A stretch of DNA of 64,000 nucleotides from Gemmatimonadales bacterium. GTDB lineage: Bacteria > Gemmatimonadota > Gemmatimonadetes > Longimicrobiales > Gaopeijiaceae. The DNA lies in contig REBP01000134.1 in assembly GCA_007692665.1 (NCBI GenBank), positions 1 to 64,000 on the forward strand, in the 5' to 3' direction. Positions 1 through 64,000 of the stretch are shown here, one piece after another (position 1 is the first letter of the stretch; every line of letters starts with the position of its first letter). The translations under genes were made by a program, and so were the position numbers. The notes beneath the pieces were generated by a model. That model was not told the origin of the DNA. It ran no database searches and was given only the letters and a program-made list of their open reading frames with translations.

Positions 1-1
1 C

Positions 2-610
2 TTCCTGAACCGCCCGGTGGGCTCCACCTGCACCATCGTGGCGGACCTCTACCGGAGGGAGGGGCTCGAGGTAACGCCCGCCATGGCCGGCATGATGATG
101 GGAGGGCTCGTCTCGGACACGCTGAACCTCCGCAGCCCCACGACGACCGGGGTGGACGAGGAGATCCTCCGGTGGCTCGAGGGGATCGCCGGCGTGACGG
201 GAACCGAGCTTGCCGAGACGATCTTCTCGTCGGGTTCGGTGGTGTCGGCCCAGCCGGCCCCGGAGGTCATCGCGCTGGACCGGAAGGTCTACGAGGAGGG
301 CCCGTACCGCTTCGCCGTGTCGCAGGTGGAGGAGATCGGGTTCGGCGAATTCTGGACGCAGGCCGAGCCGCTGGCCCGGGCCCTCGAGGCCAGCCGGGCC
401 GCCGAGGGTCTCGACTTCGCCGCCCTCCTCGTCACCGACGTGAAGAGCCAGGACTCGCTCCTCCTCGTCCAGGGCGACGACGAGGTGGTCCGGCGGATCC
501 CCTACCCGGAGCTCGACGAGGGCGAAGTCTTCCGCCTCGACGGCATCGTGAGCCGCAAGAAGCAGCTCCTCCCGTTCCTGACCGGGATCCTCCGGGCGAG
601 GAAGGAGTAA
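2..610 (+). CDS. ppaC: Manganese-dependent inorganic pyrophosphatase (family II, DHH/DHHA2), 3' part
   Basis: The 5' end lies outside the window; the frame is open from base 2, giving about 202 residues. The fragment begins in a PVGSTCTIVA stretch and runs through a GLVSDTLNLRSPTTT segment, both typical of the DHH catalytic domain of cytosolic family II pyrophosphatases. It ends with the DHHA2 signature SRKKQLLPFL about 20 residues before the stop, where the family places its substrate-binding Ser-Arg-Lys-Lys. The enzyme hydrolyses PPi, the by-product of many biosynthetic reactions. Its N-terminal DHH metal motif is not in view, so activity cannot be judged. No link to photosynthesis is visible; it looks like flanking chromosomal sequence. 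Confidence 0.88.
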   Translation, partial: FLNRPVGSTCTIVADLYRREGLEVTPAMAGMMMGGLVSDTLNLRSPTTTGVDEEILRWLEGIAGVTGTELAETIFSSGSVVSAQPAPEVIALDRKVYEEGPYRFAVSQVEEIGFGEFWTQAEPLARALEASRAAEGLDFAALLVTDVKSQDSLLLVQGDDEVVRRIPYPELDEGEVFRLDGIVSRKKQLLPFLTGILRARKE

Positions 611-680
611 CCCTTCCTCCCCGGTCTCCGGCCGCCCCCGCGCGGCCCGACCCAGAGTCTCGTCCCGGCCCGGAGTCCCC

Positions 681-2192
681 GTGCGCATCCTCGTCACCGG
701 CGCCACCGGCTACATTGGTGGCCGCCTCGTCCAGCGCCTCCTGGACCGCGGCCACGAGATCCGCATCCTGGTCCGGGACCCCCGACGCATCCTCGGGCGG
801 AACTGGAAGGACCGGGTCGATGTCCGGAAGGGGGATCTCTCGGACGCCGCAACGCTCGAAGGGGTCACCAAAGGCGTGGACGCCGCGTTCTACCTGGTGC
901 ACTCCATGTACGGGGGCGGAGACTTCGCCCGGAAGGACCGCGAGGCCGCCGACAACTTCGTCGCCGCCGCGTCCGCCGACGGACTTCCCCTCCTGGTCTA
1001 CCTGGGCGGGATCATGCCCGGCCCCGAGGCCGAGACCCACTCCGAGCACCTCCGGAGCCGCGCCGAAGTGGGGCGCATACTCCGGGAAGGGCTCCCCACC
1101 ACCGAGCTTCGGGCCGGCCCCATCATCGGGTCCGGCTCCGCCTCGTTCGAGATGGTCCGCTACCTGACGGAGCGGCTTCCCGCCATGGTGGCGCCCCGCT
1201 GGATCCGGAACGAGGTGCAGCCCATCGCGGTCCGCGACATCCTCGCCTACCTGATCCAGTCCGCCGAACACGGCGAACCGCTGGGCGTCCTCGACGTGGG
1301 CACGGATCCGCTCACCTTCCAGGAGATGATGGAAGGGTACGCCCAGGTCCGGGGCCTCAGGCGCTACATCATCCCGGTCCCGATCCTGGCCCCTCGCCTC
1401 GCCGGCCTCTGGGTGGGGCTCGTGACCCCGATCCCCCATGACATCGCCCTTCCCCTGGTCGAGGGCGTCGTGCAGCCGGTGGTGGGCGATCCCGCCCGGG
1501 GCCGGGAGATCTTCCCCGACATCCGGCCCATTTCCTACCTGCGGGCCGTGGAACTGGCGCTGGAGCGCATCGAGACCGGCGCGGTCCCCACTCGCTGGAG
1601 CGGGGCCCTCGGGGTCGGCGCGACCTTCGAGTACGAGGACCGGGAGGGAATCGTGCGCGAGGTCCGCACGCGGAAGATCGAGGCGCCCCCCGAGGCCGTC
1701 TTCCAGGCCTTCGCCTCCCTGGGGGGGAACCGGGGCTGGCTCGTCTGGAACACGGCCTGGTGGGCCCGGGGCATCCTGGACCAGCTGTTCGGGGGGCCCG
1801 GGATCCGCAGGGGGCGCCGGCACCCCACCGAGCTCCAGCAGGGTGAGGCGGTGGATTTCTGGCGCGTCGAGGCCATCGAGCCCGGCAGCCTTCTCCGGCT
1901 CCGGGCCGAGATGCGGGTGCCCGGCCGCGCCTGGCTCCAGTGGGAGGCCGTCCCCGAAGCAGGAGGGACCCGCCTGGTCCAGAGCGCCCTCTTCGCGCCT
2001 GCGGGCCTCTTCGGCGTCCTGTACTGGTACTCCCTCTTCTTTGCCCACGCCTTCATCTTCTCGCACATGATCGACGCGGTGGGGGCGCTGGCTCTTCGCA
2101 TCCACCGGGGAGAGGATCCGCTCTACGGCCCTGCCGGGGATGCGGGGCGAATGGCGACGACCGAACCCCCGTCCTCCCGCACGTCGAGGTAG
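681..2192 (+). CDS. NAD(P)-binding SDR-type protein with C-terminal DUF2867-like domain
   Basis: 503 residues starting at GTG, with a GGAG box 5 bases upstream. The N-terminus carries the atypical-SDR nucleotide motif TGATGYIG (residues 6-13) in an NmrA/YbjT-like Rossmann fold of about 290 residues. The second half (about 310-490) resembles the DUF2867 domain that follows this fold in a known bacterial family of unknown substrate. Ends in hydrophobic segments (LFGVLYWYSLFFAHAFIFSH). The 3' end overlaps the convergent pdeM gene by 70 bases. Function beyond a probable NAD(P)-dependent oxidoreductase or epimerase cannot be assigned. Confidence 0.8.
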   Translation: MRILVTGATGYIGGRLVQRLLDRGHEIRILVRDPRRILGRNWKDRVDVRKGDLSDAATLEGVTKGVDAAFYLVHSMYGGGDFARKDREAADNFVAAASADGLPLLVYLGGIMPGPEAETHSEHLRSRAEVGRILREGLPTTELRAGPIIGSGSASFEMVRYLTERLPAMVAPRWIRNEVQPIAVRDILAYLIQSAEHGEPLGVLDVGTDPLTFQEMMEGYAQVRGLRRYIIPVPILAPRLAGLWVGLVTPIPHDIALPLVEGVVQPVVGDPARGREIFPDIRPISYLRAVELALERIETGAVPTRWSGALGVGATFEYEDREGIVREVRTRKIEAPPEAVFQAFASLGGNRGWLVWNTAWWARGILDQLFGGPGIRRGRRHPTELQQGEAVDFWRVEAIEPGSLLRLRAEMRVPGRAWLQWEAVPEAGGTRLVQSALFAPAGLFGVLYWYSLFFAHAFIFSHMIDAVGALALRIHRGEDPLYGPAGDAGRMATTEPPSSRTSR

Positions 2193-2800
2193 ATCCGCTC
2201 TTCCGGGCGCGGTATCCAGGCCTGCCCGCCGGTGAAGGTGCCCCAGGCCGGGAGCACGAGGTAGTCCGGACCGAGCACGAAGCAGGGGATGCGGAGGCGG
2301 TCGCCGGCTCCGCGCAGGCTGAATACCGGGTGCAGGTGACCGGCGAGGTGGGGCGGGCCCCCGCTTCCGATGCGCGGCGCGTGCCGGAGGACGAAGGGAC
2401 CCAGCGCTGCACCCTCGGCCACGACCCGAAACCCGAGCGTGTCGGGCGGATCGCCTCCCGACCGGTCGTGGTTGCCCCGGACCAGGAGGCGCTCCGGTGG
2501 CAGGCTCCGCTCGAGGGCCTCCTCGAGCTTCGGATTCCACGATCCCGGGCCATGCACCAGGTCCCCCAGCACGGCGACTCGCGCCACCTCCCACCGGTGG
2601 CAGATGCCTGCCAGTCGCGCCAGGTCGGGGGCGTCGTCGCCCTCGGGCACCGGCACCCCGCGCCCCTGGAACACCCGAGCCTTCCCCAGGTGGAGGTCGG
2701 CCACGAAGAGGGTGCGCCCGGCCGGCCAGAGGACCGCCCCCCCCGGGAGCAGACGGAGGGGGGTGCCCTGCCAGAGGACCTCCGCGCCGTGCCCGCTCAC
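2123..2800 (-). CDS. pdeM: Ligase-associated DNA damage response endonuclease PdeM (metallophosphoesterase)
   Basis: 225 residues. The start is the GTG at 2800, which overlaps the helicase stop as GTGA; the open frame continues upstream only as an antisense shadow. Calcineurin-like phosphoesterase motifs occur in order: DLHLGK (about residue 35), GDLVHG, GNHDRSGGD and GHLHP, which together form a two-metal site. The family is found with an Lhr-type helicase, an ATP-dependent ligase and an MBL exonuclease, as here, and is proposed to process damaged DNA ends. Last gene of the operon. Its 3' end overlaps the convergent SDR gene by 70 bases. Confidence 0.88.
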   Translation of the reverse strand: MSGHGAEVLWQGTPLRLLPGGAVLWPAGRTLFVADLHLGKARVFQGRGVPVPEGDDAPDLARLAGICHRWEVARVAVLGDLVHGPGSWNPKLEEALERSLPPERLLVRGNHDRSGGDPPDTLGFRVVAEGAALGPFVLRHAPRIGSGGPPHLAGHLHPVFSLRGAGDRLRIPCFVLGPDYLVLPAWGTFTGGQAWIPRPEERIYLDVREDGGSVVAIRPASPAGP

Positions 2801-5415
2801 GGGGGGCTCCCGGCCCCGCGCCGGCTCCGGGGTGGGCGCCCGCTCCCGGCCGCGCGCTCCAGCGTGGCGGCCATGCGGGTCACCCGGTCGATCCACCGCT
2901 CGGTGGATACCCGGGCATGGAGGCGCTCCGCCCAGAGGGGAAAGGCGAGGGGCGTCAGCCGGGGGGTGTCCACCTCCACCAGGCCCCCCTCCGCGAGCCC
3001 GGAGAGCCGCTCGAGCCCCTGCTTCAGCTGGGTGAACTCCAGTTCGGACTCGAGGGCCTCGGTCCGGGCCTGGGCAAGGAGCAGGTTGTCGGGGTCCCAC
3101 CGCGTCAGGACGTCGAAGAGGAGGCCGCTCGAGGCCTGGAGCTGCCGGGCCGACGCCCGGCCCCCGGGGCCCGTGACCAGGAGCCCGGCCACCCGGGCCA
3201 CGCCCCGGAAGCGCCGCTTCGAGAGTTCGGCGGCGTTCAGCGCCTCGAGGATGTCCGCCTCGAGCCCCCCGGGGGCCAGGAGCTCGGCCCAGGGCGGGAT
3301 GCCCTCGAACGGATCGGGCGAGAGGAACTCGATGCCGTAGTCGTTGGCCGAGAGCTGGAGGGAACGGGGCGTCGCCCGCGAGATCCGGTGCGCCACCAGG
3401 GCGCCCAGCCCCTCGTGCACGAGCCGCCCCAGGAACGGGTACAGGAAGAGGTGGTGTCCCTCGCGGCTCCGGGTGCGTTCCACCAGGAGGCGATCCGGCC
3501 CCGGGATCCGCGACCACGTTCCCTGGAGCGCCAGGAGCGAACGCACCGATTCGAACTCGGGGGAGCCGGGGGCGTCCGGCCCCGCCGCCTCCCAGGACCG
3601 GAAGGTCTCGAGCACGGCTCCGGCGAGCTCGGTGGAGAGGGGGAGCCGGCCTCCCATCCACCGGGGCGTCCGGGGCGACGCCGGCCCGCCCTTCGCGTTC
3701 CGTACCCAGGCGGTGAGGTCCCGGATCTCCACCAGCGCCAGGCGCCGCCCCGCGAAGAGGAAGGTGTCGCCGGGACGAAGCTGGGCCAGGAAGGACTCCT
3801 CGACGCTTCCCAGCGTGGCGCCCCGCCGGAAGCGCACGCGGAGCTGGGCGTCGTCGGTGATCGTCCCGATGCTCCACCGGTGCCGCCGCTCGACGTCGGA
3901 GTCCACGACCCTGAACACCCCGTCCTCCTCCACCACGCGCCGGTAGCGCGGGTAGGCCTGGAGCGCGGCCCCCCCGCGGGTCACGAGGTCGAGGACCGAG
4001 GCCCAGAGGGTGGGGGACAGGTTCCGGAACGCCCGCGTGGAGCGGACCTCCCGGAGGAGGGCCTCGGAGCGGAAGCCGCCCCCCAGCGCCACCGTCACCA
4101 GGTGCTGGGCCAGCACGTCCAGGGGCTGGTCCAGGGGTCTGCGCGGCTCGAGGCGGAGGTCTTCCAGCGCCCGACGGGCGGCGGCGAACTCCACGATCTC
4201 GAGGGCATGGGTCGGAACGCCCAGGAGCCGGCTCCTCCCCTCGGGGGTGTGCTCGCTCCGGCCCGCACGCTGGAGGAGCCGCCCCACGCCCCGGGGGGAG
4301 CCCACCTGGATCACCAGCTCCACGGCGGGAAGATCGACCCCCAGCTCCAGCGTGGACGTGCAGACCACGCAGAGGAGACTCCGGTCCCGGAGCCCGGCCT
4401 CCACCCGCGCCCGCTCCCGCCGGTCCAGCGACCCGTGGTGAAGCGCGAGCCGCCCACGCTCCGCCCAGTCGGGGCGCGCCCGGGCCAGTGCCTCGTGCCA
4501 GCGCTCCGCCTGGGACCGGGTGTTCGTGAACAGGAGGGCCGAGGCCCGGCCCCGCGTGGCGCGGTCGCCCGCGGCCCCGTCCCGGGAGGCATCCAGCGAC
4601 GCCAGCCGGTCCACCACGCCGGGCAGGAGCCGGAGCCCCAGGTGTCCGGCCCAGGGGAACCGGCCCGTCTCGCCGGGCGAAGGGAGGAGCGTCGTCACCT
4701 CCGGCGGTGGCCGGGTCGGACCCCGGATGATCCGTCCGCGCCGGACAGGCCCCCCCTGCGGCCCCGGGCCTCCGCATCCCAGCAGGGCTTCCAGGGCCTC
4801 TTCCTCGTTCGGAAGGGTCGCCGACAGGGCCCAGCAGCGGAGCCCCGGGTTCCAGAGGCGGAGGCGTGCGAGGCCCAGTTCGAGCTGGACCCCCCGCTTG
4901 GAACCCAGGAGTTCATGCCACTCGTCCACCACGACCCCCCGGAGCCCCCGGAGGCGGCGAGCGGCGGCGGGCCAGGAGAGGAGGATGGACAGGGACTCGG
5001 GCGTGGTGACCAGCGCCGTGGGCGGAAGCGTGCGCTGGCGGAGCTTCCGGGACGAGGCGGTGTCGCCGGTGCGGACTTCCACGGTCCAGGGAAGGCCGAG
5101 AGGGGCGAGGGGGGCCTCGAGCTGCGCGGCGGTGTCGCGGGCCAGCGCGCGAAGGGGGGTGATCCAGAGGTAGCGGAGGGGCTCGGCGGGAGGTTCGGCC
5201 CCGGAAGGGCGCGCACGCGCCAGGCCGTCCACGAGGGCGCCACCCCATGCCGCCATGGTCTTGCCCACCCCGGTGGGGGCCATGAGCAGGCCGCTCTCGC
5301 CCGCGCGCCAGGCCCCCCAGAGTTCCTCCTGGAAGGCGGACGGCGTCCACCCCCGGGAGGCGAACCAGTCCCGGAGGGCGGCGGTGGGCGGGGTGTCCGG
5401 GGGTGGGGAGGTCAC
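2797..5415 (-). CDS. Ligase-associated DEXH-box DNA helicase (Lhr family)
   Basis: 872 residues. The GTG start at 5415 overlaps the ligase stop (GTGA); the frame is open further upstream, but conserved sequence starts here. Visible SF2 motifs are the Walker A APTGVGKT (about residue 46), motif Ia TPLRALARD, the DEWH box in VVDEWHELLGSKRG, SATLPN (motif III), LLFTNTRSQAERW (motif IV), STLELGVDLP and the Arg finger QRAGRS. A winged-helix and Lhr-core C-terminal region follows, as in Lhr-type ATPases. It probably unwinds or remodels DNA ahead of the ligase and nucleases of the same operon. Confidence 0.9.
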   Translation of the reverse strand: MTSPPPDTPPTAALRDWFASRGWTPSAFQEELWGAWRAGESGLLMAPTGVGKTMAAWGGALVDGLARARPSGAEPPAEPLRYLWITPLRALARDTAAQLEAPLAPLGLPWTVEVRTGDTASSRKLRQRTLPPTALVTTPESLSILLSWPAAARRLRGLRGVVVDEWHELLGSKRGVQLELGLARLRLWNPGLRCWALSATLPNEEEALEALLGCGGPGPQGGPVRRGRIIRGPTRPPPEVTTLLPSPGETGRFPWAGHLGLRLLPGVVDRLASLDASRDGAAGDRATRGRASALLFTNTRSQAERWHEALARARPDWAERGRLALHHGSLDRRERARVEAGLRDRSLLCVVCTSTLELGVDLPAVELVIQVGSPRGVGRLLQRAGRSEHTPEGRSRLLGVPTHALEIVEFAAARRALEDLRLEPRRPLDQPLDVLAQHLVTVALGGGFRSEALLREVRSTRAFRNLSPTLWASVLDLVTRGGAALQAYPRYRRVVEEDGVFRVVDSDVERRHRWSIGTITDDAQLRVRFRRGATLGSVEESFLAQLRPGDTFLFAGRRLALVEIRDLTAWVRNAKGGPASPRTPRWMGGRLPLSTELAGAVLETFRSWEAAGPDAPGSPEFESVRSLLALQGTWSRIPGPDRLLVERTRSREGHHLFLYPFLGRLVHEGLGALVAHRISRATPRSLQLSANDYGIEFLSPDPFEGIPPWAELLAPGGLEADILEALNAAELSKRRFRGVARVAGLLVTGPGGRASARQLQASSGLLFDVLTRWDPDNLLLAQARTEALESELEFTQLKQGLERLSGLAEGGLVEVDTPRLTPLAFPLWAERLHARVSTERWIDRVTRMAATLERAAGSGRPPRSRRGAGSPP

Positions 5416-7145
5416 GGCTCCCCCGTCGCCCCGGGGTCGGGAGGCAGGAGGGCGAGGACCGAGGCGAGGGTGTCGGCGTCTGCGGGCTCCTTGTCCTGGC
5501 GCCACCGGCTCATGCGGGGGAAGCGGAGGGCCACGCCGGCGCGGTGCCGGGTGGAACGTCGGATGCCCTCGAAGGCGAGCTCGAACACGAGCCCCGGCTC
5601 CACTGCCCGGACGGGGCCGAAGCGCTCGGTGACGTGGCGCCGGATCCAGCGGTCGACCTTCCGGAACTCGGCATCGGTGAGCCCCGAGTAGGCGCTGGCG
5701 ACGGGAACGAATCCGTCCCCGTCCCGGACCCCGAAGGTGAAGTCCGTGAAGAGGGAGGCGCGGCGGCCATGCCCCTTCTTCGCGTAGAGGAGCACGGCGT
5801 CCAGCGTGAACGGATCCACCTTCCACTTCCACCAGCCCCCCCGGGCGCGCCCGCCCCGGTAGGGTGCGTCCATCCCCTTGAGCATGAGTCCCTCCACGAG
5901 CCGCTGGCGGGACGAGGCGCGGAGCCCGGCGGCGTCGGCCCACGTCTCCGCGTCCACGAGAGGCGCGAGGAGGAGGGGGAGGCCCGGAATCCGCGAGACG
6001 GCGGGGGGCGGGTGCGAACCGGGGGCCTCCGCGGCCTCTCCGATCTCCGGTGCAGCCTCGCCCCTCCCCGCCGTGGCGAAGGGTGGCGCCGACAGCCGGA
6101 GCCAGAGCTCCTCCAGCGCCCTGCGCCGGGCCCGAAAGGGGTCCTCACGCCGGTCCTCGGCGCCGGACTCGAGGAGGTCGTACGCAAGGAAGACCACGGG
6201 GACCTCCCGGAGAATCCGGGCACCGGGTCGCTTGCGGCCGAGACGGCGCTGAAGTTCCGCAAACGGGAGGGGGCGGCCCTCCCGCCAGGGGAGGAGTTCG
6301 CCGTCGAGGACGGTCCCGGGCGGGAGCGTGCGTCCGGCCTCGGCGATCTCCGGGAAGGAGGGCGTGATCACTTCCTCGCCCCGCGACCAGAGGAGCACCT
6401 CGCCTTCCCTGTGGATGAGCTGGGCCCGGATGCCGTCCCATTTCCACTCCATGGCCCACGACGCCGGCGGACCCAGCTCCGCCTCTTCCGGCCCCTCGGC
6501 CAGCGGGTGCGCCAGCATGAAGGGGTACGGCCGTCCCGGGTCCGGAAGCCCCGCATCCGCCGAGGTGAGCCGGAGGAACGCCTCGGCCGTGGGCTCCCAG
6601 CGCCCCGTGAGGCGGTGGGCCAGTGTGGCCGGGTCCATGCCCACGACCTCGGCCAGGGCCCGGGTGACGAGCTTCTGTCCCACCCCGACCCGGAATCCCC
6701 CGGTGAGGAGCTTCTGGAAGATGAAGCGCTCGTCGGTGGAAAGGCCCCGCCAGTACTCGCGGAGGCGGCGTTCCTGCTCCCCCGGATCCAGCCCGGCCAG
6801 CGGGAGGATCCAGTCATTCATGACCTGGTGAAGCGGAGGTGGGGATGCGTCGCTCCCGTCGGCCCGCGGGTCCGGCAGGAGGAGTGCGAGCGTCTCGGCC
6901 AGGTCGCCCACGGCGTCATGGCACTCCTCCACCATCCAGAGCGGGAGGTCGGCGGCGGTGGCCACCCACGCGCGGAGGAGCGTCGTGGACACGGGCCGCC
7001 TTCCCCGACGACCCGAGAGCACCGCCAGCGCCCACGCGGCGTCGGCGGGGTCGGCTTCGGCAAAGTACCGCCGGAGCGCATCGAGCTTCACCGTCGTGCG
7101 GGTGGTGCGGTCGAGCTCGACGAAGAGCCGCGTGAAGCGCTTCAC
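5412..7145 (-). CDS. ATP-dependent DNA ligase of the ligase-associated repair operon
   Basis: 577 residues. The GTG start at 7145 overlaps the exonuclease stop by GTGA. An N-terminal helical DNA-binding domain (about 1-200) precedes the nucleotidyltransferase core. The adenylation lysine is K235 in MEWKWDGIRAQ (KxDG motif I). Downstream are LDGEL, FLAYDLLE, EGLMLKG (motif IV) and GGWWKWKVDP (motif V), followed by an OB fold with a basic C-terminus. This architecture matches the bacterial single-polypeptide ATP ligase often called the cisplatin damage response ligase. It seals nicks, probably after processing by the linked nucleases and helicase. Confidence 0.92.
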   Translation of the reverse strand: MKRFTRLFVELDRTTRTTVKLDALRRYFAEADPADAAWALAVLSGRRGRRPVSTTLLRAWVATAADLPLWMVEECHDAVGDLAETLALLLPDPRADGSDASPPPLHQVMNDWILPLAGLDPGEQERRLREYWRGLSTDERFIFQKLLTGGFRVGVGQKLVTRALAEVVGMDPATLAHRLTGRWEPTAEAFLRLTSADAGLPDPGRPYPFMLAHPLAEGPEEAELGPPASWAMEWKWDGIRAQLIHREGEVLLWSRGEEVITPSFPEIAEAGRTLPPGTVLDGELLPWREGRPLPFAELQRRLGRKRPGARILREVPVVFLAYDLLESGAEDRREDPFRARRRALEELWLRLSAPPFATAGRGEAAPEIGEAAEAPGSHPPPAVSRIPGLPLLLAPLVDAETWADAAGLRASSRQRLVEGLMLKGMDAPYRGGRARGGWWKWKVDPFTLDAVLLYAKKGHGRRASLFTDFTFGVRDGDGFVPVASAYSGLTDAEFRKVDRWIRRHVTERFGPVRAVEPGLVFELAFEGIRRSTRHRAGVALRFPRMSRWRQDKEPADADTLASVLALLPPDPGATGEP

Positions 7146-8257
7146 GGTGCCGGCTCGGCGGTGTCGGCCCTGCTGACCTCGTCGGCCTCGTCCGCGCCCG
7201 CCTCGCCCCCCTCGTCCGCCACGTCCACCTCGTCCGCATCCTCGGCCTCCCCCTCGAAGCGGGTCGGCAGGCTCCAGGCGTCGAGCCCCTGCTCCTGCAG
7301 GTACCGGACGGCGGGGCCGGTGGTGCCGTGGGTAAGGCCGACGCGCTGGGCCCCGGTCTCGGAGATGGTGGCCAGGAGATCCGGCCAGTCCAGGTGATCG
7401 GAAAGGACGAATCCCCGGTCGGCAGCCCGGCGCCGGCGGGTCCCGCGGAGCTTCATCCACCCCGAGGCCACCCCCAGGGAGAAGGGGTCGAGCTTCCGGG
7501 CCCACGGGGTCCCCGCCGCCGAGGGGGGTGCAACGACGAGGGCTCGCCCCGCCGCCGCCTTCACCGTTTCGGGCGTCGCCCTCGAGACCGCCGGCAGCCG
7601 GATGCCCCGGGCGAGGTAGGGGGGAAGGAGCCGCTCGACGGCGCCGTGGACCAGGATGGGACCGGGGAACCCCCCGCCTGCCCGGTCGCCGATTCGAGCC
7701 AGGTGAGCCAGCACCCGCTGGGCCTTCCCCAGGGCGTAGGCCCCGAGAAGCACGTTCCGACCCTCGGCGGCGCCTGCCTCCCACCACGTCATCACCTCCT
7801 CCATCACCGACTCCGGGTCGGGCCACCGGTACACCGGAAGGCCGAAGGTGCACTCCGAGATGAGCGTGTGGCAGCGCACGACTTCGAACGCCTCGGCCGA
7901 AGGGTCGGGCTGGCGCTTGCAGTCGCCGGTGACGACCCAGACCTCGCCACCGGACTCGATGCGCACCTGGGCCGACCCGAGGATGTGACCGGCGGGATGG
8001 AGCGAGATCGTCGCATCTCCCACCCGGATCCGCTCCCCGAACGCGACGCCCTCGACCGACGCCTCGGCGCCGAGTCGGACCCCGAGAATCCCCACGCCGC
8101 TCTCGGCGGTGAGGACGTGCCGGGCGGTGCCCCGGGCGTGGTCGGAGTGGCCGTGGGTGATGATGGCCCGCTCGGAGGGACCCCACGGATCGATGTGCAG
8201 GTCCGCCGACGGGACGTGGAGACCGGAGGGGGAGAGGGTGACGAGAGGAGCGGACAT
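7142..8257 (-). CDS. Ligase-associated DNA damage response exonuclease (metallo-beta-lactamase fold)
   Basis: 371 residues from ATG 8257; upstream in-frame starts would add a low-complexity leader across the intergenic region, so they were rejected. The MBL metal motif HGHSDH is at residues 35-40, with VVTGDCKRQ and SECTFGLPVYR further on, as in the beta-CASP group of mRNA 3'-processing-factor-like nucleases. The C-terminus is acidic and low in complexity. It is the first gene of the operon exonuclease-ligase-helicase-pdeM; all three junctions are GTGA overlaps, implying tight co-translation. The promoter must lie in 8258-8437, shared with the divergent carH gene. Confidence 0.88.
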   Translation of the reverse strand: MSAPLVTLSPSGLHVPSADLHIDPWGPSERAIITHGHSDHARGTARHVLTAESGVGILGVRLGAEASVEGVAFGERIRVGDATISLHPAGHILGSAQVRIESGGEVWVVTGDCKRQPDPSAEAFEVVRCHTLISECTFGLPVYRWPDPESVMEEVMTWWEAGAAEGRNVLLGAYALGKAQRVLAHLARIGDRAGGGFPGPILVHGAVERLLPPYLARGIRLPAVSRATPETVKAAAGRALVVAPPSAAGTPWARKLDPFSLGVASGWMKLRGTRRRRAADRGFVLSDHLDWPDLLATISETGAQRVGLTHGTTGPAVRYLQEQGLDAWSLPTRFEGEAEDADEVDVADEGGEAGADEADEVSRADTAEPAP

Positions 8258-8321
8258 GGAGTTCCGTACCCCGGGAACGGGGAAGGTTCGGTTCGGCAGG
8301 AACCCGCCGAAACTTTCGGGG

Positions 8322-8354
8322 TGTCCATGAAGTGTACAGACCATGTACAGAAAA
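8322..8354 (+). promoter_or_regulatory. Probable CarH-type operator: three 11-bp direct repeats
   Basis: TGT recurs at 8322, 8333 and 8344, exactly 11 bases apart, and each is followed by a TnCA core (8324-8327, 8335-8338, 8346-8349). Repeats two and three are TGTACAGACCA and TGTACAGAAAA (9 of 11 identical). A weaker fourth unit coincides with the -35 box. CarH/CarA tetramers are known to bind tandem 11-bp repeats at or over the -35 of their target promoters. The next gene downstream encodes such a protein, so autoregulation is likely. The family's downstream TT pair is not conserved, so half-site matching is partial. Confidence 0.65.
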
Positions 8355-8356
8355 AC

Positions 8357-8385
8357 TTGACGGAGTCTGGAACCGACCATATACT
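8357..8385 (+). promoter_or_regulatory. Sigma70-type promoter of the carH-cruF-crtEB operon
   Basis: A TTGACG -35 box (8357-8362) and a TATACT -10 box (8380-8385) are separated by 17 bases. Transcription would start near 8392, about 46 bases before the carH ATG. The 11-bp repeat array ends 3 bases upstream of the -35, which fits repression by polymerase occlusion. Confidence 0.75.
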
Positions 8386-8437
8386 GGGTTCAGGTCGCCT
8401 CGTCGTCGGGTACGCCAGCCCCAGCCGGAGATCAGCC

Positions 8438-9397
8438 ATGCAGGCCTTCAACTCTGAACTGTTCATGACCACCTCGGAGGTCGCCGACCTCCTGGGCGTC
8501 CACTCCTCGACGGTGAAGCGGTGGACCGACGCCGCCGAACTCGAGTCTCACAAGACCGACGGCGGACATCGGCGGATCTACCTGCAGTCCGTGCTGGAGT
8601 TCGCCCGGGCGCGGAACGTGGGGACCTTCCTCGACGCCTTCGAGCCGTTCGAGTCCCACGTCTGGCTGGCGGCGCGGGACGCGATTCGCCATGATGACTT
8701 CAAGAGGACGGTCACCCTGGCCATGGGGTGGCTGGTGCGGGGGCATCCGAAGCGGATCACGGCGCTCTTCCACGAGCTTGGCTCGCGGCCCGACCTGCCG
8801 TTTTCAGTGCTGTGCGACCGGGCGATCCAGCCCTTCATGGCCGAGGTGGGAACGCTCTGGCGAGAGGGACGCATCCGGATCGGAGAAGAGCACCAGGCCA
8901 GTCAGGCAGTGCTCGAGGCACTGATCCACCTCTCGGCCCGACGTGACGGGGCGGCCCCCATCGTGCGTTCCGAAGATCGGAGATGCGCCATCGTCGGGGC
9001 GATGTCCGGGGATCACCATCATCTTGGCGCCATGTGCGTACGGATTCTCCTTGAGCGGAATGGGTGGGATGTCCAGTATCTCGGTGCCGATACGCCGGCC
9101 GAGGAATTTGCGGCGATGCAGCGATCCCGCGAGGCCGAGCTGGTCTGTGTCTCGTTCTCGCCGCCTGCGTCGGTGGCGCACATGCGGCGGTGCCTCGACG
9201 TCATGTCCGAGTTCTACCGGGCCGAGCTGCCGTATCACCTGGCGTTCGGCGGGCTCGGCAGTCCGCTCATCGAGGCCGAGGCCGTCAATGGTCCCTGGGA
9301 GTCGTTCCGGATCTATCCCTCTGCGGAGGCTTTCGAACGGTGGCTGAACGCGGGGGTCTCCGGCGTGAAGTCCGAACCGTGGCGGGAGAGCGCGTGA
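8438..9397 (+). CDS. carH: CarH-type MerR-family regulator with cobalamin-binding photosensor domain
   Basis: 319 residues; ATG with GGAG 7 bases upstream. The N-terminal MerR-like helix-turn-helix (about 8-60, TTSEVADLLGVHSSTVKRW) is followed by a four-helix cap with W141-x9-E151-H152, the WxxxxxxxxxEH signature of CarH photoreceptors. A Rossmann B12 domain follows, with D192-x-H194-x-x-G197 (DxHxxG), where the His would be the lower cobalt ligand. In known members adenosylcobalamin promotes a DNA-bound tetramer in the dark, and light breaks it and releases the promoter. It leads the carotenoid operon, as expected for light-induced carotenogenesis. Its 3' end overlaps cruF as GTGA. Confidence 0.87.
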   Translation: MQAFNSELFMTTSEVADLLGVHSSTVKRWTDAAELESHKTDGGHRRIYLQSVLEFARARNVGTFLDAFEPFESHVWLAARDAIRHDDFKRTVTLAMGWLVRGHPKRITALFHELGSRPDLPFSVLCDRAIQPFMAEVGTLWREGRIRIGEEHQASQAVLEALIHLSARRDGAAPIVRSEDRRCAIVGAMSGDHHHLGAMCVRILLERNGWDVQYLGADTPAEEFAAMQRSREAELVCVSFSPPASVAHMRRCLDVMSEFYRAELPYHLAFGGLGSPLIEAEAVNGPWESFRIYPSAEAFERWLNAGVSGVKSEPWRESA

Positions 9398-10314
9398 CCG
9401 TTGCCCTCGCTTCGTCGCGGGGCTGGGCGCGGACACCCGCCGGAATCGGGGTCTGGGGACTGCTGGCCTTCACGGTGGTCGCCCTGGCGGGATACGGCGT
9501 GTTCGGTCAGAACCCGCATCTGATTCCCGCGGGGATGATCGGTTTCTGGCAGATTTCCTACTCGTTCTTCGCGCGGTTCCACATCATTGTCGGGGCAGCG
9601 GCCATTGCGGTCGCCCTGGTGGCGTGGGCCGGACTCCGGTGGCTTCCCTCCCTCGTGGCGGTCTACCTCCTCGCGCTCCTGGCGGAGTACGTGGGGACCG
9701 GTTCGGGCCTCCCGTTCGGTGCCTACGAGTACACGACCCTGCTGGGCACGAAGATCGGGGACCAGGTTCCCTGGGTGATCCCGCTCTCCTGGTACCTCAT
9801 GGTGCTTCCGGCGTGGATCATCGCCCGCAACACCTTTCCGGCGGACCGGCAGTGGGCGGCCCGGATGGGGTTTGCCGCCGTGATCCTCACGATCTGGGAC
9901 CTGGCGCTGGACCCGGCCATGAGCTTCGAATCCCCCCTCTACTGGGTCTGGGGTGACTCGGGTCCGTACTACGGCATGCCGTGGCTGAACCTCGTCGGGT
10001 GGCTGGGAACGGGGGTCGTCCTGGCCGGTGCCATGGAGGGGCTGGGGATCCGGAGATGGGGTCGGACCATTCCCGTGGGATGGGCGCTGGCATACTACGG
10101 GATCACGCTCCTCATGCCCCTCGGGATGCTCGTCATCAAGGGATTCTGGCTTGCCGTGATCGTGACCGTACTCGCCTGCCTCGGGGCGGTGGGGATCCAC
10201 TGGCAGTTTGGCCCCCGCCGGGTGAAGCCGGGGCGACCCGACGTGGCTGCCTCGCCCATGGACCCTGCGGCTCCCCTCGAACGCCCCCTCGTCACGGGGG
10301 AGGGCGCGCGATGA
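9394..10314 (+). CDS. cruF: CruF-type carotenoid 1',2'-hydratase
   Basis: 306 residues; the GTG start at 9394 overlaps the carH stop. It is a polytopic membrane protein with about seven hydrophobic segments. Family hallmarks include FGAYEYT, GTKIGDQVPWVIPLSWYLM, WDLALDPAMS and YWVWGDSGPYYGMPWLNLVGW, which contain the conserved acidic residues thought to be catalytic. CruF adds water to the psi end of acyclic carotenoids and is unrelated to proteobacterial CrtC. It lies between the light regulator and the fused prenyl/phytoene synthase, overlapping the latter by ATGA. Confidence 0.87.
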   Translation: MTVALASSRGWARTPAGIGVWGLLAFTVVALAGYGVFGQNPHLIPAGMIGFWQISYSFFARFHIIVGAAAIAVALVAWAGLRWLPSLVAVYLLALLAEYVGTGSGLPFGAYEYTTLLGTKIGDQVPWVIPLSWYLMVLPAWIIARNTFPADRQWAARMGFAAVILTIWDLALDPAMSFESPLYWVWGDSGPYYGMPWLNLVGWLGTGVVLAGAMEGLGIRRWGRTIPVGWALAYYGITLLMPLGMLVIKGFWLAVIVTVLACLGAVGIHWQFGPRRVKPGRPDVAASPMDPAAPLERPLVTGEGAR

Positions 10315-12311
10315 CTTCCGTACGATCACCTGGCGCGATCGAGGCAACCGAGCGGCTGCGCGCGGCTCTCGCGGCAGAGGCCCGCACCCTCCACGAGAGG
10401 CTCGGCATCCCGGAGCCGGCCCCGGGCGGAAAGATGCTTCGCCCGCTCATGGCCCGGGCCGCCGCCGGACTTCATGACCCCGGCGTGGAGGTCCTCAGGG
10501 GCGCGCTGGCGATCCAGATGGTTCACGAGGCCTCGCTCCTCCACGACGACATCCTGGACGACTGTGCGCTTCGCCGGGGAGAAGCGTCCCTGGCCGCGAG
10601 GGCCGGGCTCCCTGCGGCACTGGTGGAGGGGGACCACCTCCTGACCTCCGCCTACCGCGTCGCTGCCTCCACCGGGTCTCTGCCCTTCGTGGAGTGCTTC
10701 AGTCGAGCCGTGGAGCGGACGGTCGCCGGAGAGAAGGCCCAGGCGCGGGCTGCCGGCCGCTGGCTTACCGAGGCGGAGTACCGCGAGATCATCGCGGGCA
10801 AGTCGGGGGAGCTCTTCGGGTGTGCCGCGTCGCTTGCGGCCCACCTCCGGAACGATCCCGAGGCGGCCGCGCGGGATCGCGCCCTCGGCGCCCGAACCGG
10901 CGAGATCTACCAGATGGTCGACGACTTCCTGGACCTCTGCCCCTCGGCCCGGCTTGGCAAGCCTCCGCTGCTTGATCTGAAGCAGCGGAAATGGACCTGG
11001 CCGCTGGCGGAGACCGGCGCCCTGGCCTTCCCGGACCCGTCGGGTTTCGACGACTTCGTGGTGTCACTCTTTCGGCCGGAGCGAGGCAGCGCTCCCTCTC
11101 CCATGTCCCGCGCCAGGGACCGCCTCGCCGCCCGGGTGAATGCGCTCATCCGCGACTGGAACACCGCGCATCCCGACGACGAGCTCGTGCCGGGGTTTCT
11201 CGCCTCGTGGCTCGAATCCGTCAACGCGACGCTGGAGCGGGAGGAAGCCGCGGCGCAGGGGTTCCCGCAGGGGCCCGCGGGCCGGACAGGGCCCGGAGGC
11301 GCGGTTGCCGAGGCGCCGTCGGATGAGGCGGCGGCGGCAGTCCACCGCGAAGCCGCCGCACTCGGCGGGCCCGGGGGCTGGCAGGCCTCCTTTGCCACGC
11401 ATGCCAGGACGTTCCGCTTCGCCGCCCGGCTCTTCCCTGCAGAGCAGGAGCGCCTCGTCGCCGGGGTGTACGCCTTCTGCCGCTTCACCGACGACCTCGT
11501 GGACCACGCGCCAGACCCGGATCCGAGGGTGCTGGAGGCGCGGCTTCGCGCGTGGACGGGACTGGTGCGCCGGGCGTGGAGCCATCAGGACACCGGCATC
11601 CCCCTGCTGGACGAGGTGCTTGGGGAGACGGCGCGCCGGGGTGTGCCGGTGCTCTACGCCGAGGAACTGATCCGGGGCGTGGCCATGGACCTGGAGCCTT
11701 CGGACTACCCGGACATGGCGGCACTCCGCGGGTACTCGTACCGGGTGGCCTCGGTGGTGGGGCTCTGGCTCACCGAACTCTTCGGGACGCATGCACCGGT
11801 GGTCCTTCGTCGGGCGGAGGCCCTCGGCCACGCCATGCAGCTCACCAACATTCTCCGGGACGTGGGAGAGGACTGGGGGCGGGGGCGCCTGTACCTTCCG
11901 CTGGACCGCATGGCGGCCCACGGCGTGGACCGCACGAGCCTCGACGAGGCGGTCCGCGGCGGCACCCTTCCCGAGGGGTGGATTCCCCTGATGGAGGAGC
12001 TTCTCGGGCACGCGGAAGCCGACTACCAGCTCGCCTTCGACGCGATTCCCGCGCTCCCGGTCTTCTTCCAGCGCCCGGTGGCGGTGGCCGCCCGGGTCTA
12101 CGGCGGGATCCACGACGAGATCCGGAAGAACGGCTACGACACGCTCACGCGGAGGGCGTGGACGCGGTTTCCGACGAAGCTCCGCCTGGGTGCGCGGGCG
12201 CTCCTCGAACTCCGGCGAACCCGGCGCGGCTTCACCTCGTCGGGAGAGGCGCTTCGGCCCTTTGCACCGATCGCTCCGCTTCCGCCTGCTGTACTGCGCG
12301 GCGGACCCTGA
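10311..12311 (+). CDS. crtB: Fused geranylgeranyl diphosphate synthase - phytoene synthase
   Basis: 666 residues from the ATG at 10311 (ATGA overlap with cruF), with no internal stop. Residues about 1-330 are a trans-prenyltransferase with first Asp-rich motif DDILDD (79-84) and second motif DDFLD (204-208). A roughly 30-residue Ala/Gly/Pro-rich linker follows. Residues about 355-640 are a squalene/phytoene synthase with DDLVD (394-398) and NILRDVGED (from N513). All four Asp-rich metal sites are intact, so one chain could convert IPP and allylic diphosphate to GGPP and then to phytoene. The final 80 bases overlap ppsA on the opposite strand. Predicted cytoplasmic or membrane-associated. Confidence 0.88.
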   Translation: MTSVRSPGAIEATERLRAALAAEARTLHERLGIPEPAPGGKMLRPLMARAAAGLHDPGVEVLRGALAIQMVHEASLLHDDILDDCALRRGEASLAARAGLPAALVEGDHLLTSAYRVAASTGSLPFVECFSRAVERTVAGEKAQARAAGRWLTEAEYREIIAGKSGELFGCAASLAAHLRNDPEAAARDRALGARTGEIYQMVDDFLDLCPSARLGKPPLLDLKQRKWTWPLAETGALAFPDPSGFDDFVVSLFRPERGSAPSPMSRARDRLAARVNALIRDWNTAHPDDELVPGFLASWLESVNATLEREEAAAQGFPQGPAGRTGPGGAVAEAPSDEAAAAVHREAAALGGPGGWQASFATHARTFRFAARLFPAEQERLVAGVYAFCRFTDDLVDHAPDPDPRVLEARLRAWTGLVRRAWSHQDTGIPLLDEVLGETARRGVPVLYAEELIRGVAMDLEPSDYPDMAALRGYSYRVASVVGLWLTELFGTHAPVVLRRAEALGHAMQLTNILRDVGEDWGRGRLYLPLDRMAAHGVDRTSLDEAVRGGTLPEGWIPLMEELLGHAEADYQLAFDAIPALPVFFQRPVAVAARVYGGIHDEIRKNGYDTLTRRAWTRFPTKLRLGARALLELRRTRRGFTSSGEALRPFAPIAPLPPAVLRGGP

Positions 12312-14943
12312 CGAGGGTATCGGGCGTCACCGACATCGAGCTGATCCCGCAGTCCACCAGGAAGGGCGGAATCTCGTCGGGATAGTCCGACGGGGCCTGC
12401 CCGCAGATCCCGATCTCGAGTCCCCGGTCCCTGAAGGCCTTCACCGCCTGCCGGATGAGACCCTGGACGGCGGGGGAACGCGCGTCCGGGGGGTGCGCGT
12501 ACCCCTCGAGATCGTCCCGGGAAACGGCGTACACGGTCTGCACCAGGTCGTTGGAGCCGATGGATCCGCCGGTGAGCCCCATGGCGTCGATGAAGGCATC
12601 GGCCTCGAGCACGTTGGAGGGGATCTCCACCATGAGGAAGAGGGGGGTTCCCGAGTCCGGGCCCACCCCGGCCGCATCCAGGGCCACCACCACTTCCCGC
12701 CCTTCGGCAGGGGAGCGGCAGAAGGGGATCATGAGCTGCAGGTTGTCGAGGCCCACCTCGTCGCGGACCCGGGCGAGCGCCTTCAGTTCAAGCTCGAAGG
12801 CGGGGAAGAAGCGAGGGTCCACGTACCGGGCCGCACCCCGCCACCCGATCATCGGGTTCTCCTCCCTCGGCTCGAAGAGGCGTCCCCCCAGCAGGTCCCG
12901 GTACTCGTTGGACTTGAGGTCCGAGAGCCGGACGAGCACCGGCCGCGGATAGAAGGCGGCACAGATCAGCGCCACCCCGGAGCGGATCCGGTCCACGAAG
13001 AACTCGGAGGGGGACGCATACCCGGGAATCCGACGTTCCACGGCGCCCATGAGGGTGCCGAGTTCGAACCGGTCCTCCTGGAGAAGGTGGTCCCGGAAGG
13101 GCTGAAGTCCGGGTGCCAGCTCCCCCGTCTCGGCAAAGTGCCGAAGCTCGTCGAACCAGACGAGGGCGAGCGGGTGGATGCCGACCTGCGCAGTGAGGAT
13201 GAACTCGAGCCGAGCCAGGCCGACCCCTTCCGACGGGAGCATGGCATCCCCGGGTGAATTGCCCGGAAAGCCGACGTTCAGCTTGACCCCGGTGGCCAGG
13301 GGAACCCCGTCCTCCATCTGGACCTCCTCCACCTCGAAGGGGTGGATCCCGTCGTACACGACGCCCACGTCTCCCTCGGCGCAGCTCCCCGTGACCTCCT
13401 GGAGGTTCTCGAGCGTCTCCATGGCGCCCGCCACCCCGACGAGGGCCGGAATCCCGAACTCCCGGGCCACGATGGCGGCGTGGGAGGTGCGTCCGCCCCG
13501 CTCCGTGATGATGAGGGAGGCCTCCTTCATGAGGGGTTCCCAGTCCGGTGTCGTGATGGAGGTCACGAGGACGTCGCCGGGATCGAAGATCCGCTCCTCG
13601 GCCGGGAGGTCCGCCAGGTCCCCCTCGCTCCCGTGGCGCTCCCGGAGCGCCCGCTTCCGCACGATGACTTCCTCGTAGTCGCGGTAGATGCGGACGGCGC
13701 CCGCCCCGATGCGCGTGCCCACGGCAAGGCCCTTGAGGAGGACCTTGTCCTCGTCCCGGAGCCTCGCCACCAGCGAGGGCTCCATGCGCCATGTCCGGAG
13801 CACGGAGCCGCTTCCGCCGGCGTTGCCGTGAATCGTCTCGGGTCGGCTCTGCACGATGAAGAGTTCGCCGGTGATGCCGTCCTTGGCCCATTCCACGTCC
13901 ATGGGGCGGCCGTAGTGTTCCTCGATGCGAAGGGCCATGCGGGCCAGCTCCAGCACGTCCTCCTCGGGGATCGACCAGTCACGGCGACGGCTGGCCTCGA
14001 CGTCGACGGACTCGGTCCGCGTCCCCCCCTGCATCGAGTAGACGAGCTTCCGGTCCTTGGCGCCCAGCGTCCGGTGCACCATGGCGCGGGTGCCTCGCCG
14101 AACGCCGTCCTTCCAGACCAGGAACGTGTCCGGCGTAACCGTCCCCTGCACCACGAACTCGCCCAGGCCGTAGGCCGCGGTGATGTGGATGAGGTTGGGG
14201 TTGCCCGAGTCCGGATCCACCGTGAAGAGGACGCCGGAGGAGGCGAGGTCGGAGCGGACCATCTTCATGATGACCACGGCGACGGCGCTCCCCAGCGGGT
14301 CGATGCCGTGGTGGCGCTGGTACGAGATTGCCCGCTCGGTGAAGGCCGAGGCCACGCAGGCCCGCCAGTTGTCCACCACGGCGTCCCCCCCCCGGACATT
14401 GAGGAACGACTCGTACTGTCCCGCGAAGGAGGCGAGTTCCGAGTCCTCGACGGTGGCGGAGGACCGGACGGCCGCATCCACCCCTTCGCCGTACCGTGCC
14501 TCCAGCTCGGCATAGCCTTCGCGGATGCGGGACTCGAGGAGAGAGGGGAGGGGCGTGGCGGTCACGAGGGCTCGGGCGAGAGCGGCGCGTCCGCCGGCGT
14601 CCTCTTCCGATACCTCCTCGAAAAGGAGGCGGAGGGCGTCCTCCAGCGTCGTTCCGGGCGAGAGCCTCCGCCGGAGCGTCCCCCAGAGACGCAGGGCCTC
14701 CTCGGCGTGGGGAGACGCGTGGAGCTCGGGGTCCGGCTCGGCGGCGACGGTCTCGGTGAGGAAATAGCGGAAGGAAGCCGCCGTCGTGGCGAATCCGCCC
14801 GGCACCCGGATCCCGGCGCCCGAGAGCTCCCGGATCATTTCTCCGAGAGAGGCGCCCTTGCCGCCGACGCGGGGACGATCTTCTGAACCAACGCGGTCCA
14901 GGGGGAGGAGAATGGCTTCGCCGTCGGGAGTCATGGATGTCAT
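12232..14943 (-). CDS. ppsA: Phosphoenolpyruvate synthase
   Basis: About 903 residues from ATG 14943; a second ATG at 14934 is equally possible and no clear ribosome site separates them. Domain order is the N-terminal ATP-grasp domain (GGKGASLGEMI, RSSATVEDSE), the phosphohistidine swivel domain (TERGGRTSHAAIVAREFGIP, with the phosphorylated His) and a C-terminal PEP/pyruvate TIM barrel ending in GICGQAPSD with the catalytic Cys. It converts pyruvate + ATP to PEP + AMP + Pi. It follows hemF by 62 bases and is the last gene of the bchG-bchP-hemA-hemF series, so it may be expressed with pigment genes. Its C-terminus overlaps the convergent crtE-crtB fusion. Confidence 0.9.
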   Translation of the reverse strand: MTSMTPDGEAILLPLDRVGSEDRPRVGGKGASLGEMIRELSGAGIRVPGGFATTAASFRYFLTETVAAEPDPELHASPHAEEALRLWGTLRRRLSPGTTLEDALRLLFEEVSEEDAGGRAALARALVTATPLPSLLESRIREGYAELEARYGEGVDAAVRSSATVEDSELASFAGQYESFLNVRGGDAVVDNWRACVASAFTERAISYQRHHGIDPLGSAVAVVIMKMVRSDLASSGVLFTVDPDSGNPNLIHITAAYGLGEFVVQGTVTPDTFLVWKDGVRRGTRAMVHRTLGAKDRKLVYSMQGGTRTESVDVEASRRRDWSIPEEDVLELARMALRIEEHYGRPMDVEWAKDGITGELFIVQSRPETIHGNAGGSGSVLRTWRMEPSLVARLRDEDKVLLKGLAVGTRIGAGAVRIYRDYEEVIVRKRALRERHGSEGDLADLPAEERIFDPGDVLVTSITTPDWEPLMKEASLIITERGGRTSHAAIVAREFGIPALVGVAGAMETLENLQEVTGSCAEGDVGVVYDGIHPFEVEEVQMEDGVPLATGVKLNVGFPGNSPGDAMLPSEGVGLARLEFILTAQVGIHPLALVWFDELRHFAETGELAPGLQPFRDHLLQEDRFELGTLMGAVERRIPGYASPSEFFVDRIRSGVALICAAFYPRPVLVRLSDLKSNEYRDLLGGRLFEPREENPMIGWRGAARYVDPRFFPAFELELKALARVRDEVGLDNLQLMIPFCRSPAEGREVVVALDAAGVGPDSGTPLFLMVEIPSNVLEADAFIDAMGLTGGSIGSNDLVQTVYAVSRDDLEGYAHPPDARSPAVQGLIRQAVKAFRDRGLEIGICGQAPSDYPDEIPPFLVDCGISSMSVTPDTLVRVRRAVQQAEAERSVQRAEAPLPTR

Positions 14944-15005
14944 CCGCGTGGGTGGGTGGTCGGGGTCACCGACCCCCTCGCTGCGTCCACGGTTCCCCTG
15001 TGGTT

Positions 15006-16091
15006 TCAGCGAACGGGGGTCAGGAACTCCTCCGGTATGCCGTCGGCCCACTCCCGTGGAGGGAGCATCTGGTGCAGTCGGTGCTCGAAGGTTCCTTCCG
15101 GCCAGCTGAGGTTGTAGCCCCAGTTGGCCGAGGGCGGCATGCTCATGAGCACGCTTTCGATGCGGGCATGGGTCTGAAGGCCGAACTTGGTGCCCCGGTC
15201 GTGGACCAGGTTGAACTCTGCATAGCGACCCCGGCGGACAAGCTGGAGTTCCTTCTCCCGGGCTCCCCAGGGCATCGGCTTCCGGCGGTCCACGATGGGC
15301 CCATAGGCCTCCAGCATTGCAAGACCCACGCCGCGCACCAGCGCGAAGGCTTCCTCGGCTTCGAGGTCGCCGTTCTCGCCGGGCCTCAGGTTGTCGAAGA
15401 AGATCCCCCCGACGCCGCGGTTCTCGTTGTCGCGGTGGATGTTCACGAAGTAGCGGTCGCACCAGGCCTTGAAGCGCGCGTAGTAGTCCGGATGGTGCTC
15501 CATGCAGATGCGGCGAAGGGTCTGGTGGAAGTGAACGGCGTCCTCGGGGTGCGGATGGGTGGGCGTCAGGTCGAGCCCGCCGCCGAACCAGTGGTCCACG
15601 AGCTGACCATCGGGGCGGTTCAGCTGGAAGTAACGCACGTTCATGTGGACAATGGGCACCATGGGGCTGCGCGGGTGACACACCACGCTCACCCCGGTGG
15701 CGAAGAAGTCCACCTGCTCCGTGGTTGTCCGGTCCGACCCCAGGCGAGCCGCCATTTCGGCGGGAATCTCACCACCCCCGGCGAAACGGTTCACCCCCAC
15801 CTTCTCGAAGGTCCCTCCGTCGGTGAGGACCCGGGAGACGCCGCCACCCCCGCCCGGACGCAGCCATGCGTCCTCCTGGAACTTCCCGCCGCCGTCCCGC
15901 TGCTCGAAGAAATCGGTGAGGGTGTCCTGCAGGACCTGCATCCAGCGCCCGACACGCGGGCGGAGGGGGAGAGACTCCTCCGGGCGCGACAGGTCGAGGG
16001 TTGCCGCTGCGGGTCCCAGGAACGGGTCCTGGAGGAGGTTCGATCCGAGGATCATGGGAGCGTTGCCGGGAAGAGGAGCCTGGGAAGACAT
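15006..16091 (-). CDS. hemF: Oxygen-dependent coproporphyrinogen III oxidase
   Basis: 361 residues from ATG 16091, two bases after the hemA stop. Family signatures are dense: GGGGVSRVL, HMNVRYF, WFGGGLDLTP, FFDNLRPG and YAEFNLVHDRGTKFGLQ. The enzyme uses O2 to decarboxylate two propionates of coproporphyrinogen III, giving protoporphyrinogen IX for heme and bacteriochlorophyll. The oxygen-dependent form, together with AcsF instead of BchE, fits aerobic pigment synthesis. Length agrees with the family (300-360). Cytoplasmic. Confidence 0.95.
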   Translation of the reverse strand: MSSQAPLPGNAPMILGSNLLQDPFLGPAAATLDLSRPEESLPLRPRVGRWMQVLQDTLTDFFEQRDGGGKFQEDAWLRPGGGGGVSRVLTDGGTFEKVGVNRFAGGGEIPAEMAARLGSDRTTTEQVDFFATGVSVVCHPRSPMVPIVHMNVRYFQLNRPDGQLVDHWFGGGLDLTPTHPHPEDAVHFHQTLRRICMEHHPDYYARFKAWCDRYFVNIHRDNENRGVGGIFFDNLRPGENGDLEAEEAFALVRGVGLAMLEAYGPIVDRRKPMPWGAREKELQLVRRGRYAEFNLVHDRGTKFGLQTHARIESVLMSMPPSANWGYNLSWPEGTFEHRLHQMLPPREWADGIPEEFLTPVR

Positions 16092-16093
16092 GG

Positions 16094-17383
16094 TTACCTC
16101 GATTCCGAAGGGAGTCCACCGGGGGCGGACACGTCGCTGAACAGGTGCTGCAGGGCCCGGGAGAGCGTCGCCTGGTCTTCGTCGCTCACCGACCCGCTGC
16201 TCCGCATGGTGCGCATGGCCATCATGGGTCGACTGAGCACCCGGGCGGCGATGCGGCGGGCGGCGCGATCGGCCAGGTCCCGGTCGCCCTCGGCCACGAA
16301 GCGCACTTCGCGGCGGCAGATCTCGACGACCCACTCCTGCAGGGGGCGAAGGGCGTCGCGGGCCTCGGCCGCCGACACCCACTCGTGGAAGTCCGAAGCC
16401 TCCTCCTCCACGATGCGTTCGGCCTGGGGTATGGCGTCCTGCCGTGCTTCCTCGATGGCTGCGGTCTCCGGGTGGACGTCGTCCAGCCCCGTAAGGGAGA
16501 TCCCGGGGAGGAGGGCCACCTCGGGGGAGACGTTCCGCGGCATGGAGAGATCCACGACGGGAAGCACCCGCCCCGGGGCCCGGCCGGCCAGCATGCGGTG
16601 GTCGACCCATGCGCCGGGCGCACCGGTGGCGACCAGCACGCCGCCGGCGTCCGGGAGGTGCCGGGGCAGGTCATCGAGGCCGCCGGATTCTCCGCCCCAT
16701 TCCCGGGCGAGATCCGCGGCCCGCTGCGGCGTCCGATTGAGCAGGATCACCTCGACGCCGTCGGTGGCGGCCAGGGCGCGGGCCGCATGGCTCCCGATCT
16801 TTCCGGCACCGAGGACGATGATGCGGCGCGGTGACCCGGCGGGAAGCCGCTCCATGAGGTGGCGGGCGGCTTCGGAGCCGACGGACCGATGGCCCGACAT
16901 GAGGCGGGTCTCGCGCCGGACGCGCTTGCCGGCCCGGATCGCCGTGTCGAAGAGCCGGTGCAGATGCGTTCCCACGGTGCCCGCAGCCTGTGCATCCCGG
17001 TATCCGCGGCGGACCTGCCCGAGGATGTGAATGTCTCCGAGGATCTGCGATTCGAGGCCCCCGGCGACCCGGAGCAGGTGGCGGACCCCGGAGAACCCCT
17101 GGAGGAGCTGGAGCGGGGGCGTGGCCCTGTCCGGGTCCTCGCCCACCGCCCGGGCCCAGGCGCGGGCGAGCCCGAGGGCTTCGGCGGCCGGGTCGCGGGA
17201 CCAGGTCACGAGTTCGGTGCGATTGCAGGTACGCACGACGACCAGTTCCTCCACCAGCCGGGACGCCTCCTGCTGGAGTCTCGCGAGGGCCGCATCGTCC
17301 AGCGTCCAGCGTTCCCGGACCTCCACGCGGGCCGTGCGGAAATCGATCCCCAGCAGGGCCGGGACTCCGCGGGTCATCCCCAT
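16094..17383 (-). CDS. hemA: Glutamyl-tRNA reductase
   Basis: 429 residues. Start chosen at ATG 17383 because a GGGAGG box sits 7 bases upstream; the alternative ATG 17377 overlaps the crtE stop (ATGA). The catalytic Cys lies in VVRTCNRTEL. Also seen are the GLESQILGDIHILGQV substrate pocket, VGSEAARHL, the Rossmann motif VLGAGKIGSHAA and a C-terminal dimerisation helix. It reduces glutamyl-tRNA to glutamate-1-semialdehyde, the first committed step of the C5 tetrapyrrole route. Clustering with hemF and bch genes ties precursor supply to bacteriochlorophyll synthesis. Confidence 0.95.
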   Translation of the reverse strand: MGMTRGVPALLGIDFRTARVEVRERWTLDDAALARLQQEASRLVEELVVVRTCNRTELVTWSRDPAAEALGLARAWARAVGEDPDRATPPLQLLQGFSGVRHLLRVAGGLESQILGDIHILGQVRRGYRDAQAAGTVGTHLHRLFDTAIRAGKRVRRETRLMSGHRSVGSEAARHLMERLPAGSPRRIIVLGAGKIGSHAARALAATDGVEVILLNRTPQRAADLAREWGGESGGLDDLPRHLPDAGGVLVATGAPGAWVDHRMLAGRAPGRVLPVVDLSMPRNVSPEVALLPGISLTGLDDVHPETAAIEEARQDAIPQAERIVEEEASDFHEWVSAAEARDALRPLQEWVVEICRREVRFVAEGDRDLADRAARRIAARVLSRPMMAMRTMRSSGSVSDEDQATLSRALQHLFSDVSAPGGLPSESR

Positions 17384-18312
17384 TTCCGGGCCTCCCCTGC
17401 CTGCGGGAACCCGGCCGCCTTTCGGGCCAGGGCCTCGAGCAGCACCCTCCCCTCGGCGTCGAGGCCGGGGACCGTATCCAGGTGGCCGATGGCCCGGCCC
17501 AGGAGGCGTTCGCTCTGGGCGCGGGGTGCCCGCCCCCCGGGGCCCTTCCCGAGGCGGCCGTCCTCCTTCCAGTCCTCGGCATCGTCGGCAAGCTGGTAGG
17601 CCCAGCCAAGATCCCTGCCGAACCGGACCAGCGCCTCCCGCGTCTCCAGGTTGGCGGAAGCGCAACGTGCGCCCGCCTCGAGCGCGAAGGCCGAGAGCGC
17701 CGTGGTCTTCTTCCGGTGGAGACGTCGTGGGGCGCCCCCGCTCATGAAGGCGCCCGTCAGGTCCACCGCCTGCCCCCCGGACATGCCCGCGAGGCCGAAC
17801 GCCCCACCCCAGGCCGCAGCAAGCGCGCCTCCCTCTTCGGGCACGTTCCCCAGGAGCTCGGCGGCGCGCCCGAGGAGCGACAGCGCCACCAGGACCGCCC
17901 CGCCCGTCCCCACCTGGCGATGCGTCGAGGCCACGCCCCTCCGTTCGTCGGCGTCGTCCATGCAGGGGAGGTCGTCGAGAACCAGGGAGGCGGTGTGCGT
18001 GAGCTCGACCGCCACGGCCGCGGGAATCGCGGCCTCGAAGGTCCCCCCGGCGGCCCGCGCGGCGGCCAGCGTGAGGAGAGGGCGCCAACGGCTCCCCGGC
18101 GCACCCGTCACCCCAACCGCAGCCGCCAGCGCCTCTCCCACCACCGGGGTCAGCCCGGCGGGGGGGCGGACCGACGCCGCCAGGGCCGCCTCGAAGGTCG
18201 GGAGGACCTCGGCGGTGAAGCGGTGCAGGGGTCCGGGAACCGATGCGGGTGCCGGCACGCGGTGCACCGGAGTCCCCGAAGGGAGCGAGAGGGGGGACGT
18301 GTTTCCGTTCAT
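17374..18312 (-). CDS. crtE: Geranylgeranyl diphosphate synthase (stand-alone)
   Basis: 312 residues; ATG 18312 overlaps the bchP stop (ATGA). It is a trans-prenyltransferase with the bacterial extended first motif DDLPCMDD and second motif DDAED. Around them are SRWRPLLTLAA, GGQAVDL and KKTTALSAFA. It would supply GGPP for the bacteriochlorophyll tail (neighbours bchP and bchG) and for carotenoids. It is the second GGPP synthase in the window besides the one fused to phytoene synthase; its position in the bchG-bchP operon suggests the phytyl branch as its main customer, which is an inference. Confidence 0.88.
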   Translation of the reverse strand: MNGNTSPLSLPSGTPVHRVPAPASVPGPLHRFTAEVLPTFEAALAASVRPPAGLTPVVGEALAAAVGVTGAPGSRWRPLLTLAAARAAGGTFEAAIPAAVAVELTHTASLVLDDLPCMDDADERRGVASTHRQVGTGGAVLVALSLLGRAAELLGNVPEEGGALAAAWGGAFGLAGMSGGQAVDLTGAFMSGGAPRRLHRKKTTALSAFALEAGARCASANLETREALVRFGRDLGWAYQLADDAEDWKEDGRLGKGPGGRAPRAQSERLLGRAIGHLDTVPGLDAEGRVLLEALARKAAGFPQAGEARKWG

Positions 18313-19496
18313 GTCGATACCAGCCCCGTCAGGTGACCGATGTTCTTGAAGAAGATCCTTGCGTGGGCCAGGGGCCGGGCCTTGACCAGTTCCTTCTGCA
18401 TGTAGCCCTCGAAGGTGAGTTCCTGGACGTCCCGGTCCCGGCAGATGGCGACGAACCGCTCCCGGCGATTGTCCGTGGTGTACCAGAAGTCCTGCATGAT
18501 TCCGAGGACCCGGAAGACCATGCCGTGCGTCCGGAGGAACCGCTTGCGGGCCCTTGCCAGCGCCTTCGGGTTGCCGGTCTGGAGCATCTCGTGGACCGCC
18601 TGGGCGGCCACCCGACCCCCGGTCATGGCGTAGAAGATGCCTTCGCCCGACGAGGGGGCGACGACCCCGGCGGCGTCGCCGGCGAGGATCACGTCACGGC
18701 CGTTCTCCCACCGCTTGAGCGGCTTCAGGGGAATCGGGGCGCCCTCGCGCTTGATCGTCTCCAGGGTGTCGAGCCCGGTCTCCTTCCGGAGGTCCCTGAT
18801 CGCGCCGCGCATGTCGAAGCCTCGCTGCTCCGTGCCGGTCCCGATGCTCGTGGTGTCGCCGTGGGGGAAGACCCAGGAGTAGAAGTCCGGCGAGAAGCGT
18901 CCGTTGTAGTAGACATCGCAGCGCGCCGGCCCGAAGACCTCCGAGGCATCCTTCGGTGACTGGACGATCTCGTGGTAGGCGAACACGTAGCGGGCCTGCT
19001 CCGACCCGGGGATCGCCTGCCTGGCCACCTGGGAGAGGGCGCCGTCGGCACCGACCACGACCTTCGCCCGCACGCGCACCTCCCTGCCGGAGCGGGAGCC
19101 GCCCTCGTTGTAGCGAACCACCGGGGAGCCGGTCCCTGCCTCCTCGACGGCCACGAAGTTGCCCGCCACGCGCCGGGCGCCCCGGGACTCGGCCCGGGTC
19201 CGCAGCCACTCGTCGAAGGGACCCCGGTCCACCATGCCCACGAACCCGTCGCCCACCGGGATGTCCACGCTGCGCCCGGTGGGCGAAAGGATGCGTGCGG
19301 TGTCCACGCGGGCCACGAGCATTTCCTCCGGGACCTCGAACTCGTCGAGGAGCCGGGGGGGCACGGCACCGCCGCAGGGCTTCACTCGGCCCTTCCGGTC
19401 CAGGAGCAGCACCGAGTACCCGCGGGTCGCCAGGTCACACGCCGCCGTTGCCCCCGAGGGGCCTCCTCCCACCACGACCACGTCAAAGCTTTCCAT
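18309..19496 (-). CDS. bchP: Geranylgeranyl reductase (bacteriochlorophyll tail)
   Basis: 395 residues. Start at ATG 19496, sharing one base with the bciB stop (TGATG); upstream in-frame codons read back into bciB. FAD-binding GGGPSGATAA is at the N-terminus, followed by KPCGGAVP, VVGADGALS and the second flavin motif LAGDAAGVVAPSSGEGI. It reduces three double bonds of the geranylgeranyl tail to phytyl. It sits in the conserved order bchG-bch2-(bciB)-bchP found in many photosynthesis clusters. Confidence 0.93.
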   Translation of the reverse strand: MESFDVVVVGGGPSGATAACDLATRGYSVLLLDRKGRVKPCGGAVPPRLLDEFEVPEEMLVARVDTARILSPTGRSVDIPVGDGFVGMVDRGPFDEWLRTRAESRGARRVAGNFVAVEEAGTGSPVVRYNEGGSRSGREVRVRAKVVVGADGALSQVARQAIPGSEQARYVFAYHEIVQSPKDASEVFGPARCDVYYNGRFSPDFYSWVFPHGDTTSIGTGTEQRGFDMRGAIRDLRKETGLDTLETIKREGAPIPLKPLKRWENGRDVILAGDAAGVVAPSSGEGIFYAMTGGRVAAQAVHEMLQTGNPKALARARKRFLRTHGMVFRVLGIMQDFWYTTDNRRERFVAICRDRDVQELTFEGYMQKELVKARPLAHARIFFKNIGHLTGLVST

Positions 19497-20782
19497 CAGG
19501 GTATCTCCGAGGGTTCCGGGGTGAGGCCGTAGGGCTCCACCAGTTTCCATACGTGTGCGGGTACCATGCGTCTCATCCTCCGGGGACGTTCCCTGCGGAG
19601 GTGAAGCACGGTTTCGACGGCCTTCATTTCGACCCGGGCGCGGGCGAACTCGAGCCCCTTCGGCCCGACGCGCGGCATCAGGTACGCCATGACGGGGCGG
19701 AGCCAGGAAGGCGTGCGGCGCAGCGGAAGCCCGCCCGCGGCGCGCTCGACGTTGCCCAGGAAGCCCTTGACGGGACCATGACGCTTCCCCGAACTCCCCG
19801 GCTCGCTGCTGTCGAGTTCCGCGCCCAGGAGCTTCACCAGTTCCTCGCCCCGCTCATTCCGAATCACGAGCCACTGCGCTCCCTCGCCTCCCATGTAGCC
19901 CACCGTGAGGTCCGCCAGCGCGTTGGTGTAATCCACGCAGGTGCGGCAGGTGAGCGGGAAGAAGTCGCCGGGGAGCTGGGAGATGGGGAGCTTGAGGAAC
20001 GGGATCTCCCGGACCTCGCCCCCGGTGAACCTCAGTTCGACGTGATAGTCGGCGCGGAATTCGAGGTACTCGATGGTCTCGGGCGCATCGTCCAGGAGGG
20101 CCAGGAACTCGTGGAAGTTCTCCGTGGTCGTGTTGTCCGAGCAGGGCGTGCCGATGACATAGATCCGGTCGAAGCCGAGTTCGTCCTCGAGGGCGCGAAG
20201 GGCGTGGACCTGGCAGGGGATCCCGATGACCGCAATGCGGCGGAACCCCTGCTCGCGGGCGGGCTCGAGGAGGGAGAGGAGGGGCGCATACCCCATGCGC
20301 ATCCCGCGGCACGCGGCCATCCCTTCGGGCTCGGTGACCAGGACCGGCATGGGGCGCCACCTGTCGTCGGGGTGCGGGGCCACGGCCAGCACCGCATCCA
20401 CGGCACCTGTTTCCAGGAGCCGCTCCCCGATGCGCGTGGTGATGCCGGTCCACTGGGCCCCCTGGTCCGCCCGGGAGGGCACGAGGGACGCCCGCACCAT
20501 GCGGCGGTAGGGGCCGAAGAATCCCTCGTCTCCAACGGTCCGGTCCCTCGGCCGACCGTGCACCCGGGTCTCGAGTTCGTCGTAGCGCGGGTTGATGAAC
20601 TGGCAGGCCTTGCCGCAGCGCTCCGGCTCCGACGATCTCGAGATGCCGCAGTCGGTGCAGAGGTCCCGGGACCTGGCCGGGCCGGGCTCGGGGACCTTCA
20701 CCGATGGGTACCCGGCGAGGATCGGGAGTTCGATCCGGCGCGGGCTCGGGGCCGTCACGGCCGACGTCATGCCCGGTGTCAT
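19496..20782 (-). CDS. bciB: Ferredoxin-dependent 8-vinyl (divinyl chlorophyllide) reductase BciB
   Basis: 428 residues from ATG 20782, overlapping the upstream MFS gene as ATGA. The protein belongs to the F420-hydrogenase beta subunit/FrhB family. It has an N-terminal Cys cluster (LCTDCGISR with CGKACQFINPRY), a flavin-binding middle with VIGIPCQVHALR and GTPCSDNTT, and a second Cys region FPLTCRTCVDYTNALADLTVGYMG. BciB reduces the C8 vinyl group of divinyl chlorophyllide, replacing BciA or the COR side activity. Its place between bch2 and bchP supports this role over F420 metabolism. Confidence 0.88.
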   Translation of the reverse strand: MTPGMTSAVTAPSPRRIELPILAGYPSVKVPEPGPARSRDLCTDCGISRSSEPERCGKACQFINPRYDELETRVHGRPRDRTVGDEGFFGPYRRMVRASLVPSRADQGAQWTGITTRIGERLLETGAVDAVLAVAPHPDDRWRPMPVLVTEPEGMAACRGMRMGYAPLLSLLEPAREQGFRRIAVIGIPCQVHALRALEDELGFDRIYVIGTPCSDNTTTENFHEFLALLDDAPETIEYLEFRADYHVELRFTGGEVREIPFLKLPISQLPGDFFPLTCRTCVDYTNALADLTVGYMGGEGAQWLVIRNERGEELVKLLGAELDSSEPGSSGKRHGPVKGFLGNVERAAGGLPLRRTPSWLRPVMAYLMPRVGPKGLEFARARVEMKAVETVLHLRRERPRRMRRMVPAHVWKLVEPYGLTPEPSEIP

Positions 20783-22116
20783 GCGGGCTCCGAGAGGGCG
20801 ATGCCCCGGCGGATGGGGGCGATGCCGCGGGTGCGGCTCGTACCCTGGACGCTCAGCACGATGCCGGCTGCCGCAACGAAGAGCACGGCCTCGAGGAGGA
20901 AGACCAGCACGTAGCCGGCCGAGGGCGAGCCGAGGAAGGCCCTCGCGAGATCCGAGAGCGCGGCCCCCATGAACCCTCCGGTCCCGTACGCCAGCGCCTG
21001 CGCCCCGCCCCAGAACCCCATGCGGAGCCCGGCCCCTCCGGCCTTCCCCCGGACCGTGAGGCCCATCATGGCGCCGATGGCCGCCACCGCGAAGACGCCG
21101 TTGGCCACCCCGAGGGAGAAGACCGAGATCTTCATGCCGCCCACCGACCCGAGGGAGGGCATGAAGGCCAGTGCCAGCAGGGCCACGGCGGACCCGATGC
21201 AGCCGGCGGCGGCCCACCGGGGGAGGGTCCCGAACCGGGACGCCCCGACGGCGCCGATGAGCATGCCGAGGAGGGCGCCTCCGTGCTGCATCCCGGCCAC
21301 CCGGGTGGACTCGCCGGGGGTCATGCCGAAGACCTCGCCGGCAAAGGGCTCGAGGATGATCTCCTGCGCCGAGTACGCCAGCATCGACACGAAGACGAAA
21401 ATGGCGAAGCGCCGGGACTGGGGGTCCTCCCACATGGCCCGGAAGGTGTCGCCGAAGGAGGCCGTGCGACCGTCCGGCGTCGAGGTCCCGCGAAAGGCGT
21501 TCACGACGATGCCGTCGGTGCGCCCCCAGACGGCGACCAGGGTCGCGAGGAGCGCGATGCCGCAGACCCCGCCGGTGACCGCCAGCAGCCGGGCCGGCGA
21601 GAAGGGGTCCAGCAGGGTGCCGGCGACCCCCGCCGTCACGATCATGCCGGCGATCATCAGGATCCAGAAGAGCGCGGCGGCACCGGCCATGCGCTTCTCC
21701 TCGACCCGCTCGGCCAGGTAGGCCAGGAGCGGGGTGGATGCGGCGCTGATGCCGACACCCAGCCCGATGAAGGAGAGAACGCCCAGGGCCAGCCCCCAGC
21801 CGGTGTGCGTGCCGAGGAGCACGGTGGCGCCCGCCGCCGCGAATCCCGAGAGCGCCACCACCGTCATCCCCCCCACGATCCAGCTGATCCGCTTGCCCCC
21901 GGCATCGGAGAGGAACCCCATCCGGGGCCGGAGGAGCTGCACCGCGAAGTGCAGGGCCACGAGCGCCCCGGGGATCGACGCGGCGAGCCCCAGTTCCACC
22001 ACCATGACCCGGTTCAGCGTCGAGGTCATGATCACCATGACGGACCCGATGGCCACCTGCACGAGGGCGAGGCGGGCGATGCCGAGCCAGGTGAGGGGGG
22101 TGGCGCGGGCCGTCAT
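20779..22116 (-). CDS. bch2: BCD-family MFS protein (PucC-like) between bchG and bchP
   Basis: 445 residues with about twelve hydrophobic helices. Signature stretches STLNRVMVVELGLAASIPG, RPRMGFLSDAGGKR, ILEPFAGEVFGM and GVANGVFAVAAIGAMMGLT mark the PucC/LhaA/Bch2 group of the major facilitator superfamily. Members are thought to deliver bacteriochlorophyll or help assemble light-harvesting complexes in the membrane. It lies 3 bases after bchG and overlaps bciB. A paralogue, lhaA, is at 34819. Confidence 0.88.
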   Translation of the reverse strand: MTARATPLTWLGIARLALVQVAIGSVMVIMTSTLNRVMVVELGLAASIPGALVALHFAVQLLRPRMGFLSDAGGKRISWIVGGMTVVALSGFAAAGATVLLGTHTGWGLALGVLSFIGLGVGISAASTPLLAYLAERVEEKRMAGAAALFWILMIAGMIVTAGVAGTLLDPFSPARLLAVTGGVCGIALLATLVAVWGRTDGIVVNAFRGTSTPDGRTASFGDTFRAMWEDPQSRRFAIFVFVSMLAYSAQEIILEPFAGEVFGMTPGESTRVAGMQHGGALLGMLIGAVGASRFGTLPRWAAAGCIGSAVALLALAFMPSLGSVGGMKISVFSLGVANGVFAVAAIGAMMGLTVRGKAGGAGLRMGFWGGAQALAYGTGGFMGAALSDLARAFLGSPSAGYVLVFLLEAVLFVAAAGIVLSVQGTSRTRGIAPIRRGIALSEPA

Positions 22117-22119
22117 GGG

Positions 22120-23043
22120 TCAGCTCCCCATCCCGCGGAGGGCGAAGGCGGCGAACATCATCCCCGCCACGAAGAGCGGCACGCCGAACCCCGAATACCA
22201 GAGGGCCCGCTCCCGGGGCGCCTGCAGGAACCGATGGAGCATGGGGATCTGGATCAGCAGCAGGACCCCGATCCCCAGCACGTGCACCGGCCGACCCCAG
22301 GGGGCCATGAGGAGCAGGACCGCGACCTGCGCGGCCACCATGACGCCGGCCGCGACCCAGGCGGCCCGCTCCGGTCCGAGCGCCGCCGGCAGCGAGCGGA
22401 TGCCCATGCGCCGGTCCCCCTCGATGGCCTTGAAGTCGTTCAGGGTCATGATCCCGTGGGTGCCGAGGGAATAGAGGAGGGCCACGACGAGGATGGGCGT
22501 GCCCGGGAGCTGTCCGCCCAGCAGGACTGCCGCGCCGGTGACCCAGGCGAGTCCCTCGTAGGAGACGCCCACGGCGAGGTTGCCGATCCATCCGTTCTGC
22601 TTGAACCGGAAGGGAGGCGCCGAGTATCCCCAGGCAAGGAGCAGCGCCAGGAGCGTCGCGACGAAACCCCACGTGCCGAGGAACCAGCCGGCCGCAGCCG
22701 ACACGCCGGTCCAGGCGACGGCAAGCCCCAGCCCCCAGCGCCCGGGAATGCGTCCCGAGGGAATCGGTCGGTTCGGTTCGTTGATCGCATCTACCTCTCG
22801 GTCGTACCAGTCATTCACGGCCTGGCTCGTCGCGCATACCAGCGGCCCGGCCACGAGGACCCCGAGGAGCGCGATGGGCCAGCGCTCGGACGGAGCCACA
22901 CCCGAGGACACCGCGCCGCACAGGAACGCCCACATGGGCGGGAACCAGGTGACGGGCTTGAACAGCTCCAGCACCGCTCCCGGCTGGGGGAGAGTGCGCG
23001 CCTCGGCGGGCTGCTCTGAGTGTAATGTTTGATGGACAGGCAT
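22120..23043 (-). CDS. bchG: Bacteriochlorophyll synthase (UbiA-type prenyltransferase)
   Basis: About 307 residues from ATG 23043. Strong family matches are FKPVTWFPPMWAFLCG, the Asp-rich site NDWYDREVDAINEPNRPIPS and the second site NDFKAIEGDRRMG, within eight to nine membrane helices. It esterifies bacteriochlorophyllide with geranylgeranyl diphosphate. The start is uncertain: ATG 23043 lies between two PpsR-like operators, one of which falls inside codons 2-8. ATG 23088 or GTG 22974 are alternatives; similarity to other BchG N-termini (a P-x-P just before the ELxKP motif) argues against 22974. Confidence 0.93.
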   Translation of the reverse strand: MPVHQTLHSEQPAEARTLPQPGAVLELFKPVTWFPPMWAFLCGAVSSGVAPSERWPIALLGVLVAGPLVCATSQAVNDWYDREVDAINEPNRPIPSGRIPGRWGLGLAVAWTGVSAAAGWFLGTWGFVATLLALLLAWGYSAPPFRFKQNGWIGNLAVGVSYEGLAWVTGAAVLLGGQLPGTPILVVALLYSLGTHGIMTLNDFKAIEGDRRMGIRSLPAALGPERAAWVAAGVMVAAQVAVLLLMAPWGRPVHVLGIGVLLLIQIPMLHRFLQAPRERALWYSGFGVPLFVAGMMFAAFALRGMGS

Positions 23044-23064
23044 GTTCGTCAAGAAAAATGGACA
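23021..23064. promoter_or_regulatory. Pair of PpsR-type operators at the bchG start
   Basis: Plus strand 23021-23038 reads TGTAATGTTTGATGGACA (TGT-N12-ACA). Minus strand 23064-23047 reads TGTCCATTTTTCTTGACG. Centres are 26 bp apart with an 8-bp gap, the same geometry as upstream of bchC. The minus-strand site contains a TTGACG -35-like box, though no good -10 follows (AACATT at 17 bases). The bchG ATG falls between the two sites. Confidence 0.7.
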
Positions 23065-23154
23065 GTCGTGGCAAAAAAAGAGCTCCATGGTCCGCCGCGG
23101 AGCGGCACGGCGGTGGCGCCGTTCAACCCTTCATGACCCGGACTGGCCATCGGA

Positions 23155-24570
23155 TCACCCGTCGCCGCCGTCGACGTCGTAGCGCCGAAGCTTCGTGTAG
23201 AGGGACTGGCGACTGACCCCCAGGATCTCGGCAGCGGCGGTGCGGTTGCCGTCGGTGAGCTTGAGGGCCGACTCGATGAAATGCGCCTCGACGATCCCCA
23301 CCGTGTTCTGCACGAGCTGCTTCAGCGAGACCTTCCCGACCTGGTCGGTGAGCTGCTCCACCGCGCGGGAGAGGTCCCGGTGGGCGGTGAGGGCACCCTC
23401 GCTCCAGATCCTCCGGCTCACGTTCCGGATCGTGATCCCGATGCAGGGGGGCTCGGCTCCGTCGATGGGAGTGGCGGAGAGCTCCACCTCGGATTCGAGG
23501 TCCAGGGCAGAGTGCAGCGTGGTGGGAAACAGCCGGACTTCACCGAACTTCTCGAGGTTGGTCAGAAGCACGGTCATGTCGGCGCCGGGTCGGCCGAGCC
23601 ATCGTCCGAGGCTGTGTCCGGTGAGTTCCTCCTCGGCGGGGATCTGGACCAGCATGCGGAACGCGCGGTTGGCCATGAGAACGCGGGCGTCCCGATCCGT
23701 CACCACGAAGGGATCCGGACCGTGCTCCAGGAGCCGGGCCGGATTGAGCCCACCGGGCGACGGCGAGGGGCCGGCGGGCCCACTGCGGGCTTCCTGCAGG
23801 TGCACGAGGAGGATCCCGTCCCGCTCCTCCTGCACGACGGCGGCGTCCAGGCGCCAACCCTCGCCACTCCCGAGCTCCAGCGTCACCGTTTCGGCCCGGC
23901 CCCGGTCGCGAACGCCCTCGAGGTGGCGGCGGATCTCGTCACGGGAGCGATCCGCGAAGGTCAGGTCCTCCGGGAAGATGCGGCCGGTGAGCTTCCGCGG
24001 CGGAAGCCCGAAGGCCTGGCCCGCTGCCCGGTTCGCATCCAGGATCCGGCGCGAGGGCGCCTCGAGGACCAGGAGGGCCTCCGAAGACCGCTGGAAGAGG
24101 AGGCGGTAGCGGGTCTCCATCTGGCGGAGCCTCCAGTAGTCGCGTTCCAGCGCCTGCTGGGCTTCGACCAGTCGTCTCTGGAGGTCCGAGAGGGACTGGA
24201 GATTCCGGCCCATGACCAGGAATCCCTCGTCCTCGTCGATGAGGACCCCGGTGTAGCCGATGGGAAGATCGATCCCCCCGGGGAGGGTCTGGTTGACCTG
24301 CCGCGTCCGGGAGATCCCGTTGGCGCGGGCATCCTCCAGGAGCTGGCCGACCTTGGACCGGGTGTCGGGAAGGACGGTCTCGGCCCAGATCCTGCCGATC
24401 CACTCCCGGAGGTTCTCCTCGATGACGGCGGGATCCCGGTACACCTCGAGGACGCGCCCCACCGCATCCAGGTGGAGCACCACGTCGGCAGACGCCCGAA
24501 CCACCCGCTCGAGGACCGGCCCAGCCTTCCCCAGCATGGGCACCGTCGAATTCCGAAAGATGGCGGTCAC
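23155..24570 (-). CDS. ppsR: PpsR/CrtJ-family transcriptional regulator of photosynthesis genes
   Basis: 471 residues, the normal length. Domain order is an N-terminal PAS-like domain (about 20-130), a long Q-linker helix (QRRLVEAQQALERDYWRL), two PAS domains (about 150-260 and 285-385) and a C-terminal Fis-type helix-turn-helix (about 430-465, NRTAAAEILGVSRQSLYTKL). The family represses bch, crt and puf genes by binding TGT-N12-ACA sites, several of which occur in this window. The Cys normally found just before the recognition helix is Phe431, and only one Cys (C376) exists in the whole chain. ppaA lies 78 bases upstream and bchG downstream. Confidence 0.93.
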   Translation of the reverse strand: MTAIFRNSTVPMLGKAGPVLERVVRASADVVLHLDAVGRVLEVYRDPAVIEENLREWIGRIWAETVLPDTRSKVGQLLEDARANGISRTRQVNQTLPGGIDLPIGYTGVLIDEDEGFLVMGRNLQSLSDLQRRLVEAQQALERDYWRLRQMETRYRLLFQRSSEALLVLEAPSRRILDANRAAGQAFGLPPRKLTGRIFPEDLTFADRSRDEIRRHLEGVRDRGRAETVTLELGSGEGWRLDAAVVQEERDGILLVHLQEARSGPAGPSPSPGGLNPARLLEHGPDPFVVTDRDARVLMANRAFRMLVQIPAEEELTGHSLGRWLGRPGADMTVLLTNLEKFGEVRLFPTTLHSALDLESEVELSATPIDGAEPPCIGITIRNVSRRIWSEGALTAHRDLSRAVEQLTDQVGKVSLKQLVQNTVGIVEAHFIESALKLTDGNRTAAAEILGVSRQSLYTKLRRYDVDGGDG

Positions 24571-24648
24571 ATTGAACCTGGCCCGGTAGGGGGGGACTCC
24601 AGCCTTTGCCGCGCCCCCTGCAACGTGCAGGGCGCCGAGCCGGAGTCC

Positions 24649-25449
24649 TCAGAGAAAGGCACGTGCAACCAGAGGTGCGAGACGAGCATCAACCGAGGCG
24701 GCATCGGCCCCCACGGCATCCACCAGGTCCGGCTGCGAGAGGAGTGCAGGGCCCCCGAGGAGCACGCCCACTTCGGGGTTCCGGGAGCGGCGACGGATGC
24801 GCCGGATCTCGTCCCTGAGCTGGGCGGCGCCATCGACAAGGGAGATGGACAGCCCCACCACGTGCACGAAACGAGTCGAAACCAGCTCCGGGACCGGAGC
24901 CGATTCGAAGGGGGCGCCGAAGCAGACGGACCACGAGGAGGCCTGGAAGAACTCGGCCACCATCAGCATGCCCAGCGTGTGGGTCTGCCCCGAGGGCGAC
25001 GCCAGCAGCACCACGGGCCGACCCCCTTCCGACATGGGCTCCTCGGAAGGAATCTGGCTTCCCAGCTCCCGCACGATGCGCTGAAGCCTCCCGGTCACCA
25101 GCGTCACGTCGACGAAATCGCACCTGTCCTCCTCCCAGTCCACCCCGATTTCCCGAGCCGCCGGCGCGGCCAGCTCCACCAGGAACCGGTCCGCACTGAT
25201 CCCGCGCCGAATCGCGCGGGAGACAAAGGCGTCGAGCGCCGTTTCGTCGAACCCCCGAAGCACCGTGACGAACTTCCTGATCTCGACCCGGTCCAGTTCG
25301 AGGCTGAGCTTCGAGACGGTCCCCTTCGGATTGGATTCGGACTCAAAACGTGCAGAAGGTAGTCTATGCACGTTTGGCTGGTCCGGCAACGGGGCGAAAT
25401 GACCCTCCGCTCCGCCGTCCGCGCTGGCTTCGTGCCCTTTCATCGTCAT
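24649..25449 (-). CDS. ppaA: PpaA/AerR-family cobalamin-binding antirepressor
   Basis: About 266 residues from ATG 25449 (ATG 25443 also possible; no strong ribosome site). The N-terminal about 50 residues are poorly conserved. A helical cap with DWEEDRCDFVDVTLVTGRLQ is followed by a Rossmann B12-type domain with SPSGQTHTLGM, whose H157 matches the cobalamin-contacting His of PpaA/AerR. Members bind PpsR/CrtJ and modulate repression depending on light or B12. Gene order ppaA-ppsR, divergent from bchF, is the classical arrangement. The promoter is the TTGACG-N17-TATTGA pair at 25548-25520 on the minus strand. Confidence 0.88.
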   Translation of the reverse strand: MTMKGHEASADGGAEGHFAPLPDQPNVHRLPSARFESESNPKGTVSKLSLELDRVEIRKFVTVLRGFDETALDAFVSRAIRRGISADRFLVELAAPAAREIGVDWEEDRCDFVDVTLVTGRLQRIVRELGSQIPSEEPMSEGGRPVVLLASPSGQTHTLGMLMVAEFFQASSWSVCFGAPFESAPVPELVSTRFVHVVGLSISLVDGAAQLRDEIRRIRRRSRNPEVGVLLGGPALLSQPDLVDAVGADAASVDARLAPLVARAFL

Positions 25450-25519
25450 TCCCGTGGGGGAGAGAGAGGGGAGGCCGGAGCCGCAGGCGCGCCGGTCCGG
25501 GGCTTCCCATTTCCCCCCT

Positions 25520-25548
25520 TCAATAATGTCCGGATTGCTTGACGTCAA
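25520..25548 (-). promoter_or_regulatory. Promoter of ppaA-ppsR
   Basis: On the minus strand TTGACG (25548-25543) and TATTGA (25525-25520) are 17 bases apart. The -35 is half of the palindrome TTGACGTCAA (25539-25548). The predicted transcript start is about 64 bases before ppaA. Both PpsR-like sites overlap this element. Confidence 0.65.
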
Positions 25549-25560
25549 TATTTCTTGACA
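25527..25560. promoter_or_regulatory. Two overlapping PpsR-type operators between ppaA and bchF
   Basis: Plus strand 25527-25544 reads TGTCCGGATTGCTTGACG. Minus strand 25560-25543 reads TGTCAAGAAATATTGACG. They share two bases and face each other. Each has TGTC-N10-GACG, one base from the textbook TGTC-N10-GACA. Together they cover the -35 boxes of both divergent promoters. Confidence 0.72.
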
Positions 25561-25584
25561 CGACGATTCCACCCGCCCTATACT
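25555..25584 (+). promoter_or_regulatory. Promoter of the bchF-acsF operon
   Basis: A consensus TTGACA -35 (25555-25560) and TATACT -10 (25579-25584) are 18 bases apart, starting about 57 bases ahead of the bchF ATG. The -35 lies inside the second PpsR-like operator, so repressor binding should exclude polymerase. Confidence 0.75.
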
Positions 25585-25586
25585 GA

Positions 25587-27674
<2,088 letters not shown>

Positions 27675-27676
27675 CC

Positions 27677-29422
27677 ATGCAGCTCACGATCTGGACCTAC
27701 GAAGGACCGCCCCACGTGGGCGCCATGCGCGTGGCCACCGGCATGACCGACGTGCACTACGTCCTCCACGCGCCGCAGGGCGACACGTACGCCGATCTGC
27801 TGTTCACGATGATCGAGCGCCGCGACCACCGCCCGCCGGTGACCTACACGACCTTCCAGGCCCAGGACCTGGGCGGCGACACGGCGGGGCTCGTGAAGGA
27901 GGCGGTGCGCGCCGCCTGGGAGCGCTTCCGCCCGCAGGCCATGCTCGTGGGCGCCTCGTGCACGGCAGAGCTGATCCAGGACGATCCCGGCGGCCTGGCC
28001 GCCACGCTGGACCTGCCCATTCCGGTGGTCCCGCTGGAGCTTCCGGCCTACCAGCGGAAGGAGAACTGGGGCGCCTCGGAGACCTTCTACCAGCTGGTCC
28101 GGGCCATGGCCCTTCCGCATGCGCCCCCGCCGGGCACCGAGCGGGCCACGGTGCGGGAGCGGTGCGAGGCCGAGGGCCGGCGACCCACCTGCAACCTCCT
28201 CGGCGCCACGGCGCTGGGCTTCCGCCACCGGGACGACGTGACCGAGGTCACGCGGCTCCTGGAGGCGCTGGGCGTCGAGGTCCGCCTCGTGGCGCCCATG
28301 CACTCCTCGCCCAACGACCTGGCCGGCATGGGCGAGGCCGACTTCAACGTCGTCCTCTACCCCGAGATCGGGGGGCAGGCCGCGACGTGGCTCGAGCGCA
28401 CCTTCCGGCAGCCGTCGGTGCGCACGGTGCCCATCGGGATCGGCGCCACGCGGGACTTCGTGCGCGAGGTGGCCGCGGTGGCCGGCCTCGACGAGGAGGC
28501 GTCGCTCGCCATCGTGGACCGGAAGCTCCCGAGCCGGCTCCCCTGGTGGTCCCGCTCGGTGGACTCCACCTACCTCACCGACAAGCGGGTCTTCATCTTC
28601 GGCGACGCCACCCACGCCGTCGCCGCGGCCCGCGTGGCCCGCGAGGAGCTGGGCTTCCAGGTGGTGGGACTCGGGTGCTACAACCGGGAGTTCGCCCGCG
28701 AGGTCCGCACCGCCGCGAAGGCCATCGGCATCGAGCCGCTCATCACCGACGACTACCTCGAGGTGGAGGACGCCATTCGCGAGGCCGCCCCGGAGCTGGT
28801 GCTCGGCACCCAGATGGAGCGGCACATCGCGAAGCGGCTCGGGCTCTTCTGCACCGTGATCTCGGCGCCGGTCCACGTGCAGGACTTCCCGGCCCGGTAC
28901 TCGCCCCAGATGGGGCCCGAGGGCGCCAACGTCATCTTCGACAGCTGGGTGCACCCGCTCATGATGGGGCTCGAGGAGCACCTGCTGGGCATGTTCCAGG
29001 ACGACTTCGAGTTCGCCAACGACCGGGGCCCCTCGCACCTGCATTCCGAGGCGCCTCCGGCGGCCCCGACGGTCGCCCCGGCCCCGGTGGTCGCCACGCC
29101 CCCGCTCATGGCGGCGGACGCAACAGCCGTGGCGGACGCGGCGGCGCACCCCGCGGCCTCGCCGGGTGATTCGCAGGCCGCGATCCCCGCTGCCGCGGTG
29201 GCCACGGCGGCCACCGTCGCATCCCCGGAAGGCGCACCCGGTTCCGCCTCCGACAACGGCCCCACCTGGGCCGCCGAAGCCGAGCAGGAGCTGAAGAAGA
29301 TCCCGTTCTTCGTGCGCGGGAAGGTGCGGCGCAACACCGAGGCCTTCGCCTCCGAACGGGACATTTCGGCGATCACGGTGGACGTCATGTACGACGCCAA
29401 GGCCCACTTCGGGAACCGCTGA
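27677..29422 (+). CDS. bchB: Protochlorophyllide reductase (DPOR) subunit B
   Basis: 581 residues, starting 2 bases after the bchN stop. The N-terminus [20 protein letters not shown] is family-typical and Asp36, the unusual fourth ligand of the NB cluster, is conserved. [16 protein letters not shown] and [25 protein letters not shown] follow. The C-terminal PCP-reductase domain ([19 protein letters not shown]...) is intact. It is separated from the core by about 75 extra residues rich in Ala and Pro (from about 455 to 530). Usual length is 510-530. Pairs with BchN and receives electrons from BchL. Confidence 0.94.
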
Positions 29423-29430
29423 GAGCTGCC

Positions 29431-34042
<4,612 letters not shown>

Positions 34043-34043
<1 letters not shown>

Positions 34044-34822
34044 TGAACCCCCTCGCGTCCCCTGCTGCGGCCGAACGGCCGGAGCGCATTCGCACCTACT
34101 TCGAGGGGCGGGCGGAAAACTGGATCCGCCTGACTTCGGATGCGCCGGTTTCCGGCGTGCGGGCGCGTGTGCGGGCGGGGCGCGAGCAGATGTCCGAAAC
34201 CCTCCTGGGGTGGCTGGAGCGCCCCGCGGCCGAGGGGCCGGGCGAGGGTGCAGCGGTGGTTCCGCGAACGGTCCTCGACGCCGGCTGTGGTCCCGGCGAG
34301 ATCTCGCTCCGACTGGCCGTCCGCGGGTTCCGGGTCACGGGGGTGGAGCTTGCCCCGTCGCTGGCCGCGGCGGCCCGGGAGCGGGTCCGGGCAGCGGGCG
34401 CCGCCGACCGGATCGAGATCCGCGAGGGCGATGCTACCCGCCCCGAGGGCGGACCCTGGGACCATGTGCTCGTCATGGACGTCCTCTTCCACTACCCGCT
34501 GGACGAAGCGGTGGAGGCCGTGGCGAGGCTGGCCGCGCAGGCCCGCCAAAGCCTGGTCTTCACGCTGGCACCGCGCACGCCGCTCCTTGCAGCGCTCCGG
34601 GCGGTGGGCGGTCTCTTTCCACGGAAGGACCGGGCGCCCACGCTGCACCCGGTGCCGGTGGATGCCTTCGTCGAGCGGGCCCTGGCCCACCCGACGCTGG
34701 CTGCCGGGCAGTGGAGCCTGGGGCGCCAGCGTTTCGTGCGCTCGGGCGTCTACTTCTCCCATGCGGTCGAGTTCGTCCGGGGCGATGCGGGCGTGGCCCC
34801 CGCGGGCGAGGGGCCATCATGA
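34043..34822 (+). CDS. bchM: Magnesium-protoporphyrin IX O-methyltransferase
   Basis: 259 residues. SAM-binding VLDAGCGPGEISLRLA and VTGVELAPS are in a class I methyltransferase fold. The N-terminal RIRTYFEGRAENWIRLTSDAPVS is typical of BchM, and LFPRKDRAPTLHPVP of its C-terminal half. It methylates the C13 propionate of Mg-protoporphyrin IX, making the substrate of AcsF. Located directly after bchH and bchL; overlaps lhaA by ATGA. Confidence 0.93.
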
Positions 34823-36258
34823 AGGTGACCATGGCCGCCCGGACCGCCCGCATGCTGAACGCGCTGGGCACAAAGTACCTGCCCTTCGCCGACGCGGCCT
34901 CGGCGGAGCTTCCCCTGGGGCGCCTGCTGCGGCTTGCGCTCTTCCAGGTCTCGGTGGGCATGTCGCTCACCCTCCTCGTGGGGACGCTGAACCGCGTGAT
35001 GATCGTGGAGCTCGGCGTGGCGGCCCTCGTGGTGTCGGCCATGATCGCGCTCCCGCTCCTGTTCGGGCCGTTCCGCGCCCTCATCGGGTTCCGGTCCGAC
35101 GTCCACCGGTCGGCCTTCGGCTGGCGGCGGGTTCCCTACCTGTGGTTCGGCACCCTGATCCAGTTCGGCGGCTTCGCCATCATGCCCTTCGCGCTCCTCC
35201 TCCTGGGGGGGGACCACAGCGCGCCCATGTGGACCGGCACGGCAGGGGCCGCCCTGGCCTTCCTGATGGTGGGGGCCGGGGCCCATACGGTGCAGACGGC
35301 AGGGCTCGCCCTGGCCACCGATCTGGCCACCCCGGAGCAGCGCCCTCGGGTCGTTGCACTCCTTTACCTCTTCCTGCTGGCCGGCATGATCGTGGGCGGC
35401 GTGGCGTATGCCTGGCTGCTGGCGGAGTTCTCGCCGCTCCGCCTCATCCAGGTCATCCAGGGGGCGGCTGTCGTCACGGTGGTCCTGAACGGCATCGCGC
35501 TCTGGAAGCAGGAGGCCCGGGACCGGGTTCGGGCGGCCCTGCCCGCCGAAAAGGCGCGGTTCTCCGACGCCTGGCGCGGCTTCACCGAGGGGGGGCGTGC
35601 CACCAGGCTCCTGGTGGCCGTGGGGCTCGGCGCTGCCGGGTTCTCCATGCAGGACGTGCTCCTCGAGCCCTTTGGAGGGGAAGTGCTGGGCATGAGTGTC
35701 GGCGGGACTTCGCTATTGACGGCCCTCACCGCCGGTGGCGCCGTGTGCGCCTTCGCCCTGGCCGCACGTCGACTCGAGCGGGGCACGGACGCCTGCCGGC
35801 TGGCGGCGCTTGGTGCGCTCATCGGCGTCGGAGCGTTCGTCGCCATCCTGCTGTCCGGCGTCATGGGCTCGCCGCTGGCCCTCCAGGCCGGGGCCGTGCT
35901 CATCGGGCTCGGCGGGGGCTTCTTCCTCGTGGGCACGCTCACGGCGGCCATGGACCTCGAGATGTCCGAAAGGAACGGGCTCGCCATGGGAGCCTGGGGG
36001 GCGGTACAGGCCACCGCCATGGGGGTGGCCGTCATCATCGGCGGCGTCATTCGCGACGGTGCGGCGGCACTCGCCGCCGCCGGACGCCTGGGGCCCGGGT
36101 TCGAGGGACCCACCGCCGGCTACATGCTTGTTTTCCAGATCGAGATCGTGGCGCTCTTCCTGGCCATGGCCGTCCTCGGGCCCCTGGTGGCCCCCGGTCG
36201 CACCATTCCCGCCGCACCGGAGCGACGCCGCTTCGGCCTGGCAGAACTCCCGGGATGA
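34819..36258 (+). CDS. lhaA: LhaA/PucC-type MFS light-harvesting assembly protein
   Basis: 479 residues with twelve hydrophobic helices. Shared group motifs are GTLNRVMIVELGVAALVVSAM, FRALIGFRSDVHRSAFGWRR, HTVQTAGLALATDLA and VLLEPFGGEVLGM. It is longer than Bch2 (20779) and sits just before puhA, the standard place for lhaA. Members aid LH1 assembly around the reaction centre, perhaps by supplying bacteriochlorophyll. Start ATG 34819 overlaps the bchM stop; an ATG five codons later is possible. Confidence 0.9.
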   Translation: MKVTMAARTARMLNALGTKYLPFADAASAELPLGRLLRLALFQVSVGMSLTLLVGTLNRVMIVELGVAALVVSAMIALPLLFGPFRALIGFRSDVHRSAFGWRRVPYLWFGTLIQFGGFAIMPFALLLLGGDHSAPMWTGTAGAALAFLMVGAGAHTVQTAGLALATDLATPEQRPRVVALLYLFLLAGMIVGGVAYAWLLAEFSPLRLIQVIQGAAVVTVVLNGIALWKQEARDRVRAALPAEKARFSDAWRGFTEGGRATRLLVAVGLGAAGFSMQDVLLEPFGGEVLGMSVGGTSLLTALTAGGAVCAFALAARRLERGTDACRLAALGALIGVGAFVAILLSGVMGSPLALQAGAVLIGLGGGFFLVGTLTAAMDLEMSERNGLAMGAWGAVQATAMGVAVIIGGVIRDGAAALAAAGRLGPGFEGPTAGYMLVFQIEIVALFLAMAVLGPLVAPGRTIPAAPERRRFGLAELPG

Positions 36259-36303
36259 GGTCATCCGCATCCCCGTGTCCAACCCCCTGAAGGAGGACGT
36301 ACC

Positions 36304-36576
36304 GTGGAGTACATCGACTTTGCGCAGATCACCGTCTACCTCTTCTGGTTTTTCTTTGCCGGACTGGTGATCTACCTGCGCCGCGAGGACAAGCGGGAGG
36401 GCTACCCTCTCGAGAGCGACCGGAGGGGCGTGACGGTGCAGGGATGGCCGGCGACCCCCGAGGGAACGACGGTTCGCTCGACCCGCCTCAAGCATCCCGC
36501 CCTTGACCCGACGGACCCGGCGAACTACATGCCCGAGACCCAGACCGAACAGAACCAGAACCGGAGGGAGACCTGA
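36304..36576 (+). CDS. puhA: Reaction-centre H subunit, membrane-anchor part (split PuhA, N-terminal)
   Basis: 90 residues from GTG 36304, with a strong AAGGAGG box 7 bases upstream. The sequence [20 protein letters not shown] is the classic PuhA start: a periplasmic tip, one transmembrane helix (about 11-30), then [19 protein letters not shown] on the cytoplasmic side. It stops at a TGA after a polar tail ([10 protein letters not shown]) where full-length PuhA would run on into the PRC-barrel domain. The next gene, in another frame, supplies that domain. Proteobacterial PuhA is about 255-260 residues; the two parts sum to 266. Confidence 0.93.
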
Positions 36577-37106
36577 TGAACATCCCCGCCCGCCCCGTCG
36601 CTGGACATCCGGGGGCCGCCCTCGAGCCCACCGGAGACCCGATGAAGGACGGTATCGGCGCCGCGGCGTGGGCCACGGACCGGGCCGACCGCCCGGATCT
36701 GACCCACGACGGACGACTGCGCCTGCAGCCCATGAGCACACTCATCGGGTGGAGCATCGAGGGCCGCGATCCCGATCCGCGGGGCATGCGGGTCGTCGGC
36801 GCCGACGGTGTCGTCGCCGGAACTGTCACGGATCTGTGGGTGGACCTGGCCGAGCCGCAGCTCCGGTTCCTGGCCACCGAGCTCCCCGGCGACCTGGGGA
36901 CGGTCCTGGTTCCCATGGGCTTCGTGAAGATCCGGCGCCGCGAGGGCGAGGCGAGGGTGCAGGCGCTCCATGGCCGGCACTTCGCCGACATTCCCCGGCC
37001 GAAGCTGGCAGACCGGATCACCCTCCTGGAGGAGGACCGGATCTACGGGTACTTTGCCGGCGGGTACCGCTATGCGGATCCGTCGCGCCTCGAACCGTTG
37101 TTCTGA
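36576..37106 (+). CDS. puhA: Reaction-centre H subunit, cytoplasmic PRC-barrel part (split PuhA, C-terminal)
   Basis: 176 residues, no membrane helix. ATG 36576 shares a base with the preceding stop (TGATG) and has its own GGAGGGAG ribosome site, so it is translated independently. GAALEPTGDPMKDGIGAAAWA, RADRPDLTHDG and the PRC-barrel (residues about 60-165, WVDLAEPQLRFLATEL... ITLLEEDRIYGYFAGGYRY) match the cytoplasmic body of PuhA. It should cap the cytoplasmic face of PufL/PufM and help form the QB proton path. Confidence 0.92.
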   Translation: MNIPARPVAGHPGAALEPTGDPMKDGIGAAAWATDRADRPDLTHDGRLRLQPMSTLIGWSIEGRDPDPRGMRVVGADGVVAGTVTDLWVDLAEPQLRFLATELPGDLGTVLVPMGFVKIRRREGEARVQALHGRHFADIPRPKLADRITLLEEDRIYGYFAGGYRYADPSRLEPLF

Positions 37107-37107
37107 C

Positions 37108-37761
37108 ATGGGAACCCCGTCCGCACCGGGGACCCCATCGGAAATGGCTCGGGTCCGGATCGAAGGGGTGGAGGAAGCACTCCCCCTCGGCGAATCCCTC
37201 CTCTGGGAGGGTCGTCCCGATCTGAAGACCCTGGCCTTCCGGGTCCTGTATCTTCGAGTTCTCCTCGGCTACTGGGCGCTGGTGGCCGTCGGTTTCCTGC
37301 TGGCCGGCGCCCTCGGCGGCCGGACCACCGGAAACCTCGCGGCTGACCTGGTCTGGCTGCTCGTCGTGGCAGCCGTCGGTTCAGCCATCATCTTCGGCTT
37401 CGCCGCAGCGGTCCGGGGGAGCACCACGTATGCCCTGACCGATCGGCGGGTCGTGATCCGTCTGGGCGTGGCCTTTCCATCGGTGCTGAATCTTCCGCTG
37501 CATCGGATCGGCTCCGTCGATGTCCGCCGCACGGGGCGGGACGCGGAGGGAAGAGATGTTGGAGACGTGGTCCTCACGCCCGTGGGCGACGACCGCGTCG
37601 GGTGGCTCTACCTGTGGCCCCATGTCAAGCCGTGGGCATGGCGTGACCCGATTCCGGCGTTCCGCGCGGTCCCGGACGTGGCCTCCGCCGGCGAAGCCGT
37701 GGCTCGCCAGGTCAGGCGCCGCCTTGAAGAAGTCGCTCGCGACGAGGAGGTCGCCTCATGA
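37108..37761 (+). CDS. puhB: Photosynthetic complex assembly protein PuhB
   Basis: 217 residues from ATG 37108, one base after the puhA stop. An N-terminal LPLGESLLWEGRPDLKTLAFRVLYLR segment precedes two to three membrane helices (about 45-105) and a PH-like bYdcT domain with YALTDRRVVIRLG and NLPLHRIGSVDVR. PuhB assists reaction-centre assembly in the membrane. Overlaps puhC by ATGA, and the position after puhA is conserved. Confidence 0.9.
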   Translation: MGTPSAPGTPSEMARVRIEGVEEALPLGESLLWEGRPDLKTLAFRVLYLRVLLGYWALVAVGFLLAGALGGRTTGNLAADLVWLLVVAAVGSAIIFGFAAAVRGSTTYALTDRRVVIRLGVAFPSVLNLPLHRIGSVDVRRTGRDAEGRDVGDVVLTPVGDDRVGWLYLWPHVKPWAWRDPIPAFRAVPDVASAGEAVARQVRRRLEEVARDEEVAS

Positions 37762-38279
37762 GTGTCGTCCGATTCGAGGGCGAGGATCTCGAGAAGGACC
37801 TGATCCCGCCTGTTGCCATCAAGGCCACGGCAGTCTTTCTTGCCCTGGTCCTGATTCTCGCCACCGTGGCGCGCCTTACCGGGGTGGGGGCACTCGAGGC
37901 GGTGACGGACCGAACCCCGGTGGCGGAGCGAACCCTGGCCTTCGTCGCTGAACCGGGTGACGGACCCGTGGACCTCATGGACGGGGAGACCGGCGCCCTG
38001 ATCCGACACCTCGCCGCCGGCGAGGGAGGCTTCCTCCGGGGGGCCGTCCGTCCCCTCTACCGGGAGCGGAATCGGGCCGGTGGAGACCCCGCCGCGCCCT
38101 GGGTACTCACCCGGTGGTCCGATGGTGCCCTCACGCTGACGGACCCCCTGACCGGACTCGTGGTAGACCTCTACGCCTTCGGCCCCACCAACGCCGGGGC
38201 CTTCGCCGAACTCCTGCCTCCTCCCGTGAACCGGGCGGGCGCGATCCGCACCACCTCCCCTGGAGACGATTCGCAATGA
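37758..38279 (+). CDS. puhC: Photosynthetic complex assembly protein PuhC
   Basis: 173 residues: a short cytoplasmic N-terminus, one transmembrane helix (about 20-43), and a periplasmic domain with LAFVAEPGDGPVDLMDGETG and LTDPLTGLVVDLYAFGPTNAGAFAELL, both characteristic of PuhC. It is needed for efficient reaction-centre/LH1 assembly in Rhodobacter. It overlaps both puhB and the following small gene (ATGA at each junction). Confidence 0.9.
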   Translation: MSVVRFEGEDLEKDLIPPVAIKATAVFLALVLILATVARLTGVGALEAVTDRTPVAERTLAFVAEPGDGPVDLMDGETGALIRHLAAGEGGFLRGAVRPLYRERNRAGGDPAAPWVLTRWSDGALTLTDPLTGLVVDLYAFGPTNAGAFAELLPPPVNRAGAIRTTSPGDDSQ

Positions 38280-38605
38280 CGCTCATCGGATGGACCGCGC
38301 CGGCGGCCCTCCTGGTCCTGCTCACGGCCTGGTTCTTCTGGCGGCGCACCGAGCGGGTGCCCTGCCGGATCGACCTGGAGCGGACCCACGAACACCTTCA
38401 CGCCCACGTGGAACTCCTCGGCTTCCTTCCCGAACCCGGTGACTCGGTTCGGGTGGAGGACGACTTCGTCACGCTGGACTACGGCACCACGGAGACTCGC
38501 GAGGCCGAGGCCGTGGTTACCCGGGCGAGTGCCCTTCGCCGTGCCTGGACCCGGTTCACCGGCCGCTTCGAGTTCTATGAACTCTACGACGTGGGATTCG
38601 AATAA
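38276..38605 (+). CDS. Small membrane-anchored protein between puhC and acsF, unknown function
   Basis: 109 residues, ATG in an ATGA overlap with puhC. One N-terminal helix (about 5-22, [17 protein letters not shown]) is followed by a charged soluble domain with [28 protein letters not shown] and a C-terminal YELYDVGFE. Small genes of this size sit at the same place in other photosynthesis clusters, so an assembly or AcsF-related role is plausible. I recognise no named domain. His-rich HEHLHAH is the only obvious metal-binding candidate. Confidence 0.8.
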
Positions 38606-38675
38606 CTTCACCCACGTTCCCTCCACGCTTCACATCCCCGAAACGTCCGCACCGTTTCCGCAGGAGATCCCCCCG

Positions 38676-39734
38676 ATGTACCCAGCCACGACGAACGCGC
38701 CGGTCAACGAGCCCACGCTTGCGGCCCAGAAGGACGCCACCCTGGCCCCCCGCTTCTATACCACCGACTTCGAGAAGATGGACCGGATGAGCGTGGAGAG
38801 CGTCCGCGAGGAGTGGGACCGGCTGCTGAAGGAGTTCCGCGACGACCCCAACAAGGGTCACTTCAAGCGGACCCCGGCCTTCGAGGGGGACTGGTCCCAT
38901 CTTCCCGTCCGCGACGAGTTCATCGAGTTCCTGGTGAGTTCCATCACCGCCGAGTTCTCGGGGTGCATCCTCTACGCCGAGATCAAGAAGCGGGTCAAGA
39001 ACCCGGAGCTGTCCGAACTCTTCGGGCTCATGAGCCGTGACGAGGGGCGCCACGCAGGCTTCATCAACGGCACCCTCAAGGACCTGGGGATGGGGGTGGA
39101 CCTCTCCTTCCTCACGAAGACGAAGAAGTACACCTTCTTCCAGCCCAAATTCATCTTCTACGCGACGTACCTTTCGGAAAAGATCGGCTACGCCCGGTAT
39201 ATCACGATCTACCGGCAGCTCGAGGCCAATCCCGACCTCCGCTTCCACCCGATCTTCGACTGGTTCAAGGACTGGTGCAACGACGAGTTCCGTCACGGCG
39301 AGGCCTTCGCGGCGCTCATGCACGCGAACCCCGAGCTGATCCGCGGTCGCAACGTCTACTGGATCCGTTTCTTCCTCCTGGCCGTCTTCTGCACGATGTG
39401 GGTCCGCGACCACCTCAGGAGCACCTTCTACGAGGCCATGAAGATGAACACGGCCGAGTACGACCTGAAGGTCTTCGACATCACCTCCGAGATCTCCCGG
39501 CAGTGCTTCCCGGTGGTTCTGGATTTCCGGAATCCGAAGTTCATCGCCCGCATGAACCGCATGGTCGAGAACACCCGGAAGATGGGCGAGGCCAAGGCCA
39601 CCGGCGGGATCATGGGCAAGCTCCGCTACAACACCCTCGCCCTCGGAAACGCCTGGCAGTTCCTGCGCCTCTACACGATGAAGGCTCACAGGAACGAGGT
39701 GCCCGTGGACTTCCGGCTGACGCCGGCCTACTGA
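38676..39734 (+). CDS. acsF: Aerobic Mg-protoporphyrin IX monomethyl ester cyclase
   Basis: 352 residues. The start at ATG 38676 was chosen because upstream in-frame sequence overlaps the preceding gene; an AGGAGA box is 10 bases before it. Diiron ligands lie in [24 protein letters not shown] and [12 protein letters not shown]. The N-terminal [12 protein letters not shown] is family-typical. It forms ring E of bacteriochlorophyll using O2. Last gene of the bchF operon; the O2-independent enzyme BchE is absent from the window. Confidence 0.95.
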
Positions 39735-39740
39735 CCGGCG

Positions 39741-39779
39741 GGCGGCGCGGGCCGCTCTCGTCCCACTCCCCGCGCCGCC
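39741..39779. terminator. GC-rich hairpin between convergent acsF and amidohydrolase genes
   Basis: GGCGGCGCGGG (39741-39751) pairs perfectly with CCCGCGCCGCC (39769-39779) around a 17-base loop. It sits 6 bases after the acsF stop and about 30 bases after the opposing gene. There is no T-run on either side, so it may be a weak or Rho-assisted bidirectional terminator or an mRNA-protecting stem. Confidence 0.45.
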
Positions 39780-39808
39780 GCCTTCCCCAGGCCCGCCCGG
39801 GCCGAGCC

Positions 39809-41431
39809 TCAGCGCCGGAGGACCCGCCCCGCGCGCACGTCGAGGTACTCTCCGTTCTCGACGGTGACGACCCCGTTCACCACCACCCAGAGAATTCCGT
39901 CCGGGTACTGGTGGGGGTCCTGGAAGGTGCTGCGGTCGATGACGGTGGCCGGATCGAAGATCACGAGGTCCGCCATGCTCCCTTCGACGATGCGACCGCG
40001 GTCCGCGAGCCCCAGGCGGTCGGCGGGGAGCGAGGTCATCTTGCGCACGGCCTCGGGAAGGGAGAGCACCCCTCGCTCCCGGACGTACTCGCCGAGGACC
40101 CGGGGGAAGGTGCCGTACCATCGGGGGTGGGGGTGGCCGTCACCGGGAACCACGAGCCGCCCATCCGATGCGATGGCGGTCATCGGGTGCTGCATGATCC
40201 GCTCCACGTCGTCCTCGTGGAGGGCGTGGTAGATCGCGCTGACCCCGCCGCGCCGCACGGCCTCCACCACGAGCTCGGCACCGGTTTCCATCGTGCGGGG
40301 GAGGCCGTCCCGGTCCGCCCAGTCGCCCAGGGATCCGCCCTCCAGCGAGGGATCCCAGGTGACCCTCGCCAGCTGCACGCGGTCCAGGTCGTTCCCCCCG
40401 CGGTCGTTCACCAGGTTGTCGCGGATCCCGGCCAGGATCGAGTCCGCCAGGGCCGGATCGTCCATGCGGGCGAGAAACCCGCTGTTCCCGCCGCCCATGG
40501 CCCATTCCGGAATGAGGATGGTGATGCCGGTGTAGGTCGCCGTGTAGGGGTACTGGTCCAGGATGACATCGGTGCCGGCAGCCCGGGCCGAATCCACCAT
40601 GGCGAGGGTGCGCTCGGAGGCGCCCCACATGGGGTAGCCCACCACCTTGTGATGGGTCAGGACCACCGGGATCCCGGCCCGCCGCCCGATCTCGAGGGCC
40701 TCGCCCACGCCCTCCATGAGCCCCCGCCCCTCGTCGCGGAGATGGGAGGTGTAGATCCCCCCCGACCGGGCGGCCACCTCGGAGAGGGCCACCACCTCGT
40801 CGATGTCCGAGAAGGCGCCGGGAATGTACCGGAGGCCCGTGGAGAGCCCGAACGCCCCGTCCTCCATGGCCTGGGCCACCAGCGACCTCATGCGTTCCAG
40901 TTCGTCGGCGGTGGGTGCGCGGTCGTCGAGCCCAGTGACCTCCCGGCGGATGGAGTTGTGGCCGGCCAGGAAGGCCACGTTCATCCCCACCCCCAGCACC
41001 TCGGCGGAGTCCAGATAGGGCGCGAGGGGGAGGGGTGCCGTGCCGTCGGGGCCGCCGAGGGCGGTGGTCACCCCCTGCCGCACGTGGCTCTCGGCACCGG
41101 GGAGACGGAGAAGTGGGTCCAGGTGCGCATGGAGGTCGATGAACCCGGGGGCAACGACGAGCCCGCGGCCATCCACCTCCCTCGCTCCCGCCCCTTCCAC
41201 GATCCCCCCGGTGGCCACCCGCACGATCCGGTCGCCCGTGACGCCCAGGTCGGCGCGGAACGCCGCCCCGCCGGTCCCGTCCAGGACCTGCGCGCCCCGG
41301 ATCACCAGGTCGAAGGGACCCGGGTCCGGCTGTTCCGCCGCCGAACACCCGGTGGCGACGGCGGGCAGAAGGAGGGCGAGGCCCACGAAGAGGGCAGCGC
41401 GGGCGGAGGTCGCGGGGCGGGCGGAGCGCAC
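39809..41431 (-). CDS. Secreted amidohydrolase, N-acyl-D-amino-acid deacylase-like, probable lipoprotein
   Basis: About 540 residues from GTG 41431. A short basic segment and hydrophobic core (ALFVGLALLLPAVATGC) give a plausible lipoprotein signal with the lipid Cys followed by SAAEQP. The amidohydrolase metal motif DLHAHLDP is preceded by GLVVAPGF; THHK, YPYTATYTG and the SDGR motif near the end match the D-aminoacylase/dihydroorotase-like branch. It may act on D-amino-acyl or peptide substrates at the envelope. The frame stays open far upstream through repeats, so the start is uncertain. No functional link to photosynthesis is evident. Confidence 0.8.
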   Translation of the reverse strand: MRSARPATSARAALFVGLALLLPAVATGCSAAEQPDPGPFDLVIRGAQVLDGTGGAAFRADLGVTGDRIVRVATGGIVEGAGAREVDGRGLVVAPGFIDLHAHLDPLLRLPGAESHVRQGVTTALGGPDGTAPLPLAPYLDSAEVLGVGMNVAFLAGHNSIRREVTGLDDRAPTADELERMRSLVAQAMEDGAFGLSTGLRYIPGAFSDIDEVVALSEVAARSGGIYTSHLRDEGRGLMEGVGEALEIGRRAGIPVVLTHHKVVGYPMWGASERTLAMVDSARAAGTDVILDQYPYTATYTGITILIPEWAMGGGNSGFLARMDDPALADSILAGIRDNLVNDRGGNDLDRVQLARVTWDPSLEGGSLGDWADRDGLPRTMETGAELVVEAVRRGGVSAIYHALHEDDVERIMQHPMTAIASDGRLVVPGDGHPHPRWYGTFPRVLGEYVRERGVLSLPEAVRKMTSLPADRLGLADRGRIVEGSMADLVIFDPATVIDRSTFQDPHQYPDGILWVVVNGVVTVENGEYLDVRAGRVLRR

Positions 41432-41452
41432 GGGGCAGGCGGAGCGCAGGGG

Positions 41453-41488
41453 GCGGGCTACGCGTGCGGGGCGGGCTACGCGTGCGGG
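41453..41488. repeat. 2 x 18-bp direct repeat at the amidohydrolase 5' side
   Basis: GCGGGCTACGCGTGCGGG occurs at 41453-41470 and again at 41471-41488 without a spacer. It lies just upstream of the GTG chosen as start. Degenerate continuations (GCGGAGCGCA...) suggest an older, decayed array. Confidence 0.85.
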
Positions 41489-41618
41489 GCGGGGCGATTG
41501 GGGCACGGATGACTCCGGGTCGGGGGAAGGCAACAGATTGCTCTCCCCCGGCACGCCCCGCAAGCCGGCCGTTCCCCCCGGCACCCCTCCGGCGCGTCCC
41601 GTTGTCTCCCCGTCTCGC

Positions 41619-41736
41619 CGTCCCGATGCCGGGTTTGACCGTCCCGATGCCGGGTTTGACCGTTCCGATGCCGGGTTTGACCGTCCCGACGCGGGGTTTG
41701 GCCGTCCCGATGCCGGGTTTGACCGTCCCGATGCCG
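41619..41736. repeat. 21-bp tandem repeat array, about 5.5 copies
   Basis: Units start at 41619, 41640, 41661, 41682, 41703 and 41724. The unit begins CGTCCCGATGCCGGG and ends TTTGAC. Copies 1, 2 and 5 are identical, copy 3 has one change, copy 4 several, and the last decays after 12 bases. The 21-bp period is a multiple of three (open in several frames) and equals two DNA turns. Confidence 0.92.
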
Positions 41737-41786
41737 AGATCGATGAGGGCGAAGGTGGGAGCGACGTGAAGACGCACTCGGATCTC

Positions 41787-41942
41787 TGCCAATCGCGGGG
41801 GCCGCGAGCGGCGTTGGCAATGGAAGCGCGTCCTGACCCGCCGCATCTGCCAGCCTGCCAATGGGCCGTTTGCCCCTTGGCAGAATGACCGTGACATGGC
41901 ACGTCGCGCTGCCAACCGAGGAAAGCGACTGCACGATTGGCA
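41787..41942. repeat. Cluster of TTGGCA/TGCCAA motifs in both orientations
   Basis: TGCCAA or TGCCAG at 41787, 41848, 41856 and 41910; TTGGCA at 41814, 41877 and 41937. Several adjacent pairs form inverted repeats, for example 41787/41814 (21-base gap) and 41910/41937 (21-base gap). This density in an intergenic region suggests protein-binding sites or decayed repeats. Confidence 0.55.
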
Positions 41943-42020
41943 GAAAATCCTGCGACTCCCCTGCGGGTGCGCCGGGGGACTGCCGCTCCCTCGCCCCGGC
42001 CGTTCCCGGGGGATGGACCG

Positions 42021-42527
42021 TCAGAAGCGGACGCCGGCCTCCATGCCGAAATGGAACCATCCGCCCCCGCTCGACTCCCCCATGAAGAAGTCCGTCCCGA
42101 CCCGGGGCGAGAGAAACCAGTGGTCACCCAGGTGCAGTCGGTACCCCGTCGCCAGATGCGTGCCCGTGGACCGATACGCTCCCGCCGGGCCGTCGTACCG
42201 GTTCCGACCGACGCCGAGCCCCGCCCACCCCTCACCCGGTCCCAGGGCCCGGTAGAGCCTGGCGCCTGCCATCCACCCCACGACATCGCTCGTGTCGCCG
42301 CAGAGAGCGTGACTCGCGGACCCGGGGCACAGGAGGGTGGCGCGGCGCACCCCCCAAGCTTCTCCCCACGCCGAAACGCCGGGCAGGACCCTCCCTTCCA
42401 CCCACACTCCGGCGCGTGGCCAGGCCTCTCCCGAGAAACGGACGACCGCAGCCGAGACCCCTGCCGACAGCCTGTAGCCCTCGACCCCGTCGGGCGCCGA
42501 CACGGGCGGAACGCCCTGCTGGGACAC
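42021..42527 (-). CDS. Outer-membrane beta-barrel-like protein, N-terminus out of frame behind a poly-G tract
   Basis: 168 residues if begun at GTG 42527. The C-terminus alternates hydrophobic and polar residues and ends GMEAGVRF, a typical outer-membrane barrel terminus with final Phe. Just upstream in the same frame the DNA encodes a good signal core (ILWILLPLLLQAAPLVS), but no start codon is in that frame. ATG 42597 is off by one base, and the shift lies exactly at a run of ten G (minus strand). With nine G the reading would join into one 191-residue secreted protein. Either phase-variable, a decayed gene or a sequencing length error. Function unknown. Confidence 0.55.
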   Translation of the reverse strand: MSQQGVPPVSAPDGVEGYRLSAGVSAAVVRFSGEAWPRAGVWVEGRVLPGVSAWGEAWGVRRATLLCPGSASHALCGDTSDVVGWMAGARLYRALGPGEGWAGLGVGRNRYDGPAGAYRSTGTHLATGYRLHLGDHWFLSPRVGTDFFMGESSGGGWFHFGMEAGVRF

Positions 42528-42572
42528 CAGGGGCGCCGCCTGGAGGAGGAGCGGCAGAAGGATCCAGAGGAT

Positions 42573-42582
42573 CCCCCCCCCC
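42573..42582. repeat. Homopolymer of ten C/G within the signal-peptide codons
   Basis: Ten consecutive C on the plus strand (G on the coding minus strand), between ATG 42597 and the signal-peptide core. Its length decides whether the barrel protein is translated with its leader. Confidence 0.95.
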
Positions 42583-42749
42583 GGGGCGCAGAGGCATGAC
42601 CGTCCTCATGTCGCTCCGCTGCGTTCCGGGGGGGCTTGCCTGCGTCGTGCGACCTCGCAGGGATAGCCGGATCTACAGGTGGATGCGAGTTTTCGCCAAC
42701 TCGATACCGGCCTTCCAGTTCGGTGTCGCACGAGTCCGGCGAACCGGCA

Positions 42750-43907
42750 CTAGTGCGCGATTCCCACGCTCAGCCCGACCGCCTCAGGGTTGGCAACAGC
42801 CCCGCCCACCGGTACCCACGGGCGGATGGAGATGGTGGGCCCCGCGGCCACGTCCGCGACGATCGGCCGACCGGCCGGTGCCTGGGCCTCCTGTACGCGG
42901 GCGCGGTGGAAGGTCCAGGCGCCGCTCCCCACGCCCAGCAAGCCGAACGCGACATTCACCCACCCAGCCCGCCGGGCATCGCCCCCGTCGAGGATGCCCG
43001 CGGCTCCCAGCCCGACGCCGGTGGCGCCCACGCCCATGCCCAGGAGCCCCCGCCCCGCGGAGGGATGCCCGGCGCCCAGGTCGAGGAAGTTCACCGTGGC
43101 GAGGGCCGCCCCCAGCGTGGAGGTGCCCACGGTGAGCGCCAGGTACTCCCGGGACAGTTCTTCCCGGCCGGGATTCGGCCATGGGTCGCACCATCCGAGA
43201 TGGAGTCCGGCAGTCCCCTCCAGGTTGCAGTACATCGGCTGGATCCAGGCGGCCTCCACCGGCGACAGGCCGGAAGCGTCGAGCCACACGACCAGGGCGG
43301 GATCGTCGAGGAGATCGAAGATCCGCGCACGGTTCCGCGCCTCGGCCACCGCAGCCACCAGTTCGTCCTCCCCGGTGCGGTGGAGCAGGTGCCCCACGGC
43401 GCAGTGCACGCCGGTGTCGTCGACGAACACGGGGCTTCGGCCCGCGACCTCGAGGTTCCGGGGGAAGGACCCCGCCAGGCGATAGGCGCGGAGTTCGTCG
43501 AGGAGGCTCGCCCGGTTCGCCCGCTGTTCGCTGCCGAGGTGATCCGTCGGTGCGGCCCTGAGCGCCGCCTCGACCTCGGCCAGGTGCGCCTGGACCAGGG
43601 CGCGCTCGGCTTCGATGGCGGGAGGCCTGCGCGTGTCGATTTCCGGGGCGGGGTCCGAAGTGGGGGCCGAAGTGGGGTCCGAAGTGGGGTCCGGGAAGGG
43701 GGCCGCGCCGGGCTCCGTCGCAGGCTCCGGGGCGGGATCGGCGTGGGCGAAGCTCATGGCTCCGAACACGAGACCCAGCGCGAGGACCGAGGCCCCGGCC
43801 ACGCGAAGCCGTCGGGGAAGCCGAACCCGGGAGCCGGGGACGGGAAGGGCGACCGGACCCGGGGGCGGCTCGGGGGGAGGCGGGAAGCTGGGCGCTGGGA
43901 ATGACAT
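42750..43907 (-). CDS. Secreted or membrane-bound protein of unknown function with FVDDTG-CAVG motif
   Basis: 385 residues from ATG 43907. An unusual Pro-rich N-terminus (about 28 residues) precedes a basic stretch and a signal-like helix (ASVLALGLVFGAMSFAHA). A DPTSDPTS repeat linker follows. The mature part contains SPVFVDDTGVHCAVGHLLHRTG, a motif I associate with uncharacterised secreted proteins in which a Cys follows an FxD-x-G stretch. After that come a Cys-containing segment (MYCNLEGTAGLHLGWCDPWP) and a hydrophobic Gly-rich region (about 265-355) that could form two to three membrane segments. I cannot name it. Confidence 0.7.
   Translation of the reverse strand: MSFPAPSFPPPPEPPPGPVALPVPGSRVRLPRRLRVAGASVLALGLVFGAMSFAHADPAPEPATEPGAAPFPDPTSDPTSAPTSDPAPEIDTRRPPAIEAERALVQAHLAEVEAALRAAPTDHLGSEQRANRASLLDELRAYRLAGSFPRNLEVAGRSPVFVDDTGVHCAVGHLLHRTGEDELVAAVAEARNRARIFDLLDDPALVVWLDASGLSPVEAAWIQPMYCNLEGTAGLHLGWCDPWPNPGREELSREYLALTVGTSTLGAALATVNFLDLGAGHPSAGRGLLGMGVGATGVGLGAAGILDGGDARRAGWVNVAFGLLGVGSGAWTFHRARVQEAQAPAGRPIVADVAAGPTISIRPWVPVGGAVANPEAVGLSVGIAH
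43650..43697. repeat. 4 x 12-bp tandem repeat in the unknown secreted protein gene
   Basis: Units GGGGTCCGAAGT-like at 43650, 43662, 43674 and 43686 encode the tetrapeptides DPTS, DPTS, APTS, DPAP on the minus strand. Frame-neutral; forms the linker between signal and mature domain. Confidence 0.85.
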
Positions 43908-44038
43908 GGTCGGCTCTGGGTAGGGGGGGACCTCTACCAGTGAGAACGACTCGGCGCGCTGCGTCGTGACACCCGGACCTGCCGGGCAGTCACGTGGGCC
44001 GCCCGGCAGGAGACGACACGGAGTTCCTTGCCGCAACC

Positions 44039-44800
44039 CTACCCGACGGACTCCTCCCCATCCAGTCCCCAGAGCCCTTCGAGCCGCAGGGGGAGGACCA
44101 TGGCCAGGTGCTCCAGCGCCGCCAGCGCGGCGAGCGTGCCGGAGAGCAGGAGTGTCGTGCGTTCGGCGGGTGTAGGCGCGAGCGTCGCCTGGACGAACAG
44201 AAAGGCGGTGGCGGCGAGGACTCCGGCCATGGAGAGGCCGTAGAAGGCGCCGGGACGTCGCCGGGGAACGAGGGCGGCGAGGTGCCGGAGGCGGGGCGGG
44301 AAGAGGTGGCGGTTCGGAAAGGGCACGCCGTAGAAGAGGTTGAGCTTCGCGCTCACCCGCATCACCCAGAGCACGCTGAAGGCGAGAAACGCCGACGCGT
44401 TGGGCGCTCCCCACGACGCGATGCCCAGGATCACCACGGTGGCCGCGAGGGCCAGTTCGTGATGCGACACGGACCGGAATCCGAATCGGAAGCGCGCCCA
44501 TCCACGCAGGTCGGCGGGGCAGGGGCGACGTTCCGGGCCGGTGATGACGCCCGAGAGGAACGCGAACTCGTGCCATCCCCAGAGGAGCACGGCCATGGCG
44601 AAGCCGACGGCGGCACCCACCGGTGTGTCCACCGGCCGAAGGGCCAGCACTGCCATCCCGGCGCCCAGCGCCACGACGGTGGCACCGGCCATGAGCGCAC
44701 TGGGGTCCGACCGGTTCGAGGCGCGGGCCAGAACGAAGAGGAGCCCGGTTCCGAACCACCATGCAAAGAGCCCACCCAGGACCGGGATCAGAACATCCAT
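44039..44800 (-). CDS. puhE: Putative photosynthetic complex assembly protein PuhE (DUF3623)
   Basis: 253 residues with about seven hydrophobic helices. VLLWGWHEFAFLSGVITGP, SHHELALAATV and LWVMRVSAKLNLFYGVPFPNRHLFPPRLRHL are the hallmark segments of DUF3623/PuhE. In most clusters puhE sits near acsF in the puh group; here it is about 5 kb away on the other strand, at the end of the puf operon, 27 bases after the NifU-domain gene. Membrane role in complex assembly is inferred from the family. Confidence 0.88.
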   Translation of the reverse strand: MDVLIPVLGGLFAWWFGTGLLFVLARASNRSDPSALMAGATVVALGAGMAVLALRPVDTPVGAAVGFAMAVLLWGWHEFAFLSGVITGPERRPCPADLRGWARFRFGFRSVSHHELALAATVVILGIASWGAPNASAFLAFSVLWVMRVSAKLNLFYGVPFPNRHLFPPRLRHLAALVPRRRPGAFYGLSMAGVLAATAFLFVQATLAPTPAERTTLLLSGTLAALAALEHLAMVLPLRLEGLWGLDGEESVG

Positions 44801-44827
44801 GTCACGGGATCCGGGGCAGGGGTGGGA

Positions 44828-45577
44828 TCAGGTGGGAGCGTAGAAGGGGTTCGTGCCCTTCTCGTGTGCGGTGACATCCTCCACGCCGCGGAGCTCGGGC
44901 ACGGCCTTGCGGAGAATGCGGGCCACGACCTCCTGGAGCGTGCCGGCGGCCGAGGCGCACCCCTGGCATCCACCGGCCATGGCCACCTCGGCCACGGCGT
45001 CGGCGCGTAGACGCACCAGCCCCACGGCTCCCCCGTGGCTCTCCACCAGGGGGTTCACACGGTTCGTGATCTCGCTGCGGACCGTCACCGAAAGTCTTGC
45101 CACCGTTTCGGGATCGAGAACGGCTCCCTCCACCGAAGTGGAGGCCGGCATGGGCTGCGAGAAAACCGCCTCCGCCCGGCGCGGTCGAATCTGCACGAGG
45201 GTGGGATCCGGCGGTGGCGGCGGAGTGGAGGAAGGGCCCGGTACACGCGAACCCGAAGGTTCGGCTGTCCGCACCAGAAAGCCCGGGGCACCTCCCTCCG
45301 AGTCTCCGTCGGCAAAATCGATTTCCAGGCCGATCCACGGGGATTCCACCCCTCCCCTGAAGCGGACGGGAACGGGGTCGGCCTGCTGCTCCACCATTCC
45401 CGGCGCCAGGCCAGTTGCGGCCGGAACCAGCTGAAGGTGCACGTCGGGGAAGTCCCCGGCCCTCGGCTCAAGGGTCACCACGAGCACGGGATCAGGGGCC
45501 TCGAAGGCCCGGACGAAGCCTGCCAGCGCCGTCCGGGCCTTCAGGGTGAAGCGTGGAGCATGGAGCGGGCGAATCAC
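44828..45577 (-). CDS. NfuA-like protein: degenerate A-type domain plus NifU C-terminal domain
   Basis: 249 residues from GTG 45577, one base after the pufC stop. The first half (about 1-100, FTLKARTALAGFVRAF... GLEIDFADG) resembles an IscA/A-type carrier that has lost its cysteines, as in NfuA. The second half is a NifU-like domain with AMAGGCQGCASAAGTLQEVVARILRKAVPEL, the CxxC cluster site. A Pro-rich linker joins them. Such proteins carry 4Fe-4S clusters to apo-targets. Location at the end of pufBALMC suggests a supply role for the Fe-S enzymes of pigment synthesis (BchL/N/B/X/Y/Z, BciB); this is inference. Confidence 0.82.
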   Translation of the reverse strand: MIRPLHAPRFTLKARTALAGFVRAFEAPDPVLVVTLEPRAGDFPDVHLQLVPAATGLAPGMVEQQADPVPVRFRGGVESPWIGLEIDFADGDSEGGAPGFLVRTAEPSGSRVPGPSSTPPPPPDPTLVQIRPRRAEAVFSQPMPASTSVEGAVLDPETVARLSVTVRSEITNRVNPLVESHGGAVGLVRLRADAVAEVAMAGGCQGCASAAGTLQEVVARILRKAVPELRGVEDVTAHEKGTNPFYAPT

Positions 45578-45578
45578 G

Positions 45579-46679
45579 TCAGCGCATCCCCGCGCCAGTG
45601 GTGGCGGCTCCGGGGGCAGCACCCGTCGGGGGTGCTTCAGGGTCCATCTCCATCGTCGGAGCCGGGCTGCCGGCGTGAGGGAATCCGATCTGGGTGATGG
45701 CGGGATGATCCTGACCGTGCGAGGCCGGGTGCCCGTACTGGGGGATGTAGGCGCCCATGTGACAGGTGGCGCACTGGATCTTGGGACCGTCGCCCATGGG
45801 ACCCAGCCGTTCCGCCGGCCACGCGTTCTGGAGCGGGAGCATGTAGCTCTGGTTCAGTTCCCTGGTCATGCGCACCCCGCGGAGGGCCGTGGTGCGGGTG
45901 GGAGGGCTTTCCTCCCAGTCCCCCCACCGGGGCGACATGTGGCAGTAGGTGCAGTTCACGCCGAGGGCCTCGGTCATCTGCAGCATGACCCAGTAGGCGT
46001 GGCGGGTATCATTGGTCGACACGGGGTTGTCCACGTCGGCGGTCAGGGCCGCGCCGGACTGGACCCGCACGCCCTCCTCGTCGAGGAGGTAGCGCTCGGG
46101 CTGCCTGGGCGCATTCACGAAGTTCTGGATCAGGGCGCCCCGCCGTTCGTCGGCGAAGAACCAGTAGTTCGTGGGGAGCGCCTGCCCCTGGTGGCAGGTC
46201 CAGCAGTTGACCCCTGCCTCGCCCACGTGTGTTTCCCAGTTCGCATTCAGGTCCTGGGTCATGCTGATCATGTCACGCGACACGACCTTCGTGTAGATGT
46301 TGTCGGATACGAAGTCCACGACCCCTTCGCTGTCCACGACGTGGCAGTAGTTGCAGCCCTGACCTGTTCCCTGGGCCACCCAGATCGTCATGTTGAGCAT
46401 GAAGCGGTTGAATTCCGCCTCGCTCAGGTGACCCAGGACCTGCACGTTCTCCCAGGTTCCGGGAGGGGCGGGTTCCATGGCTGCGGGGGCCGTTCCCGAC
46501 GCCGGCTGGATGCGCGCCGCGATGGCCCGCATCGAGTCCGCGACGGTCCCGGGGTTCGACACGTGCTCCATGCCGGTGCCCCTGAATCCCGTTGCCACCG
46601 TATCGACGGGAGGAAGCTCGCAGCCCGTGGCCGCGAGGAGCCCACCCATCAGGACGAGGCTCAGTCCGCGGTTCTTCAT
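45579..46679 (-). CDS. pufC: Photosynthetic reaction centre tetraheme cytochrome c subunit
   Basis: 366 residues. Signal peptide with lipobox LLAATGC (lipid Cys20). Four heme sites are visible: CNYCH, CWTCH, CTYCH and CATCH, with Met ligands in helices such as [10 protein letters not shown] and [11 protein letters not shown]. It is anchored on the periplasmic side and re-reduces the special pair. A Pro/Ala-rich tail of about 30 residues follows the last heme. The start overlaps the pufM stop (ATGA). Confidence 0.96.
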
Positions 46680-47779
46680 CGGCCCATCTCCTGCAGGAGG
46701 GTCGCGTCGGCAAAGGTGACCTGGAGCTCCGTGCCCGGCAGCGTGAACACGCCGTTCATCGAGGTGTCCAGGCCGGGGAACCCATCGGCCGGAGGCGCAA
46801 GCAACTGCCCATCGGCCTCACCGGGCTGGAGCGCCGGCACCGGGTCGCCCCACACCTGCGGATAATCGGGAACGAGCCCGTGCTTCTGACCCCAGAGGTA
46901 CCAGTTGTCCACCGCGGTTCCGGTGAGCACGATGCCGATGCCCCCCGTGATGACGGTGAGTGCGGCGAACCACCAGGCCCAGCGGTGAATGGATTCCATC
47001 GTGGCGTTGAAGCCCATGGTCCAGCGCCAGAAGAGCTGGCTCCGCTCGGCCGCCGTCCCGCGGTCCGTGATCTGGTCGATCTCCCGCTCTCCGCCCATCT
47101 TGGCCACGGCGAGAATCGTGGCGGCGTGCATGGCGAAGAGGAGCGCCGACCCGTAGAGGAAGGCGATGGACAGCATGTGGAACGGGTTGTAGAAGAGGTT
47201 GCCGTACCGGATCGAGAAGGCCGCCGTCCAGTCCAGGTGCGGGAAGAGCCCGAAGGGCACCGCTTCCGACCATGTCCCCATGAGGACCGGGCGAATGAAG
47301 CCCAGGACCAGGTAGAGCCAGATGGCTGCGGCGAAGGACCATGCCACGTGGGTTCCCATGCCCAGCGTCCGGGCCCGGCTGTACATGCGGTACCACCAGG
47401 CGAAGATCGACACCGTCAGGAGGAACCCGCACCAGATCCACCATCCACCCTCGTTCAGGGGGGGGATGCGGAGGCCCCATTCCGGGGTCGGCGGTTCCAC
47501 CGAGAGCCAGGGGAGGAGCCGGACGAACTGCACCGGATCCCATCCCACGGAGGCGAGCATGACCATGCCCATGAGGAAGATCGACAGCCCCCCGGTGATG
47601 AGGGCGATGACCCCCGCGAATCCCAGGTGGACCGGACCCAGCTGGGCGTCGCCGATCTTTCCGAGCCAGTAGGAGAACCCGTGATCGGGAAGCCGCTCGC
47701 TGTCGTCGGCGGTGGGGACCCCGGGGTCATGTGCATGGCGCACCTGCACCTGGGTGAAGAGATTCTGATATTCGGCCAT
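46676..47779 (-). CDS. pufM: Photosynthetic reaction centre M subunit
   Basis: 367 residues with five membrane helices. [38 protein letters not shown] holds the special-pair and iron-ligand His region, and [19 protein letters not shown] the quinone/iron side. Proteobacterial PufM is usually 305-330 residues; here the C-terminus continues for about 45 residues after [10 protein letters not shown] on the periplasmic side, where PufC docks. It starts 10 bases after the pufL stop. Confidence 0.97.
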
Positions 47780-47789
47780 TGCCTGCTCC

Positions 47790-48629
47790 TCAGCTCCAGA
47801 TGGGAAGGTTCAGCCACCACGCCCACCACTCGGGCCATCCGCGGGTCCAGAACGGCCCGCTGATGACGATGCAGATCGCGCTCCAGATTCCGGCGTTCAG
47901 CGCCAGGAAGAGCCCCAGGCGATGGATGCCGATGGCGCCGATGGAGTAGCCGATGGTATCGCGGAAGTAGGTGTTCTCGTGCTCGCTGGACCGCACGGAT
48001 TCGCCCTTGCGGGGATTGGTGACGGAGAGAATCAGCGAGCCGTGGAGTCCGAGCGCGAAGGTCGTGGTGAAGAAGAAGCTCACCGCGATCATGTGCGCCG
48101 GGTTGTAGTGGAAGTGGAGGTACTGGTACCCGACGTTCGAGACCCAGTCCAGGTGCGAGATGATGCCGTAGGGGAAGCCGTGACCCCAGGCGCCCATGAG
48201 GACCGGCCGGACGACGACCAGCGACACGTAGGCCAGGATCGCCACGGCGTAGGCCACCGGCACGTGGTAACCCATGCCCAGCTTGCGCGAGATCTCGGCC
48301 TGGCGCAGCGCCCAGCACACGAACGCGCCAATGGCGCACACGGTGATGGCTTGCCAGAGCCCCCCTTCCGTCATGGGCGCGAAGCCCAGTCCGTACTCGA
48401 GGGGAGGCGGGGCAATGCTGATCTGCCACAGGTTCCAGGTCTGGGCCGCGAGGCCCTCCCCGATGGCGGCACCGTAGACGCAGAGCGCGGTCCCCAGGAG
48501 GGCGAAGAAGATCGTCGCCACCCCGAAGAAGCCTACGTAGAAGGGTCCGATCCAGAAGTCGAACAGATCGCCCCCGATGAGCGTACCCCCACGGGTACGG
48601 TACTTTTTTTCAAAACTCAGCATTGCCAT
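47790..48629 (-). CDS. pufL: Photosynthetic reaction centre L subunit
   Basis: 279 residues. [24 protein letters not shown] is the standard start; ATG 48629 (MAMLS...) is preceded by GGGAG at 10 bases, and ATG 48623 is the alternative. [29 protein letters not shown] contains the special-pair His, and [21 protein letters not shown] the QB/iron region. Five helices. It forms the core heterodimer with PufM. A strong hairpin separates it from pufA. Confidence 0.97.
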
Positions 48630-48673
48630 CGTTGTGTCACTCCCGGTGGAGGCGGTCAGGCGCCGCGTGCGGT

Positions 48674-48699
48674 CCCGGGGGGCGAGAGTGCCCCCCGGG
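48674..48699 (-). terminator. Intercistronic hairpin between pufA and pufL
   Basis: A perfect 10-bp stem, CCCGGGGGGC/GCCCCCCGGG, with a 6-base loop (48684-48689), flanked by a second GGCGCC/GGCGCC pairing that extends it. There is no T-run. In Rhodobacter a hairpin here slows 3' decay of pufBA mRNA, giving more LH1 than reaction centre; the same role is likely. Confidence 0.75.
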
Positions 48700-48719
48700 C
48701 CCGTGGCGCCACGCTCGGG

Positions 48720-48908
48720 TCAGTACCCGGGGGGCAGCGGCGTCATGTCGACGACCGCGCCGGCCGTGGCTCCGTCTCCGCCGTCGAGCCAGTTGAACCG
48801 CTCGGTGGAGAGGAGGATGAAGTGGATGGTGAACGCCAGGACGCCCAGGAATGCGAAGAGGGCGATGAGGGTCCGCCTGGGATCGAAAATCAACCAGATC
48901 CGATGCAT
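48720..48908 (-). CDS. pufA: Light-harvesting 1 alpha polypeptide
   Basis: 62 residues. [43 protein letters not shown] is a full alpha-type antenna pattern, given here in part: cytoplasmic W and DPRR, one membrane helix with the bacteriochlorophyll ligand H29, then FNWLDG at the periplasmic side. A 14-residue tail follows. It is 27 bases downstream of pufB. Confidence 0.95.
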
Positions 48909-48935
48909 TTGTATCTCCAGGTTTCGGAAGGGGCG

Positions 48936-49085
48936 TCAGCCCCAGGGACGCCACATCCAGGCGAGTGCATGTGCGATGATCGCGACGACCGTGAAGCCGA
49001 TGAAGGACATGAGGAAGACCCCATGAAATTCCTTGGCTTCGTTCTCGGTCAGTCCTGACAGGCTCCCCGTTCTTTCATGTTGCAT
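48936..49085 (-). CDS. pufB: Light-harvesting 1 beta polypeptide
   Basis: 49 residues. ATG 49085 has an excellent AGGAGG box 5 bases upstream. The chain runs [20 protein letters not shown], then [20 protein letters not shown] with H21 and the bacteriochlorophyll ligand H39, and ends LAWMWRPWG, the conserved WxWRPW terminus of LH1 beta. With PufA it forms the ring around the reaction centre. First gene of pufBALMC. Confidence 0.95.
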
Positions 49086-49350
49086 ACAAACCTCCTAGCT
49101 GAGGATCTGGTGGCGGAATTGGATGCGTCCGGAACTCACGTCGGGGAACGTGGTTGCCGAGCGTTCCAGCCACCGGGTGCACGGGAGGGCGCGCGAGCGC
49201 CTTGTCCCGACCCGAACCGGTGCGACCGATTTCGGCCGCTTCCGGAGGCGAACAGGTCCGCCGGGACCATCGTGGTGCCTCGGCACCCGACTTCCCTCGG
49301 ATCCGACCCGCCCCTTCGGACATTCCGATTCGCGGCAACGCGAGCCTTCG
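49086..49350. other. Intergenic region upstream of pufB
   Basis: 265 bases between bchZ and pufB. Apart from the pufB ribosome site I see no good -35/-10 pair and no TGT-N12-ACA operator on either strand. puf may therefore depend on read-through from bchCXYZ (a superoperon) or on a promoter type I cannot recognise. Confidence 0.5.
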
Positions 49351-50799
49351 TCACGCCGCCTCATTCAGCCTCCTCCGGGCCGCCTGGACCCGGGCGAGGG
49401 TAACACGGGGCTCGGAAGCCCCCCGGGAGGCGGCCTCGGCCGCGTCGCGGATTCTCTTGGCCACCGAAATGCGCACCAGCGGTGCGAAATCGGCGAGCAT
49501 CACTTCCAGCGCCTCGAGGGCGTCGTCCTCCCAGGGGAGGGTCTCGGCCGGCCCGCGGGTCAGCGTGGCCGCGGCGCCCTCGTCGAGCTTGGTCCCCAGC
49601 GGGATGATGTGGAACAGGGCATCGAAGAGCGCGTTGCAGATCTCCTGCACCAGGTAGACCGCGCCGGAGTAGCCCATGAACGGCGTGCCGATGTGGCGCC
49701 GGATGATGGCCCCCGGAAACGAACTCGGGATGTACGAGCACCGAAGGCCCGCCTCGGCGGCGTACATCCGCTCGTTGAAGCTCCCGAACAGGAGCAGCGG
49801 CGGCTTCCCCTGCAGTTCCTTCCGGATCTCGTCGTGGTCCGTCTTCTCGCCGGCGCGCCGCGAGCGGGCCAGCGTGCAGGGCATGCCCAGGTCCTCGTCG
49901 AAGAAGTTCTTCAGCCCGCGCGTATAGGTGTCGTTGGCCACCACCGCGTACGACGACGTGGCGAAGAAGTCCTGGGTGACGCTCCGGTAGAGGTCCCAGA
50001 TCGGCTTCAGCGTCGTGTGCTTCTCCTGCTCGATGAAGGGCTGCGGGTCGATGCCCGCGGCCTCGCCCAGCGCCTCGAGGAACCGGGTCGTGGACGACAT
50101 GCCGATGGGGGCCTGCAGGTACGGGATGTCCATGTTCTCGCAGAGCTTCCGCCCGAACTCCCGGTACATGCAGATGTTCACGTCCGCATCGCCCAGCGCC
50201 GCCACGTCGTCCAGGTGGCTCCCCAGCGGGAAGACCATGTTGATCTCGCACCCCACGCCTTCCACGAGCCGCCGGATCTCGTGGAGATCCGAGGGCATGT
50301 TGAAGGTGCCGTAGATCGGCCCGATGATGTTCACCAGGGGCTTGTCGGACTCCCGCTTCTTCCGGGTCCGCGCCTTCTTCTCGCCGAACTGGGTCCAGAG
50401 CCAGTAGATCGCCCGGTCGGCGCTCTGCCACTGGTCCTCGTCGATGGTCCGCGGGAGGAAGCGGAGGAGGTTCGTCCCCTCGGGGACCACGCCGCCGCCG
50501 ATCATCTCGGCAATGCTTCCGGTCACCACCACCGCGGGGAGGTCCGGGTCCAGGGCCAGCCGCGCACGGCGCAGGTTGTCCTCGGTCCCGGTCATCGTGA
50601 GTTCGTCCTCGCCGAGCCCCGTCACCGTGATGGGGAGCTCGTGGGGCGGAAGGGCGTCGGTGTAGTGGAGCACCGAGGTCACCGGGAGGTTTTCGCACCC
50701 CACCGGCCCGTCGATGACCACCTGGAGCCCCTTGATGGCCGTGAACGCATAGACCGATCCCCAGTATCCACCGGCGCGGTCGTGGTCGAGAACGAGCAT
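49351..50799 (-). CDS. bchZ: Chlorophyllide a reductase (COR) subunit Z
   Basis: 482 residues from ATG 50799, sharing one base with the bchY stop (TGATG). [37 protein letters not shown], quoted in part, and the Cys in [11 protein letters not shown] are typical of this NifK-like subunit. [12 protein letters not shown] and [22 protein letters not shown] follow. With BchX and BchY it reduces ring B of chlorophyllide a to a bacteriochlorin. Last bch gene before puf. Confidence 0.96.
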
Positions 50800-52553
50800 C
50801 AGCTCTCCTCCCCCGATTCCGAGGCGGCGACGGAGGCCGGGACCCGGTCGGATGCGGATGCTGAACCGCTGTGGGATGCGGAGGCTCCGGCCGTTGCGGA
50901 TGCGGCAGATGCCGCCGCCGCGCCGCCGCCCTGCGCCAGCCCGACGGGTTTCTTCGCGTCGCCGGTGACGGCGGTGCCCCCCCGGGCCTTCGCGTTCCGG
51001 GCCTTCGCATCCAGACGGAGTTCGGGAACCCCGGTGTGGCCGTAGCCCGTGGTATGTCCGGTCCCCACCCCGGTGAAGAAGGTGCGCATCCGGTTCAGCC
51101 GGGCGCGGCCGCCCATGGCGCCCCCGATGACCTCGGCGATCCCCCCGGCACCGGCAGGCCCGAAGATGGGCCGGGCGGAGATGAGGTTCGTGAAGTAGAG
51201 GGCAGGGGTCCCCTCTTCCTTGGCCGACTGCACCGTGGGCGTGGTGCCCAGGACCAGGTCGGGGTTCACGTCGCGGGCGGCGGCGCGGTCCTGCTCGAGG
51301 GATGCGCGGAACTGGACATGCGTGCCCCGGGCCTCGAGCCACTCCCGGTCCGGGTCGCTCCACTTCGAGCGGGGGAGGGCGGTGCCCACGTAGGGGACTT
51401 CGGCGCCGGCCTCGGAAAGGAGGCGCGCCACCAGGAGTTCCGAGCCCTCGTAGCCCGAGACCACGATCCTGCCCTCGATCTTCTGCTTCGAGAGCGCGCC
51501 CCGGGTCGCGGCCACCGCCCGGTCCACGGCGGCCCCGGTGAGGTCCGCGGCGATGCCCAGCGTCTCGCCGATGGAGGCGAGCCAGGCGGCGGTGCCGTCG
51601 ACGCCCACCGGGCCCGACCCGACCACGGGGCGCCCGGCGAACTCGAATTCCCGCACCGACCGGGTGTAGAAGGGGTGGACTGCGGCGACCACCGACGCAT
51701 CCAGCGCCTTGTAGAGCTCCCGCCATTCCCGGGGCGGGATCACGGTGCCCACCACCACGCCCATGGGCTCCAGCAGCGACCCGATGACCATGGGGTCGGC
51801 GGGGAAGAGTTCCCCGAGGAGCGTCACCGTGGGGCGGTCCTGCACGAGCCCGTCGGGGCGGGCCACCGGCCCGGCCTCGGCCTCGGTGCGCGCGTAGCGG
51901 AGCATGGCCCCGGCCAGGACGTCCTTGGCCTCGGCATGGGTCGGCACCCCGAAGCCCGGCACGTCGATCCCGATGATCCGGACCCCGTTGATCTCCTTCG
52001 GGAGCAGGTCCAGCGGAACCCCTGCAGCCGTGGGGATGCAGAGGTTCGTCATGATGATCGTGTCGTAGTGCTCCGGGTCCGCCAGGTCCTCCATGGCCTT
52101 CTTGATGTCCTCGAAGAGGGCGCCGGTGACGAGGGACTCGGAGTTGAAGGGCACGTAGCCAACCGTGCGCCGCGCCCCGTAGAAGTGCGATGTGAAGGTG
52201 AGCCCGTACACGCAGCAGGCCGAGCCCGACAGCACCGTGGCCGTGCGGCGCATGCGCAGCCCCACGCGCAGGGAGCCGAAGGCCGGGCACATCCCCTGGG
52301 GCTGGTCGTGGGGCCCGAGGGGGTAGTCGGCCACGAGCTCGCCCAGGACCGTCGAGCGTTCCTCGGCCTGGTTCGCAGCCAGCAGCCGCTCCCGGCCCCC
52401 GTGGCAGGATGCACCTTCGGTGACGCCGGCATCGGCGTCCCCCGGGGCGTCTCCTTCGAGGATCCCGACGGGCTCCTCGTCCGCGGGGCCCGGCGCCGCC
52501 GACGCACTGCGCCCGACGACGGGAAGCTGAACGGGGGTGCGGGGCGTCGACAT
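50799..52553 (-). CDS. bchY: Chlorophyllide a reductase (COR) subunit Y
   Basis: 584 residues from ATG 52553, 2 bases after the bchX stop. Cluster Cys residues lie in [28 protein letters not shown] and [13 protein letters not shown]. The core ends near [24 protein letters not shown]. About 60 further residues are an Ala/Ser-rich tail ([19 protein letters not shown] in part). N-terminal about 60 residues are also variable. Usual length is about 490-520. NifD-like partner of BchZ. Confidence 0.95.
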
Positions 52554-52555
52554 TG

Positions 52556-53524
52556 TCAGACCGCCTCGTAGACGATCTCGAGGGACTCGCGCTCGATGAT
52601 CACCCCGCCGCGCATGTCGGTGGGGGTCGCCGGCTGGAGGACCACGTTCCGGCCCACGTCCTCGCCCTTGAAGAGGTCCAGGAGACCATCGTGGGTGAGG
52701 GGGTTCGGATGCATGGGCGGCGCACTGGCCACCGCGGCGCCCAGCTCCTCGAAGAGCGGGGCCCACCGGGTGTTGGGCCGGCCGACGATCTCGTAGTTGG
52801 CGCTCTTCCGCCGGATGTCGTCGTCCTGGGGGATGGCGGCCAGGACCGGGATCCCGACCTTCTCGGCGAAGGCCTGGGCCTCGCCGGTGCCGTCGTCCTT
52901 GTTGATGACCAGCCCGGCCACGCCGACGTTTCCGCCCATCTTCCGGAAGTATTCCACCGCCGAACAGACGTTGTTGGCCACGTAGAGCGACTGGAGGTCG
53001 TTGGACCCCACCACGATGACCTTCTGGCACATGTCCCGGGCAATGGGGAGGCCGAAGCCGCCGCAGACCACGTCGCCCAGGAAGTCCAGGAGCACGTAGT
53101 CGAAGCCCCACTCGTGGAAGCCCAGCTTCTCGAGGAGCTCGAAGCCGTGGATGATCCCGCGCCCTCCGCATCCCCGGCCCACCTCCGGGCCGCCCAGCTC
53201 CATGGCGAAGACGCCGTCCCGGATGAAGCACACGTCGGAGATCGCCACCTCCTCTCCGGCGATGCGTTTCTCCGAGGAGGTCTGGATGATGGTGGGCACG
53301 GAGCGCCCCCCGAAGAGGAGCGACGTGGTGTCGGACTTCGGGTCGCACCCGATGAGGAGGACCCGTTTGCCCTGCTGCGCCATCATGTAGGACAGGTTGG
53401 CCAGCGTGAAACTCTTGCCGATGCCCCCCTTGCCGTAGATGGCGATGATCTGGGTTTCCTTGGCCTCGGGGGTGTCCGGTGCTCCGGACCCTTCGGGTGC
53501 CGTGGTGTCGGCCTTGGCAATCAT
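52556..53524 (-). CDS. bchX: Chlorophyllide a reductase (COR) iron-sulfur subunit X
   Basis: 322 residues from ATG 53524 (ATGA overlap with bchC). P-loop [35 protein letters not shown], and cluster Cys residues in [14 protein letters not shown] and [15 protein letters not shown] identify the NifH-like ATPase of COR rather than BchL. The open frame extends upstream into bchC antisense; the overlap and the family N-terminus fix the start. Confidence 0.96.
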
Positions 53525-54465
53525 GCGGTGCCTCTCCAGTCGAGGATCATCTTGACGCAGGTCGGATCGTTGAAGGCCGTGTGATAGGCCTCCGGGGCCC
53601 CCGCAGCCATGGATCGATGGGTCACGAGTCCGTCCAGCGACAGACGCCCCTCGCCCATGAGCGAGAGCACGTCGCGGAGGTCGCCGGGCTGCCACTCGGC
53701 AGCCACGCGGATGCGGGCCTCGCGGAGGAATGCCGGGGGAAAGGAGAAATGCAGCGGGGCGCTGTAGAACCCGCCCAGGACGACCTCGCCGCCGTGGGAG
53801 AGCCGCGGCAGGAGGACGTCCAGGATGTCCGGGTCGCCGCTCATGTCGTAGATGGTGCCGTACGAGTTGTCGGGGTCGTCGGCGGGATCGAGCACCTGGT
53901 AGGCCCCGCCCCCGGACATCCGCACCGGGTTCGTCTCCCACACCACCGGCGGAGGCGCATCCTCGCGGGTCGCCAGGTACCGTGCCACGAGCCGTCCGAG
54001 GGCGCCATGCCCCACGATGAGCGTCCGTTCGGCGGGGGTCTCCGCGCGCACCGCGTGGGCGGCCGTGGCCGCGAGGGCGAGCAGGCAGGCTTCCTCGCCG
54101 AGCGCCTCGCCCACGGGTACCACCCGCTTGCCCGGGGCGACCAGGCGCCTCGCGGCCGCCCCGAACAGACCGTGGGCCCCGTCAAAGCCGCGCGAGCCGG
54201 GCACGAAGACCCAGTCCCCTTCGGTTCTGCCCGACTGACGTCCCGCCTCGACGATCTGCCCCATGGCTTCGTAGCCCGGGACCAGGGGATATCCCATGCC
54301 GGGAAAGGGAGGCATCGTGCCGGTATAGAGAAGCCGCTCGGTGCCGGTGCTGACACCGGTCCACGAGACGTCGACGACGACGTCTTCCGGCCCCGGGGCA
54401 CTCAGCCCGAGGCGCCGGAGAACGAGCCTTCCAGGCTCTTCCAGGACAACCGCCATTGTGTCCAC
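53521..54465 (-). CDS. bchC: Bacteriochlorophyllide a dehydrogenase (3-hydroxyethyl)
   Basis: 314 residues. Start GTG 54465 chosen because GGAG is 5 bases upstream and MDTMAVVLEEPGRL then matches the usual METRAVV... N-terminus; ATG 54456 is the alternative. It is an MDR-family protein with WTGVSTGTERLLYTG, PGYEAMGQI and LIVGHGALGRLVARYL (NAD site), lacking zinc-site residues as BchC does. It oxidises the C3 hydroxyethyl group to acetyl. First gene of bchCXYZ-pufBALMC; two PpsR-like sites lie upstream. Confidence 0.94.
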   Translation of the reverse strand: MDTMAVVLEEPGRLVLRRLGLSAPGPEDVVVDVSWTGVSTGTERLLYTGTMPPFPGMGYPLVPGYEAMGQIVEAGRQSGRTEGDWVFVPGSRGFDGAHGLFGAAARRLVAPGKRVVPVGEALGEEACLLALAATAAHAVRAETPAERTLIVGHGALGRLVARYLATREDAPPPVVWETNPVRMSGGGAYQVLDPADDPDNSYGTIYDMSGDPDILDVLLPRLSHGGEVVLGGFYSAPLHFSFPPAFLREARIRVAAEWQPGDLRDVLSLMGEGRLSLDGLVTHRSMAAGAPEAYHTAFNDPTCVKMILDWRGTA

Positions 54466-54527
54466 ACACACTCCAGATCCGCAGTCTCCGCATCATCGAG
54501 CGGACGGATTCGGCCGCTCTGACCCCC

Positions 54528-54557
54528 ACTATGGGGTGGTTACCCCCTGCCCGTCAA
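54528..54557 (-). promoter_or_regulatory. Promoter of bchCXYZ-pufBALMC
   Basis: On the minus strand TTGACG (54557-54552) and CATAGT (54533-54528) are 18 bases apart, about 56 bases before the bchC start after the expected transcript start. The -35 box is the right half of the proximal PpsR-like operator. Confidence 0.65.
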
Positions 54558-54595
54558 GTAGAACTTACAGATGGGTGTGTCCAGTCATCTTGACA
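54552..54595. promoter_or_regulatory. Pair of PpsR-type operators upstream of bchC
   Basis: Proximal site (minus strand, 54569-54552) TGTAAGTTCTACTTGACG; distal site (54578-54595, plus) TGTCCAGTCATCTTGACA, a perfect TGTC-N10-GACA that also reads as a site on the minus strand. The centres are 26 bp apart with an 8-bp gap, exactly as at bchG, and the proximal site covers the -35. Confidence 0.78.
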
Positions 54596-54659
54596 CCTCC
54601 TCGCATGCGAAGGCTCCGCAAGCGTTTGTCCCCGTCCCACCCCACCCGTCGGGCTGGCC

Positions 54660-55910
54660 CTACGCCATCCCCGTGACCACCCCCGTGAGGACCGGGGACC
54701 GGGGCCTCGGGCTGCGGATCTTCCGAAAGCCGGCCTCCCTGAGCAGCACGGTGTATTCCCGCGGGGAGCGCGGACGCCCCTGTCCCATGGCGAGCAGGTA
54801 GAGGGAGAAGTAGGCCGCCCCCACCGTCTCCGCGCCCCGCACCCCGGCCATGGGCTCGGCGATGACCACCGTCCCCCCGGGGGGGAGCGCCTTTCGCACC
54901 GAGCGGAGCAGCGCCCGGGCCGCGTCGTCGTCGTGGTCGTGGAGGATCCGGACCAGCGTCACCACGTCGGCCCCGCCGGGCAGGGGGTCACGGAAGAAGT
55001 CCCCCCCCTCCAGGTGAAGACGCGAAGGGGAAAAGCGCTCCACCAGCCGCTCCCTCGCCCGGGCCGCCACCGCCGGCAGGTCGAAGAGGCCGAGCTCCAG
55101 GCGAGGGTGCCGCATCCCCACCGCCTCGAGGAAGGCGCCCTCCCCCCCGCCCACGTCGAGGACCCGCCGGTGGCGCTGGAAGGGGTAGGCGTCGAGGATC
55201 TCCCTGGAGACGAGGGGCTGGGAGGCGGCCATGAGCGCCGAGTAGGGCCCCACCTGCTCCGATGTCAGGTCCGACGCTTCCCCGGACCGGGTATACGCCC
55301 AGTAGCCGTGAAGCAGCCCCGAGTCGCCCGGGCCGTCGCGCAGCAGCGACACCGGGTCCGCCAGGTCGTGGTAGAACAGGACGTTGTGCTCCACCATCCG
55401 GGCCAGCGCCTCGTTTCCCACCAGGGGCGCCCCCAGGGGACCCAGCGCGACTCGCCCGCTCCCCGTGCGTCGCACGAGTCCCAGCGCCGCGGCGGACCCG
55501 AGGAGACGCTCGAGACGCTCCAGCGGAAGGTCCGTCTCCGCCGCCAGCACCGTCACGTCCATGGGACCGTTCGAAAGGCGCGTGAAGAGGTCCAGCCGCA
55601 CCGCCGCCAGCACGGTCTGGGAGTAGACGAAGCCGGCGCAGAGGTCGAAGACCCGCCTGGATCTCGACAGCGCGATGGGCCGGGTCAGCGGGAAGGCCGC
55701 CGCCCATCGCTGGAAGCCGGGGGACGCGAGGATCCGGTCGCGCCAGGCCAGGAGCCGCTCCCCCAGCCCCGGGCGATCCGGCGGGGGGGACCGCACCGCC
55801 GCCGGGGCGTGGACAGCCTCGCGGGGCCCGGGGGATTCCAGGGGTTTTCGGTCGCCGACTCCGGGCGAAGGATCCGTCCGGGTCGATGGGGCCGCATGCG
55901 GGTCAGCCAT
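54660..55910 (-). CDS. crtF: CrtF-type carotenoid O-methyltransferase
   Basis: 416 residues; ATG 55910 lies inside the bchD 3' end (8-base overlap). The first about 50 residues are Pro-rich and unconserved. RDRILASPGFQRWAAAFPLTR and FDLCAGFVYSQTVLAAVRLDLF are typical of CrtF N-terminal domains. The SAM site DVGGGEGAFLEAV, FDLPAV and LVRILHDHDDDAA follow. CrtF methylates the tertiary hydroxyl of acyclic carotenoids. As the hydratase here is CruF-type, the real substrate may differ from demethylspheroidene; the BchU family is a related alternative. Confidence 0.85.
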   Translation of the reverse strand: MADPHAAPSTRTDPSPGVGDRKPLESPGPREAVHAPAAVRSPPPDRPGLGERLLAWRDRILASPGFQRWAAAFPLTRPIALSRSRRVFDLCAGFVYSQTVLAAVRLDLFTRLSNGPMDVTVLAAETDLPLERLERLLGSAAALGLVRRTGSGRVALGPLGAPLVGNEALARMVEHNVLFYHDLADPVSLLRDGPGDSGLLHGYWAYTRSGEASDLTSEQVGPYSALMAASQPLVSREILDAYPFQRHRRVLDVGGGEGAFLEAVGMRHPRLELGLFDLPAVAARARERLVERFSPSRLHLEGGDFFRDPLPGGADVVTLVRILHDHDDDAARALLRSVRKALPPGGTVVIAEPMAGVRGAETVGAAYFSLYLLAMGQGRPRSPREYTVLLREAGFRKIRSPRPRSPVLTGVVTGMA

Positions 55911-57792
55911 GGCTCTTCATTCCGGGATGCGAAGGGACCGGTTCGCCCGGCGGGGGATCGGCGAGGGCGCGCCGGATTCGTCGGGCATCGGCAAAGGGAA
56001 GGTGGCGGGCCCGGGCGCCCATGCACCGGGCCAGTTCGTCGAGGAAGGGCTCGGGTCGAAGCCCCGTGTCCAGGACCCGGACCTCGATGCTCCGTGCGCC
56101 CAGGGCCGCGGCCACGACCAGGGCGTCCTCCCGGGCGCGGGCACGACCGCCCCTGCCGGCAGCGTCCACGTTCGGGCGGCCGTCGGTGAGGAGGACCACC
56201 CTGGGCGTGACGCCCTCGCGGAGCGACACCTCGGCCAGGCGGAGCGTCTCGGCGAGCCCCAGGGCCAGGGGCGTTCCGCCGCCGCCGGGAAGCCCGCGGA
56301 GGAGGCGCTTCACCCGTGTCAGGGACCGGGTGGGGGGAAGGAGGAGCTTCGCTTCCCGGTCGCGGAACACCACGAGGCACACCTCCTCCCGTGCCCGGTA
56401 GCTGTCCACGAGGAGCAGCTCCACGGCGCCCTTCACCTCGCCGAGGCGGCGGAGCGCCTGGGAGCCCGAGGCATCCACCGCGAAGATAGTCCGCCGCGTG
56501 GACGGCCGCACCCTCCGCTGCACATGGAGGTCCTCCCGCGTCACGCGGAGTCGGGAGTTCTCGCCCTCCACCTGCCGGAGGGGCTGCCAGGGCGCCGCGG
56601 CGCGCAGCGTTGCGGGAAGGTCCAGGCGGCGGCCCCGCCCCGGGGCGCCAGGGTGGGCGCCGACCCGGCGTCCCCGCTCGTGGGCCTCCACCTGGGGGCC
56701 GCCCCTGCCCCGCCCGGCGCCCCGGACCCCGCCGCCTGCCCCGCGTCTCCGGATCACGGCGGCGTCCTCGTCGGGGAGAAGGGCGAGCACCGCCGCCACG
56801 AGTCGGTCGGGGAGCGCGGTGCCGGTTCCGGGGGGGGTGGGCGGCGCGTCGTCGGCGTCGGCGTCGGCCTCGGCCGGGTCGGAGGCTGCCTCCGGTGGCG
56901 GGGACGGCGACGGTGGCGGGGATTCGGCACCCGGGGGAGGCTCGGAAGCCTCGCCGGTTTCGGGGGCCGCATTCCCTTCCATGTCGCCGGCATCCTCCGC
57001 CTCGCCCTCTTCGGCCCCTGCCTCGCCCGGGGGCGCCGGGAGGGGGACGCCCCGGGGGGCCAGGACCAGGGCGGCCGCGAGCCAGACGTCCTCGGCCTCC
57101 ACCGACGACGCCCCCCGCAGCGCCGCGATCCCCCGGGCGGCCCGGAGCGCGAACGCCACGGGCCGCAGCGAGGGCGATCCCCCGCGCAGGCTCATCTCCG
57201 CCAGGGCACGGACCGCCCGGTCGGGGACCTCCACGGCGCGGATTCGGGCGGCACTCCCGAGGAGCCGGTCCGGATCGGGCATCTCTTCCGGGGCCCAGCG
57301 GGGGGGGAGGGTCACGAGAAAGGCGACGCGGTCGCGGAGGGCCTCGGGGGAGCCGGGCTCGTCGTCCCGCGCCTCGTCCAGTGCCACCACCGCCACGCGG
57401 GCGGCGAGGTCGGCGGAGAGGCCGTCCCGCTCCACCCGCAGGCGCCCCCGGTCCAGCACCTCGAGGAGGGTCGCCGTCACTTCGGCGTGGATGCGTTCCG
57501 CCGAGGGGAGGACGAGCACGCCGCCATCGGCCTCGGCGGGGATGCCGGGAAGGAGGACCCTGCGACCGGAGCGGAGCGTGGCGCCCAGGTCGATGCCCCC
57601 GGTCATCCGGTCCGGGGTGACGCCCACCGGCACCCGGCGCCACGCCGTCCCCTCGGGGAGGTTCCCCCGGAGGAACCGGCACCACCCCTCGGCGGCCGGC
57701 CCCCCGGGTCCGAGGAGGACCGCGCCCCCCAGCCCCTCCGGATCCGCCGCGAGAAGGAGGGCGGCCAGGGTGTGGGGGTCCGGGGGCAGCAT
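55903..57792 (-). CDS. bchD: Magnesium chelatase subunit D
   Basis: 629 residues from ATG 57792, one base after the bchI stop. The N-terminal AAA-like domain (about 1-260) lacks a full Walker A, as is normal in BchD. A Pro/Glu/Asp-rich linker (about 265-340) leads to a C-terminal von Willebrand A domain with MIDAS motif DASGSQ and LTDGRPNV. It bridges BchI ATPase activity to BchH. The linker composition (EPPPGAESPPPSPSPPPEA) is the most repetitive part. Confidence 0.93.
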   Translation of the reverse strand: MLPPDPHTLAALLLAADPEGLGGAVLLGPGGPAAEGWCRFLRGNLPEGTAWRRVPVGVTPDRMTGGIDLGATLRSGRRVLLPGIPAEADGGVLVLPSAERIHAEVTATLLEVLDRGRLRVERDGLSADLAARVAVVALDEARDDEPGSPEALRDRVAFLVTLPPRWAPEEMPDPDRLLGSAARIRAVEVPDRAVRALAEMSLRGGSPSLRPVAFALRAARGIAALRGASSVEAEDVWLAAALVLAPRGVPLPAPPGEAGAEEGEAEDAGDMEGNAAPETGEASEPPPGAESPPPSPSPPPEAASDPAEADADADDAPPTPPGTGTALPDRLVAAVLALLPDEDAAVIRRRGAGGGVRGAGRGRGGPQVEAHERGRRVGAHPGAPGRGRRLDLPATLRAAAPWQPLRQVEGENSRLRVTREDLHVQRRVRPSTRRTIFAVDASGSQALRRLGEVKGAVELLLVDSYRAREEVCLVVFRDREAKLLLPPTRSLTRVKRLLRGLPGGGGTPLALGLAETLRLAEVSLREGVTPRVVLLTDGRPNVDAAGRGGRARAREDALVVAAALGARSIEVRVLDTGLRPEPFLDELARCMGARARHLPFADARRIRRALADPPPGEPVPSHPGMKSHG

Positions 57793-57793
57793 G

Positions 57794-58948
57794 TCAGCGC
57801 CGGGCGTGGATGCCGTCGGGGGAGCCGTTCGACGTGCCGCCGGCCGCGGGGCCGCCGGAACCGGCGCCGGCCTCGGGGCCGCCGAGTCCCATCTCGCGGA
57901 GCGCCCTGACGATCCGCTCCGTGGACCCGCTCTCGTCGAGGGGGTCGCGCCGCAGCCGGTGCCGGAGCGACGGGGGCGCAACTGCTGCGAGGTGCGCCGG
58001 TGTCACGGCCTTCGCATCCTCCAGCGCAGCCAGCGCACGGGCGGCACGGAGAAGCGTGAGTTCGCCCCGGAGGCCGTCCACGCCCAGCGCGACACAGAGC
58101 CCCGACGCCAGCCGCAGGAAGTCATCGCTCACGTCTACCGTCGGGAGGCGCCCACGGGCCCGTTCGAGCCCGTTCCGGATGCGTCCCTCCTGGGCGCCCC
58201 AGCGTCTGCGAAAGGCGTCGGGGTCGCGGTCGTAGGCGTCCCGCCGGCGGAGGACCTCGATGCGTTCCTCGACGTCGCGCGGGGTGCCCACCTCCACCGA
58301 GAGGCCGAACCGGTCCAGGAGCTGGGGGCGGAGGTCTCCCTCTTCGGGGTTGCCGCTCCCTACCAGCACGAAGCGGGCGGGGTGACGGATCGAGATTCCC
58401 TCGCGCTCCACCACGTTCTCGCCCGAGGCGGCCACGTCCAGCAGCAGGTCCACCAGGTGGTCGTCCAGGAGGTTCACCTCGTCGATGTAGAGGAACCCGC
58501 GGTTGGCCCGGGCCAGGAGTCCCGGCTCGAAGGAGCGGGTGCCGTCGAGGAGGGCCCGCTCCAGGTCGAGGGTGCCCACCACCCGGTCCTCGGTGGCGCC
58601 CAGCGGCAGGTCCACCATGGGCACGGAGCGCTTCAGGACGGGGAGGGTCCCGGGTTTCCCGTTCAGGGCGCCGGCGTGGGGTCCGGTGCAGACGGCGCAG
58701 AGCCCCGCGGGCCCGGCGCTGTCGGCGGAGCGGACCGGTGCGCAGGCGTAGGGGCAGCCCTCCACGACCTCGATGGGGGGAAGGAGCCCGGCGAGGGCCC
58801 GGACCGCCGTGGACTTGCCGGTGCCCCGGTCGCCGAAGACGAGGACGCCGCCCAGCGTGGCATCCACCGCCGCAAGCTGGAGGGCCAGCTTCATCTCGTC
58901 CTGCCCCACGATGGCCGAGAAGGGAAAGGGCAAGGTCACGTGCGGCAC
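57794..58948 (-). CDS. bchI: Magnesium chelatase ATPase subunit I
   Basis: About 384 residues. Start taken as GTG 58948 (GGAG 3 bases upstream); GTG 58939 is nearly as good. FPFSAIVGQDEMKLAL precedes Walker A GDRGTGKS, the BchI Cys region GCPYACAP, VDLPLGATEDRVVGTLDLERAL, Walker B GFLYIDEVNLLDDHLVD and VGSGNPEEGDLRPQLLDRFGL. It forms the AAA+ ring driving Mg insertion. The C-terminus adds a short Gly/Ala-rich tail. First gene of bchI-bchD-crtF. Confidence 0.94.
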   Translation of the reverse strand: MPHVTLPFPFSAIVGQDEMKLALQLAAVDATLGGVLVFGDRGTGKSTAVRALAGLLPPIEVVEGCPYACAPVRSADSAGPAGLCAVCTGPHAGALNGKPGTLPVLKRSVPMVDLPLGATEDRVVGTLDLERALLDGTRSFEPGLLARANRGFLYIDEVNLLDDHLVDLLLDVAASGENVVEREGISIRHPARFVLVGSGNPEEGDLRPQLLDRFGLSVEVGTPRDVEERIEVLRRRDAYDRDPDAFRRRWGAQEGRIRNGLERARGRLPTVDVSDDFLRLASGLCVALGVDGLRGELTLLRAARALAALEDAKAVTPAHLAAVAPPSLRHRLRRDPLDESGSTERIVRALREMGLGGPEAGAGSGGPAAGGTSNGSPDGIHARR

Positions 58949-59003
58949 AGCTCCGGATGTGGGGGGGCGGTGGAAACGCACCCCGGGGGACGGGTTTTCG
59001 GCC

Positions 59004-59021
59004 TGTCGGGTTTTCTGGACG
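59004..59021 (+). promoter_or_regulatory. PpsR-type operator between bchI and crtI
   Basis: TGTCGGGTTTTCTGGACG is an 18-bp TGTC-N10-GACG site in the 289-bp divergent gap between bchI and crtI. A second ACTGGACA half-site follows at 59030. No clear -35/-10 pair could be fixed for either gene, though CAGAAT at 59043 might serve crtI. Confidence 0.5.
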
Positions 59022-59237
59022 ACAACCGAACTGGACACCGGGCAGAATAGGGGCGGGACGGGCATCGGGCAATGCGGCGGACTCCCGGAGGGGGGGTGGA
59101 ACCCGTCCGCCCCACCGAGGTACTCTCCCCGCCCCACGCCTGCCCCCCCGGCCTGACCCCAGGCCCGACCTGTGGCCGCGAGTTCCCCCCGGGAATCCCG
59201 GCACCTCACCCCAGCCTCACCAGCGGGAGCAACTCGG

Positions 59238-60830
59238 ATGTCGTCAAGCGTGAATGCGGAGAACACGGGCCGGAAGCGGGCCGTCGTCGTGGGCAGCGGA
59301 TTCGGAGGGCTGGCGCTTGCCATCCGACTCCAGTCCGCTGGGCTTCAGGTCACCGTTCTCGAGAAGCGCGAGAAGATCGGGGGCCGTGCCTACCAGCTGA
59401 AGGACCAGGGCTACACCTTCGACATGGGGCCGTCGCTCATCACGGCCCCCCACATCATCGAATCGGTCTTCCAGGCGGCGGGTCGGAAGCTCTCGGACTA
59501 CGTCGAGCTTCTTCCCCTCGACCCCTACTACCGCATCTACTTCCACGACGGCACCCAGATCGACTACGTGGGCGACGCCGAGCGGATGAAGGCCCAGATG
59601 GCGAAGTTCAGCCAGCGGGATGCGGATCGCTTCGACGCCTTCATGAAGAAGGTGCGGCCGATCTACGATGCCGTCATCGGGGAGCGGCTGGGGTCCAAGT
59701 CCTTCGGCGACGGGAAGACGATGCTGGGCTTCATTCCCGACCTGATCCGGCTCGAGGCGTACCTCCCGGTGACCATGCTGGTGAACCGGTACTTCAAGGA
59801 CTTCAGGCACCGGTTCGTGTACTCCTTCCACCCGCTCTTCGTGGGCGGAAACCCGTTCTACACGCCCTCGGTCTACCTGATGATACCCTACCTGGAACGG
59901 CGGGGCGGGGTCTGGTTCTCGAAGGGCGGCATGTACAGCCTGGTGGAGGGGATGGGCAGGCTGCTGGAGGAGATGGGGGGCGAGATCCGCACCGACCACG
60001 AGGTGACCCGCATCGGGGTGGCGGGCGGGAAGGTCAGCCACGTCGAGGCCGGAGGAGAGCGCTTCGAGGCGGACCTCGTGGTGTCGAACGGCGACGTGGG
60101 GCACACCTACCGGGACCTGGTGGAGCCGGAGCACCGGAAGAAGTGGACCGACCGGAAGGTGGCGAAGCTGGACTACGCCATGTCCTGCTTCCTTCTCTAC
60201 CTGGGCACGAAGAAGCAGTACCCGGCCCTCGAGCACCACACGCTGATCCTCACCGAGCGCTACAAGGGGCTCATCGCCGACATCTTCGACAGGAAGATCG
60301 TCCCCGACGATTTCTCCATGTACCTGCATGTCCCCACCCGCTCCGACCCCTCCATGGCGCCGGAGGGATGCGAGAGCATGTACGTGCTGGTGCCGGTGGC
60401 GAACCTCGCGGGAGGGCAGGACTGGGATGCGCTCCGGCAGCCCTTCGCCGACAAGGTCATCGACTTCCTGGAGGAGTGGGGGATGGAGGGCCTGCGGGAG
60501 AACCTGGAGGTCCTGCACATCATGGATCCCACCGACTTCCGCGACGACCTGAACTCCCTCCACGGGAACGCCTTCGCCATCGTGCCAAAGTTCATGCAGA
60601 CGGCGTACTTCCGGCCGCACAACCGGAGCGAGGATGTGAAGGGACTGTACCTGGTGGGCGCAGGGACCCACCCGGGTGCCGGTGTCCCCGGCGTGTTCCT
60701 CTCCGCGGAGACCACGTACGGGTGCATCGCGAAGGACCTGGGACTCGCGGACCAGTGGGACTGGAACGAGCCCGGCCGCGTGGAGTGGGACGAGCTCGAG
60801 GGCGTTCACAGGGCCGCCGCCATCGGCTGA
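59238..60830 (+). CDS. crtI: Phytoene desaturase
   Basis: 530 residues; ATG 59238 with GGGAG 9 bases upstream. Dinucleotide motif VVGSGFGGLALAIRLQSAG is followed by GGRAYQLKDQGYTFDMGPS; the C-terminal FAD signature is LYLVGAGTHPGAGVPGVFLSAE. KGGMYSLVEGMGRLLEEMGG and PHNRSEDVKGLYLVG fit bacterial CrtI. It desaturates phytoene to neurosporene or lycopene. It is divergent from bchI across a PpsR-like site and converges with the FAD gene at 60840 with only 9 bases between. Confidence 0.93.
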   Translation: MSSSVNAENTGRKRAVVVGSGFGGLALAIRLQSAGLQVTVLEKREKIGGRAYQLKDQGYTFDMGPSLITAPHIIESVFQAAGRKLSDYVELLPLDPYYRIYFHDGTQIDYVGDAERMKAQMAKFSQRDADRFDAFMKKVRPIYDAVIGERLGSKSFGDGKTMLGFIPDLIRLEAYLPVTMLVNRYFKDFRHRFVYSFHPLFVGGNPFYTPSVYLMIPYLERRGGVWFSKGGMYSLVEGMGRLLEEMGGEIRTDHEVTRIGVAGGKVSHVEAGGERFEADLVVSNGDVGHTYRDLVEPEHRKKWTDRKVAKLDYAMSCFLLYLGTKKQYPALEHHTLILTERYKGLIADIFDRKIVPDDFSMYLHVPTRSDPSMAPEGCESMYVLVPVANLAGGQDWDALRQPFADKVIDFLEEWGMEGLRENLEVLHIMDPTDFRDDLNSLHGNAFAIVPKFMQTAYFRPHNRSEDVKGLYLVGAGTHPGAGVPGVFLSAETTYGCIAKDLGLADQWDWNEPGRVEWDELEGVHRAAAIG

Positions 60831-60839
60831 TTGCCTTCG

Positions 60840-62108
60840 TCAGGAAAGCGCGCGGTTGACCTCGCGTGCGGCCCGGCCTCCGGAGGCGAGTGCCCCGTTG
60901 AGGGAGGCGTTCTCCCTGTGATCCCCGCATACGAAGAGCCCGTCGTCGAGGCGCACGGCGCGTCGCGGAGGCTCCATGTGCCCTGGCGTCTGAAGGGGCT
61001 GGGCATGCTCGATGCGGTACTGTCTCACGGCCCTCCACTCGGTGACCTGGCCCCCGTACCAGGTGGCGAGGTGCCGCCGGACATCGGCTTCGAGGTCCTC
61101 GGTGCCGGCGGAATCCCGGTCAACCACCGTCACCGACACGAGGGCTCGGCCCGCCGGGGCATAGCTGCGGGCGACATCCGATACCACGGCGAGGTTGTTC
61201 ACGGGTCCGGCGCCGGGGCCCTCGCCGTTCAGAACGAGGATTCCCTCTCCCACGGGGCTTTCCGGCGCGTCGAAGTACAGGCAGGTGACCCCCCGGGACC
61301 CCGGGTCCGGCACGTGGTCGCCGAGGAGGCGTGAGGCCTCGGGCCCCTCCACGGCCACGACCACGGCCTCGGCATCGATGCTGCCGCCGCCCTCCAGTTC
61401 GACCCGGCTCGACGTGACGGCCCGAACCGGATGTTCGAGGCGGAGGACCCCTCCCGGAAGCCTCGAGGCCAGCTGATCCGGCAGCGCCCGGATGCCCGCC
61501 GACGGGAGCGACGAGGTTCCCTCGGCGAACATGCGAAAGTAGTAGCGGAACAGCTTGGCGGACACCTGGAGCGCCGGGTCGAGGAGCACCCCTCCGAAGA
61601 AGGGCCGGAAGAAGCGATCCATCATTCCGCTGGAGAACCCGGCGCCCAGGAGCAGCTCCTCGGTGGTGCCGGACGGGGCTTCGAGGAGCCGCTCCGGGTC
61701 TCCCCCCAGGACCTCCTGGCGGAGCCGCGCCACGCGCAGCTTGTCGGCAAAGTTGCCGACCGGGGCCCCGATGGAGCGGAGCGCATCCGCCATTTCGAGC
61801 CCGGGGTCCGCCATCCGGTGGAACGCCCCTTCCACGCGGACCAGGGCCCCGGGGTAGAAGGGCCGGAGTTCCAGGTCCTTCATGGACACCCGTCGCCGGA
61901 GTTCCGGATATGCTTCCAGGATGACCTGGAATCCCCGGTCCAGCTGGAAGCCGTCCAGCACGTCGGTGCGGACGCGCCCACCCACGCCGTCGGACGCCTC
62001 GACGAGGCGGACGTCACGCCCGGCCTCCGCGAGGTCGAGCGCGCACGCGAGCCCTGCCAGCCCAGCTCCCACCACCACCACCTCGGCCCTCTCCTGGACG
62101 TCGGTCAT
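60840..62108 (-). CDS. FAD-dependent amine-oxidase/desaturase-like oxidoreductase
   Basis: 422 residues. GxGxxG nucleotide motif VVGAGLAGLACALDLAEAG, DGVGGRVRTDVLDGFQLDRGFQV and C-terminal LDDGLFVCGDHRENASLNGALASGGRAA define a PPOX/CrtI-related flavoprotein. It is shorter than CrtI (about 500) and matches a group of uncharacterised oxidoreductases with a DxGFQV motif. Standing beside crtI, it could be a late carotenoid desaturase or isomerase, but the same family occurs outside carotenoid clusters. Substrate unknown. Confidence 0.82.
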   Translation of the reverse strand: MTDVQERAEVVVVGAGLAGLACALDLAEAGRDVRLVEASDGVGGRVRTDVLDGFQLDRGFQVILEAYPELRRRVSMKDLELRPFYPGALVRVEGAFHRMADPGLEMADALRSIGAPVGNFADKLRVARLRQEVLGGDPERLLEAPSGTTEELLLGAGFSSGMMDRFFRPFFGGVLLDPALQVSAKLFRYYFRMFAEGTSSLPSAGIRALPDQLASRLPGGVLRLEHPVRAVTSSRVELEGGGSIDAEAVVVAVEGPEASRLLGDHVPDPGSRGVTCLYFDAPESPVGEGILVLNGEGPGAGPVNNLAVVSDVARSYAPAGRALVSVTVVDRDSAGTEDLEADVRRHLATWYGGQVTEWRAVRQYRIEHAQPLQTPGHMEPPRRAVRLDDGLFVCGDHRENASLNGALASGGRAAREVNRALS

Positions 62109-62138
62109 GCCCCTCCTCCCGTTCGGATTCGCAACGGC

Positions 62139-62954
62139 TCAGCCTCCCCGGCCCCGGACCGAACCGAGACCGCCGTCCACCCCGAAGACCTGCCCGGTAA
62201 TCCAGTCGTTTCCGGGCTCCAGCAGGAACTCGACCATGGCAGCCACATCCTCCGGGGCCCCGAGGCGTCCGAGGGCATGGAGCTGGAGGGAAGCCTTCCG
62301 GCCCGCCTCGTTTCCAACAATACGCTCCGCCATGGGGGTTTCCACAAGCCCGGGCGCCACGGCATTGAAACGGAGGCGACGCCCGGCATACGTCGCGGCC
62401 GCAGACCTCGTCAGCCCTTCCACCCCGCCCTTGGCCGCTGCCACGGCTTCGTGCGCCGCGAGCCCCAGGCGTACGGCGGCGGTGGAGAAGAGCACGACCG
62501 ATCCGCCCTCCGGAAGGTGGCGCCCCGCAGCCCGGACCACCGAGAACGCGGTGACCAGGTTCTGGCGGAGGGTTTCGGCGAGGTCGTCCGCCGAGGTGAG
62601 GTGAGCGGGTCTGAGCAGGATGGATCCGGCACAGTTGACCACCCCGGAAAGCCGTGGCGCGTCGGCCCCGGACAGCTCCTTGAGGAGGTCGTCCATGGGT
62701 TCAAAGTCCGCCGCGTCGGCCAGGACTCGGCGCTCGACCCCGGGGACGGGGTCGAGTTCGTCCATCCGCGCGCGGTCGCGCCCGGTGGCCACGACCCTCG
62801 CCCCGCGTGCCCCCAGCCGGCGGGAGAGGGCAAGTCCGATCCCCGACGTGCCTCCCACGACGAGAAAGGAACGCCCCTCGAGGGAGGGGTGGGCGCCGGA
62901 GGGAGCGTCGGGAGAGGGGGCGGCGGCCGGGGGAATGGACTCGGAGGGCGGCAT
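62139..62954 (-). CDS. SDR-family oxidoreductase with atypical active site
   Basis: 271 residues from ATG 62954. An about 27-residue Pro/Ser/Ala leader precedes the Rossmann motif VVGGTSGIGLALS, then NCAG and VNAVAPG-like FNAVAPGLVETPM. The catalytic block reads FSTAAVRLGLAAHEAVAAAKGG: Lys is present, but the position four residues before it, normally Tyr, is Val. Such H-E-A-x-A-A-A-K variants form a recognisable sub-group, so this may be natural rather than decayed. C-terminal WITGQVFGVDGG is classical-SDR. 30 bases upstream of the FAD gene, so probably co-transcribed. Confidence 0.82.
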   Translation of the reverse strand: MPPSESIPPAAAPSPDAPSGAHPSLEGRSFLVVGGTSGIGLALSRRLGARGARVVATGRDRARMDELDPVPGVERRVLADAADFEPMDDLLKELSGADAPRLSGVVNCAGSILLRPAHLTSADDLAETLRQNLVTAFSVVRAAGRHLPEGGSVVLFSTAAVRLGLAAHEAVAAAKGGVEGLTRSAAATYAGRRLRFNAVAPGLVETPMAERIVGNEAGRKASLQLHALGRLGAPEDVAAMVEFLLEPGNDWITGQVFGVDGGLGSVRGRGG

Positions 62955-63094
62955 GACTGGGCTCGGGATCGGCGGAGGAATTCGGGCGGACTTCCGGGAA
63001 ACCCCGGCACCTCCACCGAGATCCACCCGGGAAACGGCGCAGATCGGTTCCAGGCCCTGTGGCCCCCCGGCTCGGCGTGGTTTAGCTTGCTTCC

Positions 63095-64000
63095 ATGATG
63101 CGATTTCCCTCTTCCATCCGGGGTCGCCTCCTCCTCCTGGGGCTGGTACCGCTGGTGGGTGGAGGTGCGCTTGTCGCGGTCCAGGTCGGCGTCGAGTCCC
63201 GGGAACGTCTGGCCCAGACCCGGGAGGACGTCCAGGCCCGCGCCCTGGCGGTGGGCTCCCTGGCCGGAGAGGTCCTGCAGGGAACAGAGGAGGTGGCCCG
63301 GCTGCTGTCCGGGCATCGATATCTCCTCGACCGGAACGCCGAGGGTTGCGCGCGCCTGCTTCGCGACATGGTGGCCGTTCTTGCCCATGTCGCGGAGCTC
63401 GAGGTTCAGTCCCGCGACGGAAGCTTCGGGTGTTCGACGTGGGACGGGCCTGGCGCGGCGAGAGTTCCGTTCGTGCGGGAGGAAGCCCGGCAGTCCGGTG
63501 CAGGGCTTCCCGTGCAGATCCCGACCCCCGAGGGGGACGCGAAGTGGGTCGTCCCGGTGGAGCATGTCGGGGAAGAGGGCGTTGGCCGCGCCTACCTGCG
63601 GACGCTCCACCTGACCGGGCTGCTCGCCTCCGTCGCGACCGGCGAGGGCGAGGTTCTTTCCCTGGCCGACACGACCGGTGTCGCCATCGCCCGTTCGCCG
63701 GAGCAGGAGCTATGGGTCGGGAGAGATCTTCTGGCCACGGGGGTCCCCGTTCCGCCGGAGGGGGCCGCCGGCGTGTTCGAGGGCCTGGGGGCCGACGGCC
63801 GGGAGCGCATCTGGGGGTTCGTCCGGATCGAGGGATCCCCCTGGCTTCTCCTGGCGGGCAGCCCTTCCGATGCGGTGGCGGCGGCGGGGCGGGCGGCCGC
63901 TGTCCGCGGGGCGCTCCTGGCCGTGCTTCTCTTCGGGCTTTTCGGGGCCGTCCTGCTCGGGGGCTCACGGTTCCTCCAGCGCGCCATGACTCGGCTCGAG
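63095..64000 (+). CDS. Membrane sensor protein, N-terminal part (probable histidine kinase or chemoreceptor type)
   Basis: Open from ATG 63095 to the window end (302 codons, no stop; 3' end missing). A first transmembrane helix (about 10-28, GRLLLLGLVPLVGGGALVAVQVG) is followed by an about 235-residue periplasmic region resembling a double Cache sensor, with VSLADTTGVAIARSPEQELWVGRDL-like and GFVRIEGSPWLLLAG segments. A second helix (about 270-290) ends the visible part and a linker begins. Output domain is outside the window. ATG 63098 is an alternative start. Confidence 0.75.
   Translation, partial: MMRFPSSIRGRLLLLGLVPLVGGGALVAVQVGVESRERLAQTREDVQARALAVGSLAGEVLQGTEEVARLLSGHRYLLDRNAEGCARLLRDMVAVLAHVAELEVQSRDGSFGCSTWDGPGAARVPFVREEARQSGAGLPVQIPTPEGDAKWVVPVEHVGEEGVGRAYLRTLHLTGLLASVATGEGEVLSLADTTGVAIARSPEQELWVGRDLLATGVPVPPEGAAGVFEGLGADGRERIWGFVRIEGSPWLLLAGSPSDAVAAAGRAAAVRGALLAVLLFGLFGAVLLGGSRFLQRAMTRLE

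Follow-up and report, generated by a model that had tools for sequence, protein, structure and literature searches.

PpsR, which is known mainly from Rhodobacter, is the master repressor of photosynthesis genes in purple bacteria, and its target is TGT-N12-ACA. We analyzed a 64,000-nucleotide stretch of DNA from a Gemmatimonadales bacterium (hereafter the window), in which ppaA-ppsR lies opposite the operon bchFNBHLM with PpsR-type sites in between. The operon is led by bchF, encoding 2-vinyl bacteriochlorophyllide hydratase (25648-26160, plus strand), which matches TIGR02020 with 173.8 bits against a cut-off of 101. On the minus strand lie a ppaA/aerR-like gene for a homologue of the B12-binding antirepressor (24649-25452, start codon provisional) and, downstream of it, the ppsR/crtJ repressor gene (23155-24570), whose product matches TIGR02040 with 424.3 bits against a cut-off of 275.4. 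Membership of PpsR/CrtJ was judged by a match along the whole of TIGR02040 (PAS domains plus a Fis-type helix-turn-helix, HTH) above the curated cut-off, and the match covers positions 3-441 of the 442 in the profile. The genes bchG, bchP, bchC (TIGR01202), and pufM in the window were likewise named by curated profiles. The ppaA-like gene gave no NCBIfam match, and we take it as ppaA/aerR by position and homology: its homologues are divergent from bchF in relatives, and two such loci, L154 (R. litoralis) and L155 (Roseinatronobacter), have cobalamin-dependent proteins annotated at this position. The first-pass annotation had named the same three genes, and its names stand, those of ppsR and bchF on scores above curated cut-offs and that of ppaA on these two grounds.

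Two interlocked PpsR-type sites and the predicted promoters

Between ppaA and bchF, two sites of the form TGTC-N10-GACG face each other in opposite orientation. Site A (TGTCCGGATTGCTTGACG; 25527-25544, plus strand) scores 11.2 and site B (TGTCAAGAAATATTGACG; 25560-25543, minus strand) scores 13.8 with an 18-bp matrix that was derived from ChIP-seq data on R. sphaeroides (16 sites; PMC4344238) and contains no Gemmatimonadota sequence. The sites have the CG at 25543-25544 in common, so that they overlap by 2 bp, exactly as had been described in the first-pass annotation, and their centers are 16 bp apart. Together they form a 34-bp element (25527-25560; consensus TGTCAA-N6-TTKACGTMAA-N6-TTGACA), a putative interlocked double operator, at the heart of which the two inner half-sites build the palindrome TTGACGTCAA (25539-25548). 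These inner halves read ACG/CGT and are one base off the textbook TGT-N12-ACA, at the shared CG. Because each strand contributes one G at this step, A and B both keep the conserved G and lose the outermost base only.

This geometry departs from that of tandem PpsR operators, which are defined by a gap of 7-9 bp. Two other PpsR-type pairs in the window, both on the minus strand, are tandems of this defined kind, with centers 26 bp apart and a gap of 8 bp: one at the 5' end of bchG (23021-23038 and 23047-23064; scores 12.6 and 13.6) and one upstream of bchC (54552-54569 and 54578-54595; scores 12.5 and 17.4). On ideal B-DNA, the rotation between the dyads is 189 degrees at 16 bp versus 171 degrees at 26 bp. 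The bchG pair (23021-23064) overlaps the start of the longest open reading frame, and the true bchG start may be further in. We disregarded further matrix matches at 18898, 46028, and 59020, which are low-scoring or intragenic.

The outer half of site B coincides with the predicted -35 box of bchF, which places the element on the promoter of a photosynthesis operon. This promoter (25555-25584, plus strand) consists of a -35 TTGACA (25555-25560), an 18-bp spacer, and a -10 TATACT (25579-25584), with transcription expected to start near 25591; its -35 box begins 7 bases past the end of the palindrome at 25548, in agreement with the earlier description. It was the sole sigma70-like promoter found by a consensus scan of 22900-25800 (11 out of 12 matches; 0.1 in shuffles). 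A bchF -10 box with A at its second and T at its sixth position, 17-18 bp from the -35 box, recurs in all 6 copies of the window's family, in 25 out of 29 Gemmatimonadota copies outside that family (shuffle ceiling of 8), and in 38 out of 40 Pseudomonadota copies (shuffle ceiling of 13).

The promoter on the ppaA side is a weaker case. The candidate in the window (25520-25548, minus strand) combines a -35 TTGACG (25548-25543), a 17-bp spacer, and a weak -10 TATTGA (25525-25520; 3 out of 6 consensus bases), with a start expected near 25513, and the sigma70 consensus scan of 22900-25800 did not recover it. The inner TTGACG followed by TATTnn at 17 bp nonetheless recurs without exception in the window's family (six interlock-bearing members examined). 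The proposal that the ppaA -35 box lies within the palindrome thus gains from this recurrence and is held back by the weak -10 box and the scan that missed it. It does not carry over to the other Gemmatimonadota copies, most of them from sister family f5, in which a mirror-image ppaA promoter uses the outer half of site A, TTGACA, as its -35 box; in 25 out of 29 of these copies, a ppaA-side box with A at the second and T at the sixth position, mostly CAnnnT, follows at 17-18 bp (at most 7 in shuffles). In the window's own family, TGTCCG or a similar sequence stands in place of this outer TTGACA, so that the -35 reading is gone and the TGTC is intact in six out of six. A promoter alone therefore does not explain the conservation of the outer TGTC, and the PpsR signal can be separated from the promoter signal in this family.

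Conservation and natural variants of the element

Single sites carry no weight: TGTC-N10-GACA with one mismatch occurs 18 times in the window versus 17.9 expected, and we dropped single-site counts as evidence because they are at chance level. The interlocked pair behaves differently. The strict 34-bp pattern TGTCN10KACGTMN10GACA matches once in the 4.23-Mb draft genome from which the window derives, and across 395 Gemmatimonadota genomes most other matches are ppaA-bchF elements that we had already identified. Matches with GC-rich arms in G371, G104, G360, G124, G073, G017, and G252 and at G192:C151 appear chance-like and were rejected. A phylum-wide search for bchF gave matches, including a few weak ones, in 44 of the 395 genomes.

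In a matrix scan upstream of bchF, the 16-bp pair was found in 36 out of 41 Gemmatimonadota loci and 40 out of 79 Pseudomonadota loci (31 and 24, respectively, at a stricter matrix threshold); the counted loci share descent and are not independent events, so the argument rests on a spacing that stays fixed while flanks and spacers diverge. The next most common spacing occurred in 2 loci, and dinucleotide shuffles gave 0. Aligned non-redundant copies, 35 from Gemmatimonadota and 40 from Pseudomonadota, hardly vary in the central ACGT, the outer TGT, and the right-hand TTGACA. The score of site A, already low in the window at 11.2, drops to 5.5-8.5 in other members of the window's family.

Among the Pseudomonadota with the pair are members of the Alpha-, Beta-, and Gammaproteobacteria. 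Among about 23 Rhodobacterales loci, identified by inspection of locus titles, the pair was found in none, and most of them contain two separate canonical sites about 140 bp apart. In 14 of these loci (L154, L075, L076, L096, L100, L103, L109, L116, L124, L130, L134, L136, L142, and L150), the distance is 142-144 bp; the remaining two-site distances in the Rhodobacterales ppaA-bchF region range from 136 to 154 bp.

Within Gemmatimonadota, the 16-bp pair is missing from 5 out of 41 loci, and 3 of these 5 contain a single near-perfect site. These three, all of genus g92 (G282, G135, and G393; loci L038, L039, and L042), have one near-perfect TGT-N12-ACA site, with scores of 18.8-19.8, instead of the interlock. 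G203 retains the pair, with site A extended by one base, and G289 has a 26-bp pair. Genus g51 (L009, L010, L011, L023, L026, and L027) has a third PpsR-type site, of the CGTCAA...TACA type, at or near the bchF start and downstream of the interlock. Two further copies lie in genomes for which the phylum-wide search gave no bchF match. In G332 (L158, C2:139600-149600), the element precedes ppaA-ppsR and is followed by TTGACA-N17-CATACT, with permease-like genes on the opposite side, an arrangement that suggests a role of the element in ppaA-ppsR expression. In G199 (L157, C1:2948387-2948420), a near-perfect 34-bp copy, which is not part of a photosynthesis cluster, adjoins a gene that reads as one for an XRE-type regulator and is perhaps that regulator's own operator.

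A candidate double operator for PpsR

The element is real and conserved, and it probably functions as a double operator for PpsR; in view of its deep conservation, the first-pass proposal of an interlocked PpsR-type pair acting as an operator is by far the best reading of the sequence. We consider it likely that PpsR/CrtJ uses the 34-bp element as a compact double operator in the divergent bchF-ppaA region, where dimers would block bchF and probably ppaA. Binding by PpsR, simultaneous occupancy of both sites, and the effects on ppaA and ppsR are inferred. One PpsR dimer would bind per 18-bp palindrome, and with centers 16 bp apart the two dimers would sit on opposite faces of the helix, in a phase near that of the 26-bp tandems and one turn closer together. 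A PpsR tetramer could then clamp both faces of the DNA. The bound repressor would cover the bchF -35 box and, in the window's family, also the probable ppaA -35 box, such that bchF and probably ppaA(-ppsR) would be lowered together and be released via PpaA/B12 or another signal. The first-pass annotation likewise proposed a single repressor assembly that would silence both directions.

PpsR control of the divergent ppaA-bchF region is already known; we found no interlocked or overlapping PpsR sites in the openly readable literature that we searched. In R. sphaeroides, as in the window, ppaA and bchFNBHLM are divergent with PpsR sites for both, one for ppaA and one for bchF under a single ChIP peak, and both genes are repressed; unlike those of the window, both sites listed there are complete palindromes of the TGT-N12-ACA type (PMC4344238). 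The excerpts of the report on Dinoroseobacter shibae likewise describe overlapping divergent bchF/ppaA promoters with PpsR sites that span -35 and -10, and a bchF reporter that is released by mutation of ppsR or of the sites; they differ from the window in listing four TGT-N12-ACA sites, none described there as interlocked (PMC10890935). At R. capsulatus bchC and Rubrivivax pucB/crtI, two palindromes lie over the promoter, as in the window, and PpsR/CrtJ protects both together, tolerates ACG/CGT variants, and has its redox response tuned by the spacing between the palindromes (PMC5362033, PMC4452267). These tandems have a gap of 8-9 bp and centers 26-27 bp apart, whereas the window has a 2-bp overlap and centers 16 bp apart. 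The inner halves of the window's sites resemble further known targets: Rubrivivax PpsR footprints include TGT-N12-ACG and cGT-N12-ACA variants (PMC4452267), and R. sphaeroides PpsR binds a CGT-variant site at prrA (PMC4344238).

The conserved feature might instead be merely a pair of back-to-back -35 boxes, or the site of another regulator, with no PpsR binding, since TTGACA can be read as a -35 box or as half of a PpsR site and the G199 copy stands beside what reads as an XRE-type gene. We regard this as very improbable, given that the central ACGT does not vary and yet serves no apparent purpose in the sister-family promoters, that the outer TGTC persists in six out of six copies of the window's family where no -35 box remains, and that the strict pattern, barring the GC-rich chance-like matches, is nearly restricted to phototrophs among the 395 genomes. 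A less sweeping alternative is that PpsR governs bchF only, with the ppaA/ppsR promoter little affected and no autoregulation. In Gemmatimonas phototrophica, ppsR and ppaA remain steady while light represses the bch operons (PMC11406998), R. sphaeroides ppsR is almost invariant with respect to PpsR (PMC4344238), and the ppaA -10 box of the window is weak, all of which favor such a restriction. Yet ppaA is repressed 7.5-fold by PpsR in R. sphaeroides (PMC4344238), ppsR and ppaA of Sediminicoccus track their targets, most sister-family copies have a ppaA promoter whose -35 box is the outer TTGACA of site A, and G332 retains the element at ppaA-ppsR without an adjacent bchF; we therefore find control of bchF only rather doubtful. 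The claim of the first-pass annotation that ppsR represses its own operon is uncertain all the same. In G. phototrophica, oxygen does not affect expression of the cluster and ppsR/ppaA do not respond to light (PMC11406998), which weakens both this claim and the predicted effect on ppaA.

How two dimers would be accommodated on base pairs that A and B share is a separate question, as the sharing may hinder full simultaneous occupancy. The sites could be mutually exclusive, with one dimer at a time on A or B and the repressor shared between the promoters. This would suit the CG step common to both inner half-sites, the sister-family -35 boxes, which are the outer halves so that each dimer would cover one promoter only, and the three genomes with a single near-perfect site. 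However, 76 loci from two phyla all hold the centers exactly 16 bp apart, a constancy for which pure competition gives no obvious reason, the sites at this distance keep to opposite faces of the helix as those of the 26-bp tandems do, and PpsR is known to form tetramers, and so we think exclusive binding unlikely. Strict steric exclusion of two dimers was not adopted either, as the centers of the inner half-sites lie about 4 bp apart on different sides of ideal B-DNA. Instead, we favor, with moderate confidence, a tetramer on both faces over competition between dimers. This preference draws on the known phase of the 26-bp tandems, on PpsR tetramers (PpsR is tetrameric in Rubrivivax (PMC4452267) and in a dimer-tetramer equilibrium in R. 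sphaeroides (PMC3949515)), and on the opposite-face precedent of IdeR. IdeR/DtxR operators accommodate two dimers on interleaved repeats on opposite DNA faces; the likeness is one of mode only, as these proteins belong to a family unrelated to PpsR and their operator is 19 bp long (PMC8464063).

PpsR without the redox cysteine and the photosynthesis cluster of Gemmatimonadota

The recognition helix SRQSLYxKLRR is unchanged in Gemmatimonadota PpsR. At the position of CrtJ C420, by comparison, all 23 distinct Gemmatimonadota HTHs have Phe, and 64 Pseudomonadota HTHs have Cys. The PpsR of the window contains one Cys only (Cys376), which lies outside the HTH, and has Phe at the C420 position; it thus lacks the cysteine of Rhodobacter-type redox sensing (CrtJ C420, PpsR C424, and Rubrivivax C436). 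The HTH redox cysteine is likewise absent from PpsR2 of Bradyrhizobium and R. palustris, so this residue bears on sensing and not on PpsR membership. Moreover, repression persists in Rubrivivax PpsR C436A, and the cysteine is therefore not required for repression everywhere. These observations fit a Gemmatimonadota PpsR that would read its operator yet sense no oxygen via an HTH cysteine.

Gemmatimonas phototrophica resembles the window in cluster type, regulators, and the interlocked element. Our dataset includes an element-bearing genome, G039, whose PufM agrees with chain M of PDB 7o0u at all 355 residues that were compared; 7O0W, an entry given with an identical sequence, is named as Gem. 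phototrophica (PMC12817894). Another genome, G074, matches the Gem. groenlandica complex (9h19). The matrix locates sites in G039 at bchG (19.8), at the interlock (11.2 and 13.7), at bchC (16.3), and next to a crtF-like gene (15.6). The G. phototrophica transcriptome study, which used Prodoric motifs, reported just one PpsR site for the cluster, which lies at bchID-puhE (PMC11406998). The difference between this single site and the several sites in G039 is likely due to the motif and cut-off used.

More broadly, and tentatively, we suggest that the interlocked 16-bp pair could represent an ancient operator class of its own for PpsR, which would be the norm at bchF in lineages other than Rhodobacterales and would have been brought with the cluster into Gemmatimonadota, where a tetramer would clamp it and where, after loss of the redox cysteine, it would answer to B12/light or another signal and not to oxygen. 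Loss of this cysteine is a simple possible reason for the missing oxygen response in Gemmatimonadota. If the interlock serves bchF-ppaA in most other lineages, searches by the Rhodobacter rule TGT-N12-ACA would miss a main site, and the view that the transferred cluster of G. phototrophica is barely PpsR-controlled would deserve re-testing.
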